A DNA stretch of 39,364 nucleotides from Longimicrobiales bacterium (lineage in GTDB: Bacteria; Gemmatimonadota; Gemmatimonadetes; Longimicrobiales; Gaopeijiaceae): contig JANQDZ010000100.1 of the NCBI GenBank assembly GCA_028278645.1, forward strand, positions 1 through 39,364. The letters run 5' to 3'. The notes under the pieces were generated by a model. It saw only the letters and a list, made by a program, of their open reading frames with translations, did no database searches and was not told the DNA's origin. Below are positions 1-39,364 of this stretch, in pieces; position 1 is the first letter of the stretch, and each line of letters opens with the position of its first letter. The position numbers were made by a program, and so were the translations under genes.

Positions 1-343
1 GCCCCCATACAGGATCGGACGCCGGTGGAGGCGGCATGACCAGGATGGACCCAAAACCCCACGACCCGGGGCGGTACCGCCCGCACGGCCACGACCCGAA
101 CCAGCGCAACACGGAAGCGCTCCGACCGAAGGAACACCGCGAAACCCAAAGCACCACCACCCGCGCCACCCGAAACGGGACGGCCCGCCGGCCCCCCACC
201 AGGCCCTCTGCTCCCCGCGGGGAGCGGGTTCCCGAAGCCGGCCCCTGGTCTCGGGCGACAGTCAGCCCGGTCGGGGCCACTCTACCGGAAGCCGGCCGCC
301 ATCCTCAGGCCAAGATCCACGATCCGGGGTGTGGGCGGATTCT
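1..343. other. Left-edge region without an assignable gene
   Basis: This very GC-rich stretch lies downstream of the amidohydrolase gene that ends at 344. Both strands carry open frames, but their translations are Arg/Pro-rich with no family motif, as expected by chance at this GC content. Two minus-strand frames stay open to the left edge. One of them reads as a weakly hydrophobic Val/Arg-rich peptide without an ATG, so the edge of an unrecognised gene cannot be excluded. A perfect 16-bp palindrome lies at 210-225 (GCTCCCCGCGGGGAGC); no T-run follows it, so I do not call it a terminator. Confidence 0.4.
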
Positions 344-2122
344 CTAGGGCGCCATTCCTCCGCTCTCATACACGATCCGTCCGTCCACGATGGTCATGAC
401 GATCTCCATCTGGAGGACGTCGGTAGGCTCGATCTCCATAAGGTTCAGATCGGAGACCGTGAGATCTGCGAGCTTCCCGGGTTTGATGGACCCTCTCGTG
501 TCCTCGTCGAACGCAGCGTACGCGGCATCCAGGGTGTGCATCCGGATGGCCTGGTGCATGGTGATGCGCTCGTCAGGTAGCCACCCCCCCTCCGGCGTGC
601 CGTCCGTGCGGGTTCGGTTCACAGCGGCATTGATCACATACCTGGGATGACACGGGAAGGTCGCTCCCTGGGCCCCTGGAATGTCCGAACCGCCAACAAT
701 GGCGACGCCATGATCGAGGAAGCTCTTGTAGGGGTGTGAGAGTTTCTCCCTCTCAGGCCCCAAGCGACGGATGATCCACCGCATGTCGTCTTCGACCATG
801 CTGGGATTCACCTCGGCGATGACATCGAGATCGGCGAACCGTGCGTAATCCTGTTCTCGCATGGTCTGGGCGTGGATGACCCTGGACCTTGCCACAGCCT
901 CCGGGCCGAACTCGGCGGCGAGCTGCTCATACTGGTCCAGTGTCAGAGCGATTCCCCGATCGCCGATGGCATGGGTGTTCACCACATACCCGTCTTCCGT
1001 CGCGATCCTCATCATGTCGAGAATCTTGCCCAAGTTAGGCTCCATGAGGTCGTCCGCGTCACTGGAATGCCGACGGAAGTGACCAAAGGTTCCCGGATCG
1101 TCGGTATAGGGTTCGAAAAGCAACGCGCCATGAGACCCCATGAGGCCGTCCATATACCCCTTGTAGGCCCCATACCTGAGGTACGGGTCCGATTCGCCGG
1201 TCACTGGATGGGTCCCCATGTCGATCCCCGCGTCGCGGATCTCCGCGCTGCGGCTCAGGTCCAGCCGCATCCAAACTCGGCTGGTGAGCTCACCCGATTC
1301 ATGAAGAGCAGCGTACAGCCGGGGGTAGGGCTCCCCGGTGATGTCGTGGAACTCGGTGATCCCCCGTTTGGCCAACTCTCTCAAACCGGCTCGCATCTCG
1401 TTCAGAATGCGCTCCTCGGACTTCGGTGTGATGACCGCCCTGATCTGGCCGATGGCCGGCGACCCGGCCCGGATCAGGCCCGTGGGGCTTCCGTCGGGAT
1501 CCAGTTCCATTCCCGGGAGAGCCGCGCCATCGAGGTCGGCCGCCACGAGGGCGACGGTATTGGCCAGGTACAGTTCCCGGTCCCAGCTGTTCACAAAGAC
1601 AGGGTGGTTCGGTGTGAGGGGATCAATGGTTTGCCGGCGCGGCAACCATCGGTTCTCCTTCAGGCGCTCACGCTCACGCCAGTCGGCCTCCCACAGTCTG
1701 TGACCGTCCCAAGCTCCCCCGGTGATCCATTCCCCTTCCGGGAGGATCGCCGCCACGCGACCGATCTCAGCCACGAGTCCCTCGTCCTCCGACACAGCCA
1801 TGAGGTCGGCGTTGTTCCATATGGAGCCCCAGCCAGCAAAATGGGTGTGACTGTCTATGAAGCCCGGCATGACGAAGGCACCGTCCATATCGATCACTCG
1901 GGTTCCGGGCCCAGTGAAGGCGTTAGCTTCTGCATCGGAATCGAGGACCGCGGTGATGGTGTTACCGGTAATGACGACCGCGCTCGCCCAGGGCTGATCG
2001 TCCTCCATCGTGTACACGTCGGCATTCCGGAGGATGAGGTCCGCCGGGTTTTCCGATCCGCCCGCGCAGCCGAGAAAGAAGGCCCAGAGGCAGATGACGA
2101 AGGTTCTCCTCGCAGTATTCAT
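344..2122 (-). CDS. Amidohydrolase, YtcJ-like, lipoprotein (copy 1)
   Basis: Metal-dependent hydrolase of the amidohydrolase_3/YtcJ family (592 aa), predicted to hydrolyse amide or related C-N bonds of an unknown substrate. Residues 1-19 are a lipoprotein signal peptide ending in the lipobox LGC (C19), so the enzyme should be membrane-anchored outside the cytoplasm. The metal motif SHTH (H92, H94) follows 'PGFID'. Later family landmarks are present: 'YKGYMDG' with the candidate bridging Lys, 'THAIGDRG', 'VIHAQ' and 'GGSD' with the last Asp ligand. The C-terminus returns to the small beta-domain ('GKLADLTV', 'TIVDGRIVYE'). It lies 34 bp downstream of a paralogous gene on the same strand, and the two probably form one transcript. 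All metal ligands appear intact. Substrate is not deducible; family confidence is high. Confidence 0.93.
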   Translation of the reverse strand: MNTARRTFVICLWAFFLGCAGGSENPADLILRNADVYTMEDDQPWASAVVITGNTITAVLDSDAEANAFTGPGTRVIDMDGAFVMPGFIDSHTHFAGWGSIWNNADLMAVSEDEGLVAEIGRVAAILPEGEWITGGAWDGHRLWEADWRERERLKENRWLPRRQTIDPLTPNHPVFVNSWDRELYLANTVALVAADLDGAALPGMELDPDGSPTGLIRAGSPAIGQIRAVITPKSEERILNEMRAGLRELAKRGITEFHDITGEPYPRLYAALHESGELTSRVWMRLDLSRSAEIRDAGIDMGTHPVTGESDPYLRYGAYKGYMDGLMGSHGALLFEPYTDDPGTFGHFRRHSSDADDLMEPNLGKILDMMRIATEDGYVVNTHAIGDRGIALTLDQYEQLAAEFGPEAVARSRVIHAQTMREQDYARFADLDVIAEVNPSMVEDDMRWIIRRLGPEREKLSHPYKSFLDHGVAIVGGSDIPGAQGATFPCHPRYVINAAVNRTRTDGTPEGGWLPDERITMHQAIRMHTLDAAYAAFDEDTRGSIKPGKLADLTVSDLNLMEIEPTDVLQMEIVMTIVDGRIVYESGGMAP

Positions 2123-2156
2123 GGACGTAGGCTCCGTGGATTCTTGGAGAAGTCAA

Positions 2157-3920
2157 CTATCGTTCGTAGACGATCTTTCCATCCACGATCGTCATATCGA
2201 TTTCCAGGTCGAGTAGTTGGTCGGGGTGTTCGACGATGTTCCGGTCGATCACGGTGATGTCTGCCAGCTTCCCGGCCTTGAGAGATCCCCGTATCGAGTC
2301 CTCCCGCATACACGCATAAGCCCCATTAAGAGTGAACGCCCGGATGGCCTCCTCCACCGAGATCTTGTGGTGAGGGGTCCACCCGCCCTCGGGCTCACCT
2401 TCGTTGTTGGTTCGGTGTACCGCAGCGTTGAGCACGTACTTCGGGTGGCTGAAAAAGATCGCACCAGCGTTCCCCGGTGCATCGGACCCGAAGTTCATCA
2501 CGATGCCGTCGTCGATGAACGTTCGGAACGGGAACGCCAACTTCTCCCTCTCTGGTCCCAACCTGTGGATCAGCCATCGCATGTCATCGGCGATTTGGCT
2601 GGGGTTGGTTTCAGCGATGAGGTTCAGAGCCTTCATTCTCTCGAACTCTCTCGGTTGAACGATTTCCGCGTGGATAATCCGAAACATGCTCAGATCTGCA
2701 TCCAGGTCTTCCTGTATCCGCTCCAGCACGTCGATGACCTCCGAAACCCCACGGTCCCCAATGGCGTGGGAATCCACCGAAAACCCGTGTTCCACCGCGG
2801 CCTCGCAGAAGTTGTAGAACACCTCGGGGTTACCGATCAAGCTGCCAGGTACATCGGAATCACTGTTGTACTCCTGGTAGTGCCCCATATAGTCCGGACG
2901 GTCGTTGTACGGCTCGAAGAGCATGGCTCCACGGGACCCGAGGAACCCGTCGTTGGCGCTCTTGAATCCACCGTACCGTAGGTAATAGTCCCTTTCCTTC
3001 GTCTCTGGGTGGACACCCATCGTCAACCCGCGTTGGAACATCTCCTCTTGGAGGTCGAGCCAGGGCCTGACCCACACGCGGGCAGTCAGCTCTCCGGTCT
3101 CCTGTAGTCTCACGAAGCGCTCGACCTGGCCAAAATCCCGAATCATGTCGTGGATTTCCACAATTCCCATCTCGGCCATGGCTCTCAAGCCAGCCCGGTA
3201 CTCGTTCAGGACGCGTTCTTCCGATTTTGGCTTCACCACCTCCCGAATCCGGGCGATGGCCGGAGATCCACGGCGAATCAACCCGGTGGGGACCCCATCC
3301 CGAAGCTCCATCCCCTCGAGGTCGGAAGCCAGCAAGCCCGCGGCTTCCAGAGCTGCGGTATTGGCCAGGTAGAGGTCCCCGTCATAGCTGTTGAGGAAAC
3401 AGGGATTTTGGGCGGTGATCTCGTCGATGGCGAAGCGGTCGGGCTCCCAGCGGTCGGGAACGACCTCCCCCGAAAGTTCCCCTGTACCAGCCAGCCATTG
3501 GATTGCCCCGGACCAATCCCCTCCGGTAATCCACTCCCCTTCCCCGACCAGCGGTACGACTCGCCCCAATTCTTCCACCAGGCCTTCATCGTCGTCGACG
3601 TTCATCAGCATGATGTCGTGCTGCTGGGCCGCGAATCCGGCAAAGTGGATATGGGCATCGATGAAGCCGGGGACGGCTAACCTACCTTCGAGGTCGACCA
3701 CCCGAGTGTTGGGGCCGATGTACTTCTCTGCGTCGGAATCGTCATCGAGGACGGCGGTGATGGTGTTACCATCGATCACCAGGGCTTGGGCCCAGGGCTG
3801 ATCGTTCTCGACGGTGAAGACTCCCCCGTTGATCATCACCAGGTCCGCACCGGGCCTTCCGCAAGAGAGGGCGGCAAAGAAGAGAAAAAGGGCCAGTCCG
3901 GCTCGACTTCTTCTGAACAT
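2157..3920 (-). CDS. Amidohydrolase, YtcJ-like, lipoprotein (copy 2)
   Basis: Paralogue of the next gene downstream (587 aa). I place the start at 3920: the product then begins MFRRSRAG with a lipoprotein signal peptide and lipobox LSC (C20), and AGGGG lies about 8 bases upstream. The frame stays open to 4208, but that extension is Pro/Gly-rich, unlike the family, and overlaps the divergent gene. H90-x-H92 after 'PGFID' supplies the first metal ligands. 'GGFKSANDG', 'SHAIGDRG', 'IIHAE' and 'FGSDAPG' supply the rest. It ends '[11 protein letters not shown]', almost the same tail as its neighbour. It is likely first in a two-gene operon of exported hydrolases with related but probably not identical substrates. 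The substrate is unknown. Confidence 0.92.
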
Positions 3921-4132
3921 GTTTGTACCCCTGGATCCAGGGCTGGATGGGAAACCAGTGACTGGTCGATCTTCCGGATCTCGGACCATACACGCCGGTC
4001 GAGTAGGGAGCAACGATTTCCCGCCGTTGCCGAGTGGTACGATCAAAGTGCACTGCCATTGAAGCTGGAGCTTCTCTATGTCGTAGGGGTAGAAGCTCCC
4101 CTCAACCATTGACGCTTGATCAGGATCGCACG
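3921..4132. promoter_or_regulatory. Divergent intergenic region
   Basis: This 212-bp gap separates the start of the amidohydrolase pair (minus) from the winged-helix membrane protein (plus), so it must hold promoters for both. I see no convincing -35/-10 pair, operator palindrome or terminator. Confidence 0.4.
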
Positions 4133-5776
4133 ATGGACCAGCTGTCGGTTTCCAGGACCCCGTCCCCTCCGGACCTTTCCTTGGTCCTGAAGGCCCTTCG
4201 GAAGGCAAAAGGCCGTGCGACGGTCGGTGATGTCGTCGCCGACACAGGGATTGGCCGGGACCAGGTGGAGGCTGGTCTCAGATCGCTCCTGGAGAGTCGA
4301 AAGGGGCACTTGGAGGTCGGTGAAACCGGCACCTTGGTTTACCGTTTCGACCCCCGCCTGATCCAACGAGACGCCATCCCACTCTTCGCACGACTGAAGG
4401 AAGGCGCATGGCAGGGATTCACCAAGGCGTTCAAAGCTTGGATCGTGATCATGCTCTTGGTCTACTTCGTGATCTTTGTGGCCTTGGTCATAGCCGCCCT
4501 TGTGGCAAGTCAATCAAAAGGGGGAGGAAGAAGCTCGGGCCGGTGGAGCGGGCGAGGCCGGGGTTTCCCAAACTTCCGGGGGTTCTGGTTCTGGTACTTC
4601 TTTTGGAGTCCCGGTTGGGGGAGGGGCAGGCCCTATTACGGGCACAGGTGGGAACGCCGGTACGGGTCCAGGAAGGGTACACCCAAGGTCCCCTTCATCA
4701 AGAAGGTGTTTGCCTTTGTTTTTGGACCGGACCGGCCGAAGCCGACCCAGGCCCAGAAGGACCGGAGCGTGATTCGCCTCATCCGGGCCCGCCGGGGAGT
4801 CCTGACCGCCACCGAGCTGGTTCAACACTCCGGCATTCCTCTTCAGGAAGCCGAGGAGGAACTGGCCCGTTTGATGGTCACCCACGGCGGCGACGTAAAG
4901 GTGACGGAGGACGGGGTTTTGGGTTACGTGTTTCCGGAGCTCATGGTGAGCGCCAAAGGGACTGTGACCGAAAGGGAGCCCGACCCAGCTTGGCGGCGCC
5001 TAGAGCCACCGGAGGAGGTCACCGGGAATGATGCAAAGGCGAATGCCATTGTTGCCGGGATCAACACCTTCAACCTGGCCGCCGCGTCCAGCGCACCCTG
5101 GTTCATATTCCCTCGTCTAGGGATAGCGGGGGACCTGGCCTGGATCGGCTTGGTCTGGGTACCAGTCATCTACAGCGCGCTGTTTTTCGCCGTACCCGCG
5201 CTACGGGCCATAGCGGTAAGCCGCCACAACCGCCTTCGGAGGGAGAGAAACCTCAGGAAGGTGATTCTGGGCGAGGTTTTTAGAGCTTCCCTCATCCGAG
5301 GTAAGGCGCGATGGATCACGCTGAGCGGGACGAGAGGTCATCTTCGGAGGGCACTTCCCACCGCAGGCGTGAAAGGTCGCAACGCTCGCGTCCCCCTCGA
5401 ATGGGCGGAGGAGAGGGGTGTGATACTTTCCGAGAGCACCGTCCCGGATAGTCTCGTGGAGGCCCAGCTCCAGATCCTCCTGGCCGAGTTCGACGGCGAG
5501 GTTGAGGAGGACACGACGAGTGGTGTGCGGTACCGATTCTCTAGCATCCCGATCCAGCTTCAGGGGGGAGAGACCATCCGAAAAGGCCTCTCCCTGGAAA
5601 AGCAGAAGGTTGGGGACATCGTCTACGCCAGCGACCAGACCGACCAGGAGGCTCATGAGAGGGATCTCGATGCCTTCGATCGGGAGCTGGCCAGCGGGTC
5701 TGACCTCACCCATCTCCTCCCGGATACCGAACGGGTCGGGTATCTGGACGACTTCGAGTTGGTACTCTCTCCCTAG
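4133..5776 (+). CDS. Membrane protein with repeated winged-helix-like modules
   Basis: I do not recognise a named family (547 aa). The start at 4133 is preceded by AGGA at 8-bp spacing; an upstream in-frame ATG at 4034 would add an atypical extension. The order is: winged-helix-like module about 15-75 ending 'LVYRFDP'; one strong TM helix about 102-126; a Gly/Arg/Trp/Phe/Tyr-rich stretch 129-180; a second winged-helix-like module about 208-270 ending 'GYVFPE'; two TM helices about 305-358; a basic segment; and a third related module about 425-475 ending 'VRYRFSS'. Each module has the pattern of helices, then Gly-Asp-Val/Glu, then a beta hairpin closing in Tyr-x-Phe. It could be a membrane-tethered regulator or a scaffold that uses wHTH folds for protein contacts. 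It stands alone between two operons. Function unknown. Confidence 0.8.
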   Translation: MDQLSVSRTPSPPDLSLVLKALRKAKGRATVGDVVADTGIGRDQVEAGLRSLLESRKGHLEVGETGTLVYRFDPRLIQRDAIPLFARLKEGAWQGFTKAFKAWIVIMLLVYFVIFVALVIAALVASQSKGGGRSSGRWSGRGRGFPNFRGFWFWYFFWSPGWGRGRPYYGHRWERRYGSRKGTPKVPFIKKVFAFVFGPDRPKPTQAQKDRSVIRLIRARRGVLTATELVQHSGIPLQEAEEELARLMVTHGGDVKVTEDGVLGYVFPELMVSAKGTVTEREPDPAWRRLEPPEEVTGNDAKANAIVAGINTFNLAAASSAPWFIFPRLGIAGDLAWIGLVWVPVIYSALFFAVPALRAIAVSRHNRLRRERNLRKVILGEVFRASLIRGKARWITLSGTRGHLRRALPTAGVKGRNARVPLEWAEERGVILSESTVPDSLVEAQLQILLAEFDGEVEEDTTSGVRYRFSSIPIQLQGGETIRKGLSLEKQKVGDIVYASDQTDQEAHERDLDAFDRELASGSDLTHLLPDTERVGYLDDFELVLSP

Positions 5777-5910
5777 GGGTGACATCTCCACCCGCCCCAA
5801 CTACCAGGGCCATCCCGGTCTGGCTATCCGCCGGGCCCTGGCATAGCATGTGTCGGTGAGGTCCGCTTCTCGGGAAGAAGAAGCCCTCCCCAGCATAACC
5901 ACGGGAATCC

Positions 5911-7350
5911 ATGGCAGACGAAACGATCCTTGGAGTGGTCGTAATCGTTTACCTGACAGCTCTGATCGCCCTCGGATGGGTAGTGAGCAAGAGGGTCAGG
6001 CTGGCCTCCGACTTCCTGGTAGCTGGGCGAAAGCTCGGTCTCCCCCTTACTACAGCAACTCTTGCAGCGGTCCAGCTCGGAGCCGGGGTGATCCTCGGCG
6101 GTTCAGCCATGGCCGCCGAATTCGGATTGTGGCCCGGCGTTTGGTACGGGCTAGGGTGCGGGGGAGGTTTGATCCTGGCCGGTCTCCTGGTGGCTGGGAA
6201 GATGAGGAAACAGGGTGGATACGTCCCGTTGGATTTCTTCGGCTCGAGGTTCGGTGAGCGAAAGTGGGTGAGGGTTTGGGGGTGGGCGTCCAACATACCG
6301 AGCCTGCTGGGCATTTTTGTGGCCCAGCTCATGGCCGCCGGCTCCATCCTCACCATCTTCGGCTTCGGCTACACTGAGGGCATTATCATCGTGGCCGGGG
6401 CCATAATGCTGTACAGCGCCTTTGGGGGAATGTGGGGAGTGGTCTCAGTCGATTTCGTTCAGCTGGGAACCATTCTTGTGGGGATTCCCCTCGTCGCGGT
6501 GGTGGCCCTGGTCCAGCTCTCGGACCTCGGTCATCCGGGCGGAACTCTCGGCGCCCTGAGCAAAGCTATCGTAACCCCGTTCATACCGTCGGGGCTGGGA
6601 TCCCGAGCTGTCTTCCTGATTTTACCGTTTCTCCTGTCCATTTCCGTCTCGTACGACGCCTTCATGCGCTACCAGTCGGCCAAGTCCGTCGCAGTGGCGA
6701 AGTGGGGTTGTGTCCTCGCAGGCCTGATCGTGATCGCTCTGAGCCTCTGCGTGGGATTTATCGGGGCGGTCGGCGCCGCCCTCTACCCCGAGGTGGGATA
6801 TCAGGAGGTGCTGCCCCACGCCATCGGTACCTTGCTCCACCCGGTTGCTGCCGGTGTGGTGGTGTCGGCCCTCCTGGCTGCCGTAATGTCCAGCTCAAAC
6901 TGCCTACTGATCTCCCTATCCGGATGCTTCACGCGGGACCTCTACAACAAGGTCTTCAATCCGGCCGTGAGCCTGGACGAGCTGAAGCATACCAAAGCGC
7001 TTTCGAGGGCAGTCATAGTCCTCTCGGCCGTCGCCGGCGTGGTTATCGCAAGCCGAGCCACCGGGATTCTCGATACGATCATCATCTTCAACTATCCCTA
7101 CATGGGCAGCATGCTCGTCCCTCTCCTGGGTGGCGTGCTTTATCCTAAGGCCACCGCGAAGGGCGCCATTGCCGCGCTGTTCGTCGGAGGGGCCATTGGC
7201 GTGGTCTCATTCTTAGCGGGCGTGCCGGGAAGGATCCACGGCCTGTTTAACGTCGATTTGGGACTCCTCCTAGCCTACTCGGCTTCGGCGATCGTATTTG
7301 TGGGGGTCAGCCTTCGCACCCAACCCGAGCCTGGAGCGGTTTCCCAGTGA
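5911..7350 (+). CDS. Sodium:solute symporter family transporter (SSS/SLC5)
   Basis: Sodium-coupled uptake transporter of the SSS family (479 aa). About 13 hydrophobic segments cover the chain from residue 4 to the end, as in the SSS core. The hallmark helix-8 segment 'AAVMSSSNCLLISLSG', which in the family contributes Na+-site serines, is present and is followed by 'FTRDLYNKVFNP', a typical SSS cytoplasmic loop. 'FGGMWGVVSVDFVQ' is a further family motif. Only a weak GGGAA precedes the ATG at 5911. The stop overlaps the GTG start of the flavoprotein gene in GTGA, so the transporter probably imports the compound, perhaps a carboxylate, processed by the flavoprotein and ferredoxin. The substrate itself cannot be read from the sequence. 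Confidence 0.94.
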   Translation: MADETILGVVVIVYLTALIALGWVVSKRVRLASDFLVAGRKLGLPLTTATLAAVQLGAGVILGGSAMAAEFGLWPGVWYGLGCGGGLILAGLLVAGKMRKQGGYVPLDFFGSRFGERKWVRVWGWASNIPSLLGIFVAQLMAAGSILTIFGFGYTEGIIIVAGAIMLYSAFGGMWGVVSVDFVQLGTILVGIPLVAVVALVQLSDLGHPGGTLGALSKAIVTPFIPSGLGSRAVFLILPFLLSISVSYDAFMRYQSAKSVAVAKWGCVLAGLIVIALSLCVGFIGAVGAALYPEVGYQEVLPHAIGTLLHPVAAGVVVSALLAAVMSSSNCLLISLSGCFTRDLYNKVFNPAVSLDELKHTKALSRAVIVLSAVAGVVIASRATGILDTIIIFNYPYMGSMLVPLLGGVLYPKATAKGAIAALFVGGAIGVVSFLAGVPGRIHGLFNVDLGLLLAYSASAIVFVGVSLRTQPEPGAVSQ

Positions 7351-9296
7351 ACCCTCGGCCTCCATCCATCGACTGGCCTTACCCCATCGAATGGGACCAA
7401 GCCAGCACCGTCCAAACGGACGTCCTGGTTTTGGGGGGCGGAATCGCCGGGTGTTGGGCAGCCATTGGTGCCGCCCGCAGGGGGGCGGATGTGGTGTTGG
7501 TGGAGAAAGGCGCCACGGTAAGCAGCGGGGCCGGCGGTTCCGGCTGTGACCACTGGGAATCGGCTGCGACGAACCCGTGCTCTCGGGTTTCACCGGAAGA
7601 GCTGGCGGAAGCCCTGGTCAAAAGCCACGGGGGCTACTGCAACGGCATCTCCCACTATATCGAGTGTAGGGAGGGGTGGGATCGTTTGGTGGACCTGGAA
7701 GGCATTGGAGGGAAGATCCGGGACACGGAAGATGAGTTCATTGGCGCAGAGTTTCGGGACGACGCCACCAAACTGCTTTTCGCCTATGACTACCACAATC
7801 GTTTCGCCCTTCGGGTCTGGGGCACCACTTTCAAGTCAGCTCTCTACGAGGCGTGCCGGCAGCTGGGGGTGAGGATCCTGGACCGGACAATGGCTACCTC
7901 GCTTCTCATGGGGGCCGGAGGCCAGCGGTCGAGGGTCGTTGGAGCGACAGGAGTCAACACGAGGACAGGGCGATTCGTCGTGCTGGGGGCAAAAGCGACG
8001 GTCCTATGTATGTCACGGCCCTCCCGCTTGTGGCTCTTTTCCAGGGAGATGCCCGGGGTGTCTGAATTCCGTCCTCCCCAATGTTGCGGGGACGGGCATG
8101 CCATGGCGTGGAAGGCCGGCGCCGAGTTTACGATGATGGAAAAATCGGTCCAGGCTGAATGGTCCGGTACCCGCAGCTTCCCCCCCTATGGCACTGGAAA
8201 CACCCACAACACCTGGTATGCCTGTTCCATGGTCGATGCCGAGGGGCGGAAGATCCCATGGGTGGACCGAGATGGAACGGTCCTCGAAGAGGTGTCCGAC
8301 AGATACCGTCCCGCTCCTGGACAGAAACTCTTCCTGAAGGGCGGGTGCGAGCCGGACATCCCTCAATACGAATACCAGGGTCCTGATATCCCTCCGGCCG
8401 AGGATCTTCTTGAACAAGGCTTCAAGCTCCCGCTCTTTGCCGACCTCCCCTCCATGCCGGACCATGAGCGGAGAGCCATCTGGGGTTTGATGGTCGGTGA
8501 GGAGGGAAAGACCCGGGTCCCCATCCTCGAGAACTACACCAGGGCGGGCTTCGATCCGACCACAGACCGCCTTCAGAGCTACGGAGAGGATTGGAGGTCA
8601 GCCGCTTTTGCCCCTGAGGAGCGCCAACTCTTCGGGTACCCCGGGGGACTGATGAACGACTGGACCCTCAGAACGAATTTAGAGGGCCTTTATGCTGCCG
8701 GGGACCAACTCTTCGCCGCAAACTGCCACGGCCACGCAGCCACCACTGGACACTACGCGGGTCGACACGCGGCCTCCTACGCTTTTTCGGCCCCTGAGCT
8801 CGACACCGACAGGGACCAGGCAGAGGCGGAACGGGACCGGATCCATTCTCTGGTCAACGGATTCGGGGGAGTTTTGTGGCAGGAGGTGAACGCCACCATC
8901 GCCGGAATCATGCAGGAACACTGCGGTCAGAAGAAGAGCGCGGCCATTCTGGCCCCAGGCCTCTTGAAGCTGAAGGAGATCCGTCGAAACGAGGCACTCC
9001 ACCTCCGGCCCAGGAATCCCCATGAACTCACCCGTACGCTGGAGGTCCTGAACGTCCTGACCAATGCAGAGTTGGTCATTCACTCGTGTCTGGCCAGAGA
9101 AGCCTCGGCGAAGTTCCTCCTGTTCGAGAGGCTGGATTTTCCGGCGATGGATCCGCCGGATTGGGAGAAGTTCGTGACCGTGAGGCTGTCGGGGGGCGTA
9201 GTAGTGGAGGGTGAGAGGCCTTTGGATTACTACGGCTCCTTTGAAGAGGAGTACGAAGCCCACAACGCCGACTATCTGTCTGGGACTGCTCCATGA
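7347..9296 (+). CDS. FAD-dependent oxidoreductase, AprA/fumarate reductase-like flavoprotein
   Basis: Flavoprotein of the fumarate reductase/succinate dehydrogenase/AprA superfamily (649 aa). A GTG start overlaps the symporter stop by 4 bases. The N-terminal Rossmann motif 'LGGGIAGCWAA' (about 29-39) and acidic residue E53 in 'LVEKG' bind the FAD ADP moiety. The second FAD contact 'GLYAAGDQ' is followed by 'NCHGHAATTGHYAGRHAA' with several His residues near the presumed active site. The C-terminal helical part ('RRNEALHLRPRNPHELTRTLEV') resembles the AprA/SdhA end domain. The next gene, a small ferredoxin starting inside the ATGA overlap, is the likely redox partner, as AprB is for AprA. It probably works in the cytoplasm because there is no signal peptide. 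Since sulfate-activation genes are absent here, I do not call it APS reductase. Confidence 0.9.
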   Translation: MNPRPPSIDWPYPIEWDQASTVQTDVLVLGGGIAGCWAAIGAARRGADVVLVEKGATVSSGAGGSGCDHWESAATNPCSRVSPEELAEALVKSHGGYCNGISHYIECREGWDRLVDLEGIGGKIRDTEDEFIGAEFRDDATKLLFAYDYHNRFALRVWGTTFKSALYEACRQLGVRILDRTMATSLLMGAGGQRSRVVGATGVNTRTGRFVVLGAKATVLCMSRPSRLWLFSREMPGVSEFRPPQCCGDGHAMAWKAGAEFTMMEKSVQAEWSGTRSFPPYGTGNTHNTWYACSMVDAEGRKIPWVDRDGTVLEEVSDRYRPAPGQKLFLKGGCEPDIPQYEYQGPDIPPAEDLLEQGFKLPLFADLPSMPDHERRAIWGLMVGEEGKTRVPILENYTRAGFDPTTDRLQSYGEDWRSAAFAPEERQLFGYPGGLMNDWTLRTNLEGLYAAGDQLFAANCHGHAATTGHYAGRHAASYAFSAPELDTDRDQAEAERDRIHSLVNGFGGVLWQEVNATIAGIMQEHCGQKKSAAILAPGLLKLKEIRRNEALHLRPRNPHELTRTLEVLNVLTNAELVIHSCLAREASAKFLLFERLDFPAMDPPDWEKFVTVRLSGGVVVEGERPLDYYGSFEEEYEAHNADYLSGTAP

Positions 9297-9610
9297 CCGC
9301 CGAGTCGAAGAGAAAAGGGCCCAGGTTGGAGAAAGCGACGCGAGGGTCGGCGGGTGCCATAATCCCGGTGAGCTTTGATCAGGATCTTTGTATCGCCTGC
9401 AACGTCTGCGTGGACGTCTGCCAGGTGGATATCCTCCTCCCAAACCCTACTGAAGGCTTACCACCATTGGTGGCTTTCCCTGGCGAGTGCTGGTACGACG
9501 GGACCTGCGTTTCATCCTGCCCCGTCCCCGGCGCTATCACGCTCAACCGATTGGAGAAGGACCGCGTTCGGTTCATGAGGATCACGACCGGGCAGGAGTT
9601 TTTCACCTAA
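9293..9610 (+). CDS. Small ferredoxin, AprB-like, with an Asp in the second cluster motif
   Basis: 105-aa ferredoxin translationally coupled (ATGA) to the upstream flavoprotein and likely its electron partner. The first motif C33-x2-C36-x2-C39-x3-C43 is complete. The second reads C66-W-Y-D69-G-T-C72-x3-C76-P, with Asp where the second Cys of CxxCxxCxxxCP is expected. In established ferredoxins an Asp at this position goes with a [3Fe-4S] or an Asp-ligated, labile [4Fe-4S] cluster, so this protein probably holds one ordinary and one modified cluster. The 30-residue N-terminal extension is basic and lacks a signal sequence. It ends the three-gene operon and faces the SLC13 gene tail to tail 45 bp away. 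Confidence 0.92.
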   Translation: MTAESKRKGPRLEKATRGSAGAIIPVSFDQDLCIACNVCVDVCQVDILLPNPTEGLPPLVAFPGECWYDGTCVSSCPVPGAITLNRLEKDRVRFMRITTGQEFFT

Positions 9611-9655
9611 TCGATCGCCAGGAAAACGAAGTCAGCCCTACCCAGGCAGCCCGGT

Positions 9656-11443
9656 CTAAAAAGCCCAAAAAGTGGGTACCAGCCACAGCACCATGAACAC
9701 GACCAGCGCTGTGAGGGGCAGACCCAACCTCGCATAGTCACCGAACCGGTAGCCCCCAGGGCCATAGACCATGGTATTCGTCTGGTAGCCGATGGGAGTC
9801 AGGAAGGAGGCCGACGCTCCCACCGCTATCGCCATGGCGAATGGCCTCGGATCCAGCCCCATGCTTGACGCGGTGGCCAGTGCTATCGGGAAGACCAGAA
9901 CGGCCGCCGCGTTGTTGGTGATGATCTCGGTGAGCACGATGGTCGTCAGCAAGACGCCGAGCAGGGCGCCGGTAGCCCCGAAATCCCCAGCCACCGCCAT
10001 GACACCTTGGGCGAGGGTGGCGGCCAGACCGGAACCCTGGATGGCGGCGCCGATGCCGAACGCACCAGCGATCAGGAAGATCACCCCCAGGTCTACGGCC
10101 TCCAACGCTTCCCGGGGCGTCATCACTCGGGTTGCGATAAGGATGAACGCACCCAAAAGGGACCCTTGGAGGATGGGAAACACCCCCAACGCGGCGGAAG
10201 CCACCACCCCGATCAAAACGCCAAAAACCAGAAAGGCCTCTTTCGTTGAAGTGGGGGGGGCTCCCCCGAGGTGACTGATGACCAGAAAGTCTCTCCGGTG
10301 CCGCCAAAGGGCTCTGAACCGGGGCCCGGCCAGGAGAATCAGCGTGTCACCGGCCCTCAGAGCCACCTCCGCCAGCTTCCCGCGATATCGCTCTCCGGAT
10401 CTGTGCAAGGCCAAGACCACGGCCCGATACTCTTCCCGGAAACCGATCTCCCTGAGATTCCGCCCGGCGATGGGTGAGTCGGCGCCTACCACGACCTCGA
10501 AGTAGGTGTGCCCCGGCTCCTTCACCTCGAGAGTGTGCTCCGCCTCTGCAGAAGAGAGGCCCCTCCGCTTTTTCAGTTCCAAGACCATGTCGGAACGTGC
10601 GGCAAAAGTCAGCTGATCCCCGCCTTGAAGCTGGAGCTGAGGTGACGCCGGCGCGATGATCTCCCCTTCCCTCCGTACTTCAGCAAGGAATATCCCATCG
10701 ATGCCCACAAACCCGGAGGCTTCGACTGGCTTCCCGTCCATCGATCCGCCGGGCCTCACGATCATGTTCACCGTGTAGCTCTTGTACGCCTCTTCGAAGC
10801 TTTTGATGGCCCCCCTTCGGTCCGGGAGAAGAAGCGGCGAAAAGAGAAGGAGGAAGAGGATCCCGGCTGCGGCCAGGGGTAACCCGACCCTGGTGATCTC
10901 GAACATGCCGATAGCCTGCATGCCCTCAGCCTCCAAAAGCCCGGAGACCACGATGGTCGTGGAGGTCCCGATGACCGTGACCACGCCGCCGAGGATCGAT
11001 GCAAAGGAGAGCGGCATGAGATAATTGGAAGGACTCCGGCCCCGGTTCTCCGCCCAAGCTTCGACTTGGGGCGCGACCATCGCCACGATGGGCGTATTGT
11101 TCAGGAAACCCGACGCAGCGGCTACCGGCCCCAGTAGCCGAGCCATGGACAGCCGTCTGGGTTTTTCCGAGGCAGTCCTATCAGTATCCACCAGGAGCCG
11201 CCTCAGTAGGGGTTGGAGACCGCCTGTCTTCTCGACCGCCCTCGCGAGGACATATAGTGCCGCCACGGTAAAAGGCGCCGGGTTGGAAAAACCCGAGAGG
11301 CCCTCCGCAGGAGATACTACGCCCAAACCCAGGAGGAGGACGACCGCCCCCGAGACGACCATGGCCGGACCGGGCCTTCCCCGAATCAGGAGGGCCAGTG
11401 TCCCGGCGAGGACACCTAAAGTGAGCCACGATTGAATCGTCAT
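9656..11443 (-). CDS. SLC13/DASS-type anion permease with two TrkA-C domains
   Basis: 595-aa membrane transporter of the divalent anion:Na+ symporter (ArsB/NhaD-related) superfamily with soluble regulatory domains inserted midway. The N-terminal half has about six hydrophobic segments and the motifs 'SGFLNNTPIVAM' and 'IGTSTT'. Residues about 210-400 contain two TrkA-C/RCK_C-type modules (around 'LAEVRREGEI' and 'VLALHRSGERY'). The C-terminal half repeats the transporter fold, with 'TNNAAAVLVFPIA' and 'GYQTNTMVYGPGGY', the second substrate/Na+ hairpin of the family. The usual substrates are sulfate, other oxyanions or dicarboxylates, and the specific one cannot be told here. The gene is single, and its promoter must lie in the 214-bp gap shared with the M14 peptidase gene. 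Confidence 0.93.
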   Translation of the reverse strand: MTIQSWLTLGVLAGTLALLIRGRPGPAMVVSGAVVLLLGLGVVSPAEGLSGFSNPAPFTVAALYVLARAVEKTGGLQPLLRRLLVDTDRTASEKPRRLSMARLLGPVAAASGFLNNTPIVAMVAPQVEAWAENRGRSPSNYLMPLSFASILGGVVTVIGTSTTIVVSGLLEAEGMQAIGMFEITRVGLPLAAAGILFLLLFSPLLLPDRRGAIKSFEEAYKSYTVNMIVRPGGSMDGKPVEASGFVGIDGIFLAEVRREGEIIAPASPQLQLQGGDQLTFAARSDMVLELKKRRGLSSAEAEHTLEVKEPGHTYFEVVVGADSPIAGRNLREIGFREEYRAVVLALHRSGERYRGKLAEVALRAGDTLILLAGPRFRALWRHRRDFLVISHLGGAPPTSTKEAFLVFGVLIGVVASAALGVFPILQGSLLGAFILIATRVMTPREALEAVDLGVIFLIAGAFGIGAAIQGSGLAATLAQGVMAVAGDFGATGALLGVLLTTIVLTEIITNNAAAVLVFPIALATASSMGLDPRPFAMAIAVGASASFLTPIGYQTNTMVYGPGGYRFGDYARLGLPLTALVVFMVLWLVPTFWAF

Positions 11444-11657
11444 GTTGGACGCTGGTGCGATTGGTCTCGGTTCGGCGGCCGATGAAACTAAAGTGGGCGT
11501 TGAGACGACATTCTAAACCCAGAAACCGGGAAATGGTTCAGCGGTCCGCTCACGGAGGGTCAATCCGACTGGCCATCCAGACTCCCTCGGGATAGCATGG
11601 TCGGAAGTCAGGATCCTGAAATAGCCCCAGCAGCCGACTGGAGAGGACGTTCGCATC
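11444..11657. promoter_or_regulatory. Divergent intergenic region
   Basis: This 214-bp gap separates divergent starts (SLC13 permease on minus, M14 peptidase on plus) and must carry both promoters. A purine-rich GGAGAGGA lies shortly before the peptidase ATG at 11658. No operator-like inverted repeat is clear. Confidence 0.4.
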
Positions 11658-14288
11658 ATGACTGCCCTTCCCACCGCAGATCGCCGATTCCGACTCTATT
11701 CCGTGCCAATCATCGTACTCTTATTCACCTTCCTCATCTTAGCACCCTCTCCTGGAGAAGCCCAATCCGACTACTTCTTCCCGGCGGGTGAAAGTTTTGA
11801 TCCCGAGATCCCCTCCCCGGAGGAATTCCTGGGCTACCCCATCGGGACATTCACCACCCGGCAAGACAGGATCGTAGCCTACATGAAAGAGCTGGCCCGG
11901 CTCTCCGACCGGGCTACATACCAATCCATCGGAACGAGCTTCGAACACCGGGATATGCCGGTGCTGACGGTGACCTCGCCGGAGAACCATTCGAGACTGG
12001 AAACGATCCGTCAGGAGCACCTGAGTTCCATCGAACCGGGCGGGGCGCCGGCCCCGGACCTCCCGGTTATCGCCCACTTCGGCTACAACGTCCACGGAAA
12101 CGAAGCGTCCGGGGGGGAGGCGGCGCTTCTCACCGCGTATTGGCTGGTGGCGGGCACAGGAGCAGAAGTCGAGCGGTACCTGGATGATGGGGTCTTTCAC
12201 CTTGAGCCCACCCTGAATCCAGACGGCCGCGACCGATATGCCACCTGGACCTCAGTGAACCGGGCCCAGCCCTTCGTCGCCGATCCGGCGGACCGGGAGC
12301 ACAACGAGGTGTGGCCGGGAGGACGAACCAATCATTACTGGTTCGACCTGAACCGAGACTGGTTCCCATTGGTCAACCCCGAGAGCAGAGCCCGGATCGA
12401 GTTCCACCACCACTGGCGCCCCAACGTCGTGACGGATCACCACGAGATGGGCACCAGCAGCACGTTCTTCTTCGAGCCAACCAAGCCGGTGGGAACCTGG
12501 AACCCCTTGTTGCCCGAGCGTCTTTACACCGACCTCACAGTGACCTTCGCCGAGTACTGGACAGAGGTCATGGACGACATGGGATCGATGTTCTTCACCG
12601 AGGAGGTCTACGACAATTCCTACCCGGGGTATGGCTCGACCTATCCCAACTTCCTGGGTGGCCTGGCGGTCCTCTTCGAACAAGCCAGTTCCCGAGGCTT
12701 CGTGCAGGAGAGCCCCCACCACGTCCTCCTCACCTTCCCGTTCACCATCCGGAACCAGCTCAGAGCGGCCATGGCGTCGGCCCGGGCTTCGGTCGAGAAC
12801 AAAGAGGCCCTCCAGGACTACCAGCGGGACTTCTACGCCTCCGCCTTGGTGGAAGGTGACGAGTACGAGGCGAGCGGTTGGGTGTTCGGAGATCCCTACG
12901 ACGCGACACGAAACCGGGAGTTCCTCGACCTTCTGCTCCGACATCGGATCGAGGTCTATGAACTGAGCCAGCCGCAGGATGGAGGGGGAATCTCCTTCCA
13001 GCCGGGTCGGGCCTGGGTTGTTCCCGCCAGCCAGCCGATGTACCGCTTAGCACGGTCGGTTTTCGAGCGGGTGGAAACCTTCGCCGACAGCGTCTTTTAC
13101 GATGCATCGGCATGGACCCTGAGCCTGGCTTACGGAATGCCGGACCTGGTCCTTTCCGGCGGTACCCTTCCGCTGGGTTCCCGCGTGACCGAGGTCCCAA
13201 CCCTCGGGGGCGCGGGGCCGGTGGTCCAGAGCTCTATCGGATACCTTTTCGACTGGAGGGACTCGGGGGCACCTCGGGCACTGCAGGCCCTCCAAACCGC
13301 CGGCGTCCGTGCGGAAGTGGCTTTCCAGGACTTCACGGCCCGGACGACTTCCGGTGAGGTCCCGTTTCACCGCGGGTCCATCTCTCTCCCCGTCACTATT
13401 CAGACCATCAGCCCGGATTCACTCCACACTGCTGTGAACTCGGCGGCGAGGGTCGGGAATATTCCTATCCATTCGGCTGTTTCCGGCGGCACGGCCGAAG
13501 GGATCGACCTGGGTAGCCGGAACTTCCGCCCCGTGAGGGCCCCGAAGGTACTGCTTCCCGTGGGGGAAGGCGTTTCCTCCTACGAAGCCGGTCAGCTCTG
13601 GCACCTCCTGGACCAACGGGTAGGAATGCCCATCACCAAGGTGGACCTCACTGACTTCGGGAGAGTCGACTGGGAGCGCTACGACGTTCTCGTCATGGTT
13701 TCGGGTACCCAGCGGGCCTTCGCTGGCACCCGCCTCGATGCACTGAAGGCCTGGGTCCGGGGTGGCGGTACAGTCATCGCCCAGCGGGACGCAGCCGCCT
13801 GGGCCGCCCGAAACGGCCTCACGCCGAATATCGACGAGCCGGGGATGGGGAGGCCCACCGGTGAGGCGGAAGAGGAGGACGCCACGGTCCAGCGCAGGGA
13901 CTACGACGACGCCAGGAACTTCCAGGGACCCCAAGCCATCGGTGGATCAATCTGGCAAGCCGACCTCGACCTTTCCCACCCCTTGGGGTTCGGATACCAC
14001 CGGCGTTTCCTGCCGGTATGGCGGGACCACAGCATCTTCTTCGAGCCAAGTAGGAACGCCTTTAGCACCGTGGCCCAGCTGGTCGAAGACGACCCGTACC
14101 TGAGCGGCTACATCTCTCCGGAGAACAGGGAGCGACTTCGTGGGTCTCCGTCGGTCCTTACCGACCGGTTTGGTGGAGGGACGGTGGTCCTGTTCGTGGA
14201 CAACACGAACTTCAGGGGATACTGGCGGGGAACGAGCCGGTTGTTCCTGAACGCGCTGTTCTTCGGGAATCAGATCCAGGTCCCGTGA
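11658..14288 (+). CDS. Exported M14-family zinc carboxypeptidase
   Basis: Secreted zinc peptidase (876 aa). A signal peptide (hydrophobic about 15-32, likely cleavage after 'GEA') precedes the M14 catalytic domain at about 55-380. Zinc ligands are H146 and E149 in 'VHGNEA', with the third His in 'DHHEMG' (H261 or H262). 'NPDGRDRY' and 'DLNRDW' are typical M14 substrate-pocket segments, and E341 in 'LFEQASSRG' is the candidate catalytic Glu. A C-terminal domain (about 615-760), starting 'KVLLPVGEGVSSYEAGQLW' and including 'YDVLVMVSG' and 'WVRGGGTVIA', looks like a class I amidotransferase/ThuA-like Rossmann fold, a known companion in large environmental M14 proteins. It probably degrades extracellular peptides. 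The following lipoprotein gene lies 52 bp downstream on the same strand. Confidence 0.93.
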   Translation: MTALPTADRRFRLYSVPIIVLLFTFLILAPSPGEAQSDYFFPAGESFDPEIPSPEEFLGYPIGTFTTRQDRIVAYMKELARLSDRATYQSIGTSFEHRDMPVLTVTSPENHSRLETIRQEHLSSIEPGGAPAPDLPVIAHFGYNVHGNEASGGEAALLTAYWLVAGTGAEVERYLDDGVFHLEPTLNPDGRDRYATWTSVNRAQPFVADPADREHNEVWPGGRTNHYWFDLNRDWFPLVNPESRARIEFHHHWRPNVVTDHHEMGTSSTFFFEPTKPVGTWNPLLPERLYTDLTVTFAEYWTEVMDDMGSMFFTEEVYDNSYPGYGSTYPNFLGGLAVLFEQASSRGFVQESPHHVLLTFPFTIRNQLRAAMASARASVENKEALQDYQRDFYASALVEGDEYEASGWVFGDPYDATRNREFLDLLLRHRIEVYELSQPQDGGGISFQPGRAWVVPASQPMYRLARSVFERVETFADSVFYDASAWTLSLAYGMPDLVLSGGTLPLGSRVTEVPTLGGAGPVVQSSIGYLFDWRDSGAPRALQALQTAGVRAEVAFQDFTARTTSGEVPFHRGSISLPVTIQTISPDSLHTAVNSAARVGNIPIHSAVSGGTAEGIDLGSRNFRPVRAPKVLLPVGEGVSSYEAGQLWHLLDQRVGMPITKVDLTDFGRVDWERYDVLVMVSGTQRAFAGTRLDALKAWVRGGGTVIAQRDAAAWAARNGLTPNIDEPGMGRPTGEAEEEDATVQRRDYDDARNFQGPQAIGGSIWQADLDLSHPLGFGYHRRFLPVWRDHSIFFEPSRNAFSTVAQLVEDDPYLSGYISPENRERLRGSPSVLTDRFGGGTVVLFVDNTNFRGYWRGTSRLFLNALFFGNQIQVP

Positions 14289-14340
14289 CGCAGGTTGGAA
14301 AAGACAGGATCCCAGTTTGGTACGAGAAAGGGGATTGACC

Positions 14341-16062
14341 ATGCGATCAGCCATAATCCTGGCTCTTGGGTTGGCCTTTTTCACCGGGTGCAATGGGTCA
14401 ACGCCGCAGGCCGAGGATGGACAGGCCACTACAGACCTCGAGTTCGAGGTTAGCCTCTCGCCCGAGTTGGGAACCGGGCCCCTGGACGGACGGGTGATCC
14501 TCCTCATTTCCACCACGGACGATCCGGAACCACGCTTTCAGAGATTGAGGAGCACCGATCCGCCTCAGATTTTCGGCGGGGACGTGGATGCCTTGGGGCC
14601 GGGCGAGAACACGAGCATCGGCTATGGATCCCGTGGCTACCCCCTGGAGTCCATGGCCGAGTTACCTCCAGGCGAATACTTCGTCCAAGCGGTCTTCAAC
14701 GTCTACACGACCTTTGACAGAGCGGACGGGCATACCATCAAAGCCCACATGGATCAGTGGGAAGGCCAGCAGTGGAACCGATCCCCGGGGAACCTTCTCA
14801 GCCAGGTGGAACGGGTAAGGCTCGACCCCCAGAGCTCGGAGGTGATCCGCCTGACCCTGGATGAGATGATCCCTCCGCTCGTTCCCCCTGAGGACACGGA
14901 CTACGTCAAACACATAAGGTTCCGGAGTGAGATCCTCAGCGAATGGTGGGGACACGACATGGACCTGGGTGCGGTGGTGGTCCTCCCAGGCGGGTTCGAC
15001 GAAAACCCCAACGCCCGTTATCCGGTGGTCTATTGGCATGGGCATTTCCCGGCAACCTTCCGGGGATTCCGGGAAACCCCTCCGGAGCCCGACCTGACCG
15101 GTCAGGCCCGGACTCGAGCTGAGAGCCAATATCGCTTTTTCCAGGAGTGGGTTTCGGGGGAGCTGGGACGGTTCCTGCTCGTCTTTATGCAGCATCCCAC
15201 CCCGTTCTACGACGATTCGTATGCGGTCAACTCAGCCAACAATGGCCCCTACGGAGACGCTCTCACCCAGGAGCTGATTCCCAGGGTGGAATCGGAGTTC
15301 AGGGCCATAGGGGAGCCGTGGGCCCGGACGCTGTCGGGAGGATCCACCGGCGGCTGGGAGTCCCTGGCTTGGCAGGTGTTCTATCCGGACATGTTCAACG
15401 GGACCTGGACCTTCTGCCCGGATCCGGTGGATTTCCGCTATTTCCAGATGGTGAACATCTATGAGGACGTGAACGCCTTCTATCCCGGGGACGGGAGGAG
15501 CCCATGGAAACGCACTCCGGTCCGACCATGGATGCGGGGACCCGACGATCAGGTTTTCATGGATCAAAGGGACGCCAGCCATCTGGAGGAAGTCCTGGGG
15601 ACGAAGGGTAGATCTGGGGACCAGATGGACATTTTCATGTCGGTCTATGGCCCCGTTGGCGATGACGGGTACCCTGACCTCCTTTACGACAAGTGGACCG
15701 GGGAGATCAATCCGGAGGTGGCCGAGCACTGGAGGGAGAACTACGACCTCAGACACATCCTGGAGCGGGATTGGGAAACCCTGGGGCCAAAGCTGGAAGG
15801 AAAGCTCCACATCTACATGGGAGACATGGACACCTACTTCCTGGAGGAGGCCACGCGGCTCCTGGAGGAATTCCTGGAGAGCACCACCGACCCCTACTAC
15901 GGCGGCTCGTTTGATTGGGGCGAAGGGGCCCCTCACTGCTACAGCGGGACTCCGGAATTCCCCGGCCAGACCTCATACCAGCGGGTCCTCCCGCTTATGA
16001 GGGACCGGATCCTCAGCACCGCTCCCCCTGGCTCCGATGTAACGAGCTGGCGGTACGAATGA
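14341..16062 (+). CDS. Esterase-like alpha/beta hydrolase lipoprotein
   Basis: 573-aa lipoprotein with a putative esterase (esterase D/PF00756-like) domain. The start at 14341 gives a signal peptide ending in the lipobox FTGC and has AGGGG 8 bp upstream; the in-frame GTG at 14317 would add eight residues before it. An N-terminal beta-rich region (about 25-180) precedes 'YPVVYWHGHFP', the oxyanion-strand region of alpha/beta hydrolases. The nucleophile elbow is 'SGGSTGGWES' (GxSxG type). Downstream 'YMGDMDTYF' and 'GAPHCYSG' are candidate Asp and His of the triad. It probably acts at the cell envelope on an ester or acyl substrate, and its natural substrate is unknown. Its stop codon overlaps, as ATGA, the start of a decayed enolase-superfamily gene, so an enzyme originally co-translated with it has been lost. 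Confidence 0.88.
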   Translation: MRSAIILALGLAFFTGCNGSTPQAEDGQATTDLEFEVSLSPELGTGPLDGRVILLISTTDDPEPRFQRLRSTDPPQIFGGDVDALGPGENTSIGYGSRGYPLESMAELPPGEYFVQAVFNVYTTFDRADGHTIKAHMDQWEGQQWNRSPGNLLSQVERVRLDPQSSEVIRLTLDEMIPPLVPPEDTDYVKHIRFRSEILSEWWGHDMDLGAVVVLPGGFDENPNARYPVVYWHGHFPATFRGFRETPPEPDLTGQARTRAESQYRFFQEWVSGELGRFLLVFMQHPTPFYDDSYAVNSANNGPYGDALTQELIPRVESEFRAIGEPWARTLSGGSTGGWESLAWQVFYPDMFNGTWTFCPDPVDFRYFQMVNIYEDVNAFYPGDGRSPWKRTPVRPWMRGPDDQVFMDQRDASHLEEVLGTKGRSGDQMDIFMSVYGPVGDDGYPDLLYDKWTGEINPEVAEHWRENYDLRHILERDWETLGPKLEGKLHIYMGDMDTYFLEEATRLLEEFLESTTDPYYGGSFDWGEGAPHCYSGTPEFPGQTSYQRVLPLMRDRILSTAPPGSDVTSWRYE

Positions 16063-16270
16063 AAATCGACCGGGTCGAGCTTTTCCATGTGGCGATCCCG
16101 CTGCCAAAGGCGTTTTACCCGGCCTGGATCCCACCGACATTAAGATCGGAAGACAGCGAATCCGAGAGGCCAGCTCTCTGGGATGGAGGAAATACTGGCT
16201 GGAGGCCGCATTCTGGGACGTTCTGGGGAAGAAGGCCAAAGAGAACCTAGCGCCTGAGGTGGGCCCGTAG
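16059..16270 (+). pseudogene. Remnant of an enolase-superfamily (MR/MLE) gene
   Basis: The ATG at 16059 overlaps the esterase stop. It opens a frame reading MKIDRVELFHVAIPLPKAFY then PAWIP, which is the N-terminal strand of mandelate racemase/muconate-lactonizing enzymes. From about 16136 the homology continues in another frame: 'IRQRIREASSLG'-like text (IGRQRIREASSLGW), then 'LEAAFWDVLGKKA', the helix region normally found roughly 50-60 residues further on in the family. That frame stops at 16270. So the gene has an internal deletion that shifts frame and has lost its entire barrel. Full-length members have about 360-400 residues. The last 24 bases overlap the 3' end of the convergent M6 protease gene. 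Homology is judged by eye. Confidence 0.75.
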
Positions 16271-17869
16271 ATCCCCTACATCATACTGTCCGTTCTGATT
16301 TCCGTACTTGTCAAGATACTCGGCCTCCTCCGGGGAGAGGCTCGGGCCGGACCCACCGAGAAAAGGTCGGGCCAGGTTCGCCCGCAGGAGTTCGCGCGTG
16401 GACAGCGTGATGTGCGCCCTCCCACCCTCGAGCACGATCCGGTGGATCGCCACTGGGGAGGCCGAACCGTCCGTTCGGCGGGAAGAAGGATAGGTGCTGT
16501 TCGTCAGCCGACCCGGGCCATTCACACCCCATGCGTCCCCCGCCTCCCCACGGTTCCCCCCCTGGGGAAAGGTGAGGCGGAGGGTGTTGTTTCCGTCCGC
16601 TTCGAGAAGCTCCACCATGTACTGCTGAGGGCAAGTATCACAGGGTCGGTTCCCCGAGACTTTCGGATCGACGTGGTAAACAAGCACACCCGACGCAGGC
16701 AGGTCCTGGTCGAACCCCTCCTTGGTCCGGTACTCGATCAGCAGGTGTTCGGTGTTGCTGTTGAGGGGCCCTGGCTCGAGGGGAATCTTCAGCACCTGCT
16801 CTTTGTCCTGGATCGGGTCAAGGATGTACTCCTCGTCCAGCACGTCCCCCACGAGCTCCAGGGATCCTAGCCACCCCAGCCGGTCTTTTTCCCAGGCACC
16901 GAAATGGGTCGGGCGGACCCACGCTTCCCTGTTGGTAGTGCCGCATCCCCACGCACCCGCCGCCATCAGGTCCCAGCAACCCACGACCCAGCGCCGATGC
17001 TCTGGCTCGAGGCCCTGGGATCGATCATAAAGGTCCGGAAGTCCCAGGACGTGGCCGAGCTCATGGGCTATGGTAGTCGCTTTCTGAACTTCGATCCCTC
17101 CGCAGTCCACAGCGCTTTGGATCGTGTAGTCGTTCACAACGATGAACCCGCCGTTCGCAGCGGCGTCGTCGGACACGTACGGCTCGCCGTCGTTCCAGCC
17201 CTGGAGACCCCACCGGTGGGGCCAGATGCCCGGGCCCCCGCAGGAAGCCGAGACCTCCAGGAATTGAAAGGCCACGCCATCCACCGTTCCGTCGTCGTCA
17301 CCACTGTTCGGAACGCCGTCGGGCCCATCGTTGTCGAACTGCCCGAAGTCCACCTCTCCGTCCACACGCTCCACCACTTCGAAGAGGTAGGCACCGGTCT
17401 GGGCCCCACTCCCCAGTCCGTAGGAGTCACCTACCACCTCAGCCCTGTTCAGGGATGTCCGGACCCAAGGAGTCGCGTCGCCCGATACGGTCAGGCGCCC
17501 TCCGGAAACCTCCTCATAAAACTCGGTGAGGGTACCGTAGGGTGATGGGCCATAAAAGAGGGAGGCCAGGAGGTCCTCCCGGGACACCTGCGGCTCGGGC
17601 GAATCGGCGAAGAGCCCCTGCATCAAGATCACGGGGAGGACTCCCGAGAGGGGGGACCCCTTCATTATTGCCGACCTTGTCTTGTGCACCCAACCGGCCC
17701 GGACGCGGTGGAAGCCTGGATCCTCCTTCAGTCGCTGAGAAAAAGCGGCAGGGAGAGGGATCTCCGGCGTGCCGGGAGCCCCCCCGACGACCTGAGAGGA
17801 CGCCGATCCGGGAAGATGCACGAGGGCCAGAAGGCAAACCCCGAGGGGGATCCACCGCCGCTTCGTCAT
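16247..17869 (-). CDS. M6-family secreted metalloprotease with dockerin-like C-terminal tag
   Basis: 540-aa secreted zinc protease related to immune inhibitor A (M6). A signal peptide (about 1-25, cleavage near 'ASS|Q') comes first. The catalytic signature is 'HELGHVLGLPDLYD' (H269, E270, H273, D279), and a downstream 'CWDLMAAGAWG' fits the Met-turn region. An Asp/Asn-rich loop before the active site ('FDNDGPDGVPNSGDDDG') is a likely Ca2+ site. The last ~23 residues ('YLDKYGNQNGQYDVGDL') look like one dockerin/EF-hand-type calcium loop, perhaps for attachment. The start overlaps the stop of the preceding small lipoprotein gene by 4 bases, so the two are coupled and may interact. Three cysteine pairs fit an exported location. 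Confidence 0.92.
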   Translation of the reverse strand: MTKRRWIPLGVCLLALVHLPGSASSQVVGGAPGTPEIPLPAAFSQRLKEDPGFHRVRAGWVHKTRSAIMKGSPLSGVLPVILMQGLFADSPEPQVSREDLLASLFYGPSPYGTLTEFYEEVSGGRLTVSGDATPWVRTSLNRAEVVGDSYGLGSGAQTGAYLFEVVERVDGEVDFGQFDNDGPDGVPNSGDDDGTVDGVAFQFLEVSASCGGPGIWPHRWGLQGWNDGEPYVSDDAAANGGFIVVNDYTIQSAVDCGGIEVQKATTIAHELGHVLGLPDLYDRSQGLEPEHRRWVVGCWDLMAAGAWGCGTTNREAWVRPTHFGAWEKDRLGWLGSLELVGDVLDEEYILDPIQDKEQVLKIPLEPGPLNSNTEHLLIEYRTKEGFDQDLPASGVLVYHVDPKVSGNRPCDTCPQQYMVELLEADGNNTLRLTFPQGGNRGEAGDAWGVNGPGRLTNSTYPSSRRTDGSASPVAIHRIVLEGGRAHITLSTRELLRANLARPFLGGSGPSLSPEEAEYLDKYGNQNGQYDVGDLRAHLRR

Positions 17870-18303
17870 GGCCTACCTCCCTGCCCTGGCGCGGAAGGGA
17901 ACTCTTCTCCCTCCACGATGACCTCATACCCCGACAGGGAGGGGCGGAGCTGGTCTTCGCCATCGGCCACCTGGAGAACGGAAACGTCGGGGATCGCGGC
18001 GACGTCAGTCGTTCCAACACGGAAGTTGATCTCACCGGGATCATCCAGGATGACGACCACCCGGGAGGAGCCCGGCACATGTTCGTAAAAGACTTCCCCT
18101 CCTTGGGAGGAAGTAAACGAAAGGTCGGCTCCACCTGTAATCTCGAACACGGCAGAGCCCTCCACTCCGTTGGGCGAAAGCATGGTTACAGACAGGTTAC
18201 CAGGCCCTTTCGGCCCGTCCGGTCCCGTCGAGTCGCAGGCCCAGACCAATAACGGGACCCAGCCCAACAGGGCCACTCCCCGGATTTTATTCCCGACCCT
18301 CAT
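17866..18303 (-). CDS. Small lipoprotein coupled to the M6 protease
   Basis: 145-aa predicted lipoprotein. Residues 1-22 form the signal peptide and C23 is in the lipobox VWAC, followed by a Gly/Pro linker. The mature part looks all-beta: 'AVFEITGGADLSF', 'RVVVILDDPGEINFRV' and 'VSVLQVADGEDQLRPSLSGYEV'. I recognise no named domain. The strand pattern resembles cohesin-type or other Ig-like surface modules, which would suit a partner of the dockerin-like tag on the protease, but that is speculative. The stop overlaps the protease start (4 bases), so the two proteins are made together. The lipoprotein could anchor, chaperone or inhibit the protease. Confidence 0.82.
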   Translation of the reverse strand: MRVGNKIRGVALLGWVPLLVWACDSTGPDGPKGPGNLSVTMLSPNGVEGSAVFEITGGADLSFTSSQGGEVFYEHVPGSSRVVVILDDPGEINFRVGTTDVAAIPDVSVLQVADGEDQLRPSLSGYEVIVEGEEFPSAPGQGGRP

Positions 18304-18517
18304 CGAGCTCTCTGCCTCTCCGATCAGGAGACGGATCTCCCCTCACCGTCATTCAGGTTCTGCCACGGATGTGTCTTATGGTCTGGCCGATCAACTCCGC
18401 AAGATCCTCCGGGCTTTTGCCCCGGACACCCTCGTTCCCTACTCCGCACCTGATGTACGCGGGAAGGGGTGTCCGCGTTACTTGGTCCCACCTACCGCGC
18501 CCGGAAACGCCGGCGCA

Positions 18518-18557
18518 GGGAAAACAAGAAGCCCCCGCCGCGTCCAGCAGCGGGGGC
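18518..18557 (-). terminator. Rho-independent terminator of the 18585-19151 gene
   Basis: Read on the minus strand, GCGGGGGC pairs with GCCCCCGC (arms 18550-18557 and 18531-18538), extendable to 11 pairs with one mismatch and a 5-base loop. TTCTTGTTTT follows. It begins 28 bp after the stop of the membrane-protein gene. Confidence 0.85.
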
Positions 18558-18584
18558 CGGTGGGGATTGGACGCCCTGGGAACC

Positions 18585-19151
18585 TCAGCCGTTGGGCCAG
18601 AGCCAGCCGAAGGCGCCGGCCGTGAGAACCCCGTAAACCAAAGCGTCGAACAGATTCTTGAAGGTGGTGCTCCAGGCCTGCCTATACCAGATGGAACGCT
18701 GGAGGTGGGCCAGCCCGTACCCGACGAAGGCGGTGGTGCCTGCAAACCGGAAGACCGAAAGGTATTCGGCGCCGGGCCCCAATGCTCGACCAGCGATGTA
18801 CGCGGCGAAGATGCCTACCAGGACGCAGAAGCCGAACCACTGGGCCAGCTGACTCCCCATGCCGAAGGGGTTCCCGGGAGGGAAGACGGTCATGAACCAT
18901 ACCGGCCCCTTCCTGGCCTTCGCCTGGAATTCCTCGGATTTCATCACCTCAGGGCTACCCGCCTGCGGGATCACGTAGTCGCCAGCCGGAACGTTGAACC
19001 CCCTCATGGCGTCCATGAGGGCATCCTCATCGGGGACCCGGCCGAAGTCCGTGCGGTGGTAGGGCAGGAACATGTGGATGATGGAGCTGGCCGCGAAGAC
19101 CAGCACAGCGGCGACGAGGACGGGCAGCCAAAGGGCCAGGATGCCGACCAT
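18585..19151 (-). CDS. Four-TM membrane protein of unknown function
   Basis: 188-aa integral membrane protein. The first TM helix (about 4-27, 'LALWLPVLVAAVLVFAASS') is followed by a soluble segment of about 75 residues containing 'HRTDFGRVPDEDALMDAMR' and a 'GPVWFMTVFPPGNPFGMG' motif. Three more helices follow (about 110-128, 138-152 and 168-185). The conserved-looking 'RSIWYRQAW' sits before the last helix. I know similar uncharacterised proteins from Gemmatimonadota-like genomes but no function. A good Shine-Dalgarno sequence (AAGGAG) precedes the ATG at 19151, and a strong terminator follows, so the gene is monocistronic. Confidence 0.85.
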   Translation of the reverse strand: MVGILALWLPVLVAAVLVFAASSIIHMFLPYHRTDFGRVPDEDALMDAMRGFNVPAGDYVIPQAGSPEVMKSEEFQAKARKGPVWFMTVFPPGNPFGMGSQLAQWFGFCVLVGIFAAYIAGRALGPGAEYLSVFRFAGTTAFVGYGLAHLQRSIWYRQAWSTTFKNLFDALVYGVLTAGAFGWLWPNG

Positions 19152-19279
19152 GGTCTGACTCCTTCCTAAGGAGGAATTAAAACTCTGACTGGTGTGAGAT
19201 TATTGGCTTTGGATTGAAATACCTAAACGTTCAAGGATTTCCCTGTCAAGGAATTGGTGTTTGTCCCGTCGGTGACAGA

Positions 19280-20065
19280 TCACCCGTGGACGAAATCCCC
19301 GATCCTCTTCACCCGGTGCATTTCCTGGGGATCCAGGGGCCCTCGGGAAAGGGCTTCGAATCCGTCAAGCATCTGCTCCTCCGTCCGGGGACCGGCAATA
19401 CAAAGGTCCACGGCGGGATGGGAGAGAGCGAAACGGTAACAGTCTGCCGCTGTCAGGGGGGGTTCGCCCGGTGGCATCTTTTGGGGTTTGAGGAGCTTAC
19501 CCCACCGGGTCGCCGTGTAAGTGGTGATCCCCGGTCGCCCCGCGGGGAGGTCCTGAAAGACCTCCCCCTCTGCCCCCCGGTGGGCCGCACTGTAGCGCAC
19601 CTGGAGAACGTCGAACGGGCCGTCTTCCTCCCGAGCCATCTCCCCATGGAACTTCCGATTATGCCCCGTAAGGCCCAGGAACCTCACCTTCCCGTGTTCC
19701 TTGAGCTCCCTCGCCCGATCCAGCAACCGGCTGCGTGGCATCTTATTGAACCACCCCAGGAACAGGACGTCGAGGTACTCTGTGTCGAGCTCCCTCAAAG
19801 CCTTCTCGACCGAACGACTCAAGTATCCAGGGCTCCGAGTATAGGACTGAGCCCCGATCACAAGGTCCTCTCGCCGGCTTCGCCCGAGGTTCCTCAATGC
19901 TGATTTCATGCCCGGTTTCCGGGACACCCAATAGAAGTAGTTGATTCCGTACTCCATAAAGGCCCGTTCCACGGCCTGAGCAGGGATCCCATACCCGCCC
20001 GCCAGCCCGATCCGGCTTACGGGGACGCCGGTCCTACCCAAGACTCTGTGCTCTTGAAAGGTCAC
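19280..20065 (-). CDS. Aldo/keto reductase-fold protein lacking the catalytic tetrad
   Basis: 261-aa protein with clear AKR (beta/alpha)8 sequence: 'RVLGRTGVPVSRIGLAGG' at the N-terminus, 'KALRELDTEYLDVLFLGW' and 'VRFLGLTGHNR'. All four catalytic positions differ from active AKRs. The Asp of 'NxFDTA' is Tyr ('GINYFYW'), the Tyr of 'xxYG' is Lys, the Lys of 'IATK' is Gln ('IGAQ'), and the His of 'LLHW' is Gly ('FLGW'). It is also short for the family (about 310-330 aa). I recall a wider subfamily with the same 'NYFYW' segment, so this is probably a conserved non-canonical lineage rather than decay. Its start overlaps the stop of the flavin oxidase gene, implying a shared task. It may not be a reductase at all. 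Confidence 0.87.
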   Translation of the reverse strand: MTFQEHRVLGRTGVPVSRIGLAGGYGIPAQAVERAFMEYGINYFYWVSRKPGMKSALRNLGRSRREDLVIGAQSYTRSPGYLSRSVEKALRELDTEYLDVLFLGWFNKMPRSRLLDRARELKEHGKVRFLGLTGHNRKFHGEMAREEDGPFDVLQVRYSAAHRGAEGEVFQDLPAGRPGITTYTATRWGKLLKPQKMPPGEPPLTAADCYRFALSHPAVDLCIAGPRTEEQMLDGFEALSRGPLDPQEMHRVKRIGDFVHG

Positions 20066-21498
20066 GGCCTGCCCTTTGTGGAAGGCGGAACGTTCTGATT
20101 CAACCGAAAAAAGTTGTGGGGGTCGTACTCGGCTTTTAACTGCGACAACCGTTCATATGCTTCACCATAAGCCGATGGGATGCGCTCCTTCTCATCCCCC
20201 GTCATGAAGTTCACGTACACGCCCCCCGAGGCGAAAGGCTTGGCCGCTTCGAAGAGATCCCGGGTCCAAGCGATGAGACGACCGTCGTCCTTCTCTTCAT
20301 GCCATCGCCCATGGACGTTCATAATGAACTGGGCGTCCCTCGGTTGATATGCGGTCGCGCCAGTCGGGACCCGACTGACCGCGCCACCTAACTGGGCGAA
20401 AAACACCTCGCAGGCTTGATTTGGCAAGCTGTGGACCAAGGGGAACACAGCGTCGAGGAGGCCATCGCTCAACTCATGGAAGGTGTGAGATTTCCAGTAA
20501 TTCCTTCGGCCAGCAAGGAGGAGGGGATCGAAGGCCATCTGGAAATCGGCGTATTTATGGGGTCCGATCACATCGGCGAGGGGCGTCCCGAAACCTCTCA
20601 ACGGCCTCAGGATCCTCTCACCCTCTCGTAGGTCACCCGCATAGAGACATGCGAGGATCAGGACTTTTGTACCGTGCGTTTCCGGAGGAAGAAACGGAAG
20701 GGGTGGAGCTTTCCTCATGACCGCCCAGACCGTGAGCTCTTCGGGTGCATGGTAGACAAAAGCCCGGTAGAAACGAAGGACGGCATCGGCATCGGAGAAC
20801 GGGTGGACGAGCAGACCAGAGAGAACGTCCGGTCCCACGGAGTGGAGCTGGAATTCGAACGAGGTCACGATTCCGAGGTTTCCTCCACCCCCACGGAGTC
20901 CCCAGAACAGATCCGCGTTTTCTTTCTCGCTGGCCCTGAGATAGTCGCCCCCCGCAGTCACGACGTCGGCTGAGAGCAAGTTGTCGATGGTCAATCCATA
21001 CTTCCGACTCAGCCATCCGAACCCCCCGCCTAGGGTCAGGCCGCTGATCCCCGTCGTGGAATTGACCCCTAATGGAGTCGCCAAGCCAAATACCTGCGTT
21101 TCCAAGTCGATCTCCCCCAGAGTGGCCCCGGGTTCCACCCTCGCCCGTTTCCGCCTCGGATCCACCCTGATGGAGTTCATCCTCCTGAGGGAGATCATCA
21201 ACCCTCCGTCGCAGGACGCATTTCCCGCGATGTGGTGGCCCGCTCCGAGTACCGACGCCAGAATTCCGTTCCGCCGGGCGAAGTTCACGGATCGAATCAC
21301 ATCGGCCGGGCCGGCGCACTCAACGATGAGGCCCGGCTTCCGTTCGATCATCCCGTTCCAGAGTTCCCTGGCTGCGTCATATCCAGGAGACTGCGGAGCA
21401 AACAGCTCGCCCCTGAGGCCGGCAGCGAAATCGTCGAGCTCAGCGTCCTGCAAGTTCCTGGTGGTGCCCTCCAAGGTGGTCACTGGAAAACGCGGCAT
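20062..21498 (-). CDS. FAD-linked oxidase with BBE domain (VAO/PCMH family)
   Basis: 478-aa flavin oxidase. I place the start at 21498 because GGAGG lies about 9 bases upstream and MPRFPVTTLEG fits the family; an in-frame start at 21531 would add 11 residues. The FAD_binding_4/PCMH domain occupies about 50-230. 'GAGHHIAGNASCDGGL' carries H88, the likely 8-alpha-histidyl FAD attachment, and 'GLTLGGGFGWLSRKYG' is the second FAD motif. The position that carries the second, cysteinyl flavin bond in bicovalent BBE enzymes is not Cys here ('NSTTGISG'). The C-terminal BBE motif 'YDPHNFFRLNQN' is intact. It has no signal peptide. Family substrates range from sugars to alkaloid-like alcohols and amines. 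Coupled translation with the AKR-like protein suggests they act on the same metabolite. Confidence 0.93.
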   Translation of the reverse strand: MPRFPVTTLEGTTRNLQDAELDDFAAGLRGELFAPQSPGYDAARELWNGMIERKPGLIVECAGPADVIRSVNFARRNGILASVLGAGHHIAGNASCDGGLMISLRRMNSIRVDPRRKRARVEPGATLGEIDLETQVFGLATPLGVNSTTGISGLTLGGGFGWLSRKYGLTIDNLLSADVVTAGGDYLRASEKENADLFWGLRGGGGNLGIVTSFEFQLHSVGPDVLSGLLVHPFSDADAVLRFYRAFVYHAPEELTVWAVMRKAPPLPFLPPETHGTKVLILACLYAGDLREGERILRPLRGFGTPLADVIGPHKYADFQMAFDPLLLAGRRNYWKSHTFHELSDGLLDAVFPLVHSLPNQACEVFFAQLGGAVSRVPTGATAYQPRDAQFIMNVHGRWHEEKDDGRLIAWTRDLFEAAKPFASGGVYVNFMTGDEKERIPSAYGEAYERLSQLKAEYDPHNFFRLNQNVPPSTKGRP

Positions 21499-21623
21499 AA
21501 CCCTCTCCTCCCGGACAGGTTCGGACAACAAGGGGTTTTGGCGGAAAGTTCAAGAATTGGAGAAATGGGAAAAAACGCAAGGAGTTTTTTCCCCGCCGCC
21601 CAATGCCAGACAGCTGGAAGGAG

Positions 21624-21666
21624 AAAAAAACGATCCCCCTCGCTCAGCCAGGATCGAGGGGGATCG
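21624..21666 (-). terminator. Rho-independent terminator of the NTF2-like lipoprotein gene
   Basis: A perfect 12-bp inverted repeat CGATCCCCCTCG / CGAGGGGGATCG (21631-21642 with 21655-21666) with a 12-base loop is followed on the minus strand by seven T residues. It starts 23 bp past the stop at 21690. Confidence 0.92.
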
Positions 21667-21689
21667 GAGGTTATATTTACGGGACACTC

Positions 21690-22181
21690 CTATTGCACAG
21701 GAGTCCTTGTTGCGGCCGCTTGGCCAAAGAGCCCCTTCCACCCTTCCGGCGTTCTCCGAAGGACGAAGCTGAAACCAGCCTGGTTCTCAAACTCCCTCCC
21801 GTCCTCAAACCGCACCATTCCAGTGAGCTCTCCAACGAGGATGGCTGCGTCGGAGGAAAGCACGTCCACCCTCCGGGTGGCCCATTGACCCTCGAAGGCG
21901 TCCCAGCCCCCGTATAGCTCTTCCATGCCGACCCGCATGGCGTCCCAGGTGGACCAGTACCTGGACCCCCTGAGGAAATGGCCATCCGCCTGGTCGAACA
22001 ACAAAACGATCCCCATAAAGTCAAGGTTCGCCGCGGCTTCCAGATACCGGTCGGCCCAATCCAGGACCTCCGCCTGGATCTCGCTCCGTTCCGCGGCGGT
22101 CAACTCCTGAGGAACGGGTGCCCCGTCCCCACCGCACCCAGCGAGGAGGAGGGCAAGGGAAACCGAAAAAAACGCTCTCAT
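21690..22181 (-). CDS. NTF2-like (SnoaL/DUF4440-type) lipoprotein
   Basis: 163-aa lipoprotein. The signal peptide ends in the lipobox LAGC (C16), and the mature part starts with a Gly/Pro linker. Residues about 30-155 follow the cone-shaped NTF2 pattern. A long helix comes first ('EIQAEVLDWADRYLEAAANLD'), then 'LLFDQADGHFLRG', a helix 'WDAMRVGMEELY', and beta strands 'RRVDVLSSDAAILVGELTGMV', 'NQAGFSFVLRR' and 'GWKGLFGQAA'. Such domains bind small hydrophobic ligands or stabilise proteins, and the sequence does not say which. The gene is monocistronic with a strong terminator. Confidence 0.87.
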   Translation of the reverse strand: MRAFFSVSLALLLAGCGGDGAPVPQELTAAERSEIQAEVLDWADRYLEAAANLDFMGIVLLFDQADGHFLRGSRYWSTWDAMRVGMEELYGGWDAFEGQWATRRVDVLSSDAAILVGELTGMVRFEDGREFENQAGFSFVLRRTPEGWKGLFGQAAATRTPVQ

Positions 22182-22574
22182 TAGCTCACTCCGATAGGAT
22201 TTGAAGATGAACCTATCTAATGGCCCACACCCCTCACTTCAACGGCCTCGGAGATTTCCGACGTTCCTTCTTACAATTCCCGAACCCGGCCGGAACCCCT
22301 CCCCCTTCACCCCGGGCCTAATAAGCGGAGCCTTTGTCAATCTCTGCGCCGGGGCCGTGATGGGCGGGTACTGGCAGTACACTCACTCCTCCCAGGGCCG
22401 GTAGGTTCGCGGCGGCTCTACACGCCTTAAGCAATGGCCTTCCGGGGGCCTAAGTGTTGAAGACGGGGGCCTGGCCGTTTTGGTAATCTGCCGTTCCGGG
22501 ACAACTCTTCGGCCTTTGTCGGCATCTCAGTAGGAAAGAAGGCTTTCGGGAACGAGAAACTTCGGGGTGAGAGA
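22182..22574. other. 393-bp divergent intergenic region
   Basis: It lies between the starts of the NTF2-like lipoprotein (minus) and the coiled-coil protein (plus). Short open frames here have no family signature and no good ribosome site. I see no hairpin with a T-run, no tRNA-like fold and no clear promoter, although both flanking genes must be transcribed from here. A purine-rich GGGGTGAGAG precedes the ATG at 22575. Confidence 0.45.
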
Positions 22575-23048
22575 ATGAGTTGGTTCGGGTCTGACATTGT
22601 GGCGATTGGATGTATCCTGGGAGGAGCAGCGGTTGGTGGGGCGGCGACATTAGCGGTAATGGATGGCGGTGATCACGTCCACCGGCGCTGCGGAATCGAA
22701 CGCACGGCTGTAGCCCCTACCATTGCGGTTGCGGGGCATGACGGGGCTCACGCGATCGTGGTGAGCCCCGATGTCAGGGTCCATTCGATAAGAGACTGTG
22801 GATCCAGCGTCCACGATGTGGTTGAGATCCACATGGACAACCAACTGCGCCATTTGGACGCCCAGCTGGAGCATCTGGACCACGTCCTGGAGATCGAGTT
22901 CGAGGGCCTGGAGGCACAGATCGAAGCCGAAGTCGAGGCGGAGCTTCAGGCGTTGGAAGCCGAGCTGGAAAGCCTGGAGGCAATAAGGGAGTTCGAAGCT
23001 GCCAAAGTGAAGATGGTGATCGAAAAGGTGGGTGGCGGCCGACGCTGA
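22575..23048 (+). CDS. Membrane-anchored acidic coiled-coil protein
   Basis: 157-aa protein of no recognised family. An N-terminal Gly/Ala-rich hydrophobic segment (about 8-30) could be a TM anchor or uncleaved signal. A His- and Val-rich middle part (about 35-85) follows, with two Cys. Residues about 88-145 form one long highly acidic helix with Leu at heptad spacing ('LEAQIEAEVEAELQALEAEL'), almost certainly a coiled coil, ending in a basic tail ('GGGRR'). It is a single-gene unit, with a divergent lipoprotein gene upstream and a near-perfect terminator 26 bp after the stop. The layout suggests a structural or spacer role in the envelope, but this is unproven. Confidence 0.8.
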   Translation: MSWFGSDIVAIGCILGGAAVGGAATLAVMDGGDHVHRRCGIERTAVAPTIAVAGHDGAHAIVVSPDVRVHSIRDCGSSVHDVVEIHMDNQLRHLDAQLEHLDHVLEIEFEGLEAQIEAEVEAELQALEAELESLEAIREFEAAKVKMVIEKVGGGRR

Positions 23049-23073
23049 ACCCCTCCCTCCCGAGGCGTTCCCT

Positions 23074-23103
23074 CCCCCGCCGGCATCACCGGCGGGGGTT
23101 TTT
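23074..23103 (+). terminator. Rho-independent terminator after the coiled-coil gene
   Basis: A perfect 10-bp stem CCCCCGCCGG / CCGGCGGGGG (23074-23083 with 23089-23098) with a 5-base loop is followed by TTTTT. It separates the coiled-coil gene from the redox locus. Confidence 0.95.
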
Positions 23104-23161
23104 CTTGCCCTCCCGGCCTAGCCCCCAGTAGCTTCGCACAACCTCAACCCCGAAGCAGCCT

Positions 23162-24154
23162 ATGCCCGGATCGACGGACTATATGAATTCCCCACGCCCC
23201 GTCCAGGCCCAGCTCTTCCTCGGCCTCCTGTACGGCTTCTTCCTTCCTCTCGCCTCCGGATGTGGAGGTTCCCCGTCGGACGGAGTGGACGTCGCTATGC
23301 TCCTCCCCGAGACCATCGGTGAATGGGTCAGGCAAACGGATCCCGTCACCTACGACCGCGAGACCATCTTCGACTACATCAACGGCGCCGGCGAAGTCTA
23401 CCGCTCCTACGCTTTTTCCCAGGTCCTGGTCGAACGGTATCAAACCCCCTCCGGCCTCGGTGTTTCGGTGGAAGTCTTCGACATGGGAACCACTGAGGAT
23501 GCCTTCGGAGTGTTCAGCTACGCTCGGGAGGACGAGGAGTCAGGGATTGGAGCCGGGTTCGAACGGAAGGGGAGCGTCCTCTGCTTCTGGCAGGACCGGT
23601 ACTATGTCTGCGTGGCCGCCGAACAGCGGGGGGACAATGTGGAAGACGACCTCCGGGAGGTGGCCGGTGGGGTCTCGGCTGAATTGCCCCCCGGCGGCGA
23701 ACGACCGGCCCTCATGGCCGCCTTGCCTGAAGAGAACCAGGTGCCCTTCAGCGACAGGTATTTTCATACACACCAGTCTTTGAACTACCACAACTACCTG
23801 GCTCGAGAGAACGTGCTTCAGCTTTCTCCTGAGACGGCTGTGGCGTTGGCCCGTTACCAACCGGGATCGACCTACCTCCTGATTGTCGAATACGAAGACG
23901 AACACGCGGCGACCACTGCTCTCACTTCTTTCGAAGCCCACCTGACCCAGATCGGGTTCGCGGTGACAAACGCCCCGGACGCTGGCGGAGGGGCTTCGTC
24001 CACCGACGGCGAATCCTGGACCTCCATCAGCCAACGGGGCCGGTTCCTGGTCGCGGCCCTGGAAGCTGATACCAAGGAAGCCGCTGATCTCATCCTAAAG
24101 GGAGCGGTGGCCCAGCTCGACCAGATCCCCGGCCCAGGGCAGCCGAAGCCCTGA
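23162..24154 (+). CDS. YING/DMGT-motif lipoprotein, DUF6599-like (copy 1)
   Basis: 330-aa predicted lipoprotein with signal peptide and lipobox ASGC (C34). An alternative start at 23183 would give a shorter signal peptide with the same lipobox. The shared core is 'IFDYINGAGEVYRSYAF' (about 69-85) followed by 'SVEVFDMGTTEDAFGVFSYA' (102-121). The same block recurs in the gene at 30650. I associate it with the uncharacterised DUF6599 family, but that name is from memory. The C-terminal half contains a second alpha/beta unit ('YLLIVEYEDEHAATTAL'). The gene lies 19 bp upstream of a DUF362 gene on the same strand. With a polyferredoxin and AKRs nearby, an accessory or electron-carrier-docking role at the outer face of the membrane is plausible but inferred. 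Confidence 0.88.
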   Translation: MPGSTDYMNSPRPVQAQLFLGLLYGFFLPLASGCGGSPSDGVDVAMLLPETIGEWVRQTDPVTYDRETIFDYINGAGEVYRSYAFSQVLVERYQTPSGLGVSVEVFDMGTTEDAFGVFSYAREDEESGIGAGFERKGSVLCFWQDRYYVCVAAEQRGDNVEDDLREVAGGVSAELPPGGERPALMAALPEENQVPFSDRYFHTHQSLNYHNYLARENVLQLSPETAVALARYQPGSTYLLIVEYEDEHAATTALTSFEAHLTQIGFAVTNAPDAGGGASSTDGESWTSISQRGRFLVAALEADTKEAADLILKGAVAQLDQIPGPGQPKP

Positions 24155-24173
24155 CCCAACGAAAGGAAATCTC

Positions 24174-25088
24174 ATGGACAAGGGACCTTCAGACCTCACG
24201 AGGCGCGATTTCGTGAAAGGCGTGGGGTTGGCTGCTGTGGGGGGAGCGATGGGGCTACCCGAGCCGGCCTCCGGATCCGAGGGCAAGGCTGAATCTGGAG
24301 TACCTCAGCCGACGTCGAGAGTGGTGCTGATTCGAGATGAGAACGTCGTCTCGACAGCCGGAACCATAGACCCGGACGGAATCCAGGGCATGCTGGATCA
24401 GGCCATGACGACCCTCTTCGGATTGGATTCTCCGGAAGAGTGCTGGAAGCACATCATCAAGCCCGAGGACGTGGTTGGCATCAAAACCAACATCTGGCGT
24501 TTCCTCCCCACGCCGTCGGAGGTGGAGGACGCCATCAAACGGGGCGTGATGGGGGCTGGTGTGCCCGAGGAAAACATCGGGATGGGGGACCAGAACGTCC
24601 TCAGGCTGGAGATTTTCGAGCGCACGACGGCCCTCATCAACTCCAGGCCCATGCGCACCCACGCCTGGTCGGGCGTCGGTAGTCTGATCAAGAACTACAT
24701 CATGTTTGATCATCCACCCGACTACCACGATGACGCATGCGCCGACCTGGCGAAGCTGTGGGAACTTCCAATCGTCAAAGGGAAAACCAGGCTGAATGTC
24801 CTGGTGATGCTGACTCCGCAGTTCCACAACATCGGGCCCCACCACTTTGACCCGGAGTACACCTGGCCCTATAAGGGCCTGATCGTCAGCACTGACCCCG
24901 TTGCCGCCGACGCGGTGGGGCTGAAAATCATTCAGGCCAAACGGCGGGAGTCGTTCGGCGAGGACAGGCCTCTGCAACCCACCGCCCATCACATCCAGCT
25001 GGCCGAGACGGTCCACAACCTCGGGGTTGCCGACATGGACCGGATCGACCTGGTGCGCCTGGGCTGGCAGGGAGAGGAGCTGATTTAG
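24174..25088 (+). CDS. Tat-exported DUF362 family protein (copy 1)
   Basis: 304-aa DUF362 protein. The Tat signal has the motif TRRDFVK (9-15) before a hydrophobic stretch, so it should be exported folded. DUF362 features include 'PEDVVGIKTNIW' (the 'KPN'-type strand), 'GVPEENIGMGDQNV', 'NVLVMLTPQFHN' and 'IVSTDPVAADAVGLKII'. Most DUF362 proteins with ferredoxin domains carry Fe-S clusters, but this one has no Cys cluster, so it depends on other proteins for electron transfer. The biochemical role of DUF362 is not established. The gene follows the copy 1 lipoprotein by 19 bp and converges with the polyferredoxin gene after only 13 bp. It is divergent in sequence from copy 2 at 26780. Confidence 0.9.
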   Translation: MDKGPSDLTRRDFVKGVGLAAVGGAMGLPEPASGSEGKAESGVPQPTSRVVLIRDENVVSTAGTIDPDGIQGMLDQAMTTLFGLDSPEECWKHIIKPEDVVGIKTNIWRFLPTPSEVEDAIKRGVMGAGVPEENIGMGDQNVLRLEIFERTTALINSRPMRTHAWSGVGSLIKNYIMFDHPPDYHDDACADLAKLWELPIVKGKTRLNVLVMLTPQFHNIGPHHFDPEYTWPYKGLIVSTDPVAADAVGLKIIQAKRRESFGEDRPLQPTAHHIQLAETVHNLGVADMDRIDLVRLGWQGEELI

Positions 25089-25101
25089 CCCCGTTCGCCG
25101 C

Positions 25102-26763
25102 TCAGGTGGCCCTTTCCAACAGGAGCTGGTTGGTCTCGGACCGGGACTCACCCACAGATGTGACGTAGACCGCCTTCTTGTCGAAGACCGGGCAAGCATA
25201 CTCACAAGCACCACACCCGGTGCACAGGGCGGGATCTACCCGTGGGCGTTGCACCCTCACCTCGTTTCCATCGATGTCGATGGCGGTCTCTTCTCGGAGG
25301 TAGATGGCCTTCGGGCTGACCGGGCACCACTCCTCGCAGACAATACAGGGGGTCGCCATGGCCCACGGCAGGCACCGGCCCCGGTCGAAGAAAGCGGTGC
25401 CCATCCGCATTGGCGGGGTGTCATCATCCCCCACCTTCTCCTCGAAAGACAGCTCTTGAATGGCTCCCGTGGGGCAGACCTGCCCACAGAGTGTGCACGT
25501 TGGCTCGCAGTATCCGATTTTGGGGATCATGTAAGGGGTCCATAAACCCTCGAACCCTGATTCCAGGATGGTCGGGTGAAGGGCGTTGTTCGGACAGACG
25601 CGCATGCACTGCCCGCATCGGATACATCGTTCCAGGAAGTTGTTCTCCGGCAGGGAACCCGGGGGCCGGATCAGGAAAGCAGACCGTTTGACCTCGAAGG
25701 CATCCCCGGAACGGAACAACGGCACCGCCACCACGCCTGCGGCCAGGGAGCCCACGACCTTCCTTCGGGTGACATCCACCTCCGCTGTCCCGGCTGGGTT
25801 CTCACGGGTGTCTTCCTGCTGCGGGAAGAACCGGAAATGGAGGGCCCCATCCGGGCAAGACGCCTCACAATTCAGACACAGATGGCACTCGGATTGTCTC
25901 CACTTACTTCCGACAATGGGATTGTCGCCCCCCTGACAGTTCAGGAGGCATTTGTTGCACCCGCCGCAGGCCTCTTCGTCCTTCTGGAGGCCGAAGATGG
26001 CGAAGCGGGAGAAGACGCCTAGCATTGCGCCAAGGGGGCAGATGCCTCGGCACCAAAACCGGGTAAAAACCCGGTTCAGCAGCAGAATCGACGCGAAGAG
26101 GACCCCGATCAGGAGAACCCCGTGGAAGTGGGCCTGCCGGTAGGGCAGCACGGCCACATCGAGAACGTCGTAGATGCCCCCCGCCACAGCGGCAATCGGC
26201 GTGATCCCGGTATTCCGGGCAGCGGCCGTCATGGCCAGGGCGCCGGTGTGGAGCGTGGGAAGGACGGCCGTTCCGATAGACCGGGCCAGCAGGGGCAATG
26301 GATCGAGGAGCCCCGCTTGGAGGCTCCCCAGCAGCGCGGCGCCCGTGACGAAGAAGAAGATGTAGTACTTGATGCGTTGGTACGGCTTATACCGGTTCGA
26401 GTCGAGAAGACGTTTCCCCTTCCGCTCCTTCCGCTCCGACTTGAAGGCGGACATCCAGTGGTTCAGGGTCCCAAAAGGACAAATCCATCCGCAAAAAAAC
26501 CGCCCCATGAAGATCGTCGGGACCAGGATGACCAGAGACCAGAGCAGGCCCTTGTACAGAGACCCACTGGCGAGGAGGGTCATGAGAGCTGTGAGAGGAT
26601 CGAACTCTAGAGCGATGGAGACGGGATATGGGAGCTGGATCTCCGAAACCTCAGCTGGATTAAAATCCACATCGAAAGTGGTCTTGAGAACCAGCCAGAT
26701 GAAGATGAAGAAAAACGTGACCTGAGAGGCTCGTCTGAGGTTCCGTGCGGTACGGATGGTCAT
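25102..26763 (-). CDS. NapH-like membrane polyferredoxin fused to a four-cluster ferredoxin
   Basis: 553 aa from the start at 26763, chosen because AGGTGG lies 7 bases upstream and MTIRTARNLRRASQ leads straight into the first TM. The open frame continues upstream to 26895 only inside the DUF362 gene. The N-terminal half has about five TM helices with the two NapH/NosR/CcoG Cys motifs FCGWICPFG (90-98) and WCRGICPLG (237-245), then two cluster motifs (C266-C276, C293-C303). A twin-arginine motif, TRRKVVGSLAAGVVAVPLF (332-350), starts a second, NapG-like half with four cluster motifs (C380-C390, C419-C430, C464-C480, C514-C524). The protein should pass electrons from quinol or cytoplasmic donors to exported enzymes. 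The neighbouring Tat-exported AKRs and DUF362 proteins are the likely clients. Confidence 0.92.
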   Translation of the reverse strand: MTIRTARNLRRASQVTFFFIFIWLVLKTTFDVDFNPAEVSEIQLPYPVSIALEFDPLTALMTLLASGSLYKGLLWSLVILVPTIFMGRFFCGWICPFGTLNHWMSAFKSERKERKGKRLLDSNRYKPYQRIKYYIFFFVTGAALLGSLQAGLLDPLPLLARSIGTAVLPTLHTGALAMTAAARNTGITPIAAVAGGIYDVLDVAVLPYRQAHFHGVLLIGVLFASILLLNRVFTRFWCRGICPLGAMLGVFSRFAIFGLQKDEEACGGCNKCLLNCQGGDNPIVGSKWRQSECHLCLNCEASCPDGALHFRFFPQQEDTRENPAGTAEVDVTRRKVVGSLAAGVVAVPLFRSGDAFEVKRSAFLIRPPGSLPENNFLERCIRCGQCMRVCPNNALHPTILESGFEGLWTPYMIPKIGYCEPTCTLCGQVCPTGAIQELSFEEKVGDDDTPPMRMGTAFFDRGRCLPWAMATPCIVCEEWCPVSPKAIYLREETAIDIDGNEVRVQRPRVDPALCTGCGACEYACPVFDKKAVYVTSVGESRSETNQLLLERAT

Positions 26764-26770
26764 GGAAGGT

Positions 26771-26776
26771 CCACCT
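26771..26776 (-). promoter_or_regulatory. Ribosome binding site fixing the polyferredoxin start
   Basis: On the minus strand AGGTGG stands 7 bases before the ATG at 26763. It supports this start over the longer open frame that overlaps the upstream DUF362 gene. Confidence 0.75.
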
Positions 26777-26779
26777 GCA

Positions 26780-27742
26780 TCAGATGATCTCCTTGTAGCC
26801 GGCAGCCTGATAGTCGAGGGTGCCAACCCCGGCCCGGTCCGCCAGTACGATGTGGCCGACTCGATCCGGGTCGAGGCCGAGGAACTCGGCACCACGGGCG
26901 TCCGCCGCTACCTGGTCGGTCGAGCAAAGCACCGTGTTCTCGATCCTGACGTCGTCGAGAGATCCACCCTGCGGGCCGCTTCTGAAAAGGACCCTGGTGC
27001 CGTCGACGACGGTGAGGGTGGGCCGGGTGAAGGCCGCGAGATCCACGATGGACTGCTCGATCTCCTGGTGGAGCCGGTTTCGGCGTCCTCCCAGGATCCC
27101 GTAGAGGTTCTTCATGCCGATGGTGCACAGGGTGAGGTTGTGGTGTTTGATCACAGGCATGTTGATGAACCGATCGGCCTCAACAAAATGTCGAAGAACC
27201 TCCCATTCCCGCAGGACGGACCCACCCAGGTCGATCTCCCCATAGTCCTCTTCCGCCGGAAGCTTCACCTCGGCCCCGGCGCTCTCCGCCGCCTCCCTCA
27301 CTCCCGACCGTAGGAAGCTCCGCCTGGGATCGTTGCACGATACGTCCGACACGGTTACCTGGGCTGCGCCGGCACCAAAACAAAGCCGGACCATCTCGCT
27401 CACCAATGCCGGATTTGTATTGGCTCCCTGAGCAGGAGACCGATCCCATCCGACGTTGGGTTTCACGACCACCCGCTCTCCCGTCTTCACAAACCGCCCG
27501 ATTCCACCGATCCCTTCCAGAGCGGCGTTCAAGGCCGCCGCCGGATCTTCATTCCTGGCGGAAGTGAGGATCGGGAAGTTCGAATCCGGTGGAACCTCAA
27601 AGCTCGCCGTTTTGGAAAGCACGGTTCGGCGTGCGGTCGGTTCCCGGTTATGGAAAGTGAGCCCCGTGGTCCCCGAAACTGCGGCCAGCGCCACGGCTGG
27701 CCCCGTCTTCTTCAGAAAATCCCTACGTTCCATCCTTTCCAA
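26780..27742 (-). CDS. Tat-exported DUF362 family protein (copy 2)
   Basis: 320-aa DUF362 protein of the common type. The Tat motif RRDFLKK (6-12) starts the signal, and the mature region begins near residue 30. Family landmarks are 'VVVKPNVGWD' (91-100), 'GAAQVTVSDVSCND' (126-138), 'MPVIKHHNLTLCTIGMKNLYGI' in part (195-216), 'LTVVDGTRVL' (243-252) and 'DQVAADARGAEFLG'. It lacks ferredoxin-type Cys clusters. It is first in a two-gene minus-strand unit, with the polyferredoxin start 16 bp beyond its stop, which argues that the two work together. It diverges from the Tat-exported AKR gene across 111 bp. The family's reaction is unknown, and a role as redox or metal-binding partner of the polyferredoxin is inference. 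Confidence 0.92.
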   Translation of the reverse strand: MERMERRDFLKKTGPAVALAAVSGTTGLTFHNREPTARRTVLSKTASFEVPPDSNFPILTSARNEDPAAALNAALEGIGGIGRFVKTGERVVVKPNVGWDRSPAQGANTNPALVSEMVRLCFGAGAAQVTVSDVSCNDPRRSFLRSGVREAAESAGAEVKLPAEEDYGEIDLGGSVLREWEVLRHFVEADRFINMPVIKHHNLTLCTIGMKNLYGILGGRRNRLHQEIEQSIVDLAAFTRPTLTVVDGTRVLFRSGPQGGSLDDVRIENTVLCSTDQVAADARGAEFLGLDPDRVGHIVLADRAGVGTLDYQAAGYKEII

Positions 27743-27853
27743 TGCCCTTTCCGTGCCTAGATTGCGGCACTCGCCCAGTATATGGGTGGGTCAAGTGTGC
27801 CAGCAATCACACTTCAAACTCGTAGGAATCTTTGCTTCTGCCTTGGAGGTGGG
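27743..27853. promoter_or_regulatory. Divergent promoter region inside the redox locus
   Basis: This 111-bp gap between the DUF362/polyferredoxin unit (minus) and the AKR genes (plus) must hold promoters for both. A TATATG lies near 27780, but no well-spaced -35 box goes with it. GGAGG at 27845-27849 sets the AKR start at 27854. Confidence 0.5.
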
Positions 27854-29185
27854 ATGACGGACCAACGAGAGGTGAGCCGCCGAGGGTTTTTGAAGAAGAC
27901 CGGCATTGCTGCCATGGGAGGCGCGGTCGTCTCCGAAAGAGGCATTCAGGTGGATCCAGGTGGCCCGAAAACCCAGGAACTGAGGATCCAAGCGCACCGA
28001 ACGCTGGGCCGGACGGGCTTCGAGGTTTCGGACATCGGCTTCGGGGCCGGATTCCTGACCAACGCCAATGTCTTGGCAGTGGGCCTGGACCTGGGGATCA
28101 ACTACATCGACACCGCCGAGCACTACATGAACGGCCAGTCGGAGCGGGCGGTTGGGGAAGTGCTCAGGGGCAGAGATCGAAGCTCGATTTTTATCACTAC
28201 TAAGCTCAACCTCTCTTTCGGGGGTGGGAGCACAAAGGAGGATCTCAAGCGGCGTTTTTCCGCTTGCCTCGAGCGCATGCAGACGGACTACGCCGACTGC
28301 CTGATGATCCACATGACCCCTCGGGTGGAAGAGGTGAAACACGAGCCTTACCACGAAGCCGTCCGAGAGCTCAAGGCAGAAGGTCGAGTACGGTTCTCAG
28401 GTCTCTCGAATCATGGCACGGAGCACTCGGTATACGGCCGCATCGAGAGCCCGATGGAAGACGTCCTCGGGGCCGCTGCCGAGGACGGGCGCTTCGATGT
28501 GGCCTTGTTCGTCTACAACTTCCTGCAGAAGGATCAGGGGGAACGCATCATCGATGCCTGTCAGGCAAAGGGCATGGGCGTGACGCTCATGAAGACCAAC
28601 CCCGTGGGAGTAGTTACCCGGGCCTCAAAGAATGCCGCAGCGGCCAGGGCCAGCGGCCGGATCTCAGAGGCGAGAGACCGACTGCTACGTGACTACGAAG
28701 CTTGGGCTGAAGCCGCTGAAGAGTTCAAAGCCCGGCACGGGGTCCGGTCCGCTACAGAGGTCCGAGACGCAGCAATCAAGTTCTGCCTGGATCACCAGGG
28801 CGTCCATTCGGTTTGCCCGACCATGAACACGTTCGACGAGCTCGAGGCGTTTGTAGCTCTCTCCGGACAAACCCTATCTTCCGAAGAATCCCCCCTGCTG
28901 GCCAGCTACCAGGACCTGTTGGGATCCTACTACTGCCGTCATGCGTGCGGCATTTGTGAAGCGGCGTGCCCGCTGAACGTGCCGGTCAACACCATTGCCC
29001 GGTACGGCCACTACTTCAACGTCCAGAGCAGGGAGAAGCAGGCCATCCAGAAGTACGCCAAGCTCCCGGGTCCCCGAGCGGCCCCCTGTGCCGACTGTGA
29101 AGGCCATTGTGAAGCCGCTTGCCCGTTCGGGGTGCGGGCACGCAGTCTACTGACCAGAGCGCACGAGAACCTCACCCTGGCATAA
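27854..29185 (+). CDS. Tat-exported aldo/keto reductase with C-terminal Fe-S motifs (copy 1)
   Basis: 443 aa from the ATG at 27854, chosen for GGAGG 4 bases upstream and for the Tat signal SRRGFLKK (8-15) that follows. The AKR barrel spans about 45-345. The tetrad is intact: D86 and Y91 in 'YIDTAEHY', K117 in 'ITTK' and H153 in 'MIHM'. The C-terminal domain (about 355-443) has two cysteine clusters, C361-x3-C365-x2-C368-x3-C372 and C412-x2-C415-x3-C419-x3-C423, separated by a helical segment, fitting two [4Fe-4S] clusters. It is probably an oxidoreductase working outside the membrane with electrons from the polyferredoxin. NAD(P)H is not normally available there, so a bound cofactor exported with the folded protein is likely. 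The paralogue follows 21 bp downstream. Confidence 0.93.
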   Translation: MTDQREVSRRGFLKKTGIAAMGGAVVSERGIQVDPGGPKTQELRIQAHRTLGRTGFEVSDIGFGAGFLTNANVLAVGLDLGINYIDTAEHYMNGQSERAVGEVLRGRDRSSIFITTKLNLSFGGGSTKEDLKRRFSACLERMQTDYADCLMIHMTPRVEEVKHEPYHEAVRELKAEGRVRFSGLSNHGTEHSVYGRIESPMEDVLGAAAEDGRFDVALFVYNFLQKDQGERIIDACQAKGMGVTLMKTNPVGVVTRASKNAAAARASGRISEARDRLLRDYEAWAEAAEEFKARHGVRSATEVRDAAIKFCLDHQGVHSVCPTMNTFDELEAFVALSGQTLSSEESPLLASYQDLLGSYYCRHACGICEAACPLNVPVNTIARYGHYFNVQSREKQAIQKYAKLPGPRAAPCADCEGHCEAACPFGVRARSLLTRAHENLTLA

Positions 29186-29206
29186 AAACCCGAACGGAGC
29201 CCTACC

Positions 29207-30601
29207 ATGGCCAAGGATCGGCGGTCACCCGACGGAAACGGCGAGATCTCGAGGAGGAATTTCGTAAGAGCGGGAGGCGCCGCCGCGGCGGGTAGCGCAA
29301 TCCTTGGCGGGGCGGCAGCACCCCTGGCCGGTAGCCCGCTTGCCCCGGAAGAGAGCCCGAGCCTATTCCCCTCCGTGCCGCGCCAGGAAGCCCGGATCCA
29401 AACGTACAGAACCCTGGGGCGCACCGGGTTCCAGGTGTCGGACGTGGGAATGGGGAGTGTCCCCCTCCGTGAGACCTCTGTGGTCCGGTATGCCTATGAC
29501 AAAGGCGTCAACTACTTCGACACAGCCGAGGGTTATGGCAACGGCGCTGCGGAGCGGGCCATCGGAGAAGCGCTCCAGCACATGGAGCGGGACAAGGTCT
29601 TCATCGCAACCAAAGCTCGGGTGGGAGAGAGAGAGAACGCCGAGGCGGTAATCGAGAAAGTCCGGCAGTGCCTTCAACGCCTGAACACGGACTACATCGA
29701 CTCCTTCTCCATGCACGCGGTCCCCAGCGTGGAGGCCCTGGGCCACCCAGGGTACCACGCAGCCATGGACCAGTTGAAAGCAGAAGGAAGAGTCCGCTTC
29801 ACCGGGGTGTCCAACCACGGTCCCGGCATGGGCGAGATCCTGAGCGCCGCTGCGGAGGACGGCCGTTTCGACATGATGCTGCTGGTCTACAACTTCATGA
29901 ACCATGAAGAGAGTGATCAGATCATCGCGGCCTGCAAAGCCAACAACGTCGGCACCACCGCCATGAAAACTTCCCCCGGCTCCCTGGAGTACGAGCCGGT
30001 GGACCCCGCCAACCTCTCCGAAAGCCAACAGCGGTACATCGAGCGCTTGACGAGTCGTGGCCAATCCCGGGAACGGGCCCTGGAACGCCTCCAATCCCAG
30101 GCCAACAGACAGAAAGACACGTACGACAAGACCCGACCTTTTGCCGAACGGTACGGGATCCAGACTCAGGACCAGCTGCGCCTGGGAAGCATCCACTGGG
30201 TCCTTCAGAACCCCGACATGCATACGGCCTGCATCTCTTTCACCGAGTTCGAGTTGATAGACAAAGTAGTCCCCCTTTCCGGCACCAGGCTCACTTCACC
30301 TGAGGAGCATATGCTCCGGCAGATCAGCCTGGTGCTGGGCGACCAGTATTGCAGACACGGCTGTTCCGACTGCCTGGATTCATGCCCCTTCCAGGTCCCG
30401 GTAAGCACCGTCATGCGATACGCTTACTACTACCAGGGGCAAAAACGAGAGAAGTACGCTATGTCGAAGTACGCCGCTTTGAAGGAGAAGTCAGCAACAC
30501 TTTGTCTCGATTGCGTGGGAAAATGTGAAGGTGCCTGCACACACGGATTGGACATTCAGACCACCATGCATCAGGCCCATGCTCTTTTGACCCTGGCGTA
30601 A
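29207..30601 (+). CDS. Tat-exported aldo/keto reductase with C-terminal Fe-S motifs (copy 2)
   Basis: 464-aa paralogue of the preceding gene, with the same domain order. The Tat motif is SRRNFVR (15-21), followed by an Ala/Gly-rich hydrophobic region and a linker of about 20 residues. The AKR tetrad is D105 and Y110 ('YFDTAEGYG'), K136 ('IATK') and H170 ('SMHA'). An insertion relative to other AKRs (about 258-312) is polar and helical, with many Arg and Gln. The C-terminal clusters are C382-x3-C386-x2-C389-x3-C393 and C433-x2-C436-x3-C440-x3-C444. The last Cys is followed by Thr, not Pro. Both proteins end in 'LTLA'. The tandem genes suggest a heteromeric enzyme or two related substrates. Confidence 0.93.
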   Translation: MAKDRRSPDGNGEISRRNFVRAGGAAAAGSAILGGAAAPLAGSPLAPEESPSLFPSVPRQEARIQTYRTLGRTGFQVSDVGMGSVPLRETSVVRYAYDKGVNYFDTAEGYGNGAAERAIGEALQHMERDKVFIATKARVGERENAEAVIEKVRQCLQRLNTDYIDSFSMHAVPSVEALGHPGYHAAMDQLKAEGRVRFTGVSNHGPGMGEILSAAAEDGRFDMMLLVYNFMNHEESDQIIAACKANNVGTTAMKTSPGSLEYEPVDPANLSESQQRYIERLTSRGQSRERALERLQSQANRQKDTYDKTRPFAERYGIQTQDQLRLGSIHWVLQNPDMHTACISFTEFELIDKVVPLSGTRLTSPEEHMLRQISLVLGDQYCRHGCSDCLDSCPFQVPVSTVMRYAYYYQGQKREKYAMSKYAALKEKSATLCLDCVGKCEGACTHGLDIQTTMHQAHALLTLA

Positions 30602-30649
30602 ACGATCCAATCCCAAAACCCAAATCGAAATAAACCCGGAGGTGACGTC

Positions 30650-31498
30650 GTGGGATTAACAAATAGAAACACGGTCCTGGTCCCGGGCCTCTTCCTGGCC
30701 CTGCTTCCCCTGGTGGGATGCTCCAGCGGCGGGTCCGAGTTCCCGGAGGTAGAGGGATGGACCCAGCCAGGTGAGGTGCTCTTCTACGACGCTGACACCC
30801 TTTGGGAGTACATCAACGGTGCCGCCGAGCTGTTCGTTTCTTACGGAGTCCAGAGCTGCCGTACCACCGACCTCTCCTCGGGGGACCTGACCGTCACGGT
30901 GGACCTCTACGATATGGGGACCCCGCTAAACGCCTATGGAGTCTTCGAGCAGGAATCCTCAGGTGAAACGGTAGAAGTGGCGGGCGCGGTGGCTGCCCTG
31001 GTCTCCCCTCCTTACCAGGCACTCCTGCTGAAGGGAAGCACGTACGCCAAGGTGAACGTGTTCGAGGGAGAGCTCACGATGGAATCCGGGCAGGGGCTCC
31101 TCGAGGCGCTGGCGGCAGGCCTTCCTGGCCAAGCCACGCCGCCGGCCGAATTTGGCCTACTTCCTTCAGAGGGACTCATGGAAGGATCCCATTCCTTCCA
31201 GGCCGAGGCCTTTCTGGGTTTGACCGAGCTCACCGACTGCGTCTTCGCGAATTACTCCAGAGATGGCGAAGAAAGCTGGCAGGGATTCGTGGTGCTCCCC
31301 GACGCGGCTCAAGAGGTTTGGGATCACCTTTCGGGCGAATGGGAATCGGTGGAGAGCGGCGGGTCCGAGGTGAAGTTCAGGGAAGTCCCCTATCGGGGCC
31401 TCGTGGGGGTCACCTGGACCGATCGCGGATTGATGGGGGTGACCGGGGCCGCCGACCAAGAGGCTTTACTGGCCCGATTGGACGGGTTCGCTCACTGA
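30650..31498 (+). CDS. YING/DMGT-motif lipoprotein, DUF6599-like (copy 2)
   Basis: 282-aa lipoprotein beginning with GTG at 30650, with CGGAGG 7 bases upstream. The signal peptide ends at the lipobox LVGC (C24). The core repeats the copy 1 block: 'LWEYINGAAELFVSYGV' (51-67) and 'TVDLYDMGTPLNAYGVFEQE' (83-102). The C-terminal half has a shorter second unit and ends 'ALLARLDGFAH'. It lies 48 bp after the second AKR gene and closes the plus-strand run, with a terminator at 31524. Having one member of this family at each end of the locus suggests each serves a different exported enzyme. Function unknown. Confidence 0.88.
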   Translation: MGLTNRNTVLVPGLFLALLPLVGCSSGGSEFPEVEGWTQPGEVLFYDADTLWEYINGAAELFVSYGVQSCRTTDLSSGDLTVTVDLYDMGTPLNAYGVFEQESSGETVEVAGAVAALVSPPYQALLLKGSTYAKVNVFEGELTMESGQGLLEALAAGLPGQATPPAEFGLLPSEGLMEGSHSFQAEAFLGLTELTDCVFANYSRDGEESWQGFVVLPDAAQEVWDHLSGEWESVESGGSEVKFREVPYRGLVGVTWTDRGLMGVTGAADQEALLARLDGFAH

Positions 31499-31523
31499 CG
31501 AACCTCGGGGAAAACAGACAGAA

Positions 31524-31560
31524 CCCCGGGCCGGCCAACCAACGCCGACCCGGGGTATTT
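31524..31560 (+). terminator. Terminator hairpin closing the redox locus
   Basis: A 12-bp stem with one mismatch (31524-31535 with 31544-31555; CCCCGGG/CCCGGGG core), an 8-base loop and then TATTTCGAGTTT. It sits between convergent genes and could serve both strands. The T-run is weak. Confidence 0.7.
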
Positions 31561-31590
31561 CGAGTTTCTGAAGGGTTGGCCCGCCGAGGC

Positions 31591-34500
31591 TCAGCTCCCA
31601 GAGCCGAGAAGTCGGTTCACGGCTTCGGTAAGGGTGTCCAACTCCTCCCTCAGGACCTCGTACCTTTCAAAGGCATCCCGCCCCACCTTCTGGTCTACCC
31701 GGGAAGTCATCCCGGCGAGGTAGGTGATGTGGGTTTGTAGCCCCGGCTGGCTGTACCGAATGGGTCCGGTGATCAGAGCCGCAGCCACCTGGTTCAGGCT
31801 CTGTAGGACCTGGGCATCCCTGCCCGTCGCACCCTGGAGTCTCTCCTGGGCTTCTTCGACGCGAGCCACAAGAGCGCGCACCTCTTCAACCATGGCCCTC
31901 ATTGTCAGGTTGTGGTGGAACTGCTCTTGGAGGTCCTCAGCCGTCAGGCCCTCTTCCGCCAACCTCGGGTCGATGAGGACGTTCAGAGGCTGTGTCAGGA
32001 CGGTGCTCCCTACCGTCAGGCGGACCTGGTATTCCCCCGGAGGGGCACCCAAGCCCGATTCGTGTTGGACATTCCAGACAAAGCGGTTGTGGCCTTCGTT
32101 GGCTGTAACCACCGGGGCCCGCATGCCGCCGAACCGGCCTCCGCCACGCCCGGCCATCATCATGGCCTGTGGTGAGTCGGGGTTCCCTCGGGCCGCGGCG
32201 GGGGCGGCCCCGCGCCCGCTGGAGTAGGAGTTTACGACGTTGTCATGGCCATCCAGAATCTCGATGGTAACCGGGCCCGCCGGGACGGATCCGAGGTAGT
32301 ACTCCACCGTGGGCCCGACAAATGCCCCGCCGTCCCGGGTACGGTACCCGTCCCTTGGCTCATAGAGATAGACGTCGTTCTGGGCCGTAGTGGGCATCAT
32401 CTGGTGGAGGGCCGAGAGGTTGTCCAGGATCCAGAAAGCCCTTCCCTGCGTTGCCACGATGAGGTCCTTCCTGAAGACCTTCATGTCGGCAACGGGCACG
32501 TTGGGCAGGTTTTGCTGGAAGGACTGCCAATGAGCCCCGTTGTCGAATGAGATAAAGAGCCCGAATTCCGTGCCGCCGTAGAGAAGCCCCTCTCTGTCGG
32601 GATCCTCCCTGACCACCCGGGTTGGCCAGTCAGCCGGGATGCCGTTGGTCCCATCTGTCAGGAGCGTCCAGGTGGCTCCATAGTCGTCCGTACGGTAGAT
32701 GTAAGGCGCGTAGTCCCCCAGAAGGAAGCGGTGCACTGCGTAATATGCCGAACCGGGGCGGTGAGGGGACGGCTCAAGGAACTGGACTCGGCCGCCCTCG
32801 GGCAGCCCCGGTGGGGTGATGTTGGTCCAGTTGGCACCGTTGTCTCTGGTGACGTAGAACAGGCCGTCATTGGATCCGGTCCAGATCACTCCAGGTTCGT
32901 GGAGCGATTCCCGAATCGCATAGAGTGTGCTGTAGACCTCCTCACCAGTGACGTCACGGGTGATGGGCCATCCGCTGGCACGCTGGCTGTGAGGTGGATT
33001 CCAGGTCAGGTCGGGAGAGATGGTCTCCCAGGTCACGCCCAGATCCCGGGTCCTGTGGACCTTGTTGGATCCGTAGTACAGGATCTCCGGGTCGTGGGGT
33101 GAGACGTCCATGGGGGAAACCCGTTGGAACCGCAGGATCAGGTTTGGTGGTTCGTTCCCGTAGAGTGACTGGGCCCCGACCCAATAATTCTTCGACTGCC
33201 GGGTGTCCATGTTCATGACGCTGTACTGCCCCTTGCAAGAGCCGTAGACGATGTTGGGTTTGGAAGGGTGGGGGATGATGGGCCCCGTTTCGCAGCCCGG
33301 CCCACTCCACCAGTCCTCCCCCCGTACCCCGCCCGTGGCGGCCATGGAGAGGATGTGGGTCCCGTCGTCCTGCTGGGCGCCGTAGAGCCGATAGGGGAAG
33401 CCGTCGTCTGTCCAGACCCCATAGATCTCCATGGTCGGCTGGTTCATCTGGGTGGACCAGGTCCGCCCACCGTCGATGGACACGTTGGCTCCCCCGTCAT
33501 TGGCCTGAACCATGACATTCCCATCGTTGGGGTCCACCCAGATGTCATGGTTATCGCCGTGGGGCGTGGCCTGGCGGGTCCAAGTTTCCCCACCATCCTT
33601 CGTGAAGAACCAACCTTCGGAACCCCCGTACACCGTGTTTGCATCGGTGGGGTCTGCGCCAAGAGAGGTGTAATAGAACGGACGACCCAGGAGGCCTTGG
33701 GCATCGCTGACCTTCTGCCAACTCTCGCCGTAGTCGTCGGACCGATAGAACCCTGCGTCCGGCTTCGCCTCCACCAAGGCGTACACCCGGTCCGGCTTGG
33801 CTGCCGTGACCGCCAGGTTCCCCTTCCCAATGAGCTCGGTGGGGAGGCCGTTGCGGATGTTTTCCCAGTTCTCCCCCCCGTCGGTGCTCTTGTAGAACCC
33901 GCCCTCGTAGGAACCGCTGATGATGGTCCAGGGCTTCCTCTCGATGCGGTTCATCCAGGCGTAGACGACGTCAGGGTTCCCGGGCTGTAGCTCGACGTCC
34001 ATGGCGCCGGTGCTATCGGAGACAAAGAGCGTTTTTTCCCAGGTCTCCCCGCCGTCCGTGGTCTTGTAGACACCTCGATCGGGGCTGGGTTTGAAGATGT
34101 CACCGTTTGCAGCCACCCAGACGGTGTTGGGGTCGGTGGGGTGGATTTTGACACCGCCGATCTGGCCGACATCGTAAAGGCCCGCGAACGACCAGGTTTC
34201 CCCGCCGTCCGTGGTCTTGTACACGCCCCTCCCCGTGGACACGTTGCTCCTTACCCCGTCGGAACCGGTCCCGAGGTAGATGATGTTCGGATCGGAATCG
34301 GCCACCGCGATGGCCCCCGTGGACCCCAGCGGCACTTGTCCGTCGGTAATGGGAACCCAGGTCTCCCCGTAGTCCGTTGTCCGGAACAACCCCCCGCTGG
34401 CCACGCCCATATAGTAGGTGCCGGGTTGAGAAGGGACTCCGGCGACAGTGGTGGAACGCCCACCCTGGCCTGGACCAACCAACCGGAAGTTCAAGCCATC

Positions 34501-34620
34501 CAGCAGAGCTGGATCCACCTCTTCCATCATGGGGGCAGACCCCGCTTGGGCTCGGGTTTGGTCCGGCGTTGAGAGAAGAGCAAGACCGGCGAACAACAGA
34601 ACTACGATGAAGCGGTACAT
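31591..34620 (-). CDS. Exported Asp-box (sortilin/VPS10-like, BNR) beta-propeller protein
   Basis: 1009 aa from the ATG at 34620, where MYRFIVVLLFAGLALL forms a signal peptide with likely cleavage after 'TRAQA'. The frame is open to 34740, but that extension lacks a secretion signal at its start. At least eleven Asp boxes (S/T-x-D-x-G-x-T/N/S-W type, for example TTDYGETW, TTDGGETW twice, SDDYGESW, TKDGGETW and SFDNGAHW) spread over residues about 80-700 indicate one or two large propellers, as in VPS10/sortilin and GH74-like proteins. The C-terminal third has a beta sandwich ('YLGSVPAGPVTIEILD'), a Gly/Arg stretch and a helical end with 'TEAVNRLLGSGS'. It is a common secreted protein in Gemmatimonadota and Bacteroidota and likely degrades or binds extracellular polymers. 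No catalytic residues can be assigned. Confidence 0.92.
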   Translation of the reverse strand: MYRFIVVLLFAGLALLSTPDQTRAQAGSAPMMEEVDPALLDGLNFRLVGPGQGGRSTTVAGVPSQPGTYYMGVASGGLFRTTDYGETWVPITDGQVPLGSTGAIAVADSDPNIIYLGTGSDGVRSNVSTGRGVYKTTDGGETWSFAGLYDVGQIGGVKIHPTDPNTVWVAANGDIFKPSPDRGVYKTTDGGETWEKTLFVSDSTGAMDVELQPGNPDVVYAWMNRIERKPWTIISGSYEGGFYKSTDGGENWENIRNGLPTELIGKGNLAVTAAKPDRVYALVEAKPDAGFYRSDDYGESWQKVSDAQGLLGRPFYYTSLGADPTDANTVYGGSEGWFFTKDGGETWTRQATPHGDNHDIWVDPNDGNVMVQANDGGANVSIDGGRTWSTQMNQPTMEIYGVWTDDGFPYRLYGAQQDDGTHILSMAATGGVRGEDWWSGPGCETGPIIPHPSKPNIVYGSCKGQYSVMNMDTRQSKNYWVGAQSLYGNEPPNLILRFQRVSPMDVSPHDPEILYYGSNKVHRTRDLGVTWETISPDLTWNPPHSQRASGWPITRDVTGEEVYSTLYAIRESLHEPGVIWTGSNDGLFYVTRDNGANWTNITPPGLPEGGRVQFLEPSPHRPGSAYYAVHRFLLGDYAPYIYRTDDYGATWTLLTDGTNGIPADWPTRVVREDPDREGLLYGGTEFGLFISFDNGAHWQSFQQNLPNVPVADMKVFRKDLIVATQGRAFWILDNLSALHQMMPTTAQNDVYLYEPRDGYRTRDGGAFVGPTVEYYLGSVPAGPVTIEILDGHDNVVNSYSSGRGAAPAAARGNPDSPQAMMMAGRGGGRFGGMRAPVVTANEGHNRFVWNVQHESGLGAPPGEYQVRLTVGSTVLTQPLNVLIDPRLAEEGLTAEDLQEQFHHNLTMRAMVEEVRALVARVEEAQERLQGATGRDAQVLQSLNQVAAALITGPIRYSQPGLQTHITYLAGMTSRVDQKVGRDAFERYEVLREELDTLTEAVNRLLGSGS

Positions 34621-34783
34621 GGCGTGCCTCGAACCGTGCTTGGAGACAATTCGACCCCACCGAATCAGACGGAGGCCGAGAAACAGGCTTGGAAAGTGCG
34701 GTTCGAGAGGCCTGGGCGGCAAGTCGGAGGCCATGGCCATCCGGCACGGCCTCCGCTACTCTGCTCGCCCAAAGGAGGCAACG
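34621..34783. promoter_or_regulatory. Divergent intergenic region
   Basis: This 163-bp gap lies between the propeller gene (minus) and the small lipoprotein gene (plus). AAAGGAGG at 34771-34778 is a near-ideal ribosome site 5 bases before the ATG at 34784. Promoter elements are not distinguishable by eye. Confidence 0.5.
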
Positions 34784-35314
34784 ATGATCGTTAAGCCCAA
34801 GCTCTTGATTCTCGTAACAGCCCTAGGCCTCTTGGCCGGCTGCAAAGACCAATCCGCCTCGAACACCGACGACGTGGGTGCGGCGGAGGAGGCTAACCCA
34901 ACCAAAATCGACCAACGATCCTATCGCCTTGGGTCTATAGGGGCGTTCGCCGAGATGGTAGCTGCCGATGTAAAGGAACTGGCCCTCAGTGCACCCATGA
35001 CCCCCCAGGAGATGGACGCGCTACGAGAAGACGCCGAGGGCATTGCCGCCGACCATGCCGTGGACCTTTACCTGGAGACCGACTTTCTCGTTACCGACCT
35101 GTTCTCGCGGGATCTCACCGACGGGAAGCAGGTTCTCCTCATCTACCGGGGCGAGACTTTGGACGCATACCTGGCCTTGAAGGCGGAGAAGCGCCGGCTG
35201 GAAGAGGAAGCTCAATACCTGGGTGAGGCAAGGGAGGAGATCGCCCGCCGGTTCGGCGAGCTTTTGAGTTACTCCGACGAGAAGATCGCCTCCCTATTGG
35301 CCGGAGCCGGTTGA
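34784..35314 (+). CDS. Small helical lipoprotein of unknown function
   Basis: 176-aa lipoprotein. The start at 34784 is fixed by AAAGGAGG and by the signal peptide that follows, with lipobox LAGC (C18). The frame is open upstream into the propeller gene, but that part is antisense. The mature protein is mostly helical: an acidic linker, 'AFAEMVAADVKELALSAPM' and a long charged C-terminal helix ('LKAEKRRLEEEAQYLGEAREEI') likely to form a coiled coil. 'GKQVLLIYRGETLDAYLALK' between them could be a small beta unit. No named family recognised. Immediately beyond its stop lies the broken end of a GNAT gene on the opposite strand. Confidence 0.85.
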   Translation: MIVKPKLLILVTALGLLAGCKDQSASNTDDVGAAEEANPTKIDQRSYRLGSIGAFAEMVAADVKELALSAPMTPQEMDALREDAEGIAADHAVDLYLETDFLVTDLFSRDLTDGKQVLLIYRGETLDAYLALKAEKRRLEEEAQYLGEAREEIARRFGELLSYSDEKIASLLAGAG

Positions 35315-35472
35315 TGCCCATGCGGCTTTGTCCTGGGTAAGTACTTATCCAGGGCTTCCTCGAGAGAAGGTGTTTCGTCCCACACCTCCTGCCCGTGTGG
35401 GCGCCGGAACCATTCCAGCAGGAGCGGGAGGTCGCCCTCGGTGAGGAACCTGAAAGTGAAGCTTTCGGTCAT
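35269..35472 (-). pseudogene. Truncated GNAT acetyltransferase (AAC(6')-like N-terminus)
   Basis: The minus-strand frame from the ATG at 35472 reads 'FTFRFLTEGDLPLLLEW', then 'RRPHGQEVWDETPSLEEALDKYLPR'. This is the opening beta-alpha unit of AAC(6')-type GNAT N-acetyltransferases. Homology ends after about 47 residues (near 35332), and the frame then runs into the 3' end of the lipoprotein gene and stops at 35269. The acetyl-CoA-binding region (R/QxxGxG/A) is absent, so no active enzyme can be made. Full-length relatives have about 150-190 residues. The breakpoint just outside the neighbouring lipoprotein gene suggests a deletion. Identified by eye only. Confidence 0.7.
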
Positions 35473-35566
35473 GCAACCTTAACTCCGGTTTCGGTGGCAT
35501 GGTTCCCCACCCGCGCCGGCATCCATAGTTTTCAGACCTACCCCTGAAGAAATCCTTGGAGGGAAT

Positions 35567-36574
35567 TTGCAGGTCGAAACCCGCATGGTTCGAAAAGAAG
35601 GGCAATCTCCCGGGCCAACGCCGGATCACGCCAGGAATCCCGGGATTCCGCTGGACCTGGATTGGCTGAGAGACGTCCACGTGAACCGGAGCGCCGTGGA
35701 ACGTCGGGCCGCCACGTTGGGGACCCGGCGGAGTGTCAAAAAAGACTGGCAAGCAGCCTGGCTCCTCAAGGCCATCACCTGTATCGACCTGACGACCCTT
35801 TCCGGAGATGACACTCCCGGTAGGGTGAGGCGGCTGTGCGCCAAAGCCGGTCAACCGGTTCGACAGGACCTCCTGGAAAGCCTGGGCGTGGGGGATCGTG
35901 GGATCACCACCGGAGCGGTCTGTGTCTACCATGAAATGGTGGAGACCGCCGCAAGGGAAGTGGATGGATCGGGCATACCGGTGGCGGCCGTTTCGACCGG
36001 ATTCCCTCATGGGCTTTCCCCCCTCCCCACCAGGGTGGCTGAAATCGAAGCTTCTGTGGCTTCCGGGGCCGAGGAGATCGACATCGTCCTTACCAGACAG
36101 CACGTCCTCCTGGGAGACTGGGACGCCATCTATCAAGAGGTTTCGGCCTACCGGGAGGCATGTGGGAAAGCTCACCTGAAGACCATACTTGCCGTTGGTG
36201 AGCTCGGCACCCTGAAGAATGTCTGCAAAGCCAGCCTGGTCTGCATGATGGCTGGAGCCGACTTCATAAAAACCTCCACCGGGAAAGAAAAGGTCAATGC
36301 CAACCTTCCGGTCGGCTTGGTGATGGCCCGGGCAATCCGGGAATTCGGTCAAAGAACCGGGTATCAGGTGGGATTCAAACCTGCCGGAGGAATCGGGAAA
36401 GCCAAACAAGCCCTGGTGTGGCAGTTCCTGATGAAGGAAGAACTGGGGAACGGGTGGCTCGAGCCGAGCCTTTTCCGGTTTGGCGCAAGCTCATTGTTGA
36501 GCGATATCGAGAGGCAGCTGGAGCACTTTGTCACCGGCCGGTACTCGGCCAGTCACCGCCATCCACTGGGTTGA
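35567..36574 (+). CDS. deoC: Deoxyribose-phosphate aldolase
   Basis: Splits 2-deoxy-D-ribose 5-phosphate into glyceraldehyde 3-phosphate and acetaldehyde through a Schiff base. 335 aa from a TTG at 35567, just after GGAGGG; an ATG at 35585 is the alternative and would lose six residues. Family residues are D73 in 'CIDLTTL', Schiff-base K235 in 'DFIKTSTGK' and K271 in 'GFKPAGGI'. The length and the N-terminal extension (about 1-65) match the long bacterial/eukaryotic-like DeoC class rather than the ~220-aa class. Next, after 6 bp, comes an ALDH16-type dehydrogenase. The acetaldehyde made here is its likely substrate, giving a two-step path to acetate in one operon. Confidence 0.96.
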   Translation: MQVETRMVRKEGQSPGPTPDHARNPGIPLDLDWLRDVHVNRSAVERRAATLGTRRSVKKDWQAAWLLKAITCIDLTTLSGDDTPGRVRRLCAKAGQPVRQDLLESLGVGDRGITTGAVCVYHEMVETAAREVDGSGIPVAAVSTGFPHGLSPLPTRVAEIEASVASGAEEIDIVLTRQHVLLGDWDAIYQEVSAYREACGKAHLKTILAVGELGTLKNVCKASLVCMMAGADFIKTSTGKEKVNANLPVGLVMARAIREFGQRTGYQVGFKPAGGIGKAKQALVWQFLMKEELGNGWLEPSLFRFGASSLLSDIERQLEHFVTGRYSASHRHPLG

Positions 36575-36580
36575 CCCGCC

Positions 36581-39013
36581 ATGTCGAAAGTCTCGGAAGT
36601 CTTCGAAAGCATGGAGTATGGCCCGGCTCCTGAGAGCGACAAACTGGCCCAGGAATGGCTGGAATCCATGGGGCGCCAGTTCAACCACTTCATCGATGGG
36701 GTGTGGTTTCCCGGATCCGGGGAGGAACGGATCGAATGCGTCAATCCGGCTACGGGTGATTTCCTGGCCTCCGTTCTTCAAGGAACGGAGGCAGACGTGG
36801 AACGTGCCGTGGAGGCCGCCCAAGATGCTCTCGATTCCTGGATTAAGCTCTCGGGTCACGCCAGGTCCCGGTATCTGTATGCCCTGGCCCGGGGGATTCA
36901 GAAACGAGCGAGGCTCTTCGCCGTCCTGGAAACGATGGACAACGGGAAGCCGGTCAGGGAGTCGCGGGACCTGGATATCCCGCTGGTGGCCAGACACTTC
37001 TCCTATCATGCCGGGTGGGCTCAGCTGTTGGATACGGAGATGCCCGGCCACGAGCCCGTCGGGGTGGTGGGCCAGATCATCCCCTGGAACTTCCCCATGC
37101 TGATGCTGGCCTGGAAAATCGCGCCGGCCCTCGCCTGCGGGAACACCGTAGTATTAAAACCGGCCGAGTTCACCCCTCTGACCGCACTGCTTTTTGCCGA
37201 CCTCTGCCAGGGCGTGGGTCTTCCACCAGGGGTCGTGAACATCGTCACAGGGGACGGGAAGACGGGCGCGGCACTGGTGGCCCATCCTGAGGTGGACAAG
37301 GTGGCATTTACCGGATCCACCGAGGTCGGCAGGATCCTCCGAACCCAGACGGCCGGCACTGGAAAGAAGCTCTCCCTGGAATTGGGCGGAAAATCGCCTT
37401 TCCTGGTCTTCGAGGACGCCGATCTGGATTCTGTGGTCGAGGGCGTCGTGGATGCGATCTGGTTCAATCAGGGCCAGGTGTGTTGCGCCGGCAGCCGGAT
37501 TCTTGTGCAGGAAGGGATCGCCCCGGCCCTCGAGACGAAGCTCCGGGCCCGGATGGAAACCCTCCGCATGGGAGACCCGCTGGACAAGAGCATCGACATG
37601 GGCGCCATCGTCGATCAGGTCCAGCTGGATAAGATCCGAGCCCTGGTGGACCAGGGTCGAGAAGAGGGTGCCCGAGTTTGGCAGCCGTCGTGGACGGTCC
37701 CGGAGGGAGGCACTTTTTATCCACCTACCCTCTGCACCGAGTGCTCCCCAACCTCCACCCTGGCCCAGGTGGAGATCTTCGGCCCCGTCGTGGTTTTAAT
37801 GACCTTCAGGACGCCGGAGGAATCGGTCCAGCTGGCCAACGACACGCGCTACGGCCTGGCTGCCAGCCTTTGGACAGAGAACGTCAACCTCGCTCTTGAC
37901 GTGGCCCCGAAGCTAAAGGCCGGTACGGTCTGGGTGAACTGCACCAACCTCTTCGACGCCGCCGCCGGGTTCGGAGGATACCGCGAGAGCGGATTCGGGC
38001 GAGAAGGTGGCAAAGAGGGGCTGTTGGAGTACCTCCAGCCCGGATGGATCAAAAAAGGCTCCCGGGAGAAACCCTTCGGCCCCAAATCGGCCGAGGGTTC
38101 CGGGATCGTCCGGGAGGAAAAGGGTGATGCGGGCGCCAGGGTCGCAGCCGCAGGATCCCTACCCCCTGTGGATCGCACGGCGAAGCTATATATCGGCGGC
38201 AAACAGGTCAGGGGGGACGGCGACTACTCCCTCCCGGTGAAAGGAAGAGACGGCTCCCTGGTTGGGGAGGTGCCCCGGGGGAACCGAAAGGACATCCGGA
38301 ACGCCGTCGAAGCGGCCCACGCCGGGGCCAAAGGTTGGACGCCGCGGACCTCCTACAATCGCGCCCAGATCCTCTACTTCTGGGCCGAGAACCTGGATGC
38401 CAGGCGTGAGGGGTTCCGGCTTCGCCTCCAGGAGATCGTGGGAATCCGGCGGAGAGATGCCGGGAAAGAGGTCGAAGCGGCGGTCCGGCGACTTTTCGGC
38501 TTCGCAGCGTGGGCGGACAAGTACGACGGCATGGTCCATCACACTCCCTTCCGGAACGTGACCTTGGCTATGCCCGAACCTATCGGAGTTATGGGTTTGG
38601 TTTGCCCGGAAGAAGCCCCCCTCCTCGGATTTGTGTCAACCGTCGCACCCCTCATTGCAATGGGGAACGCGGTGGTGGCCCTCCCGTCGGAGAGGTGGCC
38701 TTTGTTGGCAACCGACCTCTACCAGGTCATTGAGACCTCCGACGTTCCTCCCGGCGTGATCAATATCGTCACCGGCCTACAGGAAGAAATGGTCCCGACC
38801 CTGGCAGCTCATGACGATGTAGACGGCATCTGGTACTTCGGCTCGGCTGAAGGAAGCGAAGAAGTCGAGCGGCTGTCCACGGGGAACATGAAACGAACGT
38901 GGGTCAGTCGGGGACGACACCTGAACTGGTGGGACGACGCTGAAACCGGGGGCGAGCCGTTCCTACGAGAGGCCATCCAATGGAAGAACATCTGGGTGCC
39001 CTATGGGGAGTAG
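36581..39013 (+). CDS. ALDH16-type aldehyde dehydrogenase (catalytic plus pseudo-ALDH domain)
   Basis: 810-aa protein made of a full aldehyde dehydrogenase and a second, incomplete ALDH module, the architecture of the ALDH16 family. The first unit (about 35-500) has N170 in 'IIPWNFP', 'FTGSTEVG', E267 in 'LELGGKSP' and catalytic C301 in 'FNQGQVCCAGSR', so it should oxidise aldehydes with NAD(P)+. The second unit (about 545-810) starts 'KLYIGGKQVRGDG' and keeps 'PIGVMGLVCPEEAPL' and 'GVINIVTG', but it has no ELGG segment and no catalytic Cys and ends early; in ALDH16 this part is structural. The gene follows deoC by 6 bp and probably removes the acetaldehyde released by DeoC. Confidence 0.95.
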   Translation: MSKVSEVFESMEYGPAPESDKLAQEWLESMGRQFNHFIDGVWFPGSGEERIECVNPATGDFLASVLQGTEADVERAVEAAQDALDSWIKLSGHARSRYLYALARGIQKRARLFAVLETMDNGKPVRESRDLDIPLVARHFSYHAGWAQLLDTEMPGHEPVGVVGQIIPWNFPMLMLAWKIAPALACGNTVVLKPAEFTPLTALLFADLCQGVGLPPGVVNIVTGDGKTGAALVAHPEVDKVAFTGSTEVGRILRTQTAGTGKKLSLELGGKSPFLVFEDADLDSVVEGVVDAIWFNQGQVCCAGSRILVQEGIAPALETKLRARMETLRMGDPLDKSIDMGAIVDQVQLDKIRALVDQGREEGARVWQPSWTVPEGGTFYPPTLCTECSPTSTLAQVEIFGPVVVLMTFRTPEESVQLANDTRYGLAASLWTENVNLALDVAPKLKAGTVWVNCTNLFDAAAGFGGYRESGFGREGGKEGLLEYLQPGWIKKGSREKPFGPKSAEGSGIVREEKGDAGARVAAAGSLPPVDRTAKLYIGGKQVRGDGDYSLPVKGRDGSLVGEVPRGNRKDIRNAVEAAHAGAKGWTPRTSYNRAQILYFWAENLDARREGFRLRLQEIVGIRRRDAGKEVEAAVRRLFGFAAWADKYDGMVHHTPFRNVTLAMPEPIGVMGLVCPEEAPLLGFVSTVAPLIAMGNAVVALPSERWPLLATDLYQVIETSDVPPGVINIVTGLQEEMVPTLAAHDDVDGIWYFGSAEGSEEVERLSTGNMKRTWVSRGRHLNWWDDAETGGEPFLREAIQWKNIWVPYGE

Positions 39014-39017
39014 GCTG

Positions 39018-39359
39018 CTACCCTGCCGGTTTTAACAACAGGCGATTTTCGGCCCTTCCCTCAACGGCCTCACGAGAAAAGAGCAAAGGAAAGTACCTTC
39101 CAGCACCCCACTCCTCCGTGAGGTTCCCGTAGTACGGGCTCCCGGGTCGACCCGACTGGCCGGGAGCGTTGGTGAATACGGAGCCGTCCAGGTGGGAAAA
39201 GTCGATAATGTGCCGGTACGTCGCCCCCGTCGCCGCCACGGTTCCGGCCCCTCCTGAACGCTCCGCCGGCGGAAGGTCATACGCCTCGACCAGGCTATGG
39301 GGGAATTCGCTCCGGTGGATACGTCCCCATCGCCACTCAGCGGGATCGGGGCCCAGGCG
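39018..39359 (-). pseudogene. C-terminal part of a penicillin-acylase-family protein, cut by an in-frame TAG
   Basis: Read from the right edge, the minus strand gives 'LGPDPAEWRWGRIH', 'GGAGTVAATGATYRHIIDFS', 'NAPGQSGRPGSPYYGNL' and 'YFPLLFSREAVEG'. This is the well-known end of penicillin amidase (Ntn-hydrolase) beta chains. Directly before 'RLGPDP' the same frame has TAG (39360-39362), where one base change would give Gln, Glu or Lys. Either this is a nonsense mutation in a decaying acylase gene or a base error at the window edge. Only 114 codons are visible, so the upstream gene is not seen. The catalytic Ser and other active-site residues lie outside the window. It is convergent with ALDH16, 4 bp apart. 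Confidence 0.72.
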
Positions 39360-39364
39360 CTAAG

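Follow-up and report, generated by a model that had tools for sequence, protein, structure and literature searches.

A recurring polyferredoxin gene cluster with Tat-exported DUF362 proteins of predicted LarA fold: a candidate extracytoplasmic system for the nickel-pincer nucleotide

What is the function of seven adjoining genes in a Longimicrobiales bacterium, in which three protein families each occur twice around one polyferredoxin? The genes lie in a window (the whole stretch of DNA that was analyzed) of 39,364 nucleotides, within which we found no tRNA genes and no Rfam elements. All seven were recovered as open reading frames where they had been predicted from the DNA letters, and the three family pairs were recognized by Pfam, with gene B just under its cut-off (Table 1). 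Tentatively, and with confidence a little short of even, we propose that the locus encodes an extracytoplasmic redox system that is linked to quinone. Its catalytic part would be the Tat-exported DUF362 protein of LarA fold, in which an invariant lysine would hold the nickel-pincer nucleotide (NPN).

Table 1. Genes of the locus, with positions in the window. The starts of genes C and E (near 26763 and 27854) are the most likely ones judging from homologues. The Pfam cut-off for PF20244 (DUF6599) is 27 bits.
Gene	Position	Strand	Predicted product	Profile match	ORF open from
A	23162..24154	+	DUF6599 lipoprotein, YINGAGE, lipobox ASGC	PF20244, 102 bits	
B	24174..25088	+	Divergent DUF362, LarA clan CL0471	TAT_signal, 25.8 bits	
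C	25102..26763	-	NapH-NapG fused polyferredoxin		26895
D	26780..27733	-	Tat-signal DUF362, LarA fold (model)	PF04015, 157 bits	
E	27854..29185	+	Tat-exported AKR, two C-terminal [4Fe-4S] motifs	PF00248, 112 bits	27782
F	29207..30601	+	Tat-exported AKR, two C-terminal [4Fe-4S] motifs	PF00248, 112 bits	
G	30650..31498	+	DUF6599 lipoprotein, YINGAAE, lipobox LVGC	PF20244, 102 bits	

The genes form three transcription units, A-B (+), D-C (-), and E-F-G (+), with C convergent with B (their ends are 14 bases apart) and E-F-G divergent from D. A recent segmental duplication was rejected as the origin of the pairs because A/G, E/F, and B/D are ancient, divergent paralogs: the match between A and G reached no more than about 42 bits, the identity of E with F is 43%, and B and D are members of different DUF362 subfamilies. 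Not far from the locus, the window has another redox pair (19280-21531), in which an AKR that lacks both the catalytic tetrad and a Tat signal overlaps the start of an FAD-linked oxidase-like gene.

The seven genes are a real cluster that recurs widely in bacteria. A sister genome from the same genus (G001) has all seven in identical order. Among 298 genomes of the phylum, DUF6599 was found in 11, the polyferredoxin in 10, and the F-type AKR in five, with both of the latter sets nested inside the first (Fisher p about 8e-18 for the polyferredoxin within DUF6599 genomes, uncorrected for phylogeny). From many phyla, 80 polyferredoxin loci were collected by an alignment scan for the polyferredoxin that used one genome per species and disregarded neighbours. 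In this set, in which contig ends cut many loci, DUF362 was found within 10 kb of the polyferredoxin at 66 of the 80 loci, DUF6599 at 38, and AKR at 17, and 14 of the 80 had all four families. These four-family loci came from the Calditrichota, Acidobacteriota, Thermodesulfobacteriota, Planctomycetota, Kiritimatiellota, and the host phylum, six phyla in total. The original prediction of a redox set that faces the envelope and surrounds a single polyferredoxin is supported, and the co-occurrence of its families across phyla is the test that the prediction had set for itself. The two parallel branches of that prediction did not stand as branches, and the arrangement is better described as separable modules, A-B and F-G, around a D-C core. 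Each module was found alone in other genomes (A with a B-type DUF362 at loci L044, L045, and L046; F-G at L036, L038, L040, and L043), and in host-class members A-B and D-C were accompanied by an F-type AKR.

Gene C is predicted to have a NapH-like membrane half, an internal twin-arginine motif (TRRKVVGSL), and a C-terminal NapG-like four-cluster half, which are the features of a dual Sec-Tat polyferredoxin; Pfam recognized Fer4 domains in it. This type has already been described, as the MLMS-1 polyferredoxin (PFD) has the same three parts and is a NapH-NapG fusion needing both Sec and Tat, according to passages of Tooke et al. (2017, PMC5449189) whose topic is membrane insertion and in which partner enzymes, DUF362, and AKRs do not appear. 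NapGH carries out quinol oxidation (PMC5449189). The expectation of a NapGH-like relay was correct, and the electron relay is of a known kind. The locus resembles the NapGH of periplasmic nitrate reductase in its quinone-periplasm electron path via NapH and NapG. It differs in that gene C is one fused chain that falls short of the NCBIfam equivalog cut-offs (NapG, 105 bits against 269; NapH, 70 bits against 234); no NapA or NapB was found near the locus and no molybdoenzyme among its annotated genes. Several polyferredoxin copies have in-frame stops (G203:C1:4162540-4164312, G066:C488:752-2443, and L037:10662-11480) and are possibly pseudogenes or the result of sequencing errors.

Of the DUF6599 lipoproteins, gene A groups with A-type copies that adjoin DUF362-B in other genomes, and in the host class the gene G type usually adjoins an F-type AKR. 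Contact between DUF6599 and the polyferredoxin is supported because the two genes are fused in three acidobacteria, in which both domains, above their Pfam cut-offs, lie in a single ORF. The DUF6599 fold, modelled for gene G with a pLDDT of 92, has two domains. Foldseek returned no match with E up to 1e-3 for this model, and although it weakly resembles sensor-type domains of extracytoplasmic proteins (PknH scored best, Z 10.8), the likeness is too slight for a function to be assigned from it.

The earlier reading of the sequence overlooked two aspects of DUF362, its LarA fold and its link to the genes of the nickel-pincer cofactor. The structure model of gene D (mean pLDDT 94.4) has the LarA fold over residues 60-289. 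When the model was compared with the PDB by Foldseek, each of the 19 chains that matched at E up to 1e-3 was a LarA-family NPN enzyme. A second aligner (VIA) gave Z values of 15.1 to 18.2 over 205-212 residues for LarA-family structures, with the next best at 5.4. The fold was visible by structure comparison only: a PDB sequence search with gene D gave no credible relative, and DUF2088/Lar_N (PF09861) had no match in gene D, for which DUF362 alone was reported. The hhalign profile match between D and LarA was weak (probability 0.7%, E 0.08) and had the same register as the motif considered below. The nearest named NCBIfam model to gene D, the cyanobacterial DUF362-like Npun_F2552, gave 71 bits, far under its cut-off of 500. 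DUF362 and DUF2088 both belong to Pfam clan CL0471, in which DUF362 has served as an outgroup only (PMC11770544).

In LarA, NPN is attached covalently to K184, and H200 is a ligand of the nickel (PMC7583248). The H-x9-K...H pattern of the NPN lysine and nickel histidine is kept in gene D, with the H-x7-G-x-K spacing found in 14 LarA sequences. The gaps of H174-K184-H200 are 10 and 16 in LarA and 10 and 14 in gene D, and a Gly stands two before the Lys in both. K208 and H222 of gene D (numbered from the Met at 27733) are the counterparts of K184 and H200 by sequence register, not by superposed coordinates, and were present in 61/61 D-type sequences; the alignment of these has 23 invariant columns, including K196, H198, K208, N209, R218, and H222. 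LarA D72 and R75 bind the ribose and phosphate, and the hhalign register is uncertain around K91-P-N and D97-R98 of gene D. LarA also has two catalytic His, H108 and H174, and racemizes by a two-base mechanism. The only invariant His in the 61 D-type sequences are H198 and H222, one of which is an active-site-like His of the H174 type, and no H108-type His is conserved in that alignment. For this reason DUF362-D should not racemize by the two-base LarA mechanism, and we have not filed gene D as a LarA racemase. Gene D thus shares fold and motif spacing with the LarA superfamily (DUF2088; PDB 5HUQ, 7S91, 9EIA, and 9Q3J) and, unlike it, is Tat-targeted, about 300 aa long, and situated beside an electron relay. 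Judged by profile searches, gene B is a true, divergent DUF362: its PF04015 match of 23.1 bits is just short of the Pfam cut-off of 24, and it scored 124 bits with the iterated DUF362 model and 24.2 bits in the whole-genome search. It keeps H-x9-K-N and a downstream His, and intact B-type sequences likewise have both H-x9-K-N and a later His.

According to published surveys, larBEC occurs without larA in about 15% of genomes, whose NPN-using proteins are still to be identified (PMC11796402). At nine acidobacterial loci, larE-larC-larB was found directly upstream of polyferredoxin-DUF6599-DUF362-DUF362 on one strand, a full linkage that comes from one acidobacterial clade. Two Glassbacteria-type loci from a second phylum (L031 and L113) have larE after DUF362-polyferredoxin, and the lar members tested passed their NCBIfam equivalog cut-offs. 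The host itself has a larE-larB-larC operon on contig C39, with all three above cut-off, no match to LarA (Lar_N) in its genome, and exactly two DUF362 genes, both in the locus. Flanking this operon (L164:7110-12498) are genes for a Haem_bd protein, a Tat-AKR that lacks Fe-S motifs, and a divergent His-rich membrane protein that matched neither Pfam nor NCBIfam.

Genome-wide counts of the pathway rest on LarC, which was present in 54 of the 62 genomes that carry genes of the locus. In the host family (116 genomes), LarC and DUF362 were each found in five genomes, three of them in common (Fisher p 4e-4, ignoring phylogeny). In the phylum sample, also with phylogeny ignored, LarC was found in 26/34 DUF362 genomes versus 120/264 others; it was missing from the remaining 8/34 and also from the control, Bacteroides ihuae. 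LarC presence alone proves little, because in the host class LarC commonly stands without LarA or DUF362. In most of these cases larC is a single gene among core genes unrelated to it, with neither larB nor larE beside it in that neighbourhood. The case for NPN in DUF362 therefore rests on fold, motif, and operon linkage. LarA was found in 7/74 host-class genomes searched, nearly all of them chosen as LarC-positive and DUF362-negative, which weakens an argument by elimination in which DUF362 is the client wherever LarC is present and LarA is not. Since most of these genomes lacked LarA, an orphan LarC needs no DUF362 client. Examples of the lone larC in its core neighbourhood, mostly without LarA or DUF362, are L156, L158, and L166-L168, where LarC may serve a different purpose or client.

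In the mechanism that we favour, LarB, LarE, and LarC would make NPN and install it in the cytoplasm, probably on the invariant lysine of DUF362, and loading in that compartment would explain why DUF362 is exported folded by Tat. Outside the cytoplasm, a hydride would be exchanged between NPN and a hydroxyl/carbonyl carbon, with NPN as acceptor (or donor). Electrons would then leave DUF362 by way of the four NapG-like clusters and reach the quinone pool via the membrane part, which is NapH-like. On textbook potentials only, substrate oxidation would be the favoured direction, because these are near -190 mV for a hydroxy-acid couple and near -75 mV for menaquinone; among the loci compared, no substrate gene was consistently linked. 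The Fe-S AKRs would be accessory or substrate-specific partners, and the DUF6599 lipoproteins dedicated partners anchored near the polyferredoxin, where they would tether or gate each enzyme.

It is possible, at a shade lower confidence than we gave the locus as a whole, that DUF362 is the missing class of non-LarA NPN proteins, with NPN as a tethered substitute for NAD(P)H outside the cytoplasm and hydride chemistry connected to quinone via the polyferredoxin. To our knowledge, NPN is known from isomerases only. If the proposal is true, this would be the first net redox role of NPN and its first place outside the cytoplasm, and partners would be assigned to the orphan NapH-NapG polyferredoxin of many phyla. 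With its testable lysine, DUF362 is a concrete candidate family for NPN use in larA-less genomes (PMC11796402). In the open-access literature, we found no paper on DUF6599, none that treats DUF362 other than as an outgroup to LarA or in a brief mention, and no description of the LarA-fold partner, the four-family cluster, or the lar link, of which an earlier one elsewhere is possible.

Somewhat unlikely, in our estimation, is that DUF362 has the LarA fold without NPN and acts as an Fe-S or protein-binding partner in a NapGH-like relay, the nearby lar genes serving a cytoplasmic LarA. Several acidobacteria that have larECB next to the operon do encode such a LarA elsewhere in the genome, and the DUF362-positive genomes without LarC and the weak profile similarity of DUF362 to LarA are consistent with this reading. 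Against it, however, are the invariance of the Lys and His in 61 divergent D-type sequences, the larE linkage in a second phylum, and the larEBC of the host without LarA.

The original prediction had the AKR barrels as terminal enzymes. Genes E and F are putative aldo-keto reductases by their AKR domain and Asp-Tyr-Lys-His tetrad, and each has eight C-terminal Cys, enough for two [4Fe-4S] clusters, in C-termini recognized as Fer4 by Pfam. We consider it improbable that such barrels bind NADP tightly before Tat export and are re-reduced via Fe-S by the polyferredoxin in two parallel branches. The tetrad and both cluster motifs are kept in E and F, and an in-operon AKR was found in Calditrichota, Acidobacteriota, desulfobacterial, Planctomycetota, and Kiritimatiellota loci. 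In contrast, most polyferredoxin-DUF362 loci have no AKR at all, and the AKRs of L074, L076, L088, L146, and L148 have lost tetrad residues with all eight Cys intact. Other linked AKRs (L134, L135, L143, and L145) have half of the Cys left. Because these losses differ, the Fe-S domain and the barrel chemistry are under different constraints. Based on the tetrad losses and the 17 loci with AKR versus 66 with DUF362, we regard a partner role for the AKR as likelier than that of defining enzyme. The host genome encodes one further F-type AKR, its third (L205:6034-7590, contig C22), with no DUF6599 adjoining it.

Very improbable is a hand-over, with DUF362 as a carrier or anchor of NPN and the exported Fe-S AKR using the nucleotide in place of NADP. 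In the host genus, a Tat-AKR adjoins the larEBC operon, and the periplasm has no free NADPH; however, we know of no AKR that binds NPN, and most loci have DUF362 without an AKR. An accidental neighbourhood, in favour of which we found nothing and to which we give next to no credence, is refuted by the recurrence in six phyla, the gene fusions, and the absence of DUF362 and DUF6599 from all 20 control regions, which were drawn from similar genomes.

Other genes also recur in these neighbourhoods. AmmeMemoRadiSam-system and spermidine-synthase-like genes were observed near the polyferredoxin and B-type DUF362 in another set of loci (L070, L075, L081, L091, L093, L098, and L104), most of them acidobacterial. 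At the loci of family f11 (L029-L033), TPR/GWxTD-domain proteins, not AKRs, lie between the polyferredoxin and the second DUF6599.
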